A DNA stretch of 64,000 nucleotides from Shewanella oneidensis MR-1 (GTDB lineage Bacteria; Pseudomonadota; Gammaproteobacteria; Enterobacterales; Shewanellaceae), in assembly GCF_000146165.2 (NCBI RefSeq), contig NC_004347.2, positions 4,077,029 to 4,141,028 on the forward strand, read 5' to 3'. The notes below the pieces were generated by a model, which was not told the origin of the DNA, did not search any database, and saw nothing but the letters and a program-made list of their open reading frames with translations. The position numbers and the translations under genes are program-made. Shown piece after piece: positions 1-64,000 of the stretch. Every line of letters begins with the position of its first letter. The stretch's first letter is position 1.

Positions 1-266
1 CAGCAAGCATACCGACACTATCACGACCTTCAATTTACTCTATACCTTTAGATAACCGTCAGCATCACTAAGACTGCGTTTAGCAAATGATAAGGGTGAC
101 ATAGAGCCATGATGTTGCTCTGAGGTTTTTGATTAAGTGACTCAGGCACAAAAATGAAAAATTAATCGACATTTACCAACAATTTGCAACACAGTTTAGA
201 CATCAACTGCTGATATAATATGAACATTTTTATGTACGTGAATGTGTTGGTATTCTGGAGTTGTAG
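1..266. other. upstream intergenic segment
   Basis: I see no convincing coding sequence or RNA gene here. The stretch is AT-rich towards its right end and presumably carries the promoter of the downstream transporter gene; a GGAG ribosome-binding sequence lies just before that start. Confidence 0.4.
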
Positions 267-1691
267 ATGGCTAATCAGCTGCGCACTTTTGCCTCTTTAT
301 ATAGTACGACCCTTTTGACTGTGCTCGCGGGTGGCTTACTGACCACCTACTTAGGTCTGCGTCTCTCTGTGATACATGTTCCACAGCTATGGATTGGCGG
401 CATGATGTCAGCGTACTATGTCGGCCTTGTTGCAGGTTCTAAGATAGGCCATCGACTAATAGCACAAGTGGGCCATATCCGCGCCTTTGTCGCCAGTGCG
501 GGGATTGTCGCCGCCTGCGCGCTTGGCCACGCACTCGTGGATCAATTAGCGGTTTGGCTCCTATTAAGACTGATTGTCGGCATGGGCATGATGTGTCAAT
601 ACATGGTGCTCGAAAGTTGGCTCAATGAGCAGGCAGAAAGTAGCCAACGCGGTACAGTGTTTGCCAGCTACATGATCGTCTCGTACTTCGGCTTGATATT
701 AGGCCAAGGTGCCATCAGCCTGTATCCCGAATTAGGTCTAGAGCCACTATTGCTGATAGCCATTTGCTTCGCCCTATGCATAGTTCCGATTTCTTTAACG
801 CGGCGAATTCACCCCGCGCCACTGGTGCCTGCACCCTTAAAAATCGCTCACTATTGGCAAAAGGCTCCGCAAGCACTGACCACCATCGCCATCGGCAGCA
901 TGATTGTCGGATCTTTTTACGGTCTCGCACCCGCCTATGCGAGCAATCTTGGTCTGCCTCCAGAAAAAGTCGCCACCTACATGACCGCGACAATTTTAGC
1001 CGGTCTACTTGCCCAATGGCCAATGGGAAAATTATCCGACATTATGTCCCGTAGCCGACTTATCCGTATTAACTGCGTGCTGCTTGGGATCTTAGCCTTA
1101 GGCATCGCCCTCACTCCATATCATCCAACAGTCTCACTGGTGATGACGTTTCTATTCGGTATCCTAGGCTTTACCTTTTACCCCTTAGCAACCGCACTGG
1201 CGAACTCCCGTGTCGAGCAAAGTGAAAGGGTTGGACTGTCGGCAACCATTTTGCTCACCTTTGGCATGGGCGCCAGTATCGGCCCGCTTATCGCCTCGAC
1301 CCTCATGCAATGGTTTGGTAACAGTATGCTCTACGGTTTTATGTCGGCCTGTACTGTAATCCTGTTTTTACGACTACGTTATGTTCACTCGCAGCAAAAG
1401 GCCGAAACGAATGTCACCCAAGACTATATGATGGCAACCGGTGACTTAGTCTCATCACCACTGGCCGCAGCGCTCGATCCGAGGGTAGATGTAGAATCGG
1501 TTCAGGAACACATGACACCGACACCGCAGGAAGATCAAGAAGATTTAGGTGCCGATACCAATGAAGATGCTGAAAATGACAACGAGCACCAACTCACATT
1601 CGAGTTTCAATTTGACCCCGAGCCAGCTTTCATCCCTGAGGTTGAAAACCAAGTCACAGCGCACAATCTTGATGCAGTGAAAACCAGCTAA
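267..1691 (+). CDS. MFS transporter, YcaD-like
   Basis: 474-residue major facilitator superfamily protein predicted in the inner membrane. About 12 hydrophobic segments fill residues 1-370. The N-terminal half resembles E. coli YcaD-type transporters (a long GMMSAYYVG segment after TM1, then an arginine-rich RLIVGMG helix and an ESWLNE motif). The last ~90 residues are hydrophilic and acidic (many D/E/Q), an extension beyond the usual ~380-residue core and probably cytoplasmic. The start is supported by a GGAG sequence about 9 bases upstream. It is transcribed alone and converges on rlmB through a shared terminator. The substrate cannot be told from sequence; YcaD relatives are themselves poorly characterised. 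Confidence 0.85.
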   Translation: MANQLRTFASLYSTTLLTVLAGGLLTTYLGLRLSVIHVPQLWIGGMMSAYYVGLVAGSKIGHRLIAQVGHIRAFVASAGIVAACALGHALVDQLAVWLLLRLIVGMGMMCQYMVLESWLNEQAESSQRGTVFASYMIVSYFGLILGQGAISLYPELGLEPLLLIAICFALCIVPISLTRRIHPAPLVPAPLKIAHYWQKAPQALTTIAIGSMIVGSFYGLAPAYASNLGLPPEKVATYMTATILAGLLAQWPMGKLSDIMSRSRLIRINCVLLGILALGIALTPYHPTVSLVMTFLFGILGFTFYPLATALANSRVEQSERVGLSATILLTFGMGASIGPLIASTLMQWFGNSMLYGFMSACTVILFLRLRYVHSQQKAETNVTQDYMMATGDLVSSPLAAALDPRVDVESVQEHMTPTPQEDQEDLGADTNEDAENDNEHQLTFEFQFDPEPAFIPEVENQVTAHNLDAVKTS

Positions 1692-1720
1692 CAAATTGAG
1701 TGGACAGATTTTTACGCAAT

Positions 1721-1746
1721 AAAAAAGACGGGCTAGCCCGTCTTTT
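1721..1746. terminator. bidirectional terminator between MFS gene and rlmB
   Basis: A-tract, stem GACGGGC/GCCCGTC and T-tract form a symmetrical intrinsic terminator between two converging genes. Confidence 0.85.
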
Positions 1747-1762
1747 CTGCAAATGATCTTGA

Positions 1763-2503
1763 TTAACTACGGCGCTGACGCACGGCTTCGAACAAACAAA
1801 TGCCCGTCGCCACTGACACGTTTAAACTAGAAACACTACCCGACATCGGAATAGAGACTAAAGTATCACAACACTCACGGCTGAGGCGGCGTAAGCCTTT
1901 GCCTTCGGCGCCCATCGCAATAGCTAATGGCCCTTTAAGATCGGCTTGATACAATTCACAATCCGCCTCACCCGCCGTACCGACAATCCACACACCCTTT
2001 TCCTGTAGATGACGCATAGTACGGGCTAGGTTAGTCACTTGGAATAACGGCACGGTTTCAGCAGCGCCACAAGCAACCTTACTGACCACTGCCGTTAAGC
2101 CAACGGAGTTATCCTTTGGCACAATAATACCCTGCACGCCCGCCGCATCGGCGTTACGTAAGCAAGCACCTAGATTGTGCGGGTCAGTCACGCCATCTAA
2201 AATCAATAAAAACGGTAAATCAGTCTTAGCTAACAGCTCATCTAAGTCATGCTCAGCCAAGATTTTTGCCGCTTTCACACGGGCAACAATGCCTTGGTGC
2301 TGAGTACTTTCGGCTTTCTCGTCCAACACTTTGCGTGAAGTCACTTGAATACTCGTGCCAAAGGCTTTCGCTTGGCGGATCAGCGGAGTTAAACGCTCAT
2401 CCTCACGGCCCTGCAACAACCAAAGTTCGATAATGCGCTCAGGGCTATGCTTTAACAGGGCTTCAACTGCGTGGATCCCAAAAATAATATCTTGTTTTTT
2501 CAT
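1763..2503 (-). CDS. rlmB: 23S rRNA (guanosine-2251-2'-O)-methyltransferase RlmB
   Basis: 246-residue SpoU/TrmH-family enzyme that methylates the 2'-OH of G2251 in the 23S rRNA P-loop using S-adenosylmethionine. The N-terminal L30e-like domain begins [10 protein letters not shown]. The C-terminal knotted SPOUT domain shows all three family motifs: [18 protein letters not shown] (about residues 104-121), [17 protein letters not shown] (about 197-213) and [17 protein letters not shown] (about 218-234). The length is normal. Its ATG abuts the stop codon of rnr (rnr ends at 2504), so the two are almost certainly one transcript, as in many gammaproteobacteria. Confidence 0.97.
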
Positions 2504-4930
2504 TTACTTCTTTCTCGTGCTCCGCTTCGCGGCCTTTGGCTTTTTCGCCGTATCTTTTACGCTTTTCTTAGGCTTAGTGCCCGCTTTTGACTTGGACTTG
2601 CTCGCCGCTTTTCCTGAACCCGCTTTAGACTTAGCCCCAGACGATTTAGCCGTTTTGGCCATTTTCGCACCTTCGCGATTAACACGCTCACGGGCCGTCA
2701 TAGGTTTATCACGACTCGGCGCAGCCTTGCGGCGTCCACCTTTGCCACTATCGCCGAGCATCATTAAGTCTATCTGTCTATCATCCAAGTTTACCGCGGC
2801 CACTTTAACCGTGACGGGGTCGCCCACCTGATAGACTTGTCCGGTATGCTCGCCAATCAAACGCTGACGCATAGGATCAAATTGATAATAATCGCTGCCA
2901 AGGCTAGAAATATGCACTAAGCCATCGATAAATAAGTCATTTAAGCGAACGAATAAACCAAAGTTAGTGACAGAGGCAATCACGGCCTCAAAGGTGTCAC
3001 CCACATGGTCCTGCATAAATTCACATTTCAGCCAGTCACTTACATCACGGGTAGCCTCGTCGGCGCGGCGCTCAGTAGTAGAACATTCTTCGCCTAATTG
3101 GTCTAACTCATCGAGTTGATAGTGGTAGCCACCATCTGGAGTCCATTTTTCATTGGCTTCGCCCTTTTCCTTCGCCAACAAATAGCGGATAACACGGTGA
3201 AGCACCAAATCCGGATAACGGCGAATTGGCGAGGTAAAATGTGCGTATTCTTCCAGTGCTAAACCAAAATGGCCTTCATTATCAGGCGTGTAGATAGCTT
3301 GGCGCATTGATCGCAGCAACATCACTTGAATGAGTTCAGCATCGGGGCGATCGGCAATCTGCAACATCACATTTTGGTAATCCGCCGGCGTCGGCTCAAG
3401 TCCACCGCCCATGCTTAAGCCGCGCTCGGCCAAAAACTCTTTAAAGTTAGCCAGTTTTTGCTCTGAGGGCGACTCATGCACTCGATAAAGGATTTCACCC
3501 TTATGCTTTTTCACAAACTTAGCAGCCGATACGTTGGCCAAAATCATACATTCTTCAATGATTTTATGAGCTTGATTTCGAGCTCTTGGCACAATCTTAT
3601 CGATCTTGCGCTGGTCGTTAAAAATAAACTGCGTTTCTATCGTCTCAAATGCTATCGCACCGCGCTCGGCGCGCTGTTCATCAAGCGCTAAATAAAGCGA
3701 CTGTAAGCATTGAAGATGCACAAAGAGTGCTTCATGTTCAGGCGCAATCGGCCCGCCTTCGAGCATGGCTGCAACTTGGGTGTAAGTAAAACGCGCGTGT
3801 GAATGCATCACCGCCGGATAAAATTTATAACCCGACAGCTTACCACGGGCTGAAATCGTCATTTCAGCAACCATACAGAGGCGGTCTACATGGGGATTGA
3901 GTGAACACAAGCCGTTAGAGATCTTCTCCGGCAGCATTGGGATCACTTGCGACGGGAAGTACACCGAGTTACCACGGGCGCGTGCTTCGGTATCTAAGGC
4001 TGAATCGGTGCGTACATAGTAACTAACATCCGCAATCGCCACCCACAGACGCCAGCCACCACTAGGCTTGACTTCGGCATATACCGCATCGTCAAAGTCG
4101 CGGGCATCTTCACCATCAATCGTCACTAAAGGCAGACTGCGCAGATCGACACGACCGACTTTATCAGACTCAGTCACTTCATCGGGAATACGGCGCAGTT
4201 TCTTTTCAATTGCAGCCGACCACGTATGGGGAAGATCGTAATTACGCAGGGCAATTTCGATTTCCATTCCAGGCGCCATTTGTTTGCCGAGCACTTCGGT
4301 CACTTTACCTGCGGCTTTAACGAATCGACCGGGACGGCGGGTTAATTCCACCACCACCACATCGCCTTGACGGGCGCCATTGCGATCTTCGCTTGCAATT
4401 AAGATTTCTTGGGTAATGCGTTTATCATCGGCAATCACAAATGCCATGCCGCTATCGACATGGAATCGGCCAACAATCGCAGCACTTCGAGGCTGAATAA
4501 GTCGCACGATACGGGCTTCACGACGACCTTTACGGTCCATTCCGACCTTCTGCGCCAATACTTTATCGCCGTGGAAATACATCAACATATCACGGTTGGA
4601 GATAAATAAATCGTCGCCACCTTCGTCAGGTTTAAAGAAGCCATAGCCTTCTTTATGACCCAGCACTGTGCCAGAAATCAGATCCATTTTTTCAGGTAAG
4701 CCGTAGCTTTGACCGCGGGTAAACACCAATTCACCATCGCGCTCCATCGCCCGTAAACGACGACGCAGAGCTTCTAACTGCTCTTCATCATGGATCTGTA
4801 ATGCAGCAGCAATGCTGTCACGGGTAATAGGTGATTTTTGAGAACGTAAGTACTCGATAATATACTCACGACTTGGGATAGGGTTTTCGTACTTATCCTG
4901 TTCACGCTCAAAATGAGGGTCTTTTATCAT
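2504..4930 (-). CDS. rnr: ribonuclease R
   Basis: 808-residue 3'-5' exoribonuclease of the RNB (RNase II) family that degrades structured RNA, including rRNA and mRNA fragments. Domain order: N-terminal winged-helix region (to ~85), cold-shock domains (~85-240), the RNB catalytic domain with the metal-binding [13 protein letters not shown] segment (~272-284), an S1 domain (~645-728), and a very basic Lys/Ser/Ala-rich tail of ~75 residues typical of RNase R. The start matches the [22 protein letters not shown] opening of known RNase R proteins. It is co-transcribed with rlmB downstream. Confidence 0.97.
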
Positions 4931-4970
4931 TCAATATCCAAAAATTTCTGTCTCAACGATTGGAGACATC

Positions 4971-5591
4971 TCAACGGGTTCGCAAGTGCTCTTGCTGGGC
5001 CCGCGCCACTGCACTGGCGGGCATTTTAGCTGCTAACACCTGCAGTAATGATAAGGCTTTTTTCTTCGTCGCCTCATCGGTAAATACATTGTTATATAAC
5101 CAGTTATAGGCCATTTCGTAATCCCTTGGACTACCATAACCTTCACCGTACAAACGTACAAGCATCATTCGAGCAGCTAAACTACCGCTCGCTGCAGCTG
5201 GCAATAAATAATTGACTGCGCGGTCCTTATTGCGAATAACAAACTTACCCGTTTGATAATACTCGGCAAGTTTTACCATTGCCTCAGGACTCCCCTGCTC
5301 AGCCGCTTCACGCAGTAACGCCATCCCTTTGACAGCATTGGCTTTTACGCAGGTTCCGTGATTGAGCATTTCCCCCCACAAAAACTGATATAGGGGCTGT
5401 TTTAAGACTTCTGCACGCGCTTCAATATCTTGTACTAATTGGCACTCATCCTGTTTGACTTTTGCCAAATATTGTTCACTACGGATCATTTCAAGTAATT
5501 GTTCTTGAGAATAAATATCTACTGCTTGTGTCTCGGCAAAGCACATTGAAGATACTAAGGGCAGCAGCGCAAATAATGCAGTACGTAGCAT
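4971..5591 (-). CDS. secreted Sel1/TPR-like repeat protein
   Basis: About 206 residues with a signal peptide (LRTALFALLPLVSSMCFA, cleavage after CFA). The mature part carries two or three Sel1-like repeats: GMALLREAAEQGSPEAMVKLAEYY, then DRAVNYLLPAAASGSLAARMML and YEMAYNWLYN. These helical repeats usually mediate protein contacts; no enzymatic motif is present. The frame is open 12 codons further upstream (to 5627), but I prefer the internal ATG because it opens a proper signal peptide and follows a GAGAG sequence. It sits between purA and rnr. The partner and role are unknown. Confidence 0.75.
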   Translation of the reverse strand: MLRTALFALLPLVSSMCFAETQAVDIYSQEQLLEMIRSEQYLAKVKQDECQLVQDIEARAEVLKQPLYQFLWGEMLNHGTCVKANAVKGMALLREAAEQGSPEAMVKLAEYYQTGKFVIRNKDRAVNYLLPAAASGSLAARMMLVRLYGEGYGSPRDYEMAYNWLYNNVFTDEATKKKALSLLQVLAAKMPASAVARAQQEHLRTR

Positions 5592-5706
5592 AACGACTCT
5601 CAATGACAATAGGATGAATACTTGCATCGGCAGTATAACCTATTTCTTGAGCTCAAGCCGAATTTCTAACCACGAAAGCAAACAGGAAGGAAAAGCACAG
5701 GAAGAA

Positions 5707-5727
5707 AAGGCCGTGAAACACGGCCTT
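5707..5727 (-). terminator. purA terminator
   Basis: Perfect 9-bp stem AAGGCCGTG/CACGGCCTT with a 3-base loop, followed on the minus strand by a T-rich run, just after the purA stop codon. Confidence 0.75.
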
Positions 5728-5734
5728 CACAATC

Positions 5735-7063
<1,329 letters not shown>

Positions 7064-7096
7064 CTAACAGATTTTAAACCGCAAGTGGTAAGGCAT

Positions 7097-7285
7097 TTAT
7101 GAAAAAATAATCAGCATGACCAAGCCAGCGGTGACCAATGAACCACCGATTCGACGTAAAACTTGATGATTTTGATTGGAAAGTTCGTTCAAGTAACGGC
7201 GCCATTTATTGGGGAATAACAATGGCCCTACACCTTCCAAAATCAGCACCAGTGCCACGGCCAGCATAAATAACTGTAAGGTCAT
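7097..7285 (-). CDS. DUF2065 family membrane protein (YjeT-like)
   Basis: 62-residue inner-membrane protein with two hydrophobic segments (residues ~3-20 and ~42-61) joined by a short basic loop NKWRRYLNEL. It matches the YjeT/DUF2065 family found just upstream of purA in many gammaproteobacteria. I chose the internal ATG (MTLQLFML) because AGAGGGGAAA lies directly before it; the frame is open to 7309. No biochemical function is established for this family. Confidence 0.8.
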   Translation of the reverse strand: MTLQLFMLAVALVLILEGVGPLLFPNKWRRYLNELSNQNHQVLRRIGGSLVTAGLVMLIIFS

Positions 7286-7353
7286 TTTCCCCTCTTTTGA
7301 GTATTTCAACCTAAAACAACACGACTAACACAAGGATAACCAATTTTAGGCAA

Positions 7354-7382
7354 TAAAAAACCCAGCATAAGCTGGGTTTTTT
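7354..7382. terminator. terminator after rpsI
   Basis: A-tract, stem AACCCAGC/GCTGGGTT with short loop, then a T-tract. It lies just downstream of the rpsI stop on the minus strand and is symmetrical. Confidence 0.85.
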
Positions 7383-7398
7383 GATATTCCAAAACGTA

Positions 7399-7791
7399 TT
7401 AACGCTTAGAGAATTGTGGCTTACGACGTGCTTTACGTAGACCCACTTTCTTACGCTCAACTTTACGAGCGTCACGGGTAACGAAACCAGCAGAACGTAA
7501 TGATGGACGCAGAGCTTCATCTAATTGCATCAGCGCACGAGTGATACCGTGACGGATTGCACCTGCTTGGCCAGTGATACCACCGCCTTTAACAGTTACA
7601 TAGATGTCCAGCTTGTCAGTCATTTCAACTAACTCTAATGGTTGACGAACAACCATACGAGCAGTTTCACGACCAAAGTATTGGTCCAAAGGACGTTGAT
7701 TTACAACGATGTTGCCACTACCAGCTTTAGCGAATACGCGTGCTGTAGAGGTTTTGCGACGGCCAGTGCCGTAGTACTGAGTTGCAGCCAT
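7399..7791 (-). CDS. rpsI: 30S ribosomal protein S9
   Basis: 130-residue S9/uS9 whose basic C-terminal tail reaches toward the P-site tRNA. It opens [20 protein letters not shown] and ends [11 protein letters not shown], the invariant S9 tail with terminal KR. It lies 14 bases downstream of rplM, forming the classical L13-S9 operon. Confidence 0.98.
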
Positions 7792-7805
7792 TTGCTTAAT
7801 CCCGT

Positions 7806-8234
7806 TTAGATATCAAGAACTTGAGGTTGTTGTGCAGCGTGGTTATGTTCTGCGCCAGCGTAAACTTTCAGTTTACGGAACATGGCACGGCCCAGTGGAC
7901 CTTTTGGTAACATACCCTTAACTGCTTTCTCGATGATCATTTCTGGCTTATGAGCTTGCAGCTTTTCAAAGCTGATTTGCTTAATGCCACCAGGGAAGCC
8001 TGAGTGCGAGTAGTACGTCTTGCCTTGCGCTTTGTTACCAGTAACAGTAACTTTCTCAGCGTTGATAACGATGATGTAATCACCAGTGTCAACGTGAGGA
8101 GTGTATTCAGGCTTGTGCTTACCGCGTAAACGCAGAGCGATTTCGGTAGCGATACGACCTAAAGTTTTGCCGTCTGCATCAACGACGAACCAGTCACGAG
8201 TTACAGTTTCTGGTGTAGCAGTAAAAGTCTTCAT
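7806..8234 (-). CDS. rplM: 50S ribosomal protein L13
   Basis: 142-residue L13/uL13, an early-assembly 50S protein. It shows [19 protein letters not shown] near the start and [19 protein letters not shown] in the C-terminal half. It is the first gene of the rplM-rpsI operon. The ~190-base leader contains a stem-loop (see 8344-8361), consistent with the autoregulation known for this operon in E. coli, though no regulatory mechanism is shown by the sequence itself. Confidence 0.98.
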
Positions 8235-8343
8235 TATTACAAAAACCCAAAGTTAATTTTCTGTCTCACATGCTGCTTGCAATGGCAAACAACACAAAAT
8301 TGCCTTTCAGTACCCCTTCGAGTACTTAACTCGGCGTACAACT

Positions 8344-8361
8344 TCCACCTAGTTTGGTGGA
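8344..8361 (-). promoter_or_regulatory. stem-loop in the rplM leader
   Basis: Perfect 6-bp stem TCCACC/GGTGGA with a 6-base loop, about 110 bases upstream of the rplM start codon. It could be part of an L13-responsive leader; that role is inference. Confidence 0.4.
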
Positions 8362-8530
8362 GTAACGTGGGCAGGTGGCGGATTATAGACAAACGTGAGT
8401 TAAAAATCACCTGATATTTTGACAAAACTCATAAAAATTCGATCGATGTGGCTCATTACTGTGCTAAGGAATGAGCCACTGAAGATTTGTCGAAAAAAAC
8501 CGCAAAGCACGCCCTGCAGTAGTCTAAGAG

Positions 8531-9643
8531 TTAGGGTAAATGCTCTGATTTTAAGTAATCATGGGATTGCATTTCAATCAAGCGAGAACGACAACGTCTG
8601 AATTCAAAACTCAATAAGCCGTCGGCATAAATGTCTTCTAACGGCACCTGCGCGGACACGATCAATTTAACGTTTCGTTCGTAAAACTCATCCACCATCG
8701 CCAAAAAACGTCTGGCGATATCATCACCGGTTAAAAACGCACCCATTTGCTCAATACCACTGACCAACACGGTATGATAAATCCGCGCTAACTCCATATA
8801 ATCCCGCTGGCTTCGCGGGCCATCGCAGAGGGCTCTGAAATCCGCCAGTAAGACGCCTTGCGCCTGTTGACGTATTGAAATTGCGCGTCCTTCAATTTCG
8901 ATCGCTTCGGTTGAGATTTCAGCCTCTGGTGCTAACTGGCCGAAATAACGCAGCAAGTTAGTATCGGCTTGCTCGTCCAATGGATGATGATAAATCTCTG
9001 CCTGCTCTAACGTCCGTAAACGATAGTCGATCCCCGAGTCCACATTAAGTACTTCACAATGTTGATTAATCAGTGCAATAGCCGGTAAGAAACGGGCCCG
9101 TTGCAACCCATTTTTATATAAGTCATCAGGGATGATATTTGAAGTCGCCACTAAGACCACGCCTTCTTTAAAGAGGGCTTGAAATAAGGTGCCAAGTAAC
9201 ATGGCGTCGGTGATATCTGACACAAAAAACTCATCAAAACAAATGACTCTATATTTAGCCGCCATTTGTTTTGCAATGACTAATAATGGATCTCGCGTAC
9301 CTTTAAGCGCATCTAAGTCTAAATGCAGTTGATGCATAAAACGATGAAAATGCGCCCTTAATTTTTGATTGCCTGGCAAGGTATCAAAAAAGGTGTCCAT
9401 CAGATAGGTTTTGCCGCGGCCAACGCCCCCCCAAAGATAAAGTCCTTTTGTAGGCGCGGGCGCAGATGTTAACCCAAAAGAGGTAAATAATTTACCAAAC
9501 AAAGAGTTAGGCTCTTCGGCTGCGGTTAAATCCTCATAAACCCGTTGCAGCGCCTTAACAGCAATTTCCTGCGCCGGATCATGGGAAAAACCATCTCGAG
9601 TAAGATCTTTTTGGTAATGCTGCCAAGGGCTTAACTGGGGCAC
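8531..9643 (-). CDS. zapE: cell division protein ZapE (AFG1-like ATPase)
   Basis: 370-residue AFG1/ZapE P-loop ATPase. Walker A is LWGGVGRGKTYLMD (about residues 70-83); Walker B with the following motif is ICFDEFFVSDITDAML (about 134-149). E. coli ZapE associates with the divisome and affects Z-ring stability. The length is typical. It is placed divergently from degQ, the same neighbourhood (rpsI/rplM, zapE, degQ, degS) seen widely in gammaproteobacteria. Confidence 0.95.
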   Translation of the reverse strand: MPQLSPWQHYQKDLTRDGFSHDPAQEIAVKALQRVYEDLTAAEEPNSLFGKLFTSFGLTSAPAPTKGLYLWGGVGRGKTYLMDTFFDTLPGNQKLRAHFHRFMHQLHLDLDALKGTRDPLLVIAKQMAAKYRVICFDEFFVSDITDAMLLGTLFQALFKEGVVLVATSNIIPDDLYKNGLQRARFLPAIALINQHCEVLNVDSGIDYRLRTLEQAEIYHHPLDEQADTNLLRYFGQLAPEAEISTEAIEIEGRAISIRQQAQGVLLADFRALCDGPRSQRDYMELARIYHTVLVSGIEQMGAFLTGDDIARRFLAMVDEFYERNVKLIVSAQVPLEDIYADGLLSFEFRRCRSRLIEMQSHDYLKSEHLP

Positions 9644-10091
9644 GTTATAATTCTCTTATATCCTTTATTGAAACTGCGTCGATATTAGCACGGCCTAGAT
9701 GACACAGCATATATTTATACCCAAGCGACCTGAATTCAGCATTTTTAAATCACCTAGTAATAAGTACTGCAACACCACTAAAACCATGTATAAAATGATT
9801 AAAACTGATTTATAAAGGACTATGCTGTTAGCTAATTAAACTGAACGGTTTGGATCATTTAACACTTGAAAAAGTCCTTCAAAGCCCACAAGTTACACTC
9901 AGTTAAATGCTGATAAAATAACAGTTAAGAAATTAACCTTTGTTAATATTAATGAACTTTTTCAATGAGGTGCGTGTCCGAGTGGTTACCTAGGCAAATA
10001 GCCGGTACCGATACAGATTTGATCTGGTGCGGACAAAACTTAAGACGTATTACATCCAGATCCTTGATCCCTTATTTGGAGTTATGAATAG
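9644..10091. other. divergent zapE/degQ intergenic region
   Basis: About 450 bases between divergent genes, AT-rich in the middle. The part nearest degQ includes a possible sigma-E promoter (9954-9981) and a leader with small inverted repeats (CAGAT/ATCTG; GTCCG/CGGAC). No open frame or complete tRNA fold is found. Confidence 0.5.
9954..9981 (+). promoter_or_regulatory. possible sigma-E-type promoter of degQ
   Basis: GAACTT, a 17-base spacer, then TCCGA resembles the sigma-E pattern GGAACTT...TCTGA, about 110 bases before degQ. DegP/DegQ-type proteases are commonly sigma-E targets. The match at -10 is imperfect. Confidence 0.4.
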
Positions 10092-11444
10092 ATGAAAACG
10101 AAATTATCTGTACTTTCAGCCGCAATGTTAGCCGCAACCCTGACAATGATGCCAGCTGTCTCACAGGCCGCTATTCCGCAATCTGTTGAGGGACAATCCA
10201 TACCCAGTCTTGCGCCCATGTTAGAGCGTACGACTCCCGCCGTGGTTTCTGTGGCGGTTTCTGGAACCCATGTTTCTAAACAACGCGTGCCCGATGTGTT
10301 CCGTTATTTCTTTGGCCCTAATGCGCCACAAGAACAAGTGCAAGAGCGTCCATTTAGAGGCTTAGGCTCCGGCGTTATTATCGATGCCGACAAAGGCTAT
10401 ATTGTCACCAATAACCACGTGATCGACGGTGCCGATGATATCCAAGTGGGTTTACACGATGGCCGTGAAGTCAAAGCCAAATTGATTGGTACTGACTCCG
10501 AATCCGACATTGCGTTATTGCAAATCGAGGCTAAAAATCTGGTCGCGATTAAAACCTCTGATTCTGATGAACTGCGCGTCGGTGACTTTGCCGTCGCTAT
10601 CGGTAACCCCTTCGGTCTAGGACAAACCGTAACATCAGGGATTGTCAGTGCCCTAGGCCGTAGCGGTTTAGGCATTGAAATGCTTGAAAACTTTATCCAA
10701 ACCGACGCAGCCATCAACAGTGGTAACTCGGGCGGCGCTCTAGTTAACCTTAAAGGCGAACTGATCGGTATTAACACGGCTATCGTCGCGCCTAACGGCG
10801 GTAACGTAGGTATCGGTTTTGCGATTCCAGCAAACATGGTGAAAAACCTCATCGCACAGATTGCTGAGCATGGTGAAGTTCGCCGCGGCGTATTGGGGAT
10901 TGCTGGCCGTGATTTAGATAGCCAACTTGCCCAAGGCTTTGGCTTAGACACTCAACACGGTGGCTTTGTGAATGAAGTTAGCGCGGGCAGTGCCGCCGAA
11001 AAAGCTGGTATTAAGGCGGGCGATATTATCGTTAGCGTCGATGGCCGTGCGATCAAGTCGTTCCAAGAGCTGCGTGCTAAAGTCGCGACGATGGGCGCTG
11101 GCGCTAAAGTCGAACTGGGCCTTATCCGTGATGGCGATAAGAAAACTGTCAACGTCACCTTAGGTGAAGCAAACCAAACGACAGAAAAAGCAGCTGGTGC
11201 AGTGCATCCTATGCTACAAGGTGCCTCATTAGAAAATGCCTCTAAAGGGGTCGAAATTACCGATGTTGCACAAGGATCTCCAGCGGCAATGAGCGGTCTG
11301 CAAAAAGGCGATTTGATTGTCGGTATCAACCGTACTGCGGTTAAAGATCTTAAATCGCTCAAAGAGCTGCTCAAAGATCAAGAAGGTGCTGTCGCCCTGA
11401 AGATTGTCCGTGGTAAGAGCATGCTTTACTTAGTGCTTCGTTAA
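10092..11444 (+). CDS. degQ: periplasmic serine endoprotease DegQ
   Basis: 450-residue HtrA-family protease/chaperone for misfolded periplasmic proteins. A signal peptide covers residues 1-26 (cleavage after SQA). The trypsin-like domain carries the triad His (TNNHVIDGA), Asp (ESDIALL) and Ser (NSGNSGGAL). Two PDZ domains follow (about residues 260-350 and 375-450). The start is ATG with GGAGTT upstream. It is followed by its own terminator and then degS; the tandem degQ-degS arrangement is the usual one in gammaproteobacteria. Confidence 0.96.
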   Translation: MKTKLSVLSAAMLAATLTMMPAVSQAAIPQSVEGQSIPSLAPMLERTTPAVVSVAVSGTHVSKQRVPDVFRYFFGPNAPQEQVQERPFRGLGSGVIIDADKGYIVTNNHVIDGADDIQVGLHDGREVKAKLIGTDSESDIALLQIEAKNLVAIKTSDSDELRVGDFAVAIGNPFGLGQTVTSGIVSALGRSGLGIEMLENFIQTDAAINSGNSGGALVNLKGELIGINTAIVAPNGGNVGIGFAIPANMVKNLIAQIAEHGEVRRGVLGIAGRDLDSQLAQGFGLDTQHGGFVNEVSAGSAAEKAGIKAGDIIVSVDGRAIKSFQELRAKVATMGAGAKVELGLIRDGDKKTVNVTLGEANQTTEKAAGAVHPMLQGASLENASKGVEITDVAQGSPAAMSGLQKGDLIVGINRTAVKDLKSLKELLKDQEGAVALKIVRGKSMLYLVLR

Positions 11445-11489
11445 TCAATTGGCGAATCTGATCTTGCTCCAATTATCAGACGCTAATCA

Positions 11490-11517
11490 GCATAGGGAAC
11501 ACGCGTTCCCTATGCTT
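11490..11517 (+). terminator. degQ terminator
   Basis: Perfect 11-bp stem GCATAGGGAAC/GTTCCCTATGC with an ACGC loop followed by a short T run, between degQ and degS. Confidence 0.65.
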
Positions 11518-11569
11518 TAACTTGTTAAACATGTTAATCTAACTCACCTTTTTCAATATTTAGCCTGCC

Positions 11570-12652
11570 ATGACAATAAAAGACACCCTGTTATATCTCG
11601 GTAAAGCCGTGCTTTTCGGCCTTATTATGGCAGCCATGTTTTTGTTAGTAACTCATTACTTCGACAATAAGAGTCTTGGCAACTCATTACTACAAAACCG
11701 CGGTAACAACACGGTTGAACTCTCCTTTGCCAAGGCCGTGCGTCGCGCAGCCCCTGCCGTCGTCAATATTTACAGCTTGAGTATCGATCAGAGCCGTCCA
11801 TTGAATTCTGGCTCACTCCAAGGTCTAGGATCTGGGGTGATCATGAGTAAAGAAGGTTATATTCTCACTAATTATCATGTGATTAAAAAAGCCGATGAGA
11901 TCGTCGTCGCGCTGCAAGATGGCCGCAAGTTCACCTCTGAAGTGGTGGGGTTTGATCCCGAAACCGATCTTTCAGTGCTTAAGATCGAAGGCGATAATCT
12001 CCCCACTGTGCCAGTCAATCTCGACAGCCCCCCCCAGGTTGGCGATGTGGTATTAGCCATTGGTAACCCCTATAACCTTGGCCAAACGATTACCCAAGGC
12101 ATTATCAGCGCCACAGGCCGTAACGGCTTAAGTTCGGGTTATTTAGACTTTTTACAGACCGATGCAGCAATTAACGCCGGTAACTCCGGAGGTGCATTAA
12201 TTGACACTAATGGTAGCCTGATTGGCATCAACACCGCTGCGTTTCAAGTGGGCGGTGAAGGTGGTGGCCACGGCATTAACTTCGCGATCCCGATTAAACT
12301 CGCCCACAGCATTATGGGCAAACTGATCAAAAATGGCCGTGTGATCCGTGGCGCCTTAGGGATTTCGGGCGAACCGATTAACCCTGTTGTGGCGCAAATC
12401 CTTAACCTCCCCGATTTGCGTGGCGTATTAGTCACTGGCATCGACCCTAATGGTCCTGCGGCACGTGCGCAGCTACTACCAAGGGATGTGATCATTAAAT
12501 ATGATGGTGAAGATGTGCCAGGGGTTGAAATGCTGATGGATCGAATTGCCGAAACAACGCCCGGCAAGAAAGTCATGATGACAGTGATCCGCCAAGGCAA
12601 ACAGCAAGAATTACCTGTAATCATCGATGAAAAAGTGGTTGTTAGTAATTAA
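11570..12652 (+). CDS. degS: membrane-anchored site-1 protease DegS
   Basis: 360-residue HtrA protease that in E. coli cleaves RseA to release sigma-E when its PDZ domain senses misfolded porin C-termini. One N-terminal transmembrane anchor (VLFGLIMAAMFLLVTHYF) replaces a cleavable signal. Triad: His in TNYHVI, Asp in ETDLSVL, Ser in NAGNSGGAL. There is a single PDZ domain (about 255-350), unlike the two of DegQ. It is transcribed separately from degQ and ends at a stem-loop just before the IS cluster. Confidence 0.95.
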   Translation: MTIKDTLLYLGKAVLFGLIMAAMFLLVTHYFDNKSLGNSLLQNRGNNTVELSFAKAVRRAAPAVVNIYSLSIDQSRPLNSGSLQGLGSGVIMSKEGYILTNYHVIKKADEIVVALQDGRKFTSEVVGFDPETDLSVLKIEGDNLPTVPVNLDSPPQVGDVVLAIGNPYNLGQTITQGIISATGRNGLSSGYLDFLQTDAAINAGNSGGALIDTNGSLIGINTAAFQVGGEGGGHGINFAIPIKLAHSIMGKLIKNGRVIRGALGISGEPINPVVAQILNLPDLRGVLVTGIDPNGPAARAQLLPRDVIIKYDGEDVPGVEMLMDRIAETTPGKKVMMTVIRQGKQQELPVIIDEKVVVSN

Positions 12653-12677
12653 TTGAATGACCATGTTTAGATAAATG

Positions 12678-12708
12678 CCAAATGAGGCCGGAATAAAGCC
12701 TCATTTGG
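12678..12708 (+). terminator. stem-loop after degS
   Basis: Inverted repeat CCAAATGAGGC/GCCTCATTTGG with a 9-base loop shortly downstream of the degS stop. The T run is weak, so it may be an inefficient terminator. Confidence 0.55.
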
Positions 12709-12734
12709 TGTAATTACAATCTAAATCGCGTATT

Positions 12735-14027
12735 GAGGGCGTTCAAAATTCTGTGTCAGGCTAATTTTTAAATTTCTAGCACGCTATCTAAACGTCCTTC
12801 AAAATAAATCGCTAACTGAGATAAACAAAGGCTCCAATTGTGGATTGGCATGGTCCATTTATCTGAGGCGTTTAATATGCCTGCGTAAAGTAGCTTCAAC
12901 AAGCTATTTTCATTAGGAAAAGCACCTTTGGTTTTGGTGAGCTTTCTAAATTGGCGATGTACAGCCTCAACTGCATTGGTCGTGTAAATCACTTTCCTGA
13001 TATGTTCTGGGTACTTAAAATAATGAGACAAATTATGCCATTTGCGACGCCAAGAGTTGATTACCAACGGATAAGCATCACCCCATTTGGCCTCCAGTTC
13101 GTCCAATGCCATCTCTGCGGCTTCTTTACTCACGGCTCGATACACAGGCTTTAAATCAGCCATAAACGCTTTCTGATTTTTTGAGGCGACATACTTCATT
13201 GAGTTACGGATCTGGTGGATAACGCATAGCTGTGTTTCCGTATGAGGAAAGATACTGGCTATGGCCTCAGGGAAACCGGTCAAGCCGTCAACACAGGCGA
13301 TAAGAATATCTTTTACACCACGATTATTAAGATCGGTCAGTACGGATAGCCAGTAATTAGCGCCTTCATTTTCGGATAAGTGAAGCCCTAAAATTTCCTT
13401 TTTTCCTTTCATATTAAGCGCTAACAATGTGTAAACGGCTTTACTGACGTAACGCCCATCCTCTTTGACTTTATAATGTATCGCATCAAGCCAAACGATA
13501 GGATAATGGCTATCTAATGGGCGCTGCTGCCACGCTTTAAGTTCGGGGATGAGTTTGTCAGTGATAGCACTGACTGTTGCGTTAGACACATTGAGCCCAT
13601 ACATATCTTCAACATGTTGATTAATATCGCGATAGCTCATACCTATACTGAACATCGATAACACTTTACGTTCGATTTCATCGGTTAGTGTAGTTTGATT
13701 TTTCTTAATCAACTGAGGCTCAAAGGTGCCATTGCGGTCTCTAGGCGCGTCTAACTCAAAGTTACCGGACGGATGCTTAATGGTCTTAGGGGTTTTGCCA
13801 TTTTTACGATTAGGCTGAGGATCATGCGCTAAATGCTGCTCAAGCTCAGCCTGGAGAGCCGCTTCAGTGAGTTGCTTGATCAGTGGGCCAAGAATGCTGT
13901 CTTTACCTGTGAGGCTTTTACCTGATTGCAGATCTTTAAGGGCTTGTTCGAAGTTAAAAGGTTGGGTCATGTGTCATTCCTGTTTTTGAATATTTTACTG
14001 AAATGACACAGAATTATGAACACTACC
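12735..14027 (-). mobile_element. IS256-family insertion sequence, intact
   Basis: A 1293-bp element with imperfect terminal inverted repeats that share TTCAwAATTCTGTGTCA (12742 rightward and its complement ending near 14021). It is flanked by a perfect 8-bp direct repeat CGCGTATT at 12727-12734 and 14028-14035, the duplication size expected for IS256. The transposase lies on the minus strand. The intact ORF and perfect target duplication suggest a recent insertion. Confidence 0.93.
12768..13970 (-). CDS. IS256-family (mutator-type) transposase
   Basis: 400-residue DDE transposase of the IS256/Transposase_mut family. Catalytic carboxylates fit D in VWLDAIHYKV, D in ACVDGLTGF and E in TTNAVEAVHR. 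The family CxxH motif is present as CVIHQ. The N-terminal ~90 residues are repeated in a fragment at 15786-16057, showing a second copy in the same cluster. The ORF is uninterrupted, so the enzyme is probably functional. Confidence 0.95.
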   Translation of the reverse strand: MTQPFNFEQALKDLQSGKSLTGKDSILGPLIKQLTEAALQAELEQHLAHDPQPNRKNGKTPKTIKHPSGNFELDAPRDRNGTFEPQLIKKNQTTLTDEIERKVLSMFSIGMSYRDINQHVEDMYGLNVSNATVSAITDKLIPELKAWQQRPLDSHYPIVWLDAIHYKVKEDGRYVSKAVYTLLALNMKGKKEILGLHLSENEGANYWLSVLTDLNNRGVKDILIACVDGLTGFPEAIASIFPHTETQLCVIHQIRNSMKYVASKNQKAFMADLKPVYRAVSKEAAEMALDELEAKWGDAYPLVINSWRRKWHNLSHYFKYPEHIRKVIYTTNAVEAVHRQFRKLTKTKGAFPNENSLLKLLYAGILNASDKWTMPIHNWSLCLSQLAIYFEGRLDSVLEI

Positions 14028-14035
14028 CGCGTATT

Positions 14036-14334
14036 ACCTCATCCTCAAATGGCAGAACTAATATCTCACCGCGCTATTTTTAACTCACTTTTGCCCAAAG
14101 CTAGATTACTGAACCATATATGCTTATATAGATTGCCACTGTTTCCCCAGTGACAAACCGCCCCTTTATTTCACTAGAAGTATCCCTATAGGCTCAACGG
14201 CGGCATCTGCAGCACACGGAAGTGTAAATGTCGCGTTCACATGGTCAATAATGTTCCAGACATTATAGTGATATTCCCCATATCCCTATGGGTCTGATGT
14301 GAATGAGCAACCATGCCGCCAAGACAAAAGAGAG
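14036..14334. repeat. non-coding stretch with GGGA-loop hairpins
   Basis: About 300 bases without a gene between the IS256 and IS110 elements. It contains small hairpins that read GGGA or GGGAAA in the loop on the minus strand: a 6-bp stem at 14277-14292 (CCCATA-GGGA-TATGGG on the minus strand) and a 5-bp stem at 14139-14154 (CACTG/CAGTG). It belongs to the same class of structured repeats seen at 16.2, 33.2, 54, 56.6 and 57.8 kb. Confidence 0.5.
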
Positions 14335-14354
14335 GACATATATGGTCACCTCGG

Positions 14355-14663
14355 GGTTAGCAAGGTCAATGTCCTATTTTGTTCAAATTAATTTGTGCTA
14401 ATCGATAATTCACCTTTCACAACGGGGTATCGGTCGTTAATGGTTTGCGGTCTTGCGACATATATCCGGCGTCTGTTGCGCCCTAATGAGATCCAAATTG
14501 ACGTCTTACCCTCCTTGGCACCCACATGGCCTCAAAGGCCACTGTCCTCATCAGGTTTTGGGTAAGACAAACCGTTTAACTCATTAATACCATTACCGCT
14601 GTTGTGCTTTGATGGACATTTATCTATTTACATTTTGAGTCTATTTACGCAAAAAACACTGCA
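14355..14663 (-). ncRNA. candidate bridge/seekRNA region of the IS110 element
   Basis: About 310 bases of non-coding DNA lie between the transposase stop codon and the inner end of the subterminal repeat. In IS1111-type elements the target-specifying RNA is encoded in this 3' non-coding segment. I see potential stems (for example around GACGTCTTACC and GGTAAGAC at ~14500-14570) but have not folded it; exact RNA ends are unknown. Confidence 0.4.
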
Positions 14664-15698
14664 TTACGTTGCCAATTTACAGGCCTTATTCATATCAAAT
14701 GCTTGTCCGCGGCTCATCACTACAAACACCATCCGAGCCATCTTATTGGCCAAGGCAACCGTCACTTTGCAGACGTGTTGACGCTGTTTAAGCCGTTGTA
14801 ACCACAGGCTAAGTGAGTCGTCTTTCTTATCGCACCAGTTCACCACGGTTCTTGCGCCATGGATAAGTAACCGCCGGAGCGTTTGATTTCCGCGCTTGGT
14901 TATCTTGCCGAGCCGATTGGTCGTGCCACTGCTGTATTGTGAAGGAGTGAGCCCTAGCCATGCCGCCAATTGCCGGCCATTTTTAAAATCATTAACTTCA
15001 TTAATACTGGCTAATAATGTGGATGCGACGATAGGGCCGACACCGGGGATGGTTAGCAATAATGGATACTGTGGCATGGCTTGGGCAAGGGCTAATATGT
15101 CCTGTGCAACCTGGTCGATTTGTTCATTTAAATACAACTGAAACTCATAGAGTCGTTGAATAAACCCTCTGGCAACCGTGGATAATTCGTTGTCAGCATC
15201 TTCAAGAATGAGCGGAATGGCTAACATCAACTGGCGGCGGGTCTTTGCGACAATCAGGCCGTATTCCGCGAGAAAACCACGCAGTTGATTGCAGTTAGCC
15301 GTGCGATTCTCCACCAAGCGCTCACGAATGCGCAGTAAAGATTGAATATCCTGCTGCTCGACCGTTTTAGGGCGAAGTAGACTCACTTTAGGGCGGCCAG
15401 CCGTTTCTCCGATGGCAACCGCATCATTGGCGTCATTCTTATTACCAACCAGCATGGCTTTCACCATTCTGGCGGGGATAAGCTTGACGGTATGGCCGAG
15501 TTTTTCGATTGTACGCCCCCAGTAATTAGCGCTGTAGCAGGCTTCCATCACCACGAGTGTCGGCTCGCATTGCCTAAGCATGTCAAGTAATGCTGGGCGA
15601 TTGATTTTACGGTTAAAAGCAATGGTGTTATCAGGGTTAAAGGCTGCGACTTGGAAGACAGTTTTTGCCAAATCAATGCTGATGAGTTTATAGTTCAT
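14664..15698 (-). CDS. IS110-family (IS1111 group) transposase
   Basis: 344-residue DEDD transposase. The N-terminal RuvC-like domain starts ISIDLAKTVFQVA, with later acidic residues in VVMEACYSANYW and NKNDANDA. The C-terminal Transposase_20 domain has the LTIPGVGPIVASTLLA helix-hairpin-helix and the downstream GLTPSQYSSG with its conserved serine. Start: an in-frame GTG lies three codons upstream (15707), but the ATG follows GAGGTGACC at good spacing. The ORF appears intact. Confidence 0.92.
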   Translation of the reverse strand: MNYKLISIDLAKTVFQVAAFNPDNTIAFNRKINRPALLDMLRQCEPTLVVMEACYSANYWGRTIEKLGHTVKLIPARMVKAMLVGNKNDANDAVAIGETAGRPKVSLLRPKTVEQQDIQSLLRIRERLVENRTANCNQLRGFLAEYGLIVAKTRRQLMLAIPLILEDADNELSTVARGFIQRLYEFQLYLNEQIDQVAQDILALAQAMPQYPLLLTIPGVGPIVASTLLASINEVNDFKNGRQLAAWLGLTPSQYSSGTTNRLGKITKRGNQTLRRLLIHGARTVVNWCDKKDDSLSLWLQRLKQRQHVCKVTVALANKMARMVFVVMSRGQAFDMNKACKLAT

Positions 15699-15785
15699 AT
15701 CGGTCACCTCGAGTCAGATTTTGTGCACCTAAATCATGGCACATTGCGATGCCGAGACCGAGGTGACCATCTCAGCAGCCATATC

Positions 15786-16114
15786 TTTTTCTTAATCAAC
15801 TGAGGCTCAAAGGTGCCATTGCGGTCTCTAGGCGCGTCTAACTCAAAGTTACCGGACGGATGCTTAATGGTCTTAGGGGTTTTGCCATTTTTACGATTAG
15901 GCTGAGGATCATGCGCTAAATGCTGCTCAAGCTCAGCCTGGAGAGCCGCTTCAGTGAGTTGCTTGATCAGTGGGCCAAGAATGCTGTCTTTACCTGTGAG
16001 GCTTTTACCTGACTGCAGATCTTTAAGGGCTTGTTCGAAGTTAAAAGGTTGGGTCATGTATCATTCCTGTTTTTGAATATTTTACTGAAATGACACAGAA
16101 TTATGAACAGCCTC
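15786..16114 (-). pseudogene. 5' fragment of a second IS256 copy
   Basis: A near-identical copy of the right end and the first ~90 codons of the IS256 element at 12735-14027. It includes the terminal TGACACAGAATTATGAAC repeat and then breaks off abruptly at 15786 where the IS110-derived sequence begins. The frame runs on to 15734 as a short chimeric ORF that lacks all catalytic residues, so no active transposase is expected. No target duplication is visible. Confidence 0.88.
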
Positions 16115-16204
16115 TGTCATTCCAATCAGTTCTGGCACGTTTATGTCCCAAAGCATGCTGTGTCTTTCTTTAAAACCTGCAAGCTACACCGATGCTAAAA
16201 GAGT

Positions 16205-16310
16205 GAGTCATGGTGATTAGCGAGACGACCGTCCGCCCCACGGATGGGGCGGTCGAGCATCCAAGGATGGACTAGCTGCGTGTCGTCGAGCAAATGCCAT
16301 GACTCATCCA
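16205..16310. repeat. structured inverted-repeat element upstream of murA terminator
   Basis: The outer arms TGAGTCATGG and CCATGACTCA (10 bp, perfect) enclose a GACGAC/GTCGTC stem and an 8-bp hairpin CCGCCCCA/TGGGGCGG with loop CGGA (16233-16252). It is non-coding and of the same hairpin class as other repeats in this window. Confidence 0.6.
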
Positions 16311-16365
16311 TCAATCAAATCCAGCGTTTAAATGCCCCTTACTTTTTACCTAAACAAATTGCACC

Positions 16366-16400
16366 CAATAAAAAACCAGCACTAGGCTGGTTTTTTATTG
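16366..16400. terminator. murA terminator
   Basis: Long A-tract, stem AACCAGC/GCTGGTT with ACTAG loop and T-tract, just downstream of murA on the minus strand; symmetrical. Confidence 0.85.
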
Positions 16401-16421
16401 GAAGCTAATCCTACGCAAATG

Positions 16422-17687
<1,266 letters not shown>

Positions 17688-17693
17688 TCACTA

Positions 17694-17945
17694 CTAGCTG
17701 TTGAAAATTTTCTCGCGTTTCCATTGAGTCGGCGTGAAAGTTTTAATCGTTAATGCATGTAACTCACCGCTGGCGATATAGCTCATCAGCGGTGCATAAA
17801 TGGTTTGTTGTTGTTTAACACGACTCATGCCGTCAAAACATTCGCCGACGGCGATCACTTTATAGTGACTACCATCTGAACTGGCGTGCACTTCATCGAG
17901 TGCTAACGCGTCACGTAAAATCTGTTCTATTAAGCTGCATTCCAT
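17694..17945 (-). CDS. ibaG: BolA-family protein IbaG
   Basis: 83-residue BolA/IbaG protein. The family motif region reads DGSHYKVIAVGECFDGMSRVKQQQTIYAPL, and the C-terminus HALTIKTFTPTQW is typical. BolA proteins bind monothiol glutaredoxins and Fe-S clusters; IbaG is linked to acid stress in E. coli. The frame is open to 17999, but the ATG giving MECSLIEQIL matches the family start and does not overlap mlaB. Its position between mlaB and murA is conserved in gammaproteobacteria. Confidence 0.92.
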   Translation of the reverse strand: MECSLIEQILRDALALDEVHASSDGSHYKVIAVGECFDGMSRVKQQQTIYAPLMSYIASGELHALTIKTFTPTQWKREKIFNS

Positions 17946-17961
17946 GAAATTCGGTACCTTT

Positions 17962-18246
17962 TCAATTCGCTTCTTCACTGAAGAAGGACTGTAAATCATA
18001 TAAATCGATTAATTTTTTTAACTGCGCTGACGCTGAGCACAACTGTAGTGGCGTAGCATGCTGACGAACTAACGCCAGCAAAAACGCCACGCCAGCGCTA
18101 TCGCTGTACTCAAGCTCTGATAGCGACAAGATTTGGGTATCTTGGCTTAACAGGCTTTGCCTTTGTGGCCAAAGCGCGATCACTTGATCCTGTGATAAAC
18201 GCCCTTTGAGATGGCAAATGTTACCCTGTTGCACAAATTCAACCAC
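17962..18246 (-). CDS. mlaB: STAS-domain protein MlaB
   Basis: 94-residue STAS-domain protein, the small cytoplasmic subunit of the MlaFEDB phospholipid transporter. The core LSLSELEYSDSAGVAFLLALVRQ matches the STAS loop that contacts the MlaF ATPase. The gene lies 5 bases after mlaC. Sequence similarity in this family is low, so the call leans on operon position. Confidence 0.9.
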   Translation of the reverse strand: MVEFVQQGNICHLKGRLSQDQVIALWPQRQSLLSQDTQILSLSELEYSDSAGVAFLLALVRQHATPLQLCSASAQLKKLIDLYDLQSFFSEEAN

Positions 18247-18251
18247 GGCGC

Positions 18252-18905
18252 TTACTTCCCTGCTTTTGGCTGTTTAGTCACTTTGTCTTTAGTGCGCTCT
18301 TCAAGCATCTTGATCACCGGTTCAATCCCCTGTTGGCGGATAAGATTCGAGATTTCAGATTGCTTAGAAGACAGTAAACTGACGCCTTCAGCAACTAAGT
18401 CAAACGCCTTCCAAGAGTCATCCTTGAGGCGGCGAGCTTTAAACAACAGCTTAATCGGCGGACGACCCGCTTCGATAATCTGGACGTTTACATCGACAAT
18501 TTTCTCATTGCTGAAATCACTACCAGGCGAAAACTCCACTTTTTGGTTAGTGTATTCGGTAAAGGCTTGAGCATAGGTTGTGACTAAATAGCCTTGGAAG
18601 GCATCGACGAAACGATTGCGTTGATCTTCAGTCGACTCTTTTAAATACTGCCCTAACACTTTGTAAGAAGCGTATTTATAGTCGATGTAGGGCATGAGTT
18701 CTTCACGCACAATCACCTTGAGATGGTCTGCATCCGCGTCAATCAACGCCTTGTCTTTGTGGAAACGATCGAAGGTTTTGTTCGCAACGGACTTCACCAT
18801 GGAGTACGGGTCCATAGTGTTAATCTGAGTATCATCCGCCAATGCGGTCGTTGCTGTAAATATCCATACTAACGGCAGTAAAAAGCGCGATAAGCGTTTA
18901 AACAT
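18252..18905 (-). CDS. mlaC: periplasmic phospholipid carrier MlaC
   Basis: 217-residue MlaC/Ttg2D protein with a signal peptide (RFLLPLVWIFTATTALA). It shuttles phospholipid between the outer-membrane MlaA complex and MlaFEDB, maintaining outer-membrane lipid asymmetry. Family features include the early DRFHKDKALIDAD region, the YASYKVLGQYL segment and the QGYLVTTYAQAFTEY helix. The C-terminus is basic. It sits between mlaD and mlaB. Confidence 0.95.
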   Translation of the reverse strand: MFKRLSRFLLPLVWIFTATTALADDTQINTMDPYSMVKSVANKTFDRFHKDKALIDADADHLKVIVREELMPYIDYKYASYKVLGQYLKESTEDQRNRFVDAFQGYLVTTYAQAFTEYTNQKVEFSPGSDFSNEKIVDVNVQIIEAGRPPIKLLFKARRLKDDSWKAFDLVAEGVSLLSSKQSEISNLIRQQGIEPVIKMLEERTKDKVTKQPKAGK

Positions 18906-18916
18906 AGCGGTAACCC

Positions 18917-19390
18917 CTATTTATCCTTTGAACCCATACTATATAAGAACTGACCAATCAGATCTTCTAACACTAATGCTGAGCGAGTATCGTCAATCTT
19001 GTCGCCATCCTTGAGCATACTCACATCATCATCGACAAAGCCCGGTGTTAGTCCGAGGAACTGCTCACCGAGCAAACCTGAAGTTAAAATAGCTAAGCTA
19101 CTGGTTTCAGGGAATTTATCGTAACGTTTATCCATCACAATCGTGACTACAGCCACCAGTTTTACTGGGTCTAAGTCAATCTTGCTCACTCGGCCTACCA
19201 CCACACCGCCCACTTTGACGGGAGAGCGTACTTTAAGGCCACCAATATTGGTAAAGTTGGCGCTGAGGGTATAGCTGCTGTCGCTGGTTTGCACTTCAAT
19301 ATTGGCGACTTTAAACACCAATACTAAAAAAGCCGCTAAACCCGTTAAAAGAAACACACCCACTAATAATTCAATTTTTCGTGTCAACAT
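18917..19390 (-). CDS. mlaD: MCE-domain protein MlaD
   Basis: 157-residue MlaD with one N-terminal transmembrane helix (LLVGVFLLTGLAAFLVLVF) and a single MCE domain (GGLKVRSPVKVGGVVVGRVSKI at about residues 49-70; LLGEQFLGLTPG at about 108-119). It forms the hexameric periplasmic ring of the MlaFEDB transporter. It is followed by mlaC after 11 bases. Confidence 0.96.
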   Translation of the reverse strand: MLTRKIELLVGVFLLTGLAAFLVLVFKVANIEVQTSDSSYTLSANFTNIGGLKVRSPVKVGGVVVGRVSKIDLDPVKLVAVVTIVMDKRYDKFPETSSLAILTSGLLGEQFLGLTPGFVDDDVSMLKDGDKIDDTRSALVLEDLIGQFLYSMGSKDK

Positions 19391-19446
19391 GCTCAGTTAC
19401 CACTCTGTTAATCCGTCTCTATCTGTATCCTTGGCGCTGCAATCCA

Positions 19447-20232
19447 TTAGCGGCCAAACATCAGGGCTGTCAGTAAAAAGTCCAATGCCAATACGGCGAG
19501 GCTTGATTGCACCACGGTTGAGGTGGTTGCACGGCTGATCCCCTCTGGATTAGGGATCACTTGATAACCACGGTAGAGAGCAATCCAAGTCACCACGACG
19601 GCAAAGACCCCACTTTTAATCAAGCAGTTAACTATGTCTTGGCGCCATTCTACCGAGGCCTGCAAAATTGACCAGAAAGCACCGCTATCGATACCCTTCC
19701 ACTCTACTCCCACTAAATGGCCGCCATAAATCCCAACAGCAGTAAACATCAACGCCAATAAAGGCATGCTGATCACCCCAGCCCAAAATCGTGGCGCAAT
19801 GATTTGCCTGAGCGGGTCAATCGCCATCATTTCTAAGCTTGATAACTGCTCGGTACTCTTCATCAGACCGATTTCAGCAGTGAGTGCAGAACCTGCGCGG
19901 CCAGCAAATAACAATGCCGTGACCACCGGACCGAGCTCACGCAGTAAACTTAAGGCTACCATGGGGCCTAAACTTTCTTCCGTCCCAAACCCCACCAAAA
20001 TGTTGTAACCCTGAAGGGCTAACACCATGCCAATAAACAGGCCGGAAACAACAATAATAACCATAGATTGTACGCCGACCACATAGATTTGGCGCACTAA
20101 TAATGGAAAGCCTTTACGCACCCGAGGCCAACGAACAATCGCGCCCCACAGCATCAGGCCCGCACGGCCAAAACCGAGCACTAACTCGATAGCGCTGCGG
20201 CCAAGGTCGGCAATATTGTCTAATAACTTCAC
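19447..20232 (-). CDS. mlaE: phospholipid ABC transporter permease MlaE
   Basis: 261-residue permease with five or six hydrophobic segments. The family signature [20 protein letters not shown] (~65-84) and the conserved [24 protein letters not shown] (~100-123) are present, as is the C-terminal [17 protein letters not shown]. Its start overlaps the end of mlaF by 4 bases, indicating coupled translation. Confidence 0.97.
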
Positions 20233-21047
20233 TTGCCAACTCCTTTTGCCAACAATTCTTGCTGATAATCCTTTGCCGGATAATGGAAAGGTACAGGACC
20301 GTCAGGCGCACCTTCGATGAACTGTTTTAGCTGCGGATTATCCGCATGCTTTAACTCCTCCGGCGTGCCATGGGCAATGACTTTTTTATCAGCAACCACA
20401 TATACATAATCCGCAATCCCGAGCACCTCATCCACATCGTGGGACACTACAACCGAGGTTAAATTAAGGGCATCGGACAGTTCGCGGATAAGCTTAACCA
20501 ACACTCCCATGGAGATCGGATCTTGCCCAGCAAAAGGCTCATCGTACATGACCATTTCAGGCTCAAGGGCTATCGCCCGAGCCAAAGCTGCACGGCGCTG
20601 CATCCCTCCGGATAATTCGCTTGGCATCAACTGCGCAGCCCCCCGCAGCCCAACGGCCTCAAGTTTCATCAGCACGATAGTGCGAATAATCTCTTCGGGC
20701 AGGCCTGAATGTTCACGCAGCGCAAAGGCAACATTATCGAAAACATTAATATCAGTGAATAAGGCGCCACTTTGAAACAACATGCTCATGCGTTTACGCA
20801 GTTCGAATAATTCGTTACGACTCGCGGCGTGCACATCCTGTCCATCAAACAACACTTGTCCGCTGTCGGGTGTTAATTGTCCACCGATAAGCTTCAGCAA
20901 GGTGGTTTTACCTATGCCACTGGGTCCCATAATGGCGGTAACTTTGCCCCTAGGGATAGACAGGCTAATATCTTCGTATATGACACGCTGACCACGGCGA
21001 AAGCCCAAATGACGGATCTCAACCAACGGCGTTTGTTCTTGAGTCAT
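20229..21047 (-). CDS. mlaF: phospholipid ABC transporter ATP-binding protein MlaF
   Basis: 272-residue ABC ATPase. Walker A is [11 protein letters not shown], the signature is [16 protein letters not shown], and Walker B is [13 protein letters not shown] followed by the VVVSHDVDE switch. First gene of the leftward mla operon. The annotated ATG follows a weak ribosome-binding sequence. Together with mlaE, D, B and C it forms the retrograde/anterograde phospholipid transport system. Confidence 0.97.
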
Positions 21048-21626
21048 GTTTGATTCCGATATTTGAAAGAGGTGGCCTACGCTTCCAGCCTAGACCAATC
21101 GAAGAGCCGCAAATTGTACGTAATTGCGCTTTAACCTACAACAGAATCGACACTATCGTCCTGCGATACTTTCAATTTGCCTCATTTCCAGCGAGAATGC
21201 GCCCTAAGTTTCCGCTCAGTGAAGCTAAAGTGTTACTTAATGTTTTCGTCTATGTTGGTAGATAAGCAAAATTGTTTGCTTAACAGTCATAGCATAAGTG
21301 AATGTACACTGACATAACGCCAGTACAACTTAAGTCAAAAGCACTATCGAGTGCCGGCATTAAACGTCAAAGTGAGCATCAGAGTCGCCATGCTCAATAT
21401 GGGCGGCAAAAGGGTAACACCAAAGACGATGATATTGCTCAAAGCATTCAAAGGCTAAACAAGTTAATCTGCCCTTTTGCTTTGGCAGCTTATGGGCACT
21501 GAGCTTTAACAATAAAATGCGACTCAGAGAAAGAAGCCGTTAATTTTATCATCTTTATCGCGTACCAAATTGTGCTATTCCAATCCCAGACGGGGCGACA
21601 AAGACAATGCAAGAAGAGAGATAGAC
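21048..21626. other. divergent mlaF/kdsD intergenic region
   Basis: About 580 bases. Short open frames here have no recognisable product, good start context or codon pattern, so I do not call a gene. It should hold divergent promoters for the mla and kds-lpt operons. Confidence 0.45.
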
Positions 21627-22604
21627 ATGGTAGACCAATCACAATTGCGCCAATGGGGCTGTAAAGTCATCGATATTGAAAAATCGGCCCTCGACAACCT
21701 TTATCAGTACGTCGATTCCGCTGAATTCGCCCAAGCCTGTGAATTAATTCTCAACTGTAGCGGCAAAGTCATCGTGATGGGGATGGGGAAATCCGGCCAT
21801 ATTGGCAATAAAATCTCAGCCACCCTCGCCAGTACAGGCACTCCGGCCTTCTTTGTGCATCCAGGCGAAGCCAGCCATGGCGACTTAGGCGTACTCTCTG
21901 ACAACGATATTATTCTCGCCATTTCGAACTCGGGCGAATCAAGTGAAATCCTCGCACTGATGCCCGTTATCCAGCGTAAAGCCATTCCGGTGATAGCCAT
22001 GACGGGCAAACCTGAGTCCACTATGGCACGTTTGGCCAAAATTCATTTATGCATTGAAGTACCAGAAGAAGCCTGCCCGCTCGGGCTCGCCCCCACGTCA
22101 AGCACCACCGCAACCTTAGTGATGGGTGATGCGATGGCGATTGCACTGCTGCAAGCTAAAGGCTTCACCCGAGACGATTTCGCTATGTCTCACCCAGGCG
22201 GCGCCTTGGGTCGTAAACTACTGTTAAAAGTCAGTAATGTGATGCACTGCGGCGATGACTTACCGCTGGTCAAACACGATATCTGCATTACCGATGCCCT
22301 GTATGAAATCTCCAAAAAAGGCCTCGGCATGACCGCGATTATCGATGAGCAAAACAAACTCGTGGGTATTTTTACCGATGGCGACTTACGCCGCGTCATC
22401 GATGCCCAAGTCAACCTGCGCACCACACCGATCGCCGATGTGATGACGCGAAACTGTGTCACTATTACTGAAAACGTATTAGCAGCGCAGGCGCTGCAAG
22501 TGATGGACTCTAGAAATATCAACGGCCTAATAGTGATAGATAAAGAAAATCATCCTGTCGGCGCACTCAATATGCTCGATATGGTTAAAGCGGGAGTCAT
22601 TTAA
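21627..22604 (+). CDS. kdsD: arabinose-5-phosphate isomerase KdsD
   Basis: 325-residue KpsF/GutQ-family enzyme that converts ribulose-5-phosphate to arabinose-5-phosphate, the start of KDO synthesis for LPS. The SIS domain (GMGKSGHIGNKISATLASTGTPAFF, about 51-75, and ISNSGESSEIL) is followed by two CBS domains (about 200-325). I place the start at the ATG after AGAGAG; the frame is open to 21570. It overlaps kdsC by one base, opening the kds-lpt-rpoN operon. Confidence 0.95.
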   Translation: MVDQSQLRQWGCKVIDIEKSALDNLYQYVDSAEFAQACELILNCSGKVIVMGMGKSGHIGNKISATLASTGTPAFFVHPGEASHGDLGVLSDNDIILAISNSGESSEILALMPVIQRKAIPVIAMTGKPESTMARLAKIHLCIEVPEEACPLGLAPTSSTTATLVMGDAMAIALLQAKGFTRDDFAMSHPGGALGRKLLLKVSNVMHCGDDLPLVKHDICITDALYEISKKGLGMTAIIDEQNKLVGIFTDGDLRRVIDAQVNLRTTPIADVMTRNCVTITENVLAAQALQVMDSRNINGLIVIDKENHPVGALNMLDMVKAGVI

Positions 22605-23155
22605 TGCCACAGCAAGGATTTTACGGCCCCGTCAGCGACGATGTGTGGCAACGTGCCCAAAAAATTAAACTGCTGATCTGCGATGTGGATGGAGTATTCT
22701 CTGACGGCCGCATTTATTTGAGCAACTCGGGTGAAGAATTAAAAGCCTTCCACACCCGCGATGGTTATGGTGTACGTTCACTATTGACCAGCGGTTTTCA
22801 TCTTGCCGTGATTACTGGCCGCCAATCAAGAATTGTTGAAAACCGCATGACTGCCCTTGGGGTCACCCATATTTATCAGGGCGTGGATAATAAATTTGTT
22901 CCCTATGAAGAACTGCTATCGATCTACAATGTCACCGCGGAAGAAGTCGCCTATATCGGTGACGATATTGTTGATCTGCCGGTGATGAATGTGGTCGGCC
23001 TAGCCGTCTGCGTCGCCGATGGTCATCCCTATGTACGCCAACATGCCCATTTTGTAACTCAGTTAAATGGCGGCCATGGCGCGCTCAGGGAGCTGACGGA
23101 TCTGCTATTACTGAGTCAAAACAAATTCACCTCAGCCCATGGGATGAGCATATGA
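22604..23155 (+). CDS. kdsC: KDO-8-phosphate phosphatase KdsC
   Basis: 183-residue HAD-family phosphatase releasing phosphate from KDO-8-P. HAD motif I is CDVDGVFSDGRI, motif II ITGRQSRIV, motif III/IV IGDDIVDLPVM. The C-cap-less short form is typical of KdsC. It overlaps kdsD (1 base) and lptC (ATGA). Confidence 0.96.
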   Translation: MPQQGFYGPVSDDVWQRAQKIKLLICDVDGVFSDGRIYLSNSGEELKAFHTRDGYGVRSLLTSGFHLAVITGRQSRIVENRMTALGVTHIYQGVDNKFVPYEELLSIYNVTAEEVAYIGDDIVDLPVMNVVGLAVCVADGHPYVRQHAHFVTQLNGGHGALRELTDLLLLSQNKFTSAHGMSI

Positions 23156-23712
23156 GTCGTGTGACCCTCGCCATTATCGCCTTTTTTGGTACTGCGCTGG
23201 TGCTGTATTGGCAAGTGCAGCAAAAACGCGGTGGCGATACGGATGACAGCTTGAACAACTCTGACAGACCCGATTACATTATCGAAGATCTGCGCAGTAT
23301 CGAGTTTAACGAGCAAGGGCAAGTCAATAGTCGGGTGACGGCAAAGCACATGGAACACTATGAGCTGAAAAATCAAACCGACTTTACTCAACCAGTCTAT
23401 CTTGTCTATCCCGACCAAGGTAAAGCAAAATGGCAGATCCGAGCAGATCTTGGTCGGCTCAACAAAGAAACTGGCAAGGTTGTATTAGAAAATAATGTTA
23501 TTATCGATGCCATCAACCCAGGTGAACCGATACAAACCTTGTCCACCAGTTTTTTAGAACTCGATCTCAACACTATGATAATGACCTCTGACCGCATCAT
23601 TTACGTCACAGGGAAAGATTTTAATATTCAAGGGCAAGGCCTTTATGCCGACCTTAACGCGCAGGAAGTGCAATTGACCAGTCAGGTAGTAGGAACCTAT
23701 GAAGCAAAATAA
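23152..23712 (+). CDS. lptC: LPS export protein LptC
   Basis: 186-residue bitopic protein: one N-terminal transmembrane helix (LAIIAFFGTALVLYW) and a periplasmic beta-jellyroll (LptC/YrbK). It bridges the LptB2FG transporter to LptA. Its first codon overlaps the kdsC stop (ATGA), and its 3' end overlaps lptA by 14 bases, indicating translational coupling. Confidence 0.95.
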   Translation: MSRVTLAIIAFFGTALVLYWQVQQKRGGDTDDSLNNSDRPDYIIEDLRSIEFNEQGQVNSRVTAKHMEHYELKNQTDFTQPVYLVYPDQGKAKWQIRADLGRLNKETGKVVLENNVIIDAINPGEPIQTLSTSFLELDLNTMIMTSDRIIYVTGKDFNIQGQGLYADLNAQEVQLTSQVVGTYEAK

Positions 23713-24250
23713 CATATTACTTGCCAGCCTAATGCTCATGACAAGCATGAGCACCTTCGCCAAAGTCGGTGACTTACAGCAAGAAGTTAAGATTAAAGCG
23801 GTCAGCCAAACTGCTGATATTAAAAACAATCAGATCATTTTCTTCGGCCCAGTTGAAGTCGTACAAGGTTCAATCAAAATCAATGCGGATCAACTCCGTG
23901 CATTTTCAGCCGAAGGCGAAAACAGCAAGATTCTAGTGGCGACAGGTAATCCAGCAACCTATAGCCAGATCCTCGACGATGGCCGCCCAGCATCTGCTAG
24001 CGCCAAAGAAATTCGCTATGAAATGGCCACGAGGACCTTGACGCTAACAGGCACCGCCACCCTTGACCAAGCGGGTAGCCAAGTCACAGGCAATCTAATT
24101 CGTTACAATATCATTCAGCAAAAACTGATCGCCGAAAGTACCGGCAATGGTGACGATCGTGTGATTACCATTATTCAACCTGATAACTATCAGGAAGAAC
24201 TGAAAAACGCACCTGCGGATAAACCTGTGAAAAAACAGGACTCTAAATGA
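23699..24250 (+). CDS. lptA: periplasmic LPS-bridge protein LptA
   Basis: 183-residue OstA-like periplasmic protein with a signal peptide ([15 protein letters not shown], cleavage before KVGDLQQ). The jellyroll shows the family pattern [31 protein letters not shown] and VTGNLIRYN. It forms the filament carrying LPS across the periplasm. It overlaps lptB by 4 bases. Confidence 0.95.
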
Positions 24251-24978
24251 CCCAAATCACCTTAAAAGCACAGAATCTGGCCAAGAGTTATAAAAGCCGT
24301 CAGGTTGTTAAAGATGTCAGCCTCACGGTTAAAACGGGTCAAGTTGTTGGCCTGCTTGGCCCAAACGGCGCAGGTAAAACTACCACCTTTTACATGGTAG
24401 TGGGCTTAGTAAAAAGCGATAAAGGTCATATCTTTATCGACGATGATGATTTAACTGCCGACCCTATGCATCTGCGTGCTCGCAAAGGTATTGGTTACCT
24501 GCCACAGGAAGCCAGTATCTTTCGCAAATTAACCGTGCACGACAATATCATGGCGGTACTGCAAACCCGTAAAGAACTCAATAGCGACCAGCGCGAAGAA
24601 GCACTAGAGCAGCTATTAGAAGAGTTCCATATCACCCATATTCGTGACAGCCAAGGCATGTCCTTATCGGGCGGCGAACGTCGTCGTGTCGAAATTGCCC
24701 GCGCATTAGCGGCTAACCCAAAGTTTATTTTGCTCGATGAACCCTTTGCGGGCGTTGATCCAATCTCGGTTATCGATATCAAGAAAATTATCGAGCAACT
24801 CAAAAGTCGAGGTCTTGGAGTATTGATTACTGACCACAATGTGCGCGAGACCTTAGATGTCTGTGAACATGCTTACATTGTCAGTCACGGCAGTCTTATC
24901 GCCGAAGGAACTCCTGCAGAGATCTTAGACAATCAGCAAGTTAGGGCTGTGTACTTAGGTGAACAATTCAGGCTATAG
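24247..24978 (+). CDS. lptB: LPS export ABC transporter ATPase LptB
   Basis: 243-residue ABC ATPase. Walker A is [13 protein letters not shown] (about residues 38-50), the Q-loop region is [12 protein letters not shown], the signature is [16 protein letters not shown], Walker B is [13 protein letters not shown] and the H-switch is ITDHNVRET. It powers LPS extraction from the inner membrane with LptFG, which are not in this window. rpoN follows after about 100 bases. Confidence 0.97.
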
Positions 24979-25084
24979 TTACTAAAACTGAGCTAATCAG
25001 CCTTGAATTTGGCAGCGCAAAGCGCCATCAGTATGATATCAAGCGACCTAAACTCACAATAATAACGTAGGGATCAGCGGTAAC

Positions 25085-26560
25085 ATGAAAGCGTCACTCC
25101 AGCTCAAACTGGGTCAACAGTTAACCATGACGCCACAACTACAGCAGGCCATTCGTCTGTTGCAATTGTCGTCATTAGAACTGCAGCAAGAGATCCAGCA
25201 AGCCTTAGACTCTAATCCTCTTCTCGAGCTGGAAGAGGAGCAATTCGATGCGCCTAGCGAACGTAAACAAGATCTCGCTGATACCGATTTTAGTGAAACC
25301 AGCGCCCAGCCACAGGAGCAAGACAACTCCACCGTGGATATTGCCGAGTCACTGACCAAAGAATCCCTGCCCGAAGAGCTCCCCATGGACACCACTTGGG
25401 ATGAAGTCTTTACCGCATCGCCCAATTCTGGCTCGGGCGCTAGCCGTGAAGATGATATGCCGTTCCAAGGGGAAACCAGCGAGGGGCTATACGAACATTT
25501 AGAATGGCAAAAAAACCTCACACCATTCTCAGAAACTGACTTAGCCATAGCCACTGCCATTATTGATGCCATAGATGATCAAGGCTATCTCACTCAAAGC
25601 ACTGAAGATATTCTCGAAGCCATGGGCAACCCCGAGATAGAACTGGATGAAGTTGAAGCGGTACTTAAACGTATTCAACACTTCGATCCCGTTGGCGTTG
25701 CGGCAAGGGATTTAAGCGAATGTTTACTGATCCAGCTATCCCATTTTTCTCCTGATACTCCGCATCTCGAAAATGCCCGCATGTTGATCAAAGATCATCT
25801 TGATCTGATCGCTGCCCGCGACTTTAGACTGTTAATGCGTAAGACCAAACTCAAAGAAGACGAGTTAAGGGATAGCATTGCGCTTATCCAAACCTTGAAT
25901 CCTCGTCCTGGCTTACTCATCACTGCAGTCGATGAAGAATATGTGGTCCCAGATGTCTCAGTTTCGAAAAAAAATGGCCGCTGGGTCGTTGAGCTTAACC
26001 CCGATTGCATGCCCAAAATCAATGTCAATCAGCAATATGCAGCAATGGCTCGTAGTTCAAAAAATCAAGCAGACAGCCAATTTATTCGTGGCCATTTGCA
26101 GGAAGCCAAATGGTTTATCAAAAGCCTTGAAAGCCGCAACGAAACACTGCTCAAGGTGGCAAACTGCATAGTGCAATACCAACAAGGTTTCTTCGAATAC
26201 GGTGAAGAAGCCATGAAACCCATGGTCCTAAACGATATCGCCGAAGCGGTAGAAATGCATGAGTCCACCATTTCACGGGTGACCACTCAAAAATACATGC
26301 ATACCCCAAAAGGACTTTTTGAACTAAAATACTTCTTCTCAAGCCACGTCGGGACAGATGATGGCGGTGAGTGCTCATCCACGGCAATCAGGGCTTTCAT
26401 TAAGAAACTGGTTGCAGCGGAAAACCAGAAAAAACCATTGAGCGACAGCAAGATGGCTCAACTTCTGGCAGAACAGGGAATTAACGTTGCGCGCAGAACC
26501 ATTGCGAAGTATCGAGAAGCGATGCTTATTCCCCCTTCCAATCAGCGTAAAAGTTTATAG
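25085..26560 (+). CDS. rpoN: RNA polymerase sigma-54 factor RpoN
   Basis: 491-residue sigma-54. Region I is the Gln/Leu-rich [31 protein letters not shown]; region II is acidic (about 60-130); the core-binding domain and HTH follow; the RpoN box is [12 protein letters not shown] near the C-terminus. The gene order lptB-rpoN-hpf-ptsN-rapZ-ptsO is the standard gammaproteobacterial one, linking sigma-54 with the nitrogen PTS. Confidence 0.98.
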
Positions 26561-26588
26561 CCTATTATGGATATCGGAGGACGTTTCT

Positions 26589-26876
26589 ATGCAAATACAC
26601 CTAAGTGGACACCATATCGAGATTACTGAATCGTTACGGGCATATGTTGAGGAAAAGTTTTCAAAACTTGAACGTCATTTCGAACAGATCAATAATGTGC
26701 ACGTTGTGCTCAATGTTGAAAAAATGCAACAAATTGCCGAAGCGAGAATCAACCTCACCGGTGGTGAAGTCTTCGCGACTTCAGAGCATGCAGATATGTA
26801 TGCTGCCATAGACGTCCTGATTGATAAACTTGATCGTCAGGTTATTAAACACAAAGAGAAGTTAACAAAACACTAG
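26589..26876 (+). CDS. hpf: ribosome hibernation-promoting factor HPF (short form)
   Basis: 95-residue YfiA/HPF-family protein that binds the 30S subunit and promotes 100S ribosome dimers together with RMF. It opens MQIHLSGHHIEITESLRAYV and lacks the long C-terminal extension, so it is the short form. The start follows a strong GGAGG ribosome-binding sequence at 26577-26581; the frame is open further upstream (to 26487) inside rpoN, which I reject as the start. Confidence 0.95.
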   Translation: MQIHLSGHHIEITESLRAYVEEKFSKLERHFEQINNVHVVLNVEKMQQIAEARINLTGGEVFATSEHADMYAAIDVLIDKLDRQVIKHKEKLTKH

Positions 26877-26878
26877 CA

Positions 26879-27322
26879 ATGGAACTTCGTACCATACTGC
26901 GGCCGGAGTGCACAACCTGCGCCACTCCAGGCAGTAAGAAAAAGGTACTGGAACTTATCAGCGACTTAGCCGCTGCCCAGTACCCCACCCTATCATCTCA
27001 AGCGATCTTCGAAAGCCTTGTGGCGCGCGAAAAGATGGGTAGCACAGGTATAGGTAACGGTATCGCCATTCCACATGGTCGATTAACCGATATAACACAA
27101 CCCATAGCGATATTGATAAAATGTGAGGAGCCGATAGCCTTTGATGCTATCGATAAACAACCTGTCGATATTTTATTTGCGCTACTCGTGCCTGCCAATC
27201 AATGTCAGCAGCACTTAAGCACCTTGTCCTGCATGGCTGAAAAGCTGAGCGACAAGCAAGTATTGAAACAATTGCGTAAGACGCATGATGAAACGGAACT
27301 CTATCAGGTAATCATTGGATGA
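26879..27322 (+). CDS. ptsN: PTS IIA-like nitrogen regulatory protein PtsN
   Basis: 147-residue EIIA-Ntr. The phospho-accepting histidine is in [11 protein letters not shown] (about residue 63). It is the terminal phosphoacceptor of the PtsP-NPr-EIIANtr relay, which in E. coli affects K+ transport and nitrogen regulation. It overlaps rapZ by the ATGA motif. Confidence 0.96.
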
Positions 27323-28173
27323 AACTGGTCATAGTGTCAGGGCGTTCAGGCTCAGGCAAATCGGTCGCACTTAGAGTGCTTGAAGATCTCGGCTACTATT
27401 GTGTCGATAATTTGCCTTTGCCGTTAATCGGCAGTTTGCTTGAACAGCTCAAAGGCAGTAACGATCTCGTCGCCATCAGTGTCGACGTGCGTAACCTGCC
27501 GGAGCAAGACAAAGTCCTGGTCAAACAGCTTGCAAGCCTACCTGAGGGCACTGAGCTCACTAGCTTTTTTCTAAATTCCAGCGATAAAGTCCTGCTCAAG
27601 CGCTATAGCGAAACCCGCCGTTTACATCCCTTGTCTAAGAGTCGTGTTTCACTGCAAGAAGCCATTAAACTCGAAGGCAAGCTGCTAGAGCCGCTGTCAC
27701 AACAAATGGATCACTACATAGATACCTCCAATCTAAATATCTATGAACTCAGTGACCAAGTGCGGCAAATTCTGCTTGGCAGTGTCGATAAGGAACTAGT
27801 GATCAACTTCGAGTCCTTCGGTTTTAAGCATGGTATGCCGACCGAAGCTGACTTTATGTTTGATGTGCGCTTTTTGCCAAATCCGCACTGGGAGCCAGAG
27901 CTGCGACCACTTACCGGTTTAGATGAACCCGTTGCCGAGTTTTTAAATCGCCAGCCACTGGTGAATAAGTTCATCTGGCAAATTGAGAATCTACTCGAAA
28001 CCTGGTTGCCCCATTTAGAGCGCAATAATCGTAGCTATCTCACGATTGCGATTGGTTGCACGGGTGGCCAACATCGCTCCGTTTATGTCGCCGAGCAACT
28101 GGCAAAGCGTTTTAGTAATGGCAAGCACAAAGTCAATGCACGCCATCGAGAGTTGAGCCATGCCAAAGCTTGA
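27319..28173 (+). CDS. rapZ: RNase adapter protein RapZ
   Basis: 284-residue P-loop protein. Walker A is [17 protein letters not shown] (about residues 5-21); the C-terminal RNA-binding domain ends [16 protein letters not shown]. In E. coli it binds the GlmZ sRNA and directs RNase E to it, tuning glucosamine-6-phosphate synthesis. It overlaps ptsN (4 bases) and ptsO (14 bases). Confidence 0.96.
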
Positions 28174-28435
28174 ACGCCAAGTCACCATTTGCAATAAACT
28201 CGGCTTGCATGCCCGCGCCGCCACAAAGCTCGTGGTGCTTGCTTCTGAGTTTGATGCCAGCATTACCCTGATCCAAGGTGAAAAACAGGCCTCTGCCGCC
28301 AGTGTATTAGGGCTATTAATGCTTGAGACGGGTATGGGTAAAACCATCACCTTGATTGCCGAAGGCCCGGATGCAGAACCCGCCCTCAATGCCATTTGCG
28401 CACTGATAGACGCTAAGTTCGACGAAGCCAGCTAA
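28160..28435 (+). CDS. ptsO: phosphocarrier protein NPr
   Basis: 91-residue HPr-like protein of the nitrogen PTS. The active-site histidine is in [13 protein letters not shown] (about residue 16) and a conserved serine region follows ([13 protein letters not shown]). It passes phosphate from PtsP to PtsN. Last gene of the kds-lpt-rpoN-pts operon; its start lies inside the end of rapZ. Confidence 0.95.
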
Positions 28436-28631
28436 CTAAGGCTTGAACTTATCAACGCCTGCTGCTATTCAAGACACCGTATAGTTTATTTTTATTTTCA
28501 GAACGTTAACTCACTAAAACGCATTTGTGGCTCGACGCTTTCCTGTCCGTTCAATTACAATATGCTGCCGCGCTTTGGCTTAAATCCTTAATCGCCAACC
28601 TATGCTCCACCGCAGCCACCCTGGAGGAAAC

Positions 28632-29996
28632 ATGCCTGTACAAGTCTCAGACAGCTTACAAGTCGAACATCGTCTTGACCAACTGAGCCAAGCTCTCAAC
28701 AGTGGTATGTTTGTGCATGTCAGGCAAATGCTGCAAAACATGGCGTCATCGGATATTGCATTGATTTTAGAATCTTCACCGCCCAAGGCACGACAAGTAC
28801 TATGGCAGCTAATCGATCAAGATCAGCTCGGGGATATTCTCGATGAACTCAGCGAAGAGTTAAAAGATCCGCTGATCCGCGCCATGAGCCCTGAACGTGT
28901 CGCTAAAGCCACCGCCAGCATGGATACGGACGATCTGGCTTATATTCTGCGAAGCCTACCTGATACGGTTTACAAACAAGTATTGCAGTCTATGAGCCTG
29001 CAAAACCGTCAGCGGGTCGAGCAAGCGCTCTCCTACCCCGATGAAACCGCGGGCAGCTTAATGAACACCGATACAGTGACTTTAAGGCCTGATGTGAATA
29101 TCGATGTGGTGCTGCGCTATCTGCGCCAGCGGGGAAATCTCCCTGACACCACTGACACCTTATACGTGGTTGATAAGCAAGATAAAGTCTTGGGAGGGGT
29201 AAAACTTGCCGATCTGCTCACCTGCGATCCCAACACCCCTATCAGCAGCATTATCGATACTGATATCGAGAGTATTCCCGTGGGCATGTCCGACAGTGAA
29301 GTAGCACAGCTATTCGAGCGCCATGACTGGGTATCCGCACCCGTGGTCGACAGTGAGGGCAAATTACTCGGCCGGATCACCATCGACGATGTGGTGGATG
29401 TTATTCGTGAGGACGCGGAACATTCTATGATGGGAATGGCGGGTATGGACGATGATGAAGACACCTTTGCCCCCGTGGTGAAGAGTACCTTACGCCGTTC
29501 GCTCTGGCTCACCATAAATCTGTTTGCGGCTCTGCTGGCTGCTTCCGTAAGCAATATGTTTGAAGGCACTATCGAGCAATTTGCCACTATTGCGATTTTA
29601 ATGACGATAGTACCAAGCATGGGTGGTGTAGCGGGTAATCAAACCTTGGCCCTGGTGATCCGCGGAATTGCCTTAGGTCATATTGGCCAAAGTAACGCCC
29701 GTTGGCTGATCGGCAAAGAACTCGCCATTGGCTTTTTGAACGGCTTGATGTGGTCGATTTTAGTCTTTATCGCGGTCTTGGTGTGGAAAGATGATATTGC
29801 CCTTGCCAGCCTGATAGGTGGTGCAATGCTCATCAATATGACGGTCGCTGGGCTGGCTGGCGCAAGTATTCCCTTGATTTTAAAACGCTTAAAAGTAGAT
29901 CCGGCGTTAGCGGGCGGTATGGTACTCACCACAGTCACCGATGTGATAGGTCTGTTTGCCTTCCTAGGGTTAGCGACCTTGTATTTAATGCACTAG
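28632..29996 (+). CDS. mgtE: magnesium transporter MgtE
   Basis: 454-residue MgtE Mg2+ channel. The N-terminal superhelical domain (~1-130) is followed by two CBS domains (~135-260; ending GRITIDDVVDVIREDAEH) and five transmembrane helices that include PSMGGVAGNQTLALVIRG. The start is set at the ATG behind a perfect GGAGG at 28621-28625; the frame is open to 28602. It stands alone, some 200 bases after ptsO, and ends in its own terminator. Confidence 0.95.
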   Translation: MPVQVSDSLQVEHRLDQLSQALNSGMFVHVRQMLQNMASSDIALILESSPPKARQVLWQLIDQDQLGDILDELSEELKDPLIRAMSPERVAKATASMDTDDLAYILRSLPDTVYKQVLQSMSLQNRQRVEQALSYPDETAGSLMNTDTVTLRPDVNIDVVLRYLRQRGNLPDTTDTLYVVDKQDKVLGGVKLADLLTCDPNTPISSIIDTDIESIPVGMSDSEVAQLFERHDWVSAPVVDSEGKLLGRITIDDVVDVIREDAEHSMMGMAGMDDDEDTFAPVVKSTLRRSLWLTINLFAALLAASVSNMFEGTIEQFATIAILMTIVPSMGGVAGNQTLALVIRGIALGHIGQSNARWLIGKELAIGFLNGLMWSILVFIAVLVWKDDIALASLIGGAMLINMTVAGLAGASIPLILKRLKVDPALAGGMVLTTVTDVIGLFAFLGLATLYLMH

Positions 29997-30033
29997 CACT
30001 GGCCCAAGCCTTGCTAAAGCTAAAGCGAGCAAC

Positions 30034-30062
30034 AAAAATGGCGCGATTGAGCGCCATTTTTT
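30034..30062 (+). terminator. mgtE terminator
   Basis: A-tract, stem ATGGCGC/GCGCCAT and T-tract between the convergent mgtE and modA-like genes. Confidence 0.8.
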
Positions 30063-30078
30063 AAGAATCGTTTACCCA

Positions 30079-30909
30079 TTATTTTTTAGGTGGTTGAAAA
30101 CCATAACCCGTTAAGATGGCTTGCCCCTCAGGAGACAAAATGAACTCGGCTAACGCTGTAGTAGCGCTATTGGCATCCTTTAATACCAATAAGCCATAGT
30201 CTGCACCAACAGCTAATTCTGGTGGTAACGCCACAATCTTAAGGCTCGGCACTTCTTTTTGAGCCAGTACCGCATTAGTGCAATAGGTTAAAAATACGTC
30301 TGCCTGCTTGTTTTCCATCACCCAACCATAGGGATTGCGATCCTTAGGCGGTTTAGCACTCTCTGGACCACCCGTCAGCTGTAATGCTTTAGCCTCGAGT
30401 ATCGATTTGGCATTGGTCTTTATTGCCTCAGCTTTAGCAAATACTGCCCAAGCGTAATCGCCAGCAGGATCAGCTTTTGGCGTCGAAGTCCCGAGTTTAG
30501 TTTGCGGTGCGAGCAGGGTGTCTAATAAATTCGCGCTAGTGAGTGGCACATCCGCTTGAGCAATCGCGCAGAGCTGGTTACGGGCAAACATTTGCACCTT
30601 TTCACCTGCTCCAGCATCCACTAATGCCTGCGGATGTTTCATATTCGCTGAGGCAAAAATATCGACTCGCTCACCCTCTTGGATCCGCTTAAGCAATAAA
30701 CCAGAAGGCGCATACTGCGCCACCACATTGGCTTGGGATTTCACTTGATAAGCAGCAATAATATCGTTCATTGCGGCTTTTAAACTGCCCGCAGCCCTTA
30801 GCTCTATGGGGGCTGTTGTCGCCTCCGTGTGTGTTGGCGCCCCTTGAACCATACCCGCCATCAATGTAGCTCCTAAACTGAATGCCAGTACTAAGCCCTG
30901 TTTTGCCAT
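30079..30909 (-). CDS. periplasmic molybdate-binding-like protein (ModA family)
   Basis: 276-residue substrate-binding protein with a signal peptide (QGLVLAFSLGATLMAGMVQGA). ModA/WtpA-type features: ELRAAGSLKAAMNDI near the mature N-terminus, PSGLLLKRIQEGERVDIFASAN, and ADVFLTYCTN. No modBC permease/ATPase genes lie next to it, so the substrate (molybdate, tungstate or another oxyanion) and its partners are uncertain. Start at the ATG with AAAGGAGATATA just upstream; the frame is open to 30933. Confidence 0.8.
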   Translation of the reverse strand: MAKQGLVLAFSLGATLMAGMVQGAPTHTEATTAPIELRAAGSLKAAMNDIIAAYQVKSQANVVAQYAPSGLLLKRIQEGERVDIFASANMKHPQALVDAGAGEKVQMFARNQLCAIAQADVPLTSANLLDTLLAPQTKLGTSTPKADPAGDYAWAVFAKAEAIKTNAKSILEAKALQLTGGPESAKPPKDRNPYGWVMENKQADVFLTYCTNAVLAQKEVPSLKIVALPPELAVGADYGLLVLKDANSATTALAEFILSPEGQAILTGYGFQPPKK

Positions 30910-31087
30910 GCTATATCTCCTTTGGCTCTGCAAAATAGTTATCCTAATTCAAGTAACGACATACAAAACGGGAAAACACCAGCAGGATCAAGTAGAACAA
31001 TCTTAAGGTAAGATCTAATAGAGATGATTGCGGACAAGATCACTGAAGATATAACAACAGAAGGACAATTTGTCCCTTACGATAAAG

Positions 31088-31113
31088 CAAAAAGTCGCCC
31101 GCAGGCGACTTTT
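31088..31113 (-). terminator. terminator of OmpA-family lipoprotein gene
   Basis: Stem AAAGTCGCC/GGCGACTTT with a short loop, just downstream of the lipoprotein gene on the minus strand. Confidence 0.75.
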
Positions 31114-31130
31114 ACCGTGATGAATTATTA

Positions 31131-31817
31131 CTAACCCGTTGGAGTTAAGACTATTTCCACACGACGGTTTTGGGCGCGCCCTTCGGCATTGGCATTGGAT
31201 GCGATAGGACTCGCCTCCCCCATGCCTTTAGACTTAACGCGAGCGGAAGCCACGCCTTTACTCATCAAGTAGTTGCCTACTTCACTGGCGCGAACCTGCG
31301 ACAAACGTAAGTTGTAAGAATCAGATCCGCTGCTATCGGTGTAACCTAATACATTCAGTTGGGTCTTGCTGTATTCCTTCGCCACCAGCGCAACAGAGTT
31401 AAGTACCCGCTTAGCACCATCGCTTAGCTCAGTTTGATCCACACCAAAAGTCACTTCATTTGGCATGTTGAGAATAATATTGTCACCGCTGCGAGTCACG
31501 CTTACGCCTGTTGATGCCAGTTGTTGGCGTAATTTGGTTTCTTGAACATCCATATAGTAACCAATGCCGCCACCCAAGGCGGCCCCAGAGGCCGCACCAA
31601 TTAAGGCCCCTTTACCGCGGTCACTCTTACTTGACGACGCCACACCAACGGCAGCCCCAGCAACGGCACCAATGAGTGCACCCGTGGTCGCTTTCGCAGT
31701 TTGTTGTTCATTGGTATAGGGGTTGACGGTTGTACAACCAGACGCAATCAAGGCGCTGGTGATCACGACTATCGCAAGCTTAGATGCTGGCAATGATTTA
31801 ATTGAAGGCTTCATCAT
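31131..31817 (-). CDS. OmpA-family lipoprotein (YiaD-like)
   Basis: 228-residue lipoprotein. Signal peptide with lipobox ALIASGC (Cys about residue 28), a glycine-zipper region (TTGALIGAVAGAAVGVAS and ALIGAASGAALGGGIGYYM, about 43-89), and a C-terminal OmpA/MotB peptidoglycan-binding domain (LNVLGYTDSSGSDSYNLRLSQVRASEV, then GRAQNRRVEIVL). Likely anchored in the outer membrane and attached to the cell wall. Similar to YiaD of E. coli. Confidence 0.92.
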   Translation of the reverse strand: MMKPSIKSLPASKLAIVVITSALIASGCTTVNPYTNEQQTAKATTGALIGAVAGAAVGVASSSKSDRGKGALIGAASGAALGGGIGYYMDVQETKLRQQLASTGVSVTRSGDNIILNMPNEVTFGVDQTELSDGAKRVLNSVALVAKEYSKTQLNVLGYTDSSGSDSYNLRLSQVRASEVGNYLMSKGVASARVKSKGMGEASPIASNANAEGRAQNRRVEIVLTPTG

Positions 31818-32317
31818 TTATGACCTCATAACATGATTGATGATGCTATTTACCTACGAAAAGGCAAAGGGCGTGGTAAGTCGCCAGAAGACACCATGAA
31901 AAAAATCGCAGTATATAAGCATTCTTTTTCGAGACAATCTTTAATCGTCGCGAAGCATTGTTTATCTGTGATGTAGGCCAAAACAATACCAACTCAATAC
32001 ATCTTCAAACCATCCCGTTAACATTTAGAGTAAAAGCACTGAAATAGTGCAGCCTGCACCGTTTCAGATACCAATAAAAATATAGACCGTTTAAAACCAC
32101 AAACTAAGATATTGATTATTAATAAAAATGCTACGATAAAAATATTGGCATGATTTTTACATAATAATAAATAGGTAGGTAGGTGAGCTGGGTCGACCAA
32201 GTCGTGTAACTCTCTACCTAATGCAAGCTGTTTGACACTGAAGGACGTTAATCTGAATGCCCGTTAGTCGGCATGTAAATCGACGCACAATCCCCAAATG
32301 GGATTGAGGAGGAAAAG
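31818..32317. other. intergenic region upstream of small ORFs
   Basis: About 500 bases, AT-rich up to 32160. Near its right end is a perfect 7-bp hairpin CAATCCC/GGGATTG at 32288-32306, immediately before the AGGAGG of a 32-codon ORF, so it could gate translation. No other feature is recognised. Confidence 0.45.
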
Positions 32318-32416
32318 ATGAAACATCTGATGAAATTAATTACCCATTGTCGCCACGAGTTATTGATCTTACGCCATGTAGGACATAGTCAGTGGGATAT
32401 TGAACAGCGCCACTAA
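32318..32416 (+). CDS. possible 32-residue peptide
   Basis: An ATG follows an exceptionally good ribosome-binding sequence (GAGGAGG, 32306-32312) and opens 32 codons beginning MKHLMKLITHC and ending WDIEQRH. The peptide has no recognised family; it is basic and His-rich. It precedes the HTH mini-protein by 70 bases on the same strand and may be co-transcribed or act as a leader. Coding status rests only on the start context. Confidence 0.4.
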   Translation: MKHLMKLITHCRHELLILRHVGHSQWDIEQRH

Positions 32417-32486
32417 CGCTACGAAACAACCTTAAAGGAACCAAGAAAAACCAATACTGATAACAATGAGTGAAGAGGAATAATCC

Positions 32487-32720
32487 ATGGGAATCGCCAA
32501 TCATAGTCTAAAACCTGACGTTATTTTTGAAGTAAAAGTCAAAGGCAGATTACTCTCTGATGTTGCTCGACAGTATGGTCTTTCAGCTAAATCCGTCTAC
32601 CAATGGGTCAGAGAAAGCGAGCAGCAACCTTCGCAGCGGGAATGTGCATTAATGAGTGAAATTGCGCAGCTACAAAAGCGCATTAAGCAACTTAATCATG
32701 AATTACGCACCATAGGCTAG
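32487..32720 (+). CDS. lone HTH_Tnp_1/OrfA-like mini-protein
   Basis: 77 residues. A helix-turn-helix (SDVARQYGLSAKSVYQWVRE, about 24-43) of the IS3 OrfA type is followed by a heptad-like leucine segment (LMSEIAQLQKRIKQLNHELRTI) that could dimerise. No OrfB integrase, terminal repeats or target duplication are visible, so it is either a remnant or a domesticated DNA-binding protein. GAGGA lies 8 bases upstream of the ATG. Two tandem structured hairpins follow on the same strand. Confidence 0.65.
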   Translation: MGIANHSLKPDVIFEVKVKGRLLSDVARQYGLSAKSVYQWVRESEQQPSQRECALMSEIAQLQKRIKQLNHELRTIG

Positions 32721-32741
32721 ACCATCCTAAGTGCATGGTTT

Positions 32742-32843
32742 GACAAGGTCGGACGCCAACACATAGCGTCTTGAGGTCTGCAAGCGCCATGAGAGATGTG
32801 CAAATAACGATAATAACAGCGCCCTTTTATGTCCGGCCTTGTC
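32742..32843 (+). ncRNA. candidate structured RNA, tandem unit 1
   Basis: A 13-bp closing stem GACAAGGTCGGAC (32742-32754) with GTCCGGCCTTGTC (32831-32843), containing one T-G position. Inside are a short GACGC/GCGTC hairpin and the motif GTGCAAATAACGATAATAAC (32798-32817), which ends 13 bases before the 3' arm. Unit 2 has the same layout. No ORF overlaps it. Biological class unknown. Confidence 0.55.
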
Positions 32844-32915
32844 ATCAATGATTGAAATTAGGCATATCCCCAAACAACATGAAGATGCAGGATTCAGGGG
32901 AAATGTAACAGTTTA

Positions 32916-33015
32916 GACAGAGTCGGATGGGTATCTATTATCGCTCCCCAACGACCTAAGATAAAAATCGTACAAATAACAATAATAACTGTGCAATTGA
33001 CTATCCGGCTCTGTC
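32916..33015 (+). ncRNA. candidate structured RNA, tandem unit 2
   Basis: A 13-bp closing stem GACAGAGTCGGAT (32916-32928) with ATCCGGCTCTGTC (33003-33015). Three base pairs differ from unit 1 and each change is compensated on the opposite arm. The motif GTACAAATAACAATAATAAC (32970-32989) matches unit 1 at 18 of 20 positions and again ends 13 bases before the 3' arm. Confidence 0.55.
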
Positions 33016-33058
33016 ACTTTGTATCCCTCTGGTTAATGACGGGAGCGAGGAAGATTTT

Positions 33059-33152
33059 GGCAAGACTTTAGAGGGAGTCATCTCCCCCAAAGATCAAATA
33101 TGTGAATTGTACTCCCCCAAGTCACCAACATATTGCCCTCTGGGGTCTTGTC
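33059..33152. repeat. long stem-loop with two CTCCCCCAA repeats
   Basis: CAAGAC (33061-33066) pairs with GTCTTG (33145-33150) and AGAGGG with CCCTCT just inside. The loop carries CTCCCCCAA twice and can form an alternative GGGAG/CTCCC hairpin. No coding potential. Confidence 0.45.
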
Positions 33153-33174
33153 CTTTTATTCACAGATCAGTGAC

Positions 33175-33240
33175 GATCTCGCGCTACACGGGTAGTGCGC
33201 CATGGATGGCAGTGCAGCTTGCGACCTAGCATGATTCATT
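33175..33240. repeat. GGA-loop hairpin element
   Basis: Two adjacent small hairpins: GCGCTAC/GTAGTGC (one wobble) with loop ACGG, and GCCA/TGGC with loop TGGA at 33199-33210. Same class as repeats at 16.2, 54, 56.6 and 57.8 kb. Confidence 0.45.
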
Positions 33241-33324
33241 ATCGCAATGATGAAGAACGAGCAATGATGCCTACACGATGGATTGGAATAAAAAATTAGT
33301 TAGTTACATAATCGCCCCATAAAA

Positions 33325-33352
33325 AAGACGTTCATCGAGCGTCAGTTTTTAT
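33325..33352 (-). terminator. terminator of RIO kinase gene
   Basis: A-tract, GACG/CGTC stem and T run directly downstream of the RIO kinase stop on the minus strand; the stem is short. Confidence 0.55.
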
Positions 33353-33366
33353 GGCATGAATGTTAA

Positions 33367-34224
33367 TTAATAACCTTCATTTGCTTCTTGAAGTCGCTGT
33401 TTGCGCTCCAGCGCCTCTTCATAGGCGGCTTGAATTTCATCCAATACCGAGTTGACATCGGCATCGGCTAATACTTCGGTAAAGTTGCCCGTTAATAGGG
33501 TATCGGGCTTTAGCTGACCCGACTCAAATAACGCCCACATTTCTTTGGCATATTGCGTCTTAAGTAGCTCAGGGGCGTACTGACCATAATATTCAGTCAT
33601 ATTATTCACATCCCGCTCTAGCATCCATTTAGCGTGATTATTGGCTGCGGCATCGACAGCTTGGGGTAAATCAATAATGACTGGACCATTGTCATCGACT
33701 AAGACGTTAAATTCGGATAAATCACCATGAACTAGGCCAGCGCATAGCATACGTTTGACATAGGTCATCACTAAGGCGTGATCATGGAGGGCTTTCTCGG
33801 CGCTAAGGCTCACATCATTAAGGCGGGGCGCAACATGACCTTCACTATCCGTTACTAATTCCATTAGTAACACCCCATCGTAGCAGCCGTAAGGCGTCGG
33901 AACTCGCACTCCGGCATCTGCCAAACGAAACAGCGCATCCACCTCAGCGTTTTGCCAGACTTCTTCCATTTGTTCACGGCCAAACTTAGAGCCTTTCTCC
34001 ATAGCCCGAGCACGACGACTATTTCGGACTTTGCGGCCCTCTTGGTAAACCACTGCCTGCTTGAAACTACGTTTGTCCGCTTCCTTGTAAACTTTAGCGC
34101 AGCGAAAATCATCGCCACAGCGTACGATGTACACAGTAGCTTCTTTACCGCTCATTAACTGGCTAATGACTTCGTCAACCAGTCCTTCATCAACCAGAGG
34201 TTGGATTCGTTTAGGAGTTTTCAT
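33367..34224 (-). CDS. RIO1-family serine/threonine protein kinase
   Basis: 285-residue RIO-type atypical kinase. Nucleotide-binding region SGKEATVYIVRCGDDFRCAKVYKE (about 25-48), catalytic loop CAGLVHGDLSEFNVLVDD (about 162-179) and metal-binding loop PVIIDLPQAVD (about 182-192) all keep the expected residues, so it is probably active. RIO kinases occur in some gammaproteobacteria; their bacterial substrate is unknown. It is transcribed alone. Confidence 0.9.
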   Translation of the reverse strand: MKTPKRIQPLVDEGLVDEVISQLMSGKEATVYIVRCGDDFRCAKVYKEADKRSFKQAVVYQEGRKVRNSRRARAMEKGSKFGREQMEEVWQNAEVDALFRLADAGVRVPTPYGCYDGVLLMELVTDSEGHVAPRLNDVSLSAEKALHDHALVMTYVKRMLCAGLVHGDLSEFNVLVDDNGPVIIDLPQAVDAAANNHAKWMLERDVNNMTEYYGQYAPELLKTQYAKEMWALFESGQLKPDTLLTGNFTEVLADADVNSVLDEIQAAYEEALERKQRLQEANEGY

Positions 34225-34710
34225 ACCGACCTTATACCTTAGTTAGGCCTAAGATGGAATGTGCGGGGCAAATCTTCATATATAAAGCAGCCTTCTACTA
34301 GTAATGAATAACAAAACAATTGTAAGAATACCCGAGTTCAGTAAAAACTAAAGCACCTAGCGTAGGAACACAATAGCAAAAACTGCAGGATTTAAAGTCA
34401 GTAAACTTGCTGAAAATTAACCCTTATCTCCTTTATCGCCCCTAAATAACGATTTCATCGCCTCCTAAGCAACATCGTAAATCTGTCACGCCATGAATTA
34501 AAAATAAAGCATTTAAAAATCAAAACATTATAAACCATAAGTATTAGGGCATATTGATGTTTCGAGATTACATTTTGTTCGTTCCACAGAAAATAACTTA
34601 TTCACCTTTGGGCAACTCAAATAACCGCACAAGGGGCGAAATATAGCGCTAGATCTCCCATGTTCTAAGCTTTATGCTGACGCCTCTTTGGTGACTTTTT
34701 TGATGATTAA
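34225..34710. other. intergenic region with a MITE remnant
   Basis: About 490 AT-rich bases. The only structure recognised is the decayed end of the small inverted-repeat element described at 34547-34590. It must contain promoters for the divergent RIO kinase and DUF2799 lipoprotein genes. Confidence 0.45.
34547..34590. repeat. decayed end of the TA-flanked MITE
   Basis: Preceded by TTA, the sequence GGGCATATTGATGTTTCGAG continuing into ATTACATTTTGTTCGTTC matches one end of the MITE copies at 36.3-38.8 kb with a few substitutions. The other end is missing, so this is an old, truncated insertion. Confidence 0.65.
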
Positions 34711-35259
34711 ATGCGATATCTTAATTTTGCGTTAGCACTGACCGCTCTTTCCCTTACTCAATGCACGAGTCTTTCACTCGAAGAATGCCGTGATAATGAC
34801 TGGTACGCTACAGGCTTGGCCGATGGTAACCGCGGTACCACAGCGAGCAAGCTTAACCAATATCAGCAGGACTGCCGAGAATTTAATCTCAAGGTGAATG
34901 CAGCACAATGGCAACAGGGATATCAGCAAGGATTAATCAGCTATTGTTTGCCTGAAAATGGCTACCGTATAGGTTTAGCAGGAGAAAGCTACTATGGCGT
35001 ATGTAGCAATAATCAGTTTGTTGAACGCTATAACCAAGGACACGAGCAATATCTTGTCAATAAACGGTTAGCTGAAATCACAGAACGCTTAAATGCTATC
35101 GATATCGAAATTAGCAGTATCAACAACAAGCTAAACAATCTCACCGATAAAGCCAAGTTGCTAAGGCAAAAAAATATCCTGCTAAATGAGAAGAATCATC
35201 TTCTGGACGAAAGATTGCGCCTGCGCCATGGCGATTTCCGTTTTGAGTTTAGGTTCTAA
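34711..35259 (+). CDS. DUF2799 lipoprotein
   Basis: 182-residue predicted lipoprotein. Signal peptide with lipobox SLTQC (Cys18). The mature start CRDNDWYATGLADGNRGTTASK is the DUF2799 pattern, followed by a second YxxGxxxG-like stretch, and the C-terminal third is a charged coiled coil (ITERLNAIDIEISSINNKLNNL). Function unknown. It converges with the PAP2 gene. Confidence 0.8.
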   Translation: MRYLNFALALTALSLTQCTSLSLEECRDNDWYATGLADGNRGTTASKLNQYQQDCREFNLKVNAAQWQQGYQQGLISYCLPENGYRIGLAGESYYGVCSNNQFVERYNQGHEQYLVNKRLAEITERLNAIDIEISSINNKLNNLTDKAKLLRQKNILLNEKNHLLDERLRLRHGDFRFEFRF

Positions 35260-35281
35260 TCCATACAAGGCTGAAGCCATC

Positions 35282-36076
35282 TCACAGCTTATAGATGGCT
35301 TTATCGCAAACGTTGGCATTAATAATACTCACTTTATTCGCAACACTGATCCTTTTAACCTTAGGTACGTAAAGGAAAAAACCATAGTACAGCAGACTTG
35401 CCGACGTCCAAGCAATCGCCAAACTCCATAAATCATGACTGATGAAATGTGCACCACGCAACTCTTGAGCTAACCCAAAAATCGCGCCTAAACCAATCCC
35501 AAAGAGTAAGCCAAACTTTGCATAACGGCGATGACATTGCTTGAGCACATAATAACTCGCCACCCAAGCAAAACCTCCGCTCGAATGTCCGCCAGGAAAA
35601 CACTGCCCAAACTCCGCCCCCTCAGGCAAGCGTTCAAACAGAGAGGAGTGAATCATACGACCACCAAATTCAATCACATCCCAAGGACAAGTCATATGAG
35701 AAATACTTTTCCCCATGCGCACCAACAACACGCTGGCTAGTAAACTGGTGAATAAATAGATAAAACCTTTGCGGTACAAACGTAACTTATCAACGCGAAA
35801 ACTCAGACCAATAGCCACCACGACAACCACTGTAAACAGGATGACCAGATTACGGCCTGTCACATGCAATAGGCTTTCAGTGATCCAATGTCCCCTTAAG
35901 GGCCATGAATCCACCCCACCCTGCCAGTTAAATAATAAGCTGGCAAAGCGCATATCTGCATCAGTCCATTCAAGCCCAAAAATCAGTACCGCAAACATAA
36001 GCCATGGTACAAGCAAGTGTCCCTTTGCAAAGCTAAAGAATGTCACCCTCTTATTGCTTTCTATATTATGCCGCAC
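35282..36076 (-). CDS. PAP2-family membrane phosphatase
   Basis: 264-residue phosphatidic-acid-phosphatase-type protein with about six hydrophobic segments. The family catalytic motifs are visible: GKSISHMTCPWD (motif 1-like), FPGGHSSGG (motif 2, with the acid-base His) and ELRGAHFISHDLW (motif 3, with the nucleophilic His). Likely substrates are lipid phosphates or lipid A phosphate groups; which one cannot be told. It is transcribed divergently from the disrupted GGDEF/EAL gene. Confidence 0.88.
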   Translation of the reverse strand: MRHNIESNKRVTFFSFAKGHLLVPWLMFAVLIFGLEWTDADMRFASLLFNWQGGVDSWPLRGHWITESLLHVTGRNLVILFTVVVVVAIGLSFRVDKLRLYRKGFIYLFTSLLASVLLVRMGKSISHMTCPWDVIEFGGRMIHSSLFERLPEGAEFGQCFPGGHSSGGFAWVASYYVLKQCHRRYAKFGLLFGIGLGAIFGLAQELRGAHFISHDLWSLAIAWTSASLLYYGFFLYVPKVKRISVANKVSIINANVCDKAIYKL

Positions 36077-36336
36077 TTATTTATCCCATAACCAAACACC
36101 TCGGTTCGAGATTAAGGATAAATTCTTATCAAAAACTTAAGTAATTTAACGCCTGAAAATAACAAATATTTTACACACTTTAAAAAGCGGCGTTGGGATT
36201 AAAAACCAAAAGAAATAAAAAGACTATAGTGAATTAATAGTAATGTGCTTTATGGATGAGCCTCCAATGCCCTATAACTTCGCACTCCAACAGTCGCAAA
36301 AAGATCGGTTATTCGCAGATATGGCTATCGATACTA

Positions 36337-36600
36337 GGGCGTGTTGACGTTTCAGGGTTATTTTTGCAGCAATTTGGCTGGCATTTATGCAAGGCAAAGT
36401 CCGTGCTGTGTAGTTATTCTACATAAACGGACGATAACGCAGCAGAAACGTCAGCCAAATGCTGCCCGAAGGGTTCGTCTGGCAAGCCCATGCTCTTTGT
36501 CACTCGTCATTTGAGTAGAATAACTACACATCATTCCTCGTTTCGCGAGCACGAGCTTGCCAGAACGAACAAAATTTAATCTCGAAACGTCAACACGCCC
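36337..36600 (+). mobile_element. MITE copy 1 (264 bp)
   Basis: Perfect 17-bp terminal inverted repeats GGGCGTGTTGACGTTTC, TA duplicated on both sides (36335-36336 and 36601-36602). No ORF of its own. The interior holds several inverted pairs (GTAGTTATTCTAC/GTAGAATAACTAC; CAGCAATTTGGCTG/CAGCCAAATGCTG; GTTCGTCTGGCAAG/CTTGCCAGAACGAAC), so the whole element can fold. Confidence 0.93.
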
Positions 36601-37300
36601 TAGTAAGATCATGGTGCCGTCAGAAATGCTGGAGAGCTGGCAACAAACCTTAGATTTGTTGTCGGAGATTGTGGATACCCCCGCTGTACTGATTATGCGA
36701 GTTCACCCCACTGAAATCGAAGTATTTGCTTCAAGTCACAGCCAAGGGAATCCCTATAAACCAAAGGATAAAGAGCATTTAGGCCATGGACTCTACTGTG
36801 AGACAGTGATGAAAGAATGCCGAGAACTCCATATCTCCAACGCGCTGAAAGATGCTGATTGGGATAACAATCCCGACATTAAGCTGGGTATGATAGCCTA
36901 CTGTGGCCTGCCCTTGCATTGGCCAGATGGCAGCACGTTTGGCACTATTTGCATGCTCGATAGTAAAGAACATAGCTATAGTCAACAGTTTCGTAATTTG
37001 CTGGCGCGGTTTCAAAATGCTATTGAAACCAACCTTATCACCCTATTTCAGCAGGCAAAACTGCAACTACATAATCAGCAACTTGAACAAAAAGTACAGC
37101 AACGTACCCACGAACTGGCTGAACTCAGTGCAAAATTAATCCGAGAAATCGAAACGCGCACAACAACCGAAAACACATTGGAATACCACAAGAGCTACGA
37201 TCCCCTGACAGGGTTACCTAATAGACCCAATTTGATTAATACCTTAGCGCGCATGCTGGAAGACATTAATCGTAAAGAAAAAATTTCAGTCCTTTATCTA

Positions 37301-37579
37301 GGGCGTGTTAACGTTTCAGGGTTATTTTTGCAGCAATTTGGCTGGCTTTTATGCAAGTCAAAGTCCGTGCAGTGTAGTTATTCTACATAAACGGACGATA
37401 ACGCGGCAGAAAAGCCAGCCAAATGCTGCCCGAAGGGTTCGTCTGGCAAGCCCTTGCTCTTACTTTCTGTCATAAGAGCAGCTCGTCATTTGAGTAGAAT
37501 AACTACACATCATTCCTCGTTTCGCGAGCACGTGCTTGCCAGAACGAACAAAATCTAATCTCGAAACGTCAACACGCCC
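37301..37579 (+). mobile_element. MITE copy 2 (279 bp)
   Basis: Same orientation as copy 1, with TA at 37299-37300 and 37580-37581. Left repeat has one change (GTTAACG for GTTGACG). It is 15 bp longer than copies 1 and 3 because of extra sequence near 37462-37480. Confidence 0.93.
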
Positions 37580-38533
37580 TAGGCTTACGTAACTTTAAGT
37601 CCATTAATGATAGTTACGGCTATTTGATCGGTGATAAAGTCCTCGCCATTCTTGGGCAACGATTACAGCATAACACTCACAATGACACCTTTATCGCCCG
37701 AATGGCAGGCGCTGAGTTTGTGTTAGTCCAAGCCTATCAACCCTCAGAAATTGAGACAAATAAGCTTATTAATCAAATCATCAACTGCTGCCACTCTCCT
37801 GTTGGCATCGCCAATACATTGATTAGTCTTCACTGCTCAATTGGCATAGCACAAGCACCAAACGATGGCATTGACGCCGCGACACTGCTGCAAAAAGCGG
37901 GCGCTGCCATGAACATCAGTAAAGCGGAAGGCTTAGCTTATACGCATTTTGATCAGCAGACACAAAGGGCACTGAGTCAGCGCTATCTGCTGGAATCTCA
38001 TTTAATCGAAGCCCTCAAAAGGAATGAGTTTAGCCTACATTACCAACCCATTATCGAACTCAACACCCGTAACGTTATCGGCGCCGAAGCCCTCTTACGC
38101 TGGCATAATCCGGTTTTAGGCTCTGTTACGCCGGATCAATTTATTCCATTAGCAGAGCGCAATGGTCAAATCATGGAAATAGGTAACTTTGTACTCCACT
38201 CGACCATTCAACAAACCGCGAACTGGTGCAATATGTTGCAGCGAGAATTTAAAATCGCCATCAATATCTCCCCTATCCAAATGCGTAACCCTCGCTTTGC
38301 CGAACATATTGCCGAACTATTAACTCTCTATCAGTTACCCGCAACCGCCCTTGAGCTAGAAATAACCGAAGGTATGCTGCTGCAAGATGAACATTTAGCC
38401 CATAACGCAATTCACCAACTACGGGAACTCGGCGTCAGTATTTCACTTGATGACTTTGGTACGGGCTACTCCTCCTTAAGTTATCTACAAAAGTATGCCT
38501 TCGATACTTTGAAAATTGACCGCTGTTTTATTA

Positions 38534-38797
38534 GGGCGTGTTGACGTTTCGAGATTAAATTTTGTTCGTTCTGGCAAGCTCGTGCTCGCGAAACGAGGAA
38601 TGATGTGTAGTTATTCTACTCAAATGACGAGTGACAAAGAGCAAGGGCTTGCCAGACGAACCCTTCTGGCAGCATTTGGCTGGCTTTTCTGCCGCGTTAT
38701 CGTCCGTTTATGTAGAATAACTACACTGCACGGACTTTGCCTTGCATAAAAGCTAGCCAAATTGCTGCAAAAATAACCCTGAAACGTCAACACGCCC
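38534..38797 (-). mobile_element. MITE copy 3 (264 bp, inverted)
   Basis: Same element in opposite orientation, perfect 17-bp terminal repeats, TA at 38532-38533 and 38798-38799. Its left flank ATTA, rather than CTAG, shows that the duplicated target is the dinucleotide TA. Confidence 0.93.
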
Positions 38798-39121
38798 TAG
38801 TAAACTCGAAAATAGTGAACAGGGCCGAGAACTCACTAAAGCCATTATTGCGATAGGAAAAAAGCTCAAACTTAAGGTGATAGCTGAAGGGGTAGAAAAT
38901 CCCTATCAGGATGCCTTTATCTGCAATGAGGACTGCAATTACGGCCAGGGCTACCTGTATGGCAAACCGGTTACGCCAGAACAGTTCGAGCGGGACTTTA
39001 TCAATCTCGCGTCCAAGTAGTTCAACAAAACAAAATGGTTTTAATCATGTGAGCTTCGCATGAATTGTGTGATTCATAGAGATCATTTCAATGTTCTTAG
39101 CTCTAATTCAATCTGCAATAA

Positions 39122-39153
39122 AAAGCCCCCGCAACCTAAATTGCGGGGGCTTT
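39122..39153. terminator. nrfA terminator
   Basis: Perfect 13-bp stem AAAGCCCCCGCAA/TTGCGGGGGCTTT with a 6-base loop, downstream of nrfA on the minus strand; also able to stop leftover rightward transcription. Confidence 0.85.
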
Positions 39154-39185
39154 GCGATGAAGGGTTAGCTCATCTTCAAGGATGA

Positions 39186-40589
39186 TTACTTGTAAGTCGC
39201 TTCGCGTTTTTTCGCTTCAGCATCCCACTTAGGTAACATGTCTTTCTTGAATGCTTCTTTCTCTGCATTCATCTTTTCCATGTCCATTCCGAGTACTGCT
39301 TGAGCCTTAGCTTTAGTCGAAATATCAGGGATGGCAACAGGGTCTGTTAAGCCTTTTTTCGCTAACAACTGTGCTAACTTAACACGGGCATCGGCCGCTT
39401 TATTAACAGAGGTGCCCAACACGCGTAGTGCTTCTTCTGGAGCATGAGCTGCAACGCCATGTGAGGCAATGGCTAAATCCCAGCGCCATTGAGCATGGCG
39501 GATATCAGTCAGAATTGGCTTCATTTCGGCTTCAGTGGCACCTAATTCCCATGCTTTCGCCGCTTCGAAGTGCGCTTTCACTAATTGCTCTTCCGCTTTG
39601 AGTTTCATTTCTTTCACTTTAGCTTTGCGCTCATTAGTGACGCCAACTAAGAACTCTTTGGTTTGGCTGTGGCAAGTTGCACAGGTTTCTTCGAAACGAT
39701 CAAATGGGTTACCCACTTTATGGTCAGTAAACTTCTTACCTTCAGGGCTAGTCACTTTAGGCATATGACAGTCAACGCAACTGACATTATTTTTACCATG
39801 GATACCCATTTTCCACGTTTCATACTCGGGATGCTGGGCTTTTAACATTGGCGTTTTAGACAGTGCGTGAGTCCAATCAGAGAACTCAATGCCATCATAG
39901 TAAACTTCCATTTGATCTACAGTTACGCCCATATCCCAAGGGAATTTGACGAAACCTTTCTTATCTTCTTTTTTCTCAAAGTAGTATTCAACGTGACACT
40001 GGGCGCATACCATTGACTCTTTGTCTTGCTTAGAAGCTTTGCTAAATGGAGTACCAATTGCATCTAATGCGCGGTCAACATAAGGACGAGAAATACGTAA
40101 TTTTGGTGAACCTTTTTCGTGGCAATCGCTACAGCCAATAGTGTTAGTCACTTCTGGGCCACCTTTCGCCCACTTACCTTTGAAGTAACCGTCTTCACCT
40201 TGCTCTTCAATTAAGCGAGGCACGTCAGGACTTTTACAGCTCCAGCAAGCCATAGGTAATGGACCATCTTCCGCATTTTTTGGCGCGCCAGTACGCAAGG
40301 TATTACGTACGTCAGTCACGGCATACATGTGGCCACGAGGGGCTTTATAATCTTTGGCAAATGCATAGCCTGCCCACAGGATAACCATATTAGGGTCCTG
40401 CTCTAGCGCATCAACAAGCTCTTCACTCTTTGCGGTGTCATGCCAGCTATTGTATTGATTTTTAAATTTATCTTTATAAACTTCGTTGCGAGGCTCAGTT
40501 TTATCACTCGCCATAGCCCCCGCAGCCATAAAGCTGGCGGCAACCAATGCACTTAATGCAAAAGTCTTACCTGTCATCTTCTTCATCAT
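39186..40589 (-). CDS. nrfA: ammonia-forming cytochrome c nitrite reductase
   Basis: 467-residue pentahaem periplasmic enzyme that reduces nitrite to ammonium with six electrons (dissimilatory nitrite reduction). Signal peptide [19 protein letters not shown]. Five haem sites: CWSCK (the lysine-ligated catalytic haem), CSDCH, CAQCH, CVDCH and CATCH. The start at MMKKMTGK follows GGAGATGAG; the frame is open to 40640. No nrfBCD or nrfH gene lies beside it; in Shewanella CymA is the known electron donor. The upstream region has NarP-like and CRP/FNR-like sites, and narQ-narP are divergent neighbours. Confidence 0.98.
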
Positions 40590-40668
40590 CTCATCTCCGC
40601 GTTGCATTTTTGTTGTAAAACACGACATCTCCAGCGCCAAAGTTAGTAGCTAAATACCGCTAAAAATA

Positions 40669-40684
40669 TACCTCTTAGGGGGTA
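40669..40684 (-). promoter_or_regulatory. putative NarP 7-2-7 site in nrfA promoter
   Basis: TACCTCT-TA-GGGGGTA is two facing heptamers at 7-2-7 spacing, the arrangement bound by NarP/NarL in E. coli (consensus TACYYMT/AKKRGTA); one position of the second heptamer deviates. It lies about 85 bases upstream of the nrfA start and next to the narQ-narP genes. Confidence 0.55.
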
Positions 40685-40697
40685 TCTGAAACGAAGT

Positions 40698-40711
40698 TTG
40701 CGCTAGATCAA
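40698..40711 (-). promoter_or_regulatory. putative CRP/FNR-family site upstream of nrfA
   Basis: TTGCGCTAGATCAA (minus strand TTGATCTAGCGCAA) fits TTGAT-N4-ATCAA with one poor half-site and also resembles the CRP operator. Shewanella nrfA is known to depend on CRP. Which protein binds cannot be told from sequence. Confidence 0.5.
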
Positions 40712-40828
40712 AATGTAATAGTGTTGTTGTTCACACTTCTATGCTTTTGTTAATGTAATACATTATTTTCTAATGTAAAAAACACGGCTAAAGTACCATT
40801 AGCTCAAGCGCCACAAGGTATTCGACAT

Positions 40829-42625
40829 ATGAAACGAGGCAGTCTTACCTCAAAAATTCTGGGTTTAATGTTAGTACTGATTTTGCTTTCTAGCAGCCTA
40901 GCGATTTTCGCAATCATCAATTTGTCATACAGCTTAGGCGATGCGAAAGCCATCAACGCTTCGGGTTCACTGCGGATGCAAAGCTATCGGCTGATGTTTT
41001 ACGCCAATTCTGGTAGTGAAGCCGCCCAAGAAAAAATCACCGAGTTTGAAAACACGCTGCATTCTGAAGCACTACACCCCTCCAAGAGTTGGTTAAGCCC
41101 TAAAAAAATAGCCGCACAATATCAGCTTGTTATCGATAAATGGCTGGTGATGAAGTACTACATAGAGCAAGAGAACTCCCGCGACTACGCCGCCTCGCTC
41201 AAGGACTTTGTCGATACCATTGATTTATTGGTATTGGAAATGGAGCATCATGCCGCCTTTAAGTTGCGACTCCTCGCCGCGAGCCAAATTTTTGGGCTTG
41301 GGCTTATGCTCTCCATTGCCTTTTTAGCGGTACGCTTTACCAAACGTAAAGTGGTTGTGCCCTTGCAACAATTAATGGAGTCTGCCAATACGATTTCTAA
41401 GGGCAACTTTGAGATCGAAATGCCCGAAACCGAATACATAGAACTCACCGCACTGACCGATGCACTGCAAAAAACGGCGCGCGAACTGGCCACTCTGTAT
41501 GGCAACTTAGAATCCCAAGTGGCTGAAAAAACCTTGGCACTAACCCGAGCCAATAATGAGTTAGCATTTTTATACGACACCTTGTTAACACTCAATGCCA
41601 AGAAGTTGGACTATAAAGCACTCAAAGCAGCGTTAAATCAGCTAAAAGATTATGAGTCTATCGACTATTTAAGACTGATTATCCAGTATCCAGAGCAGGA
41701 ACTCGAAATGATTGAGGCCAATGGTGGCTGGCCAGAAAGCGCTGACAACAGCACGCGTTTTCCGCTGCAATTTGAACAGGCTAATTTAGGTTATTTAGAA
41801 CTTATCTCTGCGCAGGATATTAATACTCCACTGTTTAAAAACTTTGCCATCATGCTAACTCGTTCCATCGTGATCCATAACGCCACTGAGCAAAGACAAC
41901 AGTTAGCCCTAATGGAAGAGCGTGGCGTCATCGCAAGGGAATTACATGACTCGCTAGGGCAAGTACTTTCCTTCCTAAAAATTCAAATTAGCCTGCTGCG
42001 TAAGAACTTAGATCATAGTTGCCGCAGCCCTGCGGTAGAGGTGCAACTCACCGAAATCAATGAAGGAGTCAGCACCGCCTATGTACAGCTAAGGGAGTTG
42101 TTATCCACCTTTAGATTAACCATCAAGGAACCCAATCTGAAGAATGCGATGGAAGCAATGCTTGAGCAACTTAGGGCAAATACTGATATCAAGATCCATC
42201 TCGATTATAAACTCTCTCCTCAATGGCTTGAGGCAAAACAGCATATCCATATTTTGCAGATCACCCGTGAAGCAACCCTCAATGCCATCAAACATGCCAA
42301 TGCAAGTCATATCAATATCCGCTGTTACAAGGATGACAGGGGCATGGTCAATATCAGTGTGAGTGATAATGGCGTCGGCATTGGCCATATTAAAGAGCGG
42401 GATCAACACTTCGGTATCGGCATCATGCATGAGCGTGCCAGCAAATTAGACGGTGAGGTTGTATTTAGTAGCAATGATACGCACACTAATAGCACTGCCA
42501 CGACTGAACAACGTCATCAAGAAAATCCAGACTCGCCCCTTGAGTCCCACAACACATCAAATTTGTCACAGGGAACCATAGTCACTTTAATCTTCCCTTC
42601 CCAACAGGAGCCTACACATGGGTAA
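40829..42625 (+). CDS. narQ: nitrate/nitrite sensor kinase NarQ
   Basis: 598-residue membrane kinase. TM1 (IL GLMLVLILLSSSLAIFAIINL region, about 10-32), the periplasmic P-box INASGSLRMQSYRL that binds nitrate, TM2 (about 150-168), HAMP, a coiled signalling helix, a GAF-like cysteine-poor module, then the HisKA_3 histidine in ARELHDSLGQVLS and an HATPase domain (NAIKHA, SDNGVGIG). The C-terminus has a Thr/Ser/His-rich low-complexity insert before the last strand (about 555-585). Overlaps narP by 8 bases. Confidence 0.94.
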   Translation: MKRGSLTSKILGLMLVLILLSSSLAIFAIINLSYSLGDAKAINASGSLRMQSYRLMFYANSGSEAAQEKITEFENTLHSEALHPSKSWLSPKKIAAQYQLVIDKWLVMKYYIEQENSRDYAASLKDFVDTIDLLVLEMEHHAAFKLRLLAASQIFGLGLMLSIAFLAVRFTKRKVVVPLQQLMESANTISKGNFEIEMPETEYIELTALTDALQKTARELATLYGNLESQVAEKTLALTRANNELAFLYDTLLTLNAKKLDYKALKAALNQLKDYESIDYLRLIIQYPEQELEMIEANGGWPESADNSTRFPLQFEQANLGYLELISAQDINTPLFKNFAIMLTRSIVIHNATEQRQQLALMEERGVIARELHDSLGQVLSFLKIQISLLRKNLDHSCRSPAVEVQLTEINEGVSTAYVQLRELLSTFRLTIKEPNLKNAMEAMLEQLRANTDIKIHLDYKLSPQWLEAKQHIHILQITREATLNAIKHANASHINIRCYKDDRGMVNISVSDNGVGIGHIKERDQHFGIGIMHERASKLDGEVVFSSNDTHTNSTATTEQRHQENPDSPLESHNTSNLSQGTIVTLIFPSQQEPTHG

Positions 42626-43247
42626 ACCTTATTCAGTTCTTGTGGTGGACGACCACCCACTCCTTCGTAAAGGCATTTGCCAACTAATCACCTCCGACCC
42701 CGACTTTAGTCTCTTCGGTGAAGTAGGCAGCGGTTTAGATGCCTTAAGCAGCGTTGCAACAGATGAACCAGACATCGTCTTACTCGATTTGAATATGAAG
42801 GGAATGACGGGCCTAGATACCCTCAATGCCATGCGCCAAGAAGGCGTGACTTCACGAATTGTCATCCTTACAGTTTCGGATGCAAAACAAGATGTTATTC
42901 GCCTTTTACGTGCTGGGGCGGACGGTTATTTACTTAAAGATACTGAACCAGACCTCCTCCTTGATAAACTTAAAAATACCATGTCAGGCCACAGGGTGAT
43001 CAGTGAAGAAGTTGCAGAATACCTCTATGAACTTAAAAATGCCGCCGATGAGCAAGAATGGGTTTCAAGCTTGACACCAAGGGAGTTGCAAATCCTGCAA
43101 CAACTGGCGGAAGGCTTAAGCAATAGAATGATTTCAGAACACTTACACATCAGTGAAGGTACAGTGAAAGTGCATGTGAAAAATCTGCTGCGTAAGGCCA
43201 ATGCCAAATCGAGAACCGAGATGGCGGTAAGGTATCTAAACAATTAA
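42618..43247 (+). CDS. narP: nitrate/nitrite response regulator NarP
   Basis: 209-residue NarL/FixJ-type regulator. Receiver domain with phospho-acceptor Asp in IVLLDLNMKGMTG (about 57), acidic pair VDDHPLL near the N-terminus, and a LuxR-type HTH LTPRELQILQQLAEGLSNRMISEHLHISEGTVKVHVKN at the C-terminus. Translationally coupled to narQ. It probably controls nrfA, whose promoter has a 7-2-7 heptamer pair. Confidence 0.95.
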   Translation: MGKPYSVLVVDDHPLLRKGICQLITSDPDFSLFGEVGSGLDALSSVATDEPDIVLLDLNMKGMTGLDTLNAMRQEGVTSRIVILTVSDAKQDVIRLLRAGADGYLLKDTEPDLLLDKLKNTMSGHRVISEEVAEYLYELKNAADEQEWVSSLTPRELQILQQLAEGLSNRMISEHLHISEGTVKVHVKNLLRKANAKSRTEMAVRYLNN

Positions 43248-43281
43248 TGCTTAATACGTTAACGATTTAACAGTTAAAAAT

Positions 43282-43311
43282 AATAAAGGCAATCAATGGA
43301 TTGCCTTTATT
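43282..43311. terminator. bidirectional terminator narP/yacL
   Basis: AATAAAGGCAATC/GATTGCCTTTATT stem with short loop between convergent genes. Confidence 0.8.
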
Positions 43312-43336
43312 ATATCTCGATCTTAACGGCGAGATG

Positions 43337-43711
43337 CTATAGCCCTTTTTGCACAAATTTATACCAACTGAGTAGGGCTTCTTCTAAATCTTCCAGCCCA
43401 CAATAGGCTTCAGATTCGGCATCATAAAGTGACATAGCCTCTTCGAGTTCATAATCCTGCTCAAATCCCAACGCATTGGCGTAAATTCGCGCCTGCTCTT
43501 CATCCAGATCTAAGGAAAAATCTTTACCGATCAAACGCCAAGAATCACGCTTACCCGATTGAATTTCTTTGATAATATCGAGCACTTGCTGAATTTTGGC
43601 TAACTCTGGCCCTAACTCTTCTGAAAACCATTGACCCAGCACTTCATGGTCCATACTAAAGCTGGCTAAAAACGTGCCTGTCAAACTGTTACGCCGAAAT
43701 TCATATTCCAT
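43337..43711 (-). CDS. yacL: UPF0231 family protein YacL
   Basis: 124-residue acidic soluble protein matching the YacL/UPF0231 family over its whole length (MEYEFRRNSLTGTFLASFSMDHEVLG at the start; AYCGLEDLEEALLSWYKFV at the end). No catalytic motif and no known biochemical role. It lies between narP and zntB, divergent from the latter. Confidence 0.88.
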   Translation of the reverse strand: MEYEFRRNSLTGTFLASFSMDHEVLGQWFSEELGPELAKIQQVLDIIKEIQSGKRDSWRLIGKDFSLDLDEEQARIYANALGFEQDYELEEAMSLYDAESEAYCGLEDLEEALLSWYKFVQKGL

Positions 43712-43890
43712 TTTTTCTTCTCAATACATGACAACTGAACCTAATTTTAATGCATTTCATCATAACTTGCTTGACCAGCTGCTTAGCCCAATCACAGGAT
43801 CAATTGTTAGAATTAAGGGCTATCAGACTTCATTTGCACAACGAAATCAGTTAGCTTGAACCCACAATTTAGCAAGAGATGGAATGCGAT

Positions 43891-44856
43891 ATGCACGATG
43901 GATTTATTTACAGCCTAGTCCTAAGTGGCGAACAGGCAGGCTCAACCTTAAGTCCTGAACAACTTGACAACTGGGACCCTAAAGATGGGCTGGTTTGGAT
44001 ACACCTGCGTTATCGCCACAAAAAAGCCCGCCATTGGGTATTACACTGCGGTCTCAACAAAGTCGAATCTGATGCACTACTCGCCGAAGATACCCGCCCT
44101 CGAACCGTGCTGGCTGGTGAAGGGGTACTGCTCGCCCTGCGCGGCGTTAACTTAAACCCAGATTCGGCCCCTGAAGACATGGTGGCCGTTCGTATTTATG
44201 CTGATAACCAGCGCATAATATCTACCTGCGAGCGCGAGCTTCAGTCAGTTAAGGATGTCGCGGGTTCGATTATGGCAGGAACAGGCCCCACTACCACTGG
44301 CGACTTTATCGTTGCCATTTGTGAAAGGCTCACCATACGAAAAGTGGATTTTATCGATACGCTTGAGGAACAGCTTTTAGAATTAGAAGAACAAGTTGTC
44401 TCTGGCAATGTTAAAGATTTACGCACAGATATCGCCGAGCTGCGTCGGCAAACCGTAGCGCTGCGCCGCTATTTAGGCCCCCAGAAAGAAGCTTTCGCTA
44501 AGATGCTATCGGAGCAATTTGTGCTCTTTAACGAGCCCGAAAAACTCAAAATGCGTGAAACAACCAACAATCTTATCCGTACTATTGAAGACTTAGACGC
44601 ACTACGCGACAGGGCCAATGTGACTCAAGAAGAATTACTCAGTCAACAATCAGAGCAGTTAAATAAACGGTTGTATTTTTTGTCATTAGTATCGGTAATC
44701 TTTCTTCCATTGGGCTTTTTAACTGGATTACTTGGGGTAAACATTGGCGGTATTCCTGGCGCGGATAACAATTTTGCCTTTACCAGCTTTTGCATCATTT
44801 TAGTCTCGCTTGTTGCCCTACAAATGGTCATTCTCTATCGATTTAAGTGGCTATAA
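43891..44856 (+). CDS. zntB: zinc transporter ZntB (CorA family)
   Basis: About 321-residue CorA-superfamily channel. A long cytoplasmic funnel domain (1-255) with the long stalk helix is followed by two C-terminal transmembrane helices. The pore-loop GxN motif reads GVNIGGIPG, the ZntB variant of the CorA GMN. In E. coli and Salmonella ZntB moves zinc. I prefer the ATG at MHDGFIYSL, with GGAA upstream; the frame is open to 43879. Confidence 0.92.
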   Translation: MHDGFIYSLVLSGEQAGSTLSPEQLDNWDPKDGLVWIHLRYRHKKARHWVLHCGLNKVESDALLAEDTRPRTVLAGEGVLLALRGVNLNPDSAPEDMVAVRIYADNQRIISTCERELQSVKDVAGSIMAGTGPTTTGDFIVAICERLTIRKVDFIDTLEEQLLELEEQVVSGNVKDLRTDIAELRRQTVALRRYLGPQKEAFAKMLSEQFVLFNEPEKLKMRETTNNLIRTIEDLDALRDRANVTQEELLSQQSEQLNKRLYFLSLVSVIFLPLGFLTGLLGVNIGGIPGADNNFAFTSFCIILVSLVALQMVILYRFKWL

Positions 44857-44878
44857 CAAGTAGCTGAAAATGTAAGAC

Positions 44879-44906
44879 AAACGCCAATGCTATTGGATTG
44901 GCGTTT
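44879..44906. terminator. bidirectional terminator zntB / deacylase gene
   Basis: AAACGCCAAT/ATTGGCGTTT 10-bp stem with an 8-base loop and a T run, between convergent genes. Confidence 0.8.
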
Positions 44907-44924
44907 TGTTTGGGGATCTCGCGT

Positions 44925-46040
44925 TTAATGCGGCAACTCAAACAGATTGGTCATCACCTTATATAACTCAGTACCTTGATGTACAGACGCCGAGGCAAAG
45001 TGCAAAATAGGTACACAGTCCTGTGGCAAGCTTAGCGCCGTCAGTTCCTGTTCACTGCCATATAAATCAAGCCGCAGCAGGTTCACTAACGTCTCACCCG
45101 CCGCAAGCGGTTCGCCGACAGGAGCCACATACTCAACCAAGCCAGCCATCGGCGCATGATACTTTTTATAGTCCTTAAGATAACAGCCAAAACGCCGCAT
45201 CTTAGCGGGTTCCACTTGCTCGGCGATCACTCCACGATGGCTTAAATAGGCCAAAATCCCCTTAGCATCGACGAGTGCATCCTCAAGGCAAATACGTTCT
45301 TGGCTCGCAAGTTCTAAGGTGAATGCTGAAACGGCAATCTCGAGATCCCGCCCCATCACTTTAGCCACTTCACTCAATTGCCACCAAGGACAAAATGCCG
45401 CCTCATCCATCGCACCACCAAAACTATTGGGGATCACTAAGGTGTAAGGAATCGCAAAAAACTGCGCCGAAGCAATATCATATTCAGGGCAATACAAATG
45501 CTTACAGGATTTCGGGCCGGTATGGAGATCTAATACAATATCCGCTTCATGGGCCATGGCCTGCAGGTTAACCGCCAGTCTATGACCCGTGGTCACCCCC
45601 CAATCGTTGCGTAATCGCCGCTGGCAAGCTTCAACCAAGGTGCTGCGATAAGCTTGAATAAGCTCGCTATCACTTAGCTCAGCATGTTCCTTATACCAAG
45701 TTGGCAAATCTATCGCGTGATTCAAATACTCTCGGTTCCAGTTTACGCCAGTTATCGGATCAAAACGCCCAAGTGTAAACTCACCGCTTTTTTGATTAAT
45801 CCCCAGCGGATTAGCTAACGGCACCAAGGTAATCTCACCTAAGATATCGCAGCGTTCGAGCTGCTTCATCAATTGATAAATCACCGCATTACCTTGCACT
45901 TCAGCGCCATGGACATTGGCTTGAATATAGACTTTCGGGCCAGAATGCTTACCGCTTGGCTTGAAATGATAAATCGGCAACGTCAGCGCCTGCCCTGCGG
46001 CAAGCTCCCCAATTTGCAGAGACGATGTTGTCGGCAACAT
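44925..46040 (-). CDS. succinylglutamate desuccinylase/aspartoacylase family protein
   Basis: About 371-residue zinc-dependent deacylase/carboxypeptidase-like protein (AstE/ASPA family). Zinc ligands fit H and E in NVHGAEVQGN (about 45-54) and the later H in VLDLHTGPKS (about 169); the RFDP and GVNWNRE segments are also family-like. The lysC stop overlaps its ribosome-binding region and the ATG lies one base after it (TAATATG), so it is co-transcribed with lysC. Substrate unknown; the operon context suggests amino-acid metabolism. Confidence 0.85.
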   Translation of the reverse strand: MLPTTSSLQIGELAAGQALTLPIYHFKPSGKHSGPKVYIQANVHGAEVQGNAVIYQLMKQLERCDILGEITLVPLANPLGINQKSGEFTLGRFDPITGVNWNREYLNHAIDLPTWYKEHAELSDSELIQAYRSTLVEACQRRLRNDWGVTTGHRLAVNLQAMAHEADIVLDLHTGPKSCKHLYCPEYDIASAQFFAIPYTLVIPNSFGGAMDEAAFCPWWQLSEVAKVMGRDLEIAVSAFTLELASQERICLEDALVDAKGILAYLSHRGVIAEQVEPAKMRRFGCYLKDYKKYHAPMAGLVEYVAPVGEPLAAGETLVNLLRLDLYGSEQELTALSLPQDCVPILHFASASVHQGTELYKVMTNLFELPH

Positions 46041-46041
46041 A

Positions 46042-47397
46042 TTAAGCGCCTTCAAACAGATTTTCGTGCAACGCTTTAACCACCTGCGCCGCTTCAGATT
46101 CGGCCACTAACACACACAAGTTATGCGGGCTCGCACCCTGGCAGATCATGCGCACATTATGGGGTTCCAGCACTTCAAACACGCGGCGGCAAATACCGGC
46201 TGTGGTGGCTATGCGATTACCGATAATCGCAACTAGGGCTAAACCATCCTCCACGCGCACACGGCAGTGTTGTGATAACTCTTGCAGCAACGCTTCACTT
46301 AACAGACCTTGGCCACTGGAGTCGGAGCCAGTTTTATCAAGCGTGAGTGATACGTTAACTTCAGAGGTGGTAATTAAATCCACACTGATCTTATGTCTTG
46401 CTAAGGTCGCAAAGGTCTCGGCCAAAAAGCCCTGCGCATGTAGCATTTGTAGGCTGTGTAAATTCAGCAGGGTTTGATCACGGCGCAGCGCCACAGCACG
46501 AAACACAGGCGCATCTTCAACCTGGTGGCGGATCCAAGTCCCGCCTTTTTCTGGCTCCTTGCTTGAACCCACAAACACTTGAATTTGTTGACGCACAGCT
46601 GGAAGAATCGTCGCAGGATGCAGCACTTTGGCACCAAAGGTTGCCATTTCAGCAGCTTCGTTAAAGCTGATTTCGGCAATAGGATGGGCATTTGGTGCAA
46701 GCCGTGGATCAGTCGTATAAATCCCCGCCACATCGGTCCAAATCTCAACCGCAGAGGCTGTTAAGGCTTCAGCTAACAATGCCGCGGAATAGTCGCTACC
46801 ACCGCGGCCAAGCGTAGTGGTTTGCCCCGCCTCATCTGCACCAATAAAACCTTGAGTTACAATCACTTGTTCAGACAACAGCGGCAATAAGTGTTCACGG
46901 GATAACAAGGCAATCTGTTCAACTTGTGGCTCGGCACGGCCAAAATGGCTGTCGGTACGCAGTACTCGGCGCACATCGAATGCGCTCGAGTTCGCGCCTT
47001 TTTCCCGTAACACTGCCGCAAATAATGCTGATGAACATTGTTCACCAAGGGACAATAACTCATCCATAGTCGCCTTGCTGCGTGCTGAGACTAAGGCTTC
47101 GCTCAGGACCGCCATGCGGCTGAGCAGCTTATCTAACGCGGCCGCAACATCATTGGGGCGACCGAGTTTATCTAAGATAGCGTATTGAATTTGCGCAATT
47201 TGTTTTAATCGTTGCAAACGACCATCGTCGTTAATCGACTCTTGAGTGAGTTCAACCAAAAGATTGGTCACGCCACTTGAGGCGCTAACCACCACTAAAC
47301 GGCAATCGGGATTACCCAGCACAATCTCGGCACAGCGATTCATTGCGCCGTAGTCGGCAACTGAGGTTCCACCAAATTTAGCGACAACAAGAGACAT
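46042..47397 (-). CDS. lysC: lysine-sensitive aspartate kinase (aspartokinase III)
   Basis: 451-residue monofunctional aspartokinase phosphorylating aspartate at the head of the lysine/threonine/methionine/DAP pathway. Catalytic motifs VAKFGGTSVADYGAM at the N-terminus and GFIGADEAGQTTTLGRGGSDYSAAL (about 190-214); the C-terminal half has two ACT domains for lysine feedback. The start is the ATG behind GGAGGTGCGCTA at 47398-47409; an upstream in-frame start at 47433 is less likely. A lysine riboswitch precedes it. Confidence 0.96.
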   Translation of the reverse strand: MSLVVAKFGGTSVADYGAMNRCAEIVLGNPDCRLVVVSASSGVTNLLVELTQESINDDGRLQRLKQIAQIQYAILDKLGRPNDVAAALDKLLSRMAVLSEALVSARSKATMDELLSLGEQCSSALFAAVLREKGANSSAFDVRRVLRTDSHFGRAEPQVEQIALLSREHLLPLLSEQVIVTQGFIGADEAGQTTTLGRGGSDYSAALLAEALTASAVEIWTDVAGIYTTDPRLAPNAHPIAEISFNEAAEMATFGAKVLHPATILPAVRQQIQVFVGSSKEPEKGGTWIRHQVEDAPVFRAVALRRDQTLLNLHSLQMLHAQGFLAETFATLARHKISVDLITTSEVNVSLTLDKTGSDSSGQGLLSEALLQELSQHCRVRVEDGLALVAIIGNRIATTAGICRRVFEVLEPHNVRMICQGASPHNLCVLVAESEAAQVVKALHENLFEGA

Positions 47398-47554
47398 TAG
47401 CGCACCTCCGCAAAAGCAAGAGATACGATACAAACTTCAATAACAGATTGATTAACTAACATGATTACGCTCCGAACTAACTTCGTTCGAAGAGCCTGGT
47501 GCTCAATGATACGCACCCCAAAAGAAGGGAAACAGCAATCGTCACCAGAAGCTC

Positions 47555-47710
47555 TCCACCAATTACAGGTGACAATCGTTAGGATTCAGCCTAAGCGACC
47601 GACATAAACATGCAGCAACCACATCTATGCCTCGGCGCTAATCTCCCTCATCAATCATCGCTGGAGTTTGTGCTCCTCTGATTGACTACCTAGTTAACGC
47701 TCCTCTTCTG
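47555..47710 (-). promoter_or_regulatory. lysine riboswitch (L box) upstream of lysC
   Basis: Read on the minus strand the leader has the L-box core in order: AGAGGAGCG, then CAGAGGAGCACAAACTCC, TGAGGGAGATTAGCGCCGAGG, GTCGGTCGCTTAGGCTGAATCCTAACGATTGTCACC in pieces (47710 down to about 47562). It is followed by a GTCACC/GGTGAC hairpin that could be the expression platform. Without a strong poly-U terminator, control may be at translation initiation as well as termination. Confidence 0.88.
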
Positions 47711-47965
47711 TTCCTTTCCGCCGGAAAGGGACGAAAAAAGTAGCAATAAACCCCTAATGAAGTCAATGCTAATTTCACACCTGATAAACAAATTCAATAA
47801 ACGCTTTTAAAAACAATGGGGATTTATGGACCAAAGCAAAAAGAAACGAGAAAACAGTATAGGCTTGATGTGGAATTCAATGGATTTAAAAAAACACTCA
47901 CCAAGCCTTGCTGTGAGAGAGCAAAGCCTAGTCAGAAAAAATAGCTAAAAAAGAGTAAGCTGTAG
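47711..47965. other. intergenic region, lysC promoter side
   Basis: About 255 bases between the lysine riboswitch and the DUF3293 gene. It includes an inverted repeat TTTCCGCC/GGCGGAAA near 47714-47731 and otherwise AT-rich sequence; no gene is supported. Confidence 0.4.
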
Positions 47966-48400
47966 TTAGGTGACCAAGTCTGGCAGCTCATAAACTAAGC
48001 GGACATAATCGTTAAATCGGCCTAAACACACTTCGTTATATCCGGCTAAAGTGCAAGGCACTAAACTCACCTCACCCCTTTCCACCATGTAGATGGCATA
48101 TTGATTAAACTTTTTCCCTAATTGTAATGCCATGCTTCTGTCGATAAACACGGCCCAACTCTTCTCCATATGGGATAAATCAGGCGATGCACCGATAAGT
48201 GCGCGATAGGGACTGCCTAATAATTCAATTTCACGAAGTAATTGACGGTCGAGTAAACGGTTTTGGCTGGAACTAAGGAGGGTTGAAGCGGGGTTATGGG
48301 CGGTAATTACAGCAAAAGAAAAATTACAGGATAATGCTTGAGTAAGCAAAAACAACGGCGTTTGATAATGCTGCCACAAATCTTGAGTCATGTTGTCCAT
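47966..48400 (-). CDS. DUF3293 family protein
   Basis: About 144-residue soluble protein of the DUF3293 family: FAVITAHNPASTLLSSSQNRLLDRQLLREI and GASPDLSHMEKSWAVFID are the recognisable blocks. Function unknown. The start lies at one of two nearby ATGs (48400 or 48391); the frame is open to 48451. Confidence 0.8.
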   Translation of the reverse strand: MDNMTQDLWQHYQTPLFLLTQALSCNFSFAVITAHNPASTLLSSSQNRLLDRQLLREIELLGSPYRALIGASPDLSHMEKSWAVFIDRSMALQLGKKFNQYAIYMVERGEVSLVPCTLAGYNEVCLGRFNDYVRLVYELPDLVT

Positions 48401-48451
48401 CGGTAGTCTAGTCGAAAAATGAACCCGACTTAGTTTAGCAGAGCGTCTCAA

Positions 48452-48982
48452 AAATCCAAAGAGGCGTGAACTCGCTCACAAGAATTAGAAATACATTAGT
48501 TATACTAATCAATGACTAAAGTAAATATCATGGTAAATTAACGCCTAATCCAGAAATTTGTTAACATTTCATTTGTTAACAAATGCCTAAAACGAGTACA
48601 ATGTCGTCATTGGCCAGTTAAGCAGATAACATTAAGTTTGCTTAATCTTGACAAGGGTTTGTTAGATTCCTCTGCGAAATCACCTTATGCTGGCCGGACA
48701 TCTTTTAAAATGTGTTCTACATTTGATTTATCATTTAAACATTTTAAAAAAAACAATAGTTAAGGAACTATTCTTAACTATTGCTTATCGAAGTTGATAC
48801 TGGTTACGTTTTATCGTATTACACTTTAAACGTTCACTTATATACATCCTGACGTGTAGCCGTAAAGATCTTCCCTTTGAAGCACAGAGCAGTGAGTGGA
48901 AGTATCAACAATTTATGAATATAAGAATCCGATGTAAGTGATTCTTATGGTTAGAATATTGGTTAAAATTTAGGTACTTAAT
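48452..48982. promoter_or_regulatory. long arcA upstream region
   Basis: About 530 AT-rich bases between DUF3293 and arcA. It contains a perfect 11-bp inverted repeat (48754-48783) and no ORF, suggesting a long leader or several promoters for arcA. Confidence 0.5.
48754..48783. repeat. perfect inverted repeat upstream of arcA
   Basis: CAATAGTTAAG (48754-48764) and CTTAACTATTG (48773-48783), 11 bp with an 8-base spacer, preceded by an A-tract. It may be a leader hairpin, an attenuator or an operator. Confidence 0.5.
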
Positions 48983-49699
48983 ATGCAAAATCCGCACATT
49001 CTGATCGTTGAAGATGAAGCCGTTACCCGTAACACGCTAAGAAGTATTTTCGAGGCAGAAGGGTATGTGGTAACTGAGGCCAATGATGGCGCAGAAATGC
49101 ATAAGGCTATGCAGGAAAACAAAATTAACCTCGTGGTTATGGACATTAACCTACCAGGTAAAAACGGTCTGTTGTTGGCACGTGAATTACGTGAAATCAA
49201 CAACATCGGTCTGATATTCCTTACAGGCCGTGACAACGAAGTCGACAAAATCCTTGGACTTGAAATTGGCGCGGACGATTATATTACCAAGCCGTTCAAC
49301 CCGCGTGAATTGACGATTCGTGCTCGTAATCTTCTGACTCGTGTGAATAGCGCTGGTAACGAAGTCGAAGAAAAGAGTTCTGTCGAATACTATCGTTTCA
49401 ACGATTGGAGCTTAGAGATCAACAGCCGTTCTCTCGTAAGCCCACAGGGTGAATCTTACAAACTGCCACGTAGCGAATTCCGCGCTATGCTGCACTTTGT
49501 TGAAAACCCAGGCAAAATCTTAACTCGTGCCGATCTACTGATGAAGATGACTGGCCGGGAGTTAAAGCCACACGACCGTACTGTTGACGTGACTATCCGT
49601 CGTATCCGTAAGCACTTTGAAAGCTTGCCAGATACGCCAGAAATCATCGCCACCATTCACGGTGAAGGCTACCGTTTCTGCGGTAACTTAGAAGACTAA
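48983..49699 (+). CDS. arcA: aerobic respiration control response regulator ArcA
   Basis: 238-residue OmpR/PhoB-type regulator. Receiver domain starts [15 protein letters not shown], with the phospho-acceptor Asp in [13 protein letters not shown] (about 54); the winged-helix output domain ends [14 protein letters not shown] and HGEGYRF. In Shewanella ArcA works with a split ArcS/HptA phosphorelay rather than ArcB; neither is in this window. It is followed by its own terminator. Confidence 0.96.
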
Positions 49700-49724
49700 T
49701 CTTCAGTTTACCGTTTTAACACCT

Positions 49725-49759
49725 ATAAAAAACCAGATCTTAGGATCTGGTTTTTTTAT
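49725..49759 (+). terminator. arcA terminator
   Basis: A-tract, AACCAGATC/GATCTGGTT stem and a long T-tract just after arcA. Confidence 0.88.
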
Positions 49760-50011
49760 CTCTGCAAAATAGGTTTTAGCAGTACGAAATAAAGCAAACT
49801 TGAGACCCAAATAACAACTCAGTGAACTTGAATATTGAGCGCCAGATAAATATCGAGTGTGTTGTGATTAAACTAAGCAGCGTACTGTTAAATAAGTAGG
49901 CTTAACTCAGAATCATACAAAATAAAAAAGAGTGAGAACGTTGCCCCACTCTTTTAAAAACATCACTCTTTATAAATGCCAGTCTGATATAAATGCCAAC
50001 CTAACGCTGAG

Positions 50012-52303
50012 TTATTTGCCGTTTTTAAGCTGTCTATCGAGGAAATCCGCCAGCGAGCGATATAAATGGTTACGCACCTTTTCGCCACGCATTGAATGCT
50101 TAGAACCTGGATAATCAATCATTTGAAACAACTTGCCTTCGTCCTGCAACGCCTTATAGACGCGAGTACTGTTTTCAAACAACACGTTATCGTCGGCCAT
50201 GCCGTGGTACATCAACAGCCCCGACTGGTAGTTTTTCACATAGGGGAACAGGCTACTGGCTTCATAACCTTGCTCATTGCTTGCGGGATGGGCTAAATAA
50301 CGCTCGGTATAATGGGTGTCATACAAACGCCAATCGGTGACAGGTGCACCCGAAATCGCCGCCTTAAAGTAATCCGGCGCCTTAAATAGACTCATCAAAG
50401 CCATATAACCGCCGTAGCTGTGGCCATAAATCGCCACATTATTGCTATCGACAAAGGGCAAGCTGCGCAGATAATCCACCCCAACCTTTTGATCATTGAC
50501 TTCCGCTTCGCCCAAATGACGGTAAATCACTTGCTCAAACTTGGTACCCCTGTGGGCACTGCCGCGGTTATCCAATTGAAATACCACATAACCTTGCTGA
50601 ACTAAGTATTGGGTAAAGTAATCTTGCTCACTCCAGCTATTGGTCACCAACTGCGCATGTGGGCCGCCATAAACCCGCACGACCGCGGGGTACTTTTTCC
50701 CCGCATCGAAGGGCACGGGTTTAAATAAACGCGTTTGTAAGATTTGGCCATCTTCGGCTTTAAGCTCTTTAAACTCAGGTAGTTGCCAGAGTCCAGCATA
50801 GTCATACAGAGGATGACCCGCTTTGACTTGGTTCTGCTCAACCCAGGCCAAATGCTGGCCCTTATCGCCATGCAAACTGACCTGCGGCGGTTGAGATAAG
50901 CTATTGAAATAATCGAGATACACGCTTTGATTATCGGCAAATACCGGATCGTGCATCCCCGCCTCACTGCTCACGCGCTCAATATTTCCGCCCGCTAACG
51001 GCACACGGTAAAGGTGTTTTTCGATTGGGGTATCTTTGCGGCCAGTGAAATACACCCAACCTGCGGTTTCATCGATAAATTCCAGCTCATCGACAGCCCA
51101 ATTGCCCTTGGTCAGTTGCGTCTTCAGCTTACCTTTTAGGTCAAACAAATAGAGATGATTAAAGCCATCACGCTCCGAGGCCCAAATAAAAGCCGATTGT
51201 TGCTTTAAGAAGTGCAAGTCGTTGTTAAGATTCACCCAAGCATCGCTGCGCTCTTTGACTAAGGTTTTCGGCTTGGTCAGCGAATCTAAGGCAACCAGTT
51301 GCAGGTCTAACTTTTGTTGATCGCGGCTCTGCCATTGAAAGGATAAATGCTTGCTATCCGGCAACCAATCGACGCGAGGCAGGTAAATATCCTTATTTTT
51401 ATCATCGCTTAAGGTTACCCAATCGATGGCTTTATTTTTCAGCGTTACTACACCGAGTTGGATCTCGACATTGTTTTTACCTGCCGCCGGATAACGCTGC
51501 TCGGTGAGTTTAATGCCATCGGCATAGATTTCATTGCGGGTGACTAACTCAACAGCGGATTCATCAATACGAGTAAAGGCAATGGCCGACTCATCGGGCG
51601 CCCACCAGTAACCTGTCATGCGATCCATTTCTTCCTGCGCCACAAATTCTGCCATGGCATTTTTAATCACGCCGCCACCATCGGTGGTCATGGCCTCAAG
51701 CTTTTTAGTTGCAAGATTAAGTACATACAGATTTTGATCACGAACGAAGGATACAAAGTTACCCTTGGGCGATAGGCGGGCATCAGTGGCAAAACCTTCA
51801 CCAATCGGCAATAGGCTGACGCTGTTATCCGCCAAGGAGAAGTAATACAAATTGCCCGCAGCGGGGATCAACAGCGCTTTGCTATCGTCGGCCCAGAAAT
51901 ATTCCATAATGCCTTCGCCATAAATCCGTTGGCGTTCGCGGCGGGCCTTTTCTTCATCGGACAGTTCATTACTCGCCAGTTTATCGGCATTCAGCAACAG
52001 GCTAGATTTTCCTGTTTTAACATCCATTTGCCAAAGATCGTAAAAGTTTTGGTTATCTTTACGCCCCGCTAGATAGGTCACCTTTTGGCCATCGGGGGAT
52101 AGCTTTAATCCGCGCGGACTGGTGCCCGCCAAGGCGGGAGAAGCATTCATCCGCTCGATAGTGAGTGGCGTCATACCGCCCTCAAGCGCATAGGCAGAAG
52201 CTGTGGTAAGGGTAGAAATCATGGCCAGTTGACTCGCAATCAATAGGGATGAAGCGCCCAACTTCACGGCGCGCAGGGAGGAAGCTAACCCATTTTTAGT
52301 CAT
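50012..52303 (-). CDS. S9B family dipeptidyl peptidase (DPP IV-like)
   Basis: 763-residue secreted serine peptidase. The N-terminus has a long signal region (LGASSLLIASQLAMISTLTTASAYA). The beta-propeller occupies about 60-500 and includes the EE-type substrate clamp in FVAQEEMDRMTGYWWAPDE. The alpha/beta-hydrolase domain has the nucleophile serine in IYGHSYGGYMAL, Asp in GMADDNVLFENS and His in GSKHSMRG. It probably releases X-Pro dipeptides in the periplasm. It is transcribed divergently from fbp. Confidence 0.93.
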   Translation of the reverse strand: MTKNGLASSLRAVKLGASSLLIASQLAMISTLTTASAYALEGGMTPLTIERMNASPALAGTSPRGLKLSPDGQKVTYLAGRKDNQNFYDLWQMDVKTGKSSLLLNADKLASNELSDEEKARRERQRIYGEGIMEYFWADDSKALLIPAAGNLYYFSLADNSVSLLPIGEGFATDARLSPKGNFVSFVRDQNLYVLNLATKKLEAMTTDGGGVIKNAMAEFVAQEEMDRMTGYWWAPDESAIAFTRIDESAVELVTRNEIYADGIKLTEQRYPAAGKNNVEIQLGVVTLKNKAIDWVTLSDDKNKDIYLPRVDWLPDSKHLSFQWQSRDQQKLDLQLVALDSLTKPKTLVKERSDAWVNLNNDLHFLKQQSAFIWASERDGFNHLYLFDLKGKLKTQLTKGNWAVDELEFIDETAGWVYFTGRKDTPIEKHLYRVPLAGGNIERVSSEAGMHDPVFADNQSVYLDYFNSLSQPPQVSLHGDKGQHLAWVEQNQVKAGHPLYDYAGLWQLPEFKELKAEDGQILQTRLFKPVPFDAGKKYPAVVRVYGGPHAQLVTNSWSEQDYFTQYLVQQGYVVFQLDNRGSAHRGTKFEQVIYRHLGEAEVNDQKVGVDYLRSLPFVDSNNVAIYGHSYGGYMALMSLFKAPDYFKAAISGAPVTDWRLYDTHYTERYLAHPASNEQGYEASSLFPYVKNYQSGLLMYHGMADDNVLFENSTRVYKALQDEGKLFQMIDYPGSKHSMRGEKVRNHLYRSLADFLDRQLKNGK

Positions 52304-52600
52304 TATTATTCCTTGGAAGCATATTCGCCTTAGGTGGCGATTAAAAAACTGCCGCCATTGTGCCAGAGGCCAAGCCTAAATAAAAAGCACGGGCAATATA
52401 CAGATACAAATTAGCAGGCAAACTCTATTACTTAGCTTAATTATCAAGATAACCAACACCGCCTTGCGATAACAGATAACGGTAACGGCCTAAATTGCGT
52501 AAAACCCACAGCAACATCGCTGAAATTGTCGACTAACTGAGTTATTATTCGCGGCAAATAATGAAATTGACCTCAATGTTGAACCCCTAAAGGACCTAAC

Positions 52601-53578
52601 ATGCAGACTCTTGCCCAACACTTAACCTCAAAGGCAGTGAACGAATCCCTCGCGCAACTGATTTTGACCTTAGCCGACACCTCTAAAGCCATTAGCCATG
52701 CCGTACGCCACGGAGCCTTAGCCGGCGTGTTAGGCGCGACCGAACAGGAAAACGTGCAAGGTGAAACCCAGAAAAAACTGGATATCATCACCAACGATAT
52801 GCTTAAAGATGCGCTCAAAGCCGACGGAACAGTGCGCGGCCTCGCCTCTGAAGAAGAAGATCATGTGGTTGAAGTCAGCGCCAATGGTCAATATCTAGTG
52901 TGTTTCGACCCTTTAGATGGTTCATCGAATATCGATATCAACTCGCTGGTCGGCACGATTTTCTCCGTTTTACCCGCACCGCAGGGTGAATTAACCGAGG
53001 CGAGCTTCCTGCAATCTGGCCGCAATCAGTTAGCAGCAGGTTATGTACTCTACGGCCCATCGACCATGCTCGCGCTCACCACAGGCCAAGGCGTGCAACT
53101 CTTTACCCTGCACCCAGAAACCAACGAATTTTTACTGACCAACGCCACCATGAGCATCAGCCCTGACACCAGCGAATTCGCCATTAACATGTCGAACCAA
53201 CGTTTTTGGGAAGCGCCAATGCAGACCTATATCGCCGATTTACTGCTCGGTAAAATTGGCCCGCGCGAAAAATCCTTCAACATGCGCTGGATTGCCGCCA
53301 TGGTCGGTGACGTGCACCGCGTACTTTCTCGCGGCGGTATTTTTACTTACCCAACCGACAATAAAGATCCGAAAAAGCCATACAAGCTACGTTTAATGTA
53401 CGAAGCCAACCCAATGGCCTTCTTGGTCGAGCAAGCCGGTGGTAAAGCCTCTACCGGTTATGAAACCATTTTGGATATTCAGCCAACACAAATTCACCAA
53501 CGTGTAGCGGTTATCCTTGGTAGCGCCAATGAAGTGGACGCTTGCCTAAGCTACCATGGTATCGATTCTCGTAAATAA
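52601..53578 (+). CDS. fbp: fructose-1,6-bisphosphatase class 1
   Basis: 325-residue class I FBPase for gluconeogenesis. Metal-binding motifs: [10 protein letters not shown] and the [21 protein letters not shown] signature, the later GGIFTYP and [17 protein letters not shown]. Starts [23 protein letters not shown] terminator follows; the AT-rich two-gene cassette lies beyond it. Confidence 0.97.
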
Positions 53579-53638
53579 AGAGCGTGAAGAACCTGATTTA
53601 GACTAAGCCGAATCGCTTAGATTTTGATTTTGATGATG

Positions 53639-53667
53639 AAAGCCACTGACCACAGTGGCTTTTTTAT
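53639..53667 (+). terminator. fbp terminator
   Basis: AAAGCCACTG/CAGTGGCTTT stem and long T-tract after fbp. Confidence 0.85.
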
Positions 53668-53689
53668 TGTCGCGTAATGCGACATTCAT

Positions 53690-54101
53690 TTTTATATGCG
53701 GCCTTACGGCCGAGAAAGTCGTGGGGTTTCACCCTGCCTAATATTGGTGCTGTTTAGCACAATGCTATATTGATTGCGGCCTTACGGCCGAGATTAATCA
53801 AAGTCGTGGGTCTTCACCCCACACCCGACCAAGGAGGACTGCTCGTCCTATCCTCCTTGGATGCTCCAAGACGCCCCTAGCGAAGTTACATGCATTAGAG
53901 ACTGGCCTTGGTCTTATGGATAAATTGCTATCGCTTCCGAAGGATGCGTCCCTGCACCTGCGAAAGCTAGCCGGTCATCCATGACCGAACTCACGCAATT
54001 TATTCCAACGCCCCGCGGCAACTTCACAGGGGAAGGTGAACTTCTGTAGCTACAGTACGAACTATTAATCCCCAAAAATCTGTGCCAGTCCGATCTTTCA
54101 A
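53690..54101 (-). repeat. structured repeat, left arm of cassette
   Basis: On the minus strand this segment is homologous to 56524-57027: shared blocks include GAAGTTCACCTTCCCCTG, CCTTCGGAAGCGATAGC, TTTATCCATAAGACCAAGGC, AATGCATGTAACTTCGCT, TTGGTCGGGTGTGGGG and the palindrome CTCGGCCGTAAGGCCGC, which occurs twice. It includes a 6-bp hairpin with loop TGGA (53972-53987) and a 10-bp stem CCAAGGAGGA/TCCTCCTTGG. The arms are inverted with respect to each other around the two cassette genes. Confidence 0.75.
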
Positions 54102-54190
54102 TGAAAGGTGAATTATCGATTAGCACAAATTAGTTTGAATAAAGTAAAGGGCATTGGCCTTGCTAAACCCGAGGTGACCATATATGTCCC
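54102..54190 (-). mobile_element. remnant of the IS110/IS1111 element end
   Basis: Complementary to 14335-14420 over about 88 bases with few mismatches, including the 12-bp subterminal repeat CCGAGGTGACCA (54169-54180) and GACATATATGG at the edge. There is no transposase here, so only one end remains, just beside the cassette. Confidence 0.75.
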
Positions 54191-54206
54191 AATAAAACTG
54201 TTTGAT

Positions 54207-55256
54207 TTATGATAGATCCAGTTTATATTCAGTATAAAGGACTTTTATTAACTTCAAGACAAAAAATATTAACTCTTCTAATATATCATTATTTATCGCA
54301 AGTTCGTACTCTGGACTAAATTGATGAACAAGTTGATTTCGATATGCATATAGTTTCGTTGCAGCTTTATCCTCATCAAGGTCTTTCATAAATGTAGACC
54401 AGCTTACAGTCTCCTTAAGCTCAGCATCCAAAGAAAACGCATACTTGACAAGTAAAGATAATGAATCCTCTTCCTTCCGTCGCCAAGATAGATCACTTGC
54501 ACATTTTCTTGCTAGCTCTATAGCTTTACCTCCATAAGAAATTGACCGTTTTAAATTATGAACCCGTGGAATAGGATAGAGCCATTCAATACATCTATAA
54601 GCCTCTAAAAATGCATGTTTTTTATGAAAGCATGTCATGGAAATGAAAATATTTGAGTGAGATATATTGTCAAAATCCAAAAATAAGCTTTGATATAAAC
54701 ATTTCAAATTAGAATTTTCTAATGCCATAATTTTCTTATTAAATGACAAGATAAAATACAGTAGCCTATCAAAATTAAAACTGTCATAAATCGAGTTTTT
54801 ATCAAACCTAATTATGACGATATCATTAAAGTATGATTGAATATCTGACAGTGAAGTTCCTTGATAACTATTATCATCTGGCTGTCCAATAAAATTATTC
54901 TCCAATTCAGAACGATTTAGCTGACTTTTAACCTCCAGTCCTATTCTACTTGCCGAATAGATAAAGTGGGGGCAGTTAATCTCAACAAAGTCAAAATCAT
55001 CAGGTAAGTAGAAGTCTGATTCTTCAACTCCAGAAATGCATATGTAAGAGTTTTCACTATCACTGTATTTTATTCCAGAAACGGAATATAAAATATTGAT
55101 TTTATCATTCCCACCGCTAAGAGCCTTATAAAATTTGAACTCATCCTTTGAGTTAGCAGTTAGTTCAAAGCGAAATAACTCCTTTCTAGTACGATGGCCC
55201 GCGTATAAAAGCAGCGTTTCAAAAATATAACCTATATCATTTTTAAGATCTGCCAT
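54207..55256 (-). CDS. hypothetical protein with HEPN-like C-terminus (cassette gene 2)
   Basis: 349-residue protein, not assigned to a named family. Residues 1-230 are mixed alpha/beta with no recognised motif. The C-terminal ~90 residues are helical and contain YAYRNQLVHQF (about residue 312), an R-x4-H motif in the form RNxxxH seen in HEPN-superfamily RNases and ApeA-like HEPN domains. The start ATG overlaps the stop of the upstream gene as TAATG, implying coupled translation; the frame extends to 55274. Base use is clearly more AT-rich than the flanking housekeeping genes, a sign of transfer. Confidence 0.7.
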   Translation of the reverse strand: MADLKNDIGYIFETLLLYAGHRTRKELFRFELTANSKDEFKFYKALSGGNDKINILYSVSGIKYSDSENSYICISGVEESDFYLPDDFDFVEINCPHFIYSASRIGLEVKSQLNRSELENNFIGQPDDNSYQGTSLSDIQSYFNDIVIIRFDKNSIYDSFNFDRLLYFILSFNKKIMALENSNLKCLYQSLFLDFDNISHSNIFISMTCFHKKHAFLEAYRCIEWLYPIPRVHNLKRSISYGGKAIELARKCASDLSWRRKEEDSLSLLVKYAFSLDAELKETVSWSTFMKDLDEDKAATKLYAYRNQLVHQFSPEYELAINNDILEELIFFVLKLIKVLYTEYKLDLS

Positions 55257-56416
55257 TATCTTGCCAACCAACATACCTGAAAGTTTGGCATTTGATCTGA
55301 ATACTTAAATAGTGCTTCAAATGATTTATAGAAAAACTCTCTCTCAAATGTTCCTATTTTTGAAGATTTTACACTTAACTTTTCATTTAAAAGGTCAAAC
55401 TCTAAGAATTCTTCAAGTTGAGAATCATCCATTTCTTTTAACTTGGCGACAAAGTTAACTAACCTTCCATCAAAATCAGTTAAGTTATCAGAAACATTGA
55501 TCTCATTACAATCTAATCCCTTAACACCATAAATATATTCTGCTGCTGCAGAGACAAATCCTGCACCGACAGGAATGCTAGTAAATAGGTCTTTTCCTGA
55601 TTTAAATCTCCCAGAGCTTATATCTTTAAGTCTGGAGATTTCATCATCTATTTCCAACATTCTTTTAATGACAAGGCTAAATATATCTAGAGATTGACTT
55701 TCTGAAGCAGCGGCTATTGTATCCAATCGTGCAAAATCCTCAGAAACTTTGTCTTTTAAATCTACATCGACCTTTCTAGTAGTAAAACAAAGGTAATATT
55801 CTATTAATTTACTACTTTGATACTGGCTAGATGATGTGCGTTTTTTGGGATCATCTAAAACTCTAAGGTCAAGTGTTGGCATATCATCTTTTAGTTTTTG
55901 AGCAATAGGTTCATATATTGTATCTAATTGTCTCTTTATATCCCAAGGAACCTGTCCAGTATTTAAAACTAACATTCTATATATTAAACTATTCATGGAG
56001 TGAGAGATCCAAAATTCAACTCTAACTTTGCTATTTATTATTTCACGATTTTTTTCAAGAGACTCCTTTATTGCTGTTGTTCGTTGCATTCCATCTATTA
56101 GAGATATATTATGATTAATTAAATTAGTAATTTTTTCTTCACCACTTGATAATCTCTCATATTCAGCTTGTGTAACTATTAACCCAACAACCATTGGTGG
56201 CAAAATAGCTCCTAGTGAAATATCATCAACCATCCTTGATCTGATTTTTTGAGCCGTTTTTGTTTTAAGGGGCATACGTTGGCCATTGATACCTCCTTTA
56301 TTTCTATATGCCTCATCAATGAGACTTAAGTATTTATCTACGGTTAATGTTTCTAAAATAGACAAACAGTTGGATTTTTTATCTTCAAGGATGTTGTTCA
56401 TTTTCTGGTCTCGCAT
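55256..56416 (-). CDS. DGQHR-like (ParB/DndB-type fold) protein (cassette gene 1)
   Basis: 386-residue protein. Around residue 107 the sequence LIDGMQRTTAIKESL resembles the DGQHR/DGQQR motif of DndB-type and DUF262-type proteins, and about 45 residues later FRMLVLNTGQ-like text (YRMLVLNTGQVPW) matches the N-T-G-Q segment that follows in those families. The N-terminal PLKTKTAQKIRSRMVDDISLGAILPPMVVG also fits. The second residue of the motif is M rather than Q, so activity is uncertain. It is AT-rich, first of a coupled two-gene operon, and could be a nucleotide- or DNA-modification-sensing partner. The start may be the ATG at 56416 or five codons later. Confidence 0.7.
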   Translation of the reverse strand: MRDQKMNNILEDKKSNCLSILETLTVDKYLSLIDEAYRNKGGINGQRMPLKTKTAQKIRSRMVDDISLGAILPPMVVGLIVTQAEYERLSSGEEKITNLINHNISLIDGMQRTTAIKESLEKNREIINSKVRVEFWISHSMNSLIYRMLVLNTGQVPWDIKRQLDTIYEPIAQKLKDDMPTLDLRVLDDPKKRTSSSQYQSSKLIEYYLCFTTRKVDVDLKDKVSEDFARLDTIAAASESQSLDIFSLVIKRMLEIDDEISRLKDISSGRFKSGKDLFTSIPVGAGFVSAAAEYIYGVKGLDCNEINVSDNLTDFDGRLVNFVAKLKEMDDSQLEEFLEFDLLNEKLSVKSSKIGTFEREFFYKSFEALFKYSDQMPNFQVCWLAR

Positions 56417-56523
56417 TTCGTAAATTTCTTCTAACTATCTCATATCAATTAATTTTTTTAAATAATTATTTGTGCATTAAGTGCTCTGCATACTTGCAAG
56501 AACAAATTATGGAAGATGGAACA

Positions 56524-57027
56524 GGCACAAATCTTTAGGACTAACAGCTAACACCAAGGCAACAGAAGTTCACCTTCCCCTGCGAAGTTGCTGAAGGGCG
56601 TTGAAGAAAATCGCGTGACGCAGACAGGAAGTCTGCGTAGCTTTCGGGGAAGGGGCGAATGAAAATCGGTGATTTTCGCGCTTATGAGCGAGAGGCAGGG
56701 ACTGCCGAACTGGAGTGCTTTATATGGATGTAAAGCGGAGCCTTCGGAAGCGATAGCTATTTATCCATAAGACCAAGGCTAGTAACCAATGCATGTAACT
56801 TCGCTAGGGGCGGCAAGGGAGATCCAAGAGGGAATTGCTGTTGATCCCCTCTTGGTCGGGTGTGGGGTGAAGCCCCACGACTTTAACCGACCTCGGCCGA
56901 AGGCCGCAATGACTCACATACTTACAGCGATAACCTTACCAATTCAAACGCCAAACAAACCAGCATTATTATCGGGTGTGGGGTGAAGCCCCAAGACTTT
57001 TACCGACCTCGGCCGTAAGGCCGCAAA
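56524..57027 (+). repeat. structured repeat, right arm of cassette
   Basis: About 500 bases homologous to the minus strand of 53690-54101 but with a longer middle. Hairpins with GGA loops: an 8-bp stem ACGCAGAC/GTCTGCGT with loop AGGAA (56618-56638), a 5-bp GGCAG/CTGCC stem with loop GGA (56694-56706), and GCTTTATA/TGTAAAGC with loop TGGA (56717-56736). The 3' end has the motif CGGGTGTGGGGTGAAGCCCC and CTCGGCC...GGCCGC twice. Confidence 0.75.
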
Positions 57028-57039
57028 ACCGACTAACAA

Positions 57040-57609
57040 CTAACTTGCAACACAAAGATTTTGCTGAATCTTCCAACGACGTTCCATGAGTGAAATCGAA
57101 AACCCATAACATACCACCACAATCAAAGGTTGAAGCTGAAAACTCAACTCAGGCCACAACATAAAGGCAGCCACACAAGCCACAGTGCGCACTATTGCAT
57201 GCACAATCGCCACCTTTTGTGCCGCTAACACACCATAAATCAACCACATTAATCCTGTTTGTACCGCAAGGGCGAAGGGCAAGGCTAAATAGTTTTCCAT
57301 AAAAAATGGAATACTGATGCTAAAGGTTAAAAAACTCATGCCCACACCAGCGAGAAACACAGTCTCAAACCAATTACGATCAGTGCTTTTCTTAAAGGAG
57401 ATATTCTCACCCGTTAGACGCGAGACTCCCATAGCAAGGTAGACAATAGAACCCGTGCCGATAAATGTTGCCATCACCAGTTGCGATGCTGGCAATACAA
57501 AACTCAAGATAAACAATAGCGTCCATACCATCATGCCGGATAGAGGCATAGCTAAAGCACGCTTTTGGCGGTATTCGATGAGTTGTTGATCCAGTGATTT
57601 ATGTTGCAT
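57040..57609 (-). CDS. multi-pass membrane protein, DUF7010-like
   Basis: 189-residue inner-membrane protein with five or six hydrophobic segments (for example MMVWTLLFILSFVLPASQLVMATFIG and TVFLAGVGMSFLTFSISIPFF) and short basic loops. It resembles the DUF7010 group in length and pattern; I am not certain of the family. The start at MQHKSLDQQLIEYRQ is fixed by AAGGAGG 8 bases upstream; the frame is open to 57696. Function unknown. Confidence 0.7.
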   Translation of the reverse strand: MQHKSLDQQLIEYRQKRALAMPLSGMMVWTLLFILSFVLPASQLVMATFIGTGSIVYLAMGVSRLTGENISFKKSTDRNWFETVFLAGVGMSFLTFSISIPFFMENYLALPFALAVQTGLMWLIYGVLAAQKVAIVHAIVRTVACVAAFMLWPELSFQLQPLIVVVCYGFSISLMERRWKIQQNLCVAS

Positions 57610-58135
57610 GATTAAGCCTCCTTGTTGGTATGGCTTAAGTATCCCTGCATCCGCTAAATCACGGCAGTGTGAGTTGTCAGTAATTACGGATGACAAATGT
57701 CATCAATGGCAAATTTCTTCGGAAAATGAGAAGGAAAGTAAAGAAGGCACAGGCATAACTTTTCACTCAATGGTTACACCAAAACTGGCATTGTTGCACC
57801 AGTGACCTTCTAAAACAGGGATGTTTTAGTAGAGCTTACAGGGACGTATTTACAGCGAGTCACTGGTGTAACAGTGCGAAAGCCTGCGGCAGGCAATGGG
57901 TTAATACTTTAGCCATAAGCCACAAGGGAGAAGATGGGATAAGTGAAAACCCACGAACCTAACTCATCTCGGCGGTAAGACCGCAAAACCAGCCCAGTTA
58001 AGCCGCTCCTTGAGCTTAACGGCATATACCTCACGCCTTTGCGATTGGCCGATAGCGCGGCGTTAACTCAGTATGTTATTGTTTTAGCATCATAGATTCG
58101 ATTTTTGTGCTTTAACCACTAAGGGTTTACTCCAA
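57610..58135. other. intergenic region with GGGA-loop hairpin repeat
   Basis: About 525 bases between divergent membrane-protein genes. The central part is the structured repeat described at 57797-57868; the rest includes GGCGGTAAGACCGC, a relative of the GGCCGTAAGGCCGC palindromes near 53.7 and 57 kb. No ORF is supported. Confidence 0.5.
57797..57868 (+). repeat. stem enclosing two GGGA hairpins
   Basis: An outer 10-bp perfect stem CACCAGTGAC (57797-57806)/GTCACTGGTG (57859-57868) encloses an 8-bp hairpin CTAAAACA/TGTTTTAG with loop GGGA (57810-57829) and TTACAGGGACGTA (about 57836-57848). Both inner sites resemble the CsrA-binding consensus RUACARGGAUGU. Confidence 0.65.
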
Positions 58136-58624
58136 ATGGAAAAAATATTTGAAAGACTAATGTATGCATCACGCTGGATTATGGCACCCATCTACTTGGG
58201 GCTGAGTCTGGTGTTATTGGGCTTAGGCATTAAATTCTTCCAAGAAATCTTCCATATTCTGCCGATCATTTTTGAGATGACTGAAGTGGATTTAGTGCTG
58301 GTGACCCTGTCTTTGATTGATATCACCCTCGTGGGCGGCCTGATTGTGATGGTGATGTTTTCTGGCTACGAGAATTTTGTCTCGCAGCTGGATGTGGGCG
58401 AAGACAGTGAGAAGCTAAGTTGGCTGGGTAAATTAGATTCTGGCTCACTGAAAAACAAAGTGGCGGCGTCGATTGTGGCGATTTCGTCTATTCACCTACT
58501 GAAAATCTTTATGGATGTGAAGAATATCGATAACGACAAAATCATGTGGTATCTGTTAATCCACATCACCTTTGTGTTATCAGCCTTTGCCATGGGCTAT
58601 TTGGATAAAATGACCCGCAAATAA
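58136..58624 (+). CDS. yqhA: UPF0114 family membrane protein YqhA
   Basis: 162-residue protein with four hydrophobic segments matching the TIGR00645/UPF0114 family ([25 protein letters not shown] at the start; [20 protein letters not shown] in the middle; [16 protein letters not shown] near the end). Function unknown in E. coli. Start ATG in good context; a hairpin terminator follows. Confidence 0.92.
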
Positions 58625-58665
58625 TCGTCGCGCCAGCAATTCAATCACGACTCGATTTGCAACTC

Positions 58666-58686
58666 GCCAGCAGTATTGCTGCTGGC
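58666..58686 (+). terminator. stem-loop after yqhA
   Basis: Perfect 8-bp GCCAGCAG/CTGCTGGC with a TATTG loop; T run weak. Confidence 0.5.
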
Positions 58687-59652
58687 TTCACACCAATACA
58701 AACGTAAAACGATAGCGTAAAACAACCCCACACAGAATCTGTAAGCTGATTGGCTTAAGTTGCTGCGGGTAAACACACTGTGACTATGGTTTTATTCTGT
58801 AAATCATCGACCTGCAATTGTGTTGTGCCGCCCTGAGCCTTGGCCAATAAGCACGCAGAATAAGTCCCTAGACCGGCACCCTCCTCTTTTTGACTCGTGA
58901 CATATTTATCCCAAAACCGCGGACGAATATGTTCCGGAACCACACCGGAATTCTCAATCTGGATCACGACATTGCCTTGCTCAATCGATAAATGGATCGC
59001 CACTTTAGTGCGCATGGTTGAGGCTTCGAAGGCATTTTTAATCAAGTTCAGCAGTAATGAGTAAGTTAAGGTTTCATCCGCTAACACATCAAACTGACCA
59101 TTAGGGTCTTCATCCGGAAATTGAAAGGCAATCAATTGTTTGTGATGAAAGGTCACATGCATGGAGTGCAATACTTGCTTGACCAATCCATGGGCAGAAA
59201 ATCGCTCGGGTTTGAGGATAAATCGTCCCGTTTCAATTTTAAAAATCTCCGAGGACAGGTTAACGGTGTTAATCGATTGCATGGTGAGATCATGGATAGC
59301 GGTTAACTTACTACGCCAGCCCTTAGGGCAACTTTTGTCTTGGGACAAACGCTGCAACATCGCACTGATCGCCGATAGGGGGCTCTTTAGATCATGGTGA
59401 ATTAACTCATCGACACAATCTCTTAAACGGGATAACTCCAACATGTTGTCATAATTGGCTTGTAAATCGCGCTGTAAATTGACCGTTGCCAATAGGTTAG
59501 CCAGCCGAAGTTTTAAAATATCGGGTTGCACGGGTTTGACTAAATAATCAATGGCTCCGCCCTGCAGACCTTGGATCTGATTCGCCGTTTCATCTAATGC
59601 GCTGACAAAAATAACCGGTATTGACTGCGACTGTGGATGCTCCCGCAGAGCG

Positions 59653-60990
59653 CTGAAGAATCCCCTGATGATTTTCAGATAAATCATTAAATTAGAGTGA
59701 ACTTGCACCTTGAAGTGTGATCAGATGGAAGTGCGAACAAACATCAATCACAGGGCATCAAGGTGCAAGTGTTAACTATCTTACATCAATCTCTCTATCA
59801 ACATTGTCCAGAAATCCATCAAAAGCGACTGAATACACTCATGGTCGCCTGCAAAGCCCTCATCAACGCGGATTGTCTCACCCTCACGCATTTAGGGCGG
59901 CACATTGATGGCACCAGCACTCATACTAAACACTCAATAAAACGCATGGATAGATTATTGGGCAACCCGCACCTTCACCATGAAAGACTGGCTGTTTATC
60001 AGTGGCATGCAAAGTGGCTGCTAACAGCACATACGATGCCGACCATACTGGTGGATTGGTCTGATATGCGTGAAGGTCGTGAACTGATTGCACTACGCGC
60101 CTCTATTGCGATTAAGGGCCGCTCTATCACGCTCTACGAGCGAACATTTCCGTTAGTACTACAAGGCACACAAACTGCCCATAATCAGTTTCTGAATGAA
60201 CTCCATAAAGTGTTACCTGACAATATTACCCCGCTGATAGTCACTGACGCGGGCTTCCGTAATCCATGGTTTCGAAAAGTCGAGCAGCTCGGTTGGTATT
60301 GGCTGGGTCGTGTCAGAGGATTAAGTGTCTATCGGCTGCACCCCTTCGGTCGCCAATTTTCGCTAAAAGCGCTTTATCCCAAAGCCAGTCGTCGCGCAAA
60401 ACATGTTGGGCGAGTGGCGTTATCGGTAAAGAAACCCTTGTTATGCGAGATGGTATTGTTCAGGGCTCCAAGTAAAGGCAGAAAAGGTCAGCGAAGTACG
60501 ACAACAGACTGTCACCATACGGCGCAATGGACGTATGAACTGACCGCCAAAGAGCCTTGGGCACTGGTGACCAACTTGACCATAGAAGCCATGTCGCCTC
60601 AAAAACTGGTTAATATTTACCAAAAACGGATGCAAATAGAAGAAACCTTTAGAGATTTAAAAAGCCCCGCTTATGGCTTTGGTTTACGTCATAGCAGAAC
60701 ACGTTATGCGGCGAGGATGGACATACTGCTATTGATAGCATTATTGGTACAACTGGCATTTTGGTGGGTAGGATTATACGGAGAAACACAGCAATTACAG
60801 CGGCACTTCCAAGCCAACACGGTAAAGAAAAGGAATGTGCTATCAACAATCAGGATGGGCAAAGAACTGCTGCGGCGACGGCATGACTACCCCATATCAG
60901 CAGATGATTTGCTTTGTGCTGCGAAGAAACTAGCCCAACTCTCATTAACTCATGGTTGTTGGGGCTATGAATTATGAGGGGATCCTACAG
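59653..60990 (+). mobile_element. IS10-like (IS4 family) insertion sequence
   Basis: 1338 bp. The ends CTGAAGAATCCCCTGATGAT and, inverted, CTGTAGGATCCCCTCATAAT resemble those of IS10. It is flanked by a perfect 9-bp duplication CGCAGAGCG (59644-59652 and 60991-60999), close to the IS10 target consensus NGCTNAGCN. Inserted in the receiver 2 coding region of a two-component gene. Confidence 0.95.
59763..60977 (+). CDS. IS4-family (IS10-like) transposase
   Basis: 404-residue DDE transposase close to IS10 transposase along its length: ILHQSLYQHCPE..KRLNTL at the N-terminus, first D in ILVDWSDMREG, second D in IVTDAGFRNPWF, and the Y-(2)-R-(3)-E-(6)-K motif in YQKRMQIEETFRDLKSP. The start is a GTG that aligns with the IS10 initiation codon. 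The frame is intact, so the element may still be active. Confidence 0.95.
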   Translation: MQVLTILHQSLYQHCPEIHQKRLNTLMVACKALINADCLTLTHLGRHIDGTSTHTKHSIKRMDRLLGNPHLHHERLAVYQWHAKWLLTAHTMPTILVDWSDMREGRELIALRASIAIKGRSITLYERTFPLVLQGTQTAHNQFLNELHKVLPDNITPLIVTDAGFRNPWFRKVEQLGWYWLGRVRGLSVYRLHPFGRQFSLKALYPKASRRAKHVGRVALSVKKPLLCEMVLFRAPSKGRKGQRSTTTDCHHTAQWTYELTAKEPWALVTNLTIEAMSPQKLVNIYQKRMQIEETFRDLKSPAYGFGLRHSRTRYAARMDILLLIALLVQLAFWWVGLYGETQQLQRHFQANTVKKRNVLSTIRMGKELLRRRHDYPISADDLLCAAKKLAQLSLTHGCWGYEL

Positions 60991-61664
60991 CGCAGAGCGT
61001 TGAGAACTTGGTAGCCATCCATATCTGGCATCATAATGTCGAGCAACACGATGTCAGGCGCATTCGCCGACTGGCAGAGATTGAGTGCCGTTTGGCCATC
61101 CTTTGCCACTAATATCTTATAAGTGTCTTTCAACAAACCGACCATCACCGCTAAATTATCCGCGGTGTCATCAACAACTAATACCGTGTTTTTAACCCGC
61201 TCATTGGACGCCTCAATACTCAGTTCGGTCATACTGGGCGCGGATAGCGATTCGGCGGGCGCAAAGCTTAATATTTGTGGTTCATCCTGCAGCACTTGCA
61301 ATACTCTATCTTGCAGGGTTTTGGTGGTGAAGGGTTTGGCAATAATGTCGACGACACCATACTTGATCGCTTCTTGGATCATGTTTCTGTGGGTGTTGGC
61401 TGTCACTATCATCACAGGCAAATATTGCCATTTTTCCTGCGAACGTATGGCCTTGAGTAAATCGGTGCCACTGCCATTGGGCATGTTCCAATCCATCAGC
61501 ACGATATCGATAGACACTTCTTCTAACAACTCGAGGGCACGGCGACCATTTTCTGCTTGATAAACTTGGCCAAAACCCATTTTGCGCAATTGCTCGACTA
61601 AAATTTTGCGCATGACGTCCATGTCTTCAACGATAAGTGCCTGTTGCTGTCTTAATAACATAGG

Positions 61665-64000
61665 TTATTCCTTCGCCAACTGCTGCTGCGCCCACTCTTG
61701 GAGCTGAATCGCTAACTCAAGCCCTTGGGAAAAATCGAATTGTCCTGTGGCTTGCTTTAATTCAGCAATGAGTTGTCGTTGTGGTTGCAATACCGTTAAT
61801 TGGCTTAACCGCTCAACTAAAGACAATGCGTCAGTATTATATTCTTTAAGGTTTTGAGTTAATTGGGCAAATAACCTCATCAATTCTGTCATAGAAATAG
61901 ACTGCGACGCCTCATCGGGTTGATTTACCGTCTGCCACTCAGCTAATAAGGTTAATAGCTGCTGGAGCTTGGCGTGCAGTAAGTGGATCTCTTGGCTAAC
62001 GGTTTCCTGGATATTTGCATCAAGCTGCTGCAGGCTGCTGATATCGGTAAGACTTGCCTCTAATCGGCCTGAGTCCTCTTTGAGGGAAACGGCGCCAATA
62101 TTGCCTGCCACCCCTTTAAGAGTATGTAAGCTTAATCTCAAGGCTGAAAGATTATCCTGTGAAAATTCATTTTGCTGATTCTGCAGAAGCTTCGCGCCAG
62201 TCTGCACAAATAATGTTAATAAATGTCGATACAAATCTGCGTTGTAGTTACACAGCGCCAACCCTGCATCAATATCCAGCTCTTCAACCAAAGGTAAACC
62301 CTGTTTAAGCTGTGCCTTATCAAGATCATGGGCCTCAGGACTCTCTGGTAAAGATTGCACACTATGCACCGATACATGCTGTGCGATGGTGGAATACAAT
62401 TGTTGCACTTGGAAAGGTTTATTAATCTGGGCATTCATACCAGCCGCCAAGGCCCTTTCCCTATCAGAGTCCATCGCATTGGCGGTCATTGCAATGATGG
62501 GTAAATCGGCAAACTGTGGCTGTGCTCGAATAAGCCGTGTTGCTTCATAACCATCCATTACGGGCATTTGTCCATCCATCAACACACAATCGAAGGATTG
62601 CTGAGCCAGCAGTGTTAACGCTTCTTGACCGTGCTGGGCGACGGTGACTCGCGCCCCAGCTTGACGCAATAACTCAACGGCTAATTCTTGATTCAGATAA
62701 TTATCTTCAACGAGCAACAATTCTACGCCCGCTAATTGATTTTTTAAGGTTGTAATAGATTGATGCTCAAGGTGTTGCCCAAAAGGAGCTCTATCCCTGT
62801 TGAGCAACAATAATAAAGACTCGCCTAAGGTGCGCAGCAATATCGGATGCTGTTTAGCAATGATTTGTGGGTGCTTGTCCACTAAAGATTGTATGGCCAC
62901 AGGCTCACTACCATTACCAATTAACAACAAACCCAGCTTGTCGTTAGCCAGTACCACGCTCAATAATTCCGGCTCAAATGCGTTAGTCTCACACATAATC
63001 AGATGCTGACTTGTACAGGCGCTTAACTCGGCCAACGCCATATGCATCTCTAGCGTCCGCGCCTGCATGCCGACGCGAGCAGCAAAGCGACTATAAATCG
63101 CGCTCAAGTCCGGCATAAACCCGACTATAGAAAGGCTTTCTCCTTGAAGCGCGGCAAATTGTGTCGACAAATCATAGGGCTTGACCAAGGGCAAATGCAG
63201 GCGCAAATAAAAACGCGACCCTTGCCCTAACTCACTTTCACACCATACCTCCCCTTGCATTAATTCACTCAGGCGTTTACAGATTGCTAACCCTAAACCC
63301 GTTCCACCATATTTGCGGGAAGTCGATGTATCGCCTTGTTCAAACGAGTGGAATAGTCGTGCCTGTTTATCTAGGGGAATACCGATGCCATCATCAGCCA
63401 CACAAAAGGTCAGCGTAGCGCCTTGCTTATCAAGCTCAGCTTGGCAACTGAGTAAAATATCACTGCCCTTGGGAGAGAATTTCACCGCATTGTTGCAGTA
63501 GTTCAGTAAAATCTGCCCTAGGCGCTGCGGATCACCAATAAAATAGCGGGGACAATCGGTAGCGATGTCATAAATTAAGCGCATGCTATTTTCTTCAACC
63601 TTAAAACCAATCACATTGTTCAACTGAGTCAACACCTCATCAAGGTCAAACTCGATGTGTTCTACAGTGAGTTTATTGGCTTCGATTTTCGAAAAATCCA
63701 AAATATCGTTAATGATATTGAGCAGTGAGCCAGCGGCCTGATGCACCTTAGCAATATAATCCTTTCTTTTTTCAGCTAAATCCGTTTGCAATGCCAGATA
63801 AGACATACCGATAATGGCATTCATTGGCGTGCGGATTTCGTGGGACATATTCGCTAAAAAGTCTGACTTTGCGCGATTTGCCGCATCCGCCTGTAACTTA
63901 GCGCTAGCCAACTCAGCTTGAATGGCCTTCTCTTGAGTAATATCTAAGGCCCAGCACAAATTAGCGTGCTGGCCATCATAGAATGTCGGATACGCGGTAA
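61665..64000 (-). CDS. hybrid sensor histidine kinase, 5' end beyond window
   Basis: At least 778 residues; the frame stays open to the window edge, so the N-terminus is missing. The first visible residues ([20 protein letters not shown]) look like the PAC end of a PAS domain. Then HisKA with [17 protein letters not shown], HATPase ([30 protein letters not shown]), a receiver with Asp in [13 protein letters not shown], and a C-terminal Hpt domain with the phospho-His in [15 protein letters not shown] BarA/ArcB-type phosphorelay kinase by layout. It precedes the IS-broken kinase gene by 3 bases, so the two were one operon. Confidence 0.92.

What the first reader, a model, noticed from the sequence alone, without database searches (positions are those of the whole stretch)
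32742..33015. Two tandem ~100-nt hairpins with covarying 13-bp closing stems and a shared inner motif
Seen directly: unit 1 (32742-32843) and unit 2 (32916-33015) each have a 13-bp closing stem. Three stem positions differ between units and all three are compensated on the opposite arm. Both keep the same single T-G position, which is a stable U-G pair if the + strand is transcribed but an A-C mismatch if the - strand is, so the RNA is most likely + strand. Both contain GTrCAAATAACrATAATAAC (18 of 20 identical) ending exactly 13 bases before the 3' arm. I know no RNA family with this layout. It lies just after a lone HTH mini-protein on the same strand, so an RNA-protein or regulator-target pair is possible. 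A short MITE is a weaker alternative, because no target duplication is visible.
Basis: seen in the sequence. Interest (0 to 1): 0.8.

Follow-up and report, generated by a model that had tools for sequence, protein, structure and literature searches.

The report
Nitrogen-controlled RNA hairpin array in Shewanella
Behind two tiny genes, many Shewanella bacteria carry one or more RNA hairpins of about 100 bases that match no catalogued RNA family and sit behind the control signals of genes switched on when nitrogen runs short, which points to an undescribed layer of gene control in a model genus.

Summary
Units 1 and 2 are homologous members of a structured RNA family with no Rfam match. A third unit follows at 33059-33152. 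In 64 of 88 congeneric loci, 120 units (1-5 per locus) lie on the same strand within 2 kb behind a 77-aa HTH gene. The outer closing stem has 95% of cells paired and double changes in 11 of 12 pairs; the whole structure is 86% paired against 34-44% in slid controls. G-U pairs outnumber A-C 23 to 2, so the RNA is on the + strand. Most units show a C-rich loop and an AAnAAn stretch. A conserved smORF precedes the HTH gene. Upstream, 81 of 88 loci have a sigma54-like element, 40 of these also an NtrC-type box (median 111 bp apart); the same box precedes glnA and ntrBC here. R1 found no unit in 364 other-genus genomes of the order or 320 of the class. Best explanation: an NtrC/RpoN-induced operon whose 3' array is a multivalent regulatory RNA, working like NrsZ or CrcZ but belonging to neither. 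Expression, targets and partner are untested. The MITE reading is rejected; an RNA-HTH pair is weakened by a genome that lost the HTH but kept promoter, smORF and hairpins.

The parts
32035..32051 (.). NtrC-type enhancer box AGCACTGAAATAGTGCA (9 of 10 core letters); a further half site TGCACC lies at 32055-32060
   Evidence: Taken alone the core GCAC-N7-GTGC is not rare (2 in the window, 1.17 expected); its weight comes from its conserved place. Perfect boxes lie before glnA and ntrB of this genome
32145..32163 (+). sigma54-like -24/-12 promoter element TTGGCATGATTTTTACATA (GG-N10-AC)
   Evidence: related element in 81 of 88 loci
32318..32416 (+). smORF of 32 aa (MKHLMKLITHCRHELLILRHVGHSQWDIEQRH) behind GGAGG; motif HLGxSQWDVE conserved
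   Evidence: no Pfam or NCBIfam match
32487..32720 (+). 77-aa HTH_Tnp_1 mini-protein (resembles the IS3 OrfA N-terminus; no orfB seen beside it), under purifying selection
32742..32843 (+). unit 1: 13-bp closing stem (32742-32754 / 32831-32843), A-rich motif 32798-32817; no CCCC loop in this species
   Evidence: found by model R1 (44.6 bits) although not in its training set
32864..32900 (.). copy of a dispersed Shewanella repeat between units 1 and 2; not part of the RNA family
32916..33015 (+). unit 2: closing stem 32916-32928 / 33003-33015, C-rich loop CUCCCCAA 32944-32951, A-rich motif 32970-32989
33059..33152 (+). unit 3: 17-bp closing stem 33059-33075 / 33136-33152, CUCCCC at 33082 and 33112; a second copy in several related species
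   Evidence: found by the stem finder and by eye, not by R1
33327..33343 (+). intrinsic-terminator-like hairpin followed by a T run, possible 3' end of the transcript
   Evidence: 2 found on both strands against 1.2 expected, so weak alone

Best explanation
It is a nitrogen-stress regulatory RNA operon. NtrC, bound about 110 bp upstream of the -24 element, activates RpoN (sigma54) RNA polymerase at 32145-32163. The transcript of about 1.2 kb encodes a 32-aa peptide and a 77-aa HTH protein. It ends in an array of three-way-junction hairpin units, each closed by a long stem; most display a C-rich apical loop and an AAnAAn stretch. Processed or whole, the array acts in trans as a multivalent regulatory RNA: either a decoy for an RNA-binding protein (Hfq is the first candidate for the AAn repeats), or C-rich loops that pair with G-rich ribosome-binding sites. 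Shown: the RNA family, its + strand structure, its fixed place behind the two genes, and the promoter and enhancer sequences. Inferred from sequence: NtrC/RpoN control and a transcript of the whole operon. Inferred by analogy: trans action and the nature of the partner.
For: Closing stem: on an alignment made without structure, 12 of 14 pairs have changes on both sides and 95.9% of cells pair, while slid versions of the whole structure pair 37-45% against 83.2%. On 106 distinct matches: 11 of 12 outer pairs with double changes, 95.2% paired (that alignment is fitted to the model). Strand: G-U 23 against A-C 2 in 43 distinct stems of 78 loci, found with equal penalties. Place: 120 of 121 model matches in 88 loci lie on the HTH strand within 2 kb behind it; in 129 genomes 100 of 103 do. 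Promoter: sigma54-like element in 81 of 88 loci, background 0.009 per 650 nt, 2 of 88 on the opposite strand. NtrC box in 41 of 88, background 0.008, 40 of them with the element; 42 spacings cluster at 91, 100, 109-111 and 120-122 bp, as helical phasing predicts. The only two perfect boxes in this genome precede glnA and ntrB-ntrC. Array design: CCCC in the interior of 84 of 105 distinct units (mean 14.7 in shuffles), AAnAAnAA in 79 of 105 (mean 15.4). G061 keeps promoter, smORF and units 1 and 3 without an HTH match.
Against: No expression data were seen. In this species the -12 element reads AC instead of GC, the box has 9 of 10 core letters, and its core alone is not rare in the window. 47 of 88 loci have no box at this cut-off; another enhancer-binding protein could read it. 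A stricter promoter pattern, used first, matched 36 of 88; it was loosened after reading more upstream stretches. Near relatives share spacing, so spacings are not independent. In one search two of five measures do not stand out from shuffles (pairs with double change 15 against 12.0, reached by 22 of 500; further pair types 30 against 32.3, reached by 457 of 500). The C-loop stem P2 is only partly consistent (53% of cells, 69%). Unit 1 of this species has no CCCC loop. 21 of 105 units lack CCCC and 26 of 105 lack AAnAAnAA. 24 of 88 loci have no R1 match. No target or partner was identified.
Confidence: 0.58

Rival explanations
1. The units act only in cis: a structured 3' UTR bound by the HTH protein or the smORF peptide, so that the operon controls its own mRNA.
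For: smORF, HTH and units are mostly together; a small protein encoded beside repeated hairpins suits autoregulation.
Against: G061 keeps smORF, promoter and hairpins without an HTH match. A group of 11 loci (L069, L071-L074, L076, L078, L080, L082, L083, L085) keeps HTH and units without a recognisable smORF. Up to five R1 copies in a locus are more than a simple cis element needs, although 31 of 64 loci have one.
Confidence: 0.22
2. The inverted repeats are DNA sites (iteron-like or operator-like) for the HTH protein and the RNA fold is incidental.
For: An HTH protein sits next to repeated inverted sequences with similar ends, mostly GRCARG and CYUGYC.
Against: G-U outnumbers A-C 23 to 2 in the stems, which DNA binding does not predict; loop sequences are conserved; arms vary between clades but keep pairing; G061 keeps hairpins without an HTH match.
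Confidence: 0.07
3. Type III toxin-antitoxin-like module: the tandem RNA is the antitoxin and a small protein is the toxin.
For: Tandem structured RNA repeats beside small ORFs.
Against: No endoribonuclease match: the 77-aa protein is an HTH and three smORF peptides match no family; the array follows the proteins; a sigma54/NtrC promoter is unusual for such modules (recalled).
Confidence: 0.04
4. A MITE or debris of an IS3-like element.
For: HTH_Tnp_1 match and inverted repeats.
Against: Units are not dispersed: 100 of 103 whole-genome matches lie behind the HTH gene, one between the same neighbour genes without it, two on other contigs, one of these at a contig end. No orfB beside the HTH in the window, dN/dS below 0.1 in the pairs where dS was finite, no DNA match in the plasmid or phage collections. 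The repeat at 32864-32900 is the dispersed one. Target duplications were not looked for.
Confidence: 0.02

Closest known systems
NrsZ (Pseudomonas aeruginosa nitrogen-regulated sRNA)
   Same: Induced by NtrB/C with RpoN under nitrogen limitation, has stem-loops and is processed to shorter RNAs (review PMC9308961, passages); tandem repetition of its stem-loops is recalled.
   Different: Motif ACAGGCAG is absent from 120 of 120 units; NrsZ lies by ntrC, this does not; units are about 100-nt three-way junctions behind two coding smORFs; R1 had no match in 320 other-genus genomes of the class sample, though whether these include Pseudomonas is not shown.
CrcZ/CrcY (Pseudomonas Hfq/Crc decoy RNAs)
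   Same: Decoys that sequester Hfq/Crc, which acts at AAnAAnAA (CA) motifs (PMC12533007, passages); their own CA motifs and sigma54-type control are recalled.
   Different: Controlled by CbrAB, whereas here the boxes are NtrC-type; no C-rich-loop junction in CrcZ (recalled); Hfq binding untested here.
GlnZ (enterobacterial glnA 3' UTR sRNA)
   Same: An sRNA from the 3' UTR of an NtrC/RpoN-driven mRNA, released by RNase E (PMC9731577, passages).
   Different: Host gene differs; no repeat array is described in the passages seen; sequences were not compared.
RsaE/RoxS and CsrB/RsmZ type RNAs
   Same: C-rich motifs acting on ribosome-binding sites, or repeated loops titrating a protein (recalled; listing only).
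   Different: Gram-positive or GacA-controlled (recalled); the loops here are CCCCA-like, not GGA; sequences were not compared beyond the Rfam scan.

Membership tests
Any Rfam family (release 15) | score at or above a family's gathering cut-off | tested here: not met
   (window, where the only match is a lysine riboswitch elsewhere, and 14 loci); with E up to 5 gave two unrelated chance-level matches
NrsZ | NtrC/RpoN-type control region | tested here: met
   sequence only:
NrsZ | conserved motif ACAGGCAG | tested here: not met
   0 of 120 units; the one window match is at 43932
NrsZ | encoded downstream of ntrC | tested here: not met
   ntrC of this genome is at about 4.66 Mb, the array at 4.11 Mb
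CrcZ/CrcY | several AAnAAnAA motifs | tested here: met
   79 of 105 distinct units; units 1 and 2 of the window
CrcZ/CrcY | Hfq/Crc binding and CbrB control | not testable with these tools
   no binding data available
Type III toxin-antitoxin | endoribonuclease toxin next to the repeat RNA | tested here: not met
MITE or IS3 element | dispersed copies and an intact transposase | tested here: not met
   no orfB beside the HTH in the window
MITE or IS3 element | target site duplications | not tested
   no copies away from the locus to compare

The most novel reading that the evidence does not exclude
A Shewanella-specific, nitrogen-starvation-induced modular RNA sponge. Tandem junction units, whose number per genome varies, each offer a C-rich loop and an AAn-repeat, titrating Hfq or G-rich ribosome-binding sites in proportion to copy number, with a co-transcribed peptide and a domesticated transposase HTH as further outputs of the same NtrC/RpoN switch.
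Probability: 0.3. Interest if true: 0.82.

Novelty: new variant of a known kind. Interest (0 to 1): 0.72.

Why it matters
Nitrogen-responsive small RNAs are known in few bacteria (recalled). Here an RNA family absent from Rfam, with strong covariation, sits in a workhorse genus behind a recognisable NtrC/RpoN control region. Two small proteins, one apparently domesticated from a transposase, are in the same operon. Because unit number varies between species, it offers a natural dosage series for testing how repeat RNAs titrate their partners. The prediction is testable with one Northern blot and three deletions.

Tried and rejected
Rejected: MITE; DNA operator array; type III toxin-antitoxin; NrsZ membership (motif test failed); a homologue of the module outside the genus. 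In the order sample (394 genomes, 14 best candidates scored each) the HTH profile matched other genera; 14 of those places were fetched (L104-L116, L123) and showed no smORF scoring above chance level and no units by eye; several are IS3 OrfA with orfB-like reading behind, others are small HTH proteins. A joint RNAalifold on 47 diverse units aligned by MAFFT gave no common fold because the arms were misaligned; clade-wise alignments and the 16-unit alignment A7 solved this. CsrA-like GGA loops on the - strand were considered and dropped, since the strand test favours + and several loops have no GGA. A permutation test on stem arms is biased, because the arms were chosen for pairing. Paper searches listed nothing that I could tie to this locus; the library lacks most subscription papers and only part of each hit list was shown. 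PMC5471319 (passages only) predicts 217 sRNAs in S. oneidensis; whether this locus is among them could not be checked.

Rows dropped: of 99 genomes with an HTH match, 88 loci were analysed, taken mainly from the top scores down; four of them (L135-L138) were added because R1 had matched their genomes, which favours the unit count slightly. The reverse-strand match L084:3177-3297 was left out of unit counts but is one row of the alignment counted. 24 of the 88 loci have no R1 match at E 0.01; in some of these (L063, L065, L066, L074, L077, L090) related hairpins were seen. Whole-genome R1 searches scored only the 32 (genus), 10 (order) or 12 (class) best candidates per genome with strict filters, so absence is not proof; all 16 positive congeners in the order sample were positive in both runs.

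Full report
Observation. Both hairpins are exactly where described: 13-bp closing stems, three compensated differences, one shared T-G pair, and the 18-of-20 inner motif ending 13 bases before each 3' arm. Both fold far better than shuffles on the + strand (z -3.5 and -5.6). A third hairpin with a 17-bp closing stem follows at 33059-33152 (z -3.7). All six non-Watson-Crick closing pairs of the three units are G-U on the + strand.

Where it occurs. The genome is 5.13 Mb in two contigs; by size, which I recall, it is S. oneidensis MR-1. A DNA search of 129 congeneric genomes (5 best candidates scored in each) matched 48, many of them only through the dispersed repeat between units 1 and 2. Nine matched the whole tandem, own genome included; four matched most of it and five the 3' part of unit 1. 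In these the tandem lies between an OmpA-like lipoprotein gene and a RIO1-type kinase gene (gene names read from the translations). The 77-aa HTH protein matches Pfam HTH_Tnp_1 and, below its cut-off, the IS3 transposase model of NCBIfam. It has relatives in 99 of 129 congeneric genomes at E 1e-3, the weakest of which are probably true IS3 OrfA. I analysed 88 such loci. Named holders of the HTH gene include S. decolorationis, S. xiamenensis, S. oncorhynchi, S. hafniensis, S. profunda, S. salipaludis and S. kaireitica (12 loci).

The operon. Mostly 110-370 bases upstream of the HTH lies a small ORF of 28 to about 70 aa (32 here) with a conserved stretch HLGxSQWDVE and synonymous variation. A strict motif count finds it in 63 of 88 loci; nine more show it in the ORFs printed by the same call and one more (L062). 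Three such peptides have no Pfam or NCBIfam match. HTH dN/dS is 0.02-0.06 in the four of seven pairs where dS was finite.

The RNA family. In other clades the sequence of the closing stem is quite different (GGCAAGGATGT, GCAGAGGTAAAAG, GACAGGAGCGAACCT) yet still pairs. On a 16-unit MAFFT alignment made without structure, 12 of 14 closing-stem pairs have double changes and 95.9% of cells are paired. The whole structure is 83.2% paired, against 37-45% in slid controls and 66.7% in shuffles; two of five shuffle measures do not stand out. A covariance model (R1) found 121 matches in the 88 loci, 120 of them on the HTH strand within 2 kb behind it, 1-5 per locus, in 64 of 88 loci. It found unit 1 of the window, which was not in its training set. 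On these matches 11 of 12 outer pairs show double changes. In whole genomes it found 103 matches in 56 of 129 congeneric genomes. 100 lie behind the HTH gene, two are on other contigs (one at a contig end), and one (G061) is between the same neighbour genes without the HTH. It found none in 364 other-genus genomes of the order (394 searched, 30 congeneric) or 320 of the class sample; these searches scored only 10 and 12 candidates per genome. No Rfam family matches. A 441-base DNA query had no match in the plasmid or phage collections.

Strand. With G-U and A-C penalised alike, 43 distinct closing stems from 78 loci contain 23 G-U and 2 A-C. That is expected for RNA of the + strand and not for DNA sites or a - strand RNA; related sequences are not independent, so this is a count, not a probability.

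Anatomy of a unit. P1 closes the unit. P2 carries a C-rich loop ((U)CCCC(C/A)A(A/G)). An A-rich arm often ends in GYGC. CCCC is in the interior of 84 of 105 distinct units (mean 14.7, largest 24, in 200 single-base shuffles of the interior), AAnAAnAA in 79 (mean 15.4, largest 28), and the AAnAA...GYGC signature in 83 (mean 2.2, largest 7). P2 is less regular than P1 (53-69% of cells paired). TTTT occurs within 14 nt after 39 of 105 units and within 14 nt before 25 of 105, against 8.7% of control 14-mers.

Control region. A strict pattern TGGCA(C/T)-N5-TT(A/G)C matched upstream of 36 of 88 loci. After reading other upstream stretches a wider one, TGGCAN-N4-..CAT, matched 81 of 88 (background 0.009 per 650 nt; 2 of 88 on the other strand of the same stretches). 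So the wider pattern was drawn up after seeing some of these sequences. In 41 of 88 a box with at least 9 of 10 letters of TGCAC-N7-GTGCA lies upstream (background 0.008), 40 of them together with the element. The 42 spacings run from 69 to 125 with clusters at 91, 100, 109-111 and 120-122 bp, one helical turn apart; near relatives share values. The only two perfect boxes in the genome precede glnA and ntrB-ntrC (identified from their translations), and glnA also has a TTGGCATGGATATCGC element behind its box (read by eye). So the box is that of NtrC (consensus recalled). In the window the element is 32145-32163 (0 expected) and the box 32035-32051, whose core alone is not rare (2 in the window, 1.17 expected).

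A natural experiment. G061 (L134) has a box-like GGCACCAAAAGAGTGCA, the -24/-12 element, the smORF and units 1 and 3 (unit 1 by R1, the rest read by eye), but no HTH match. So RNA, smORF and promoter can be kept without the HTH.

Mechanism. Shown: a + strand structured RNA family, fixed behind the two small genes. Suggested by sequence: RpoN transcription under NtrC. Inferred: the array acts in trans. Repeated display loops suit titration of a partner. AAnAAnAA is the CA motif bound by Hfq in Pseudomonas (PMC12533007, passages). C-rich loops could instead pair with G-rich ribosome-binding sites. I cannot choose between these.

Known relatives. NrsZ shares the nitrogen control (PMC9308961, passages), but its motif is missing. 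CrcZ shares the A-rich motif but belongs to CbrAB. GlnZ shows that an NtrC/RpoN mRNA can release an sRNA from its 3' UTR (PMC9731577, passages). Two regulon papers on Shewanella and Proteobacteria (PMC3223726, PMC5343134; passages) list NtrC regulation; the passages seen do not mention this locus.

Limits. No transcript data, no binding data, one genus, and 88 of 99 HTH-bearing genomes analysed in detail.

Noticed in passing
window 32864-32900: Copy of a short dispersed repeat (TATACCCAAACAACTTGAAGATGCAGGATTCAG type) matched at many places in Shewanella genomes; here it sits between units 1 and 2 and is absent there in L004-L012.
   Followed up: partly
window 36332-36560, 37298-37539, 38574-38802 (-): Three copies (90-97% alike) of a repeat of about 230 bp; by eye two lie inside what looks like a GGDEF/EAL-type gene around 36557-39020 and may interrupt it.
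   Followed up: no
window 47541-47715 (-): Lysine riboswitch aptamer (Rfam RF00168, 92 bits).
   Followed up: no
L047 and L048 between units; part seen in L053 and L057: A second, shorter hairpin (GGCGTTATTGG ... CCCCAG ... CCAATAACGTC, then a T run) alternates with the main units and also has a CCCC loop.
   Followed up: no
L134 (G061): Locus that kept promoter, smORF and units 1 and 3 but has no HTH match.
   Followed up: partly
L089, L095, L117, L120, L121, behind the HTH gene: A different conserved non-coding stretch (GCAGGAAGC ... GGGCAGCA) followed by a hairpin with a CCCCCAAAG loop; possibly a diverged form of the array.
   Followed up: no
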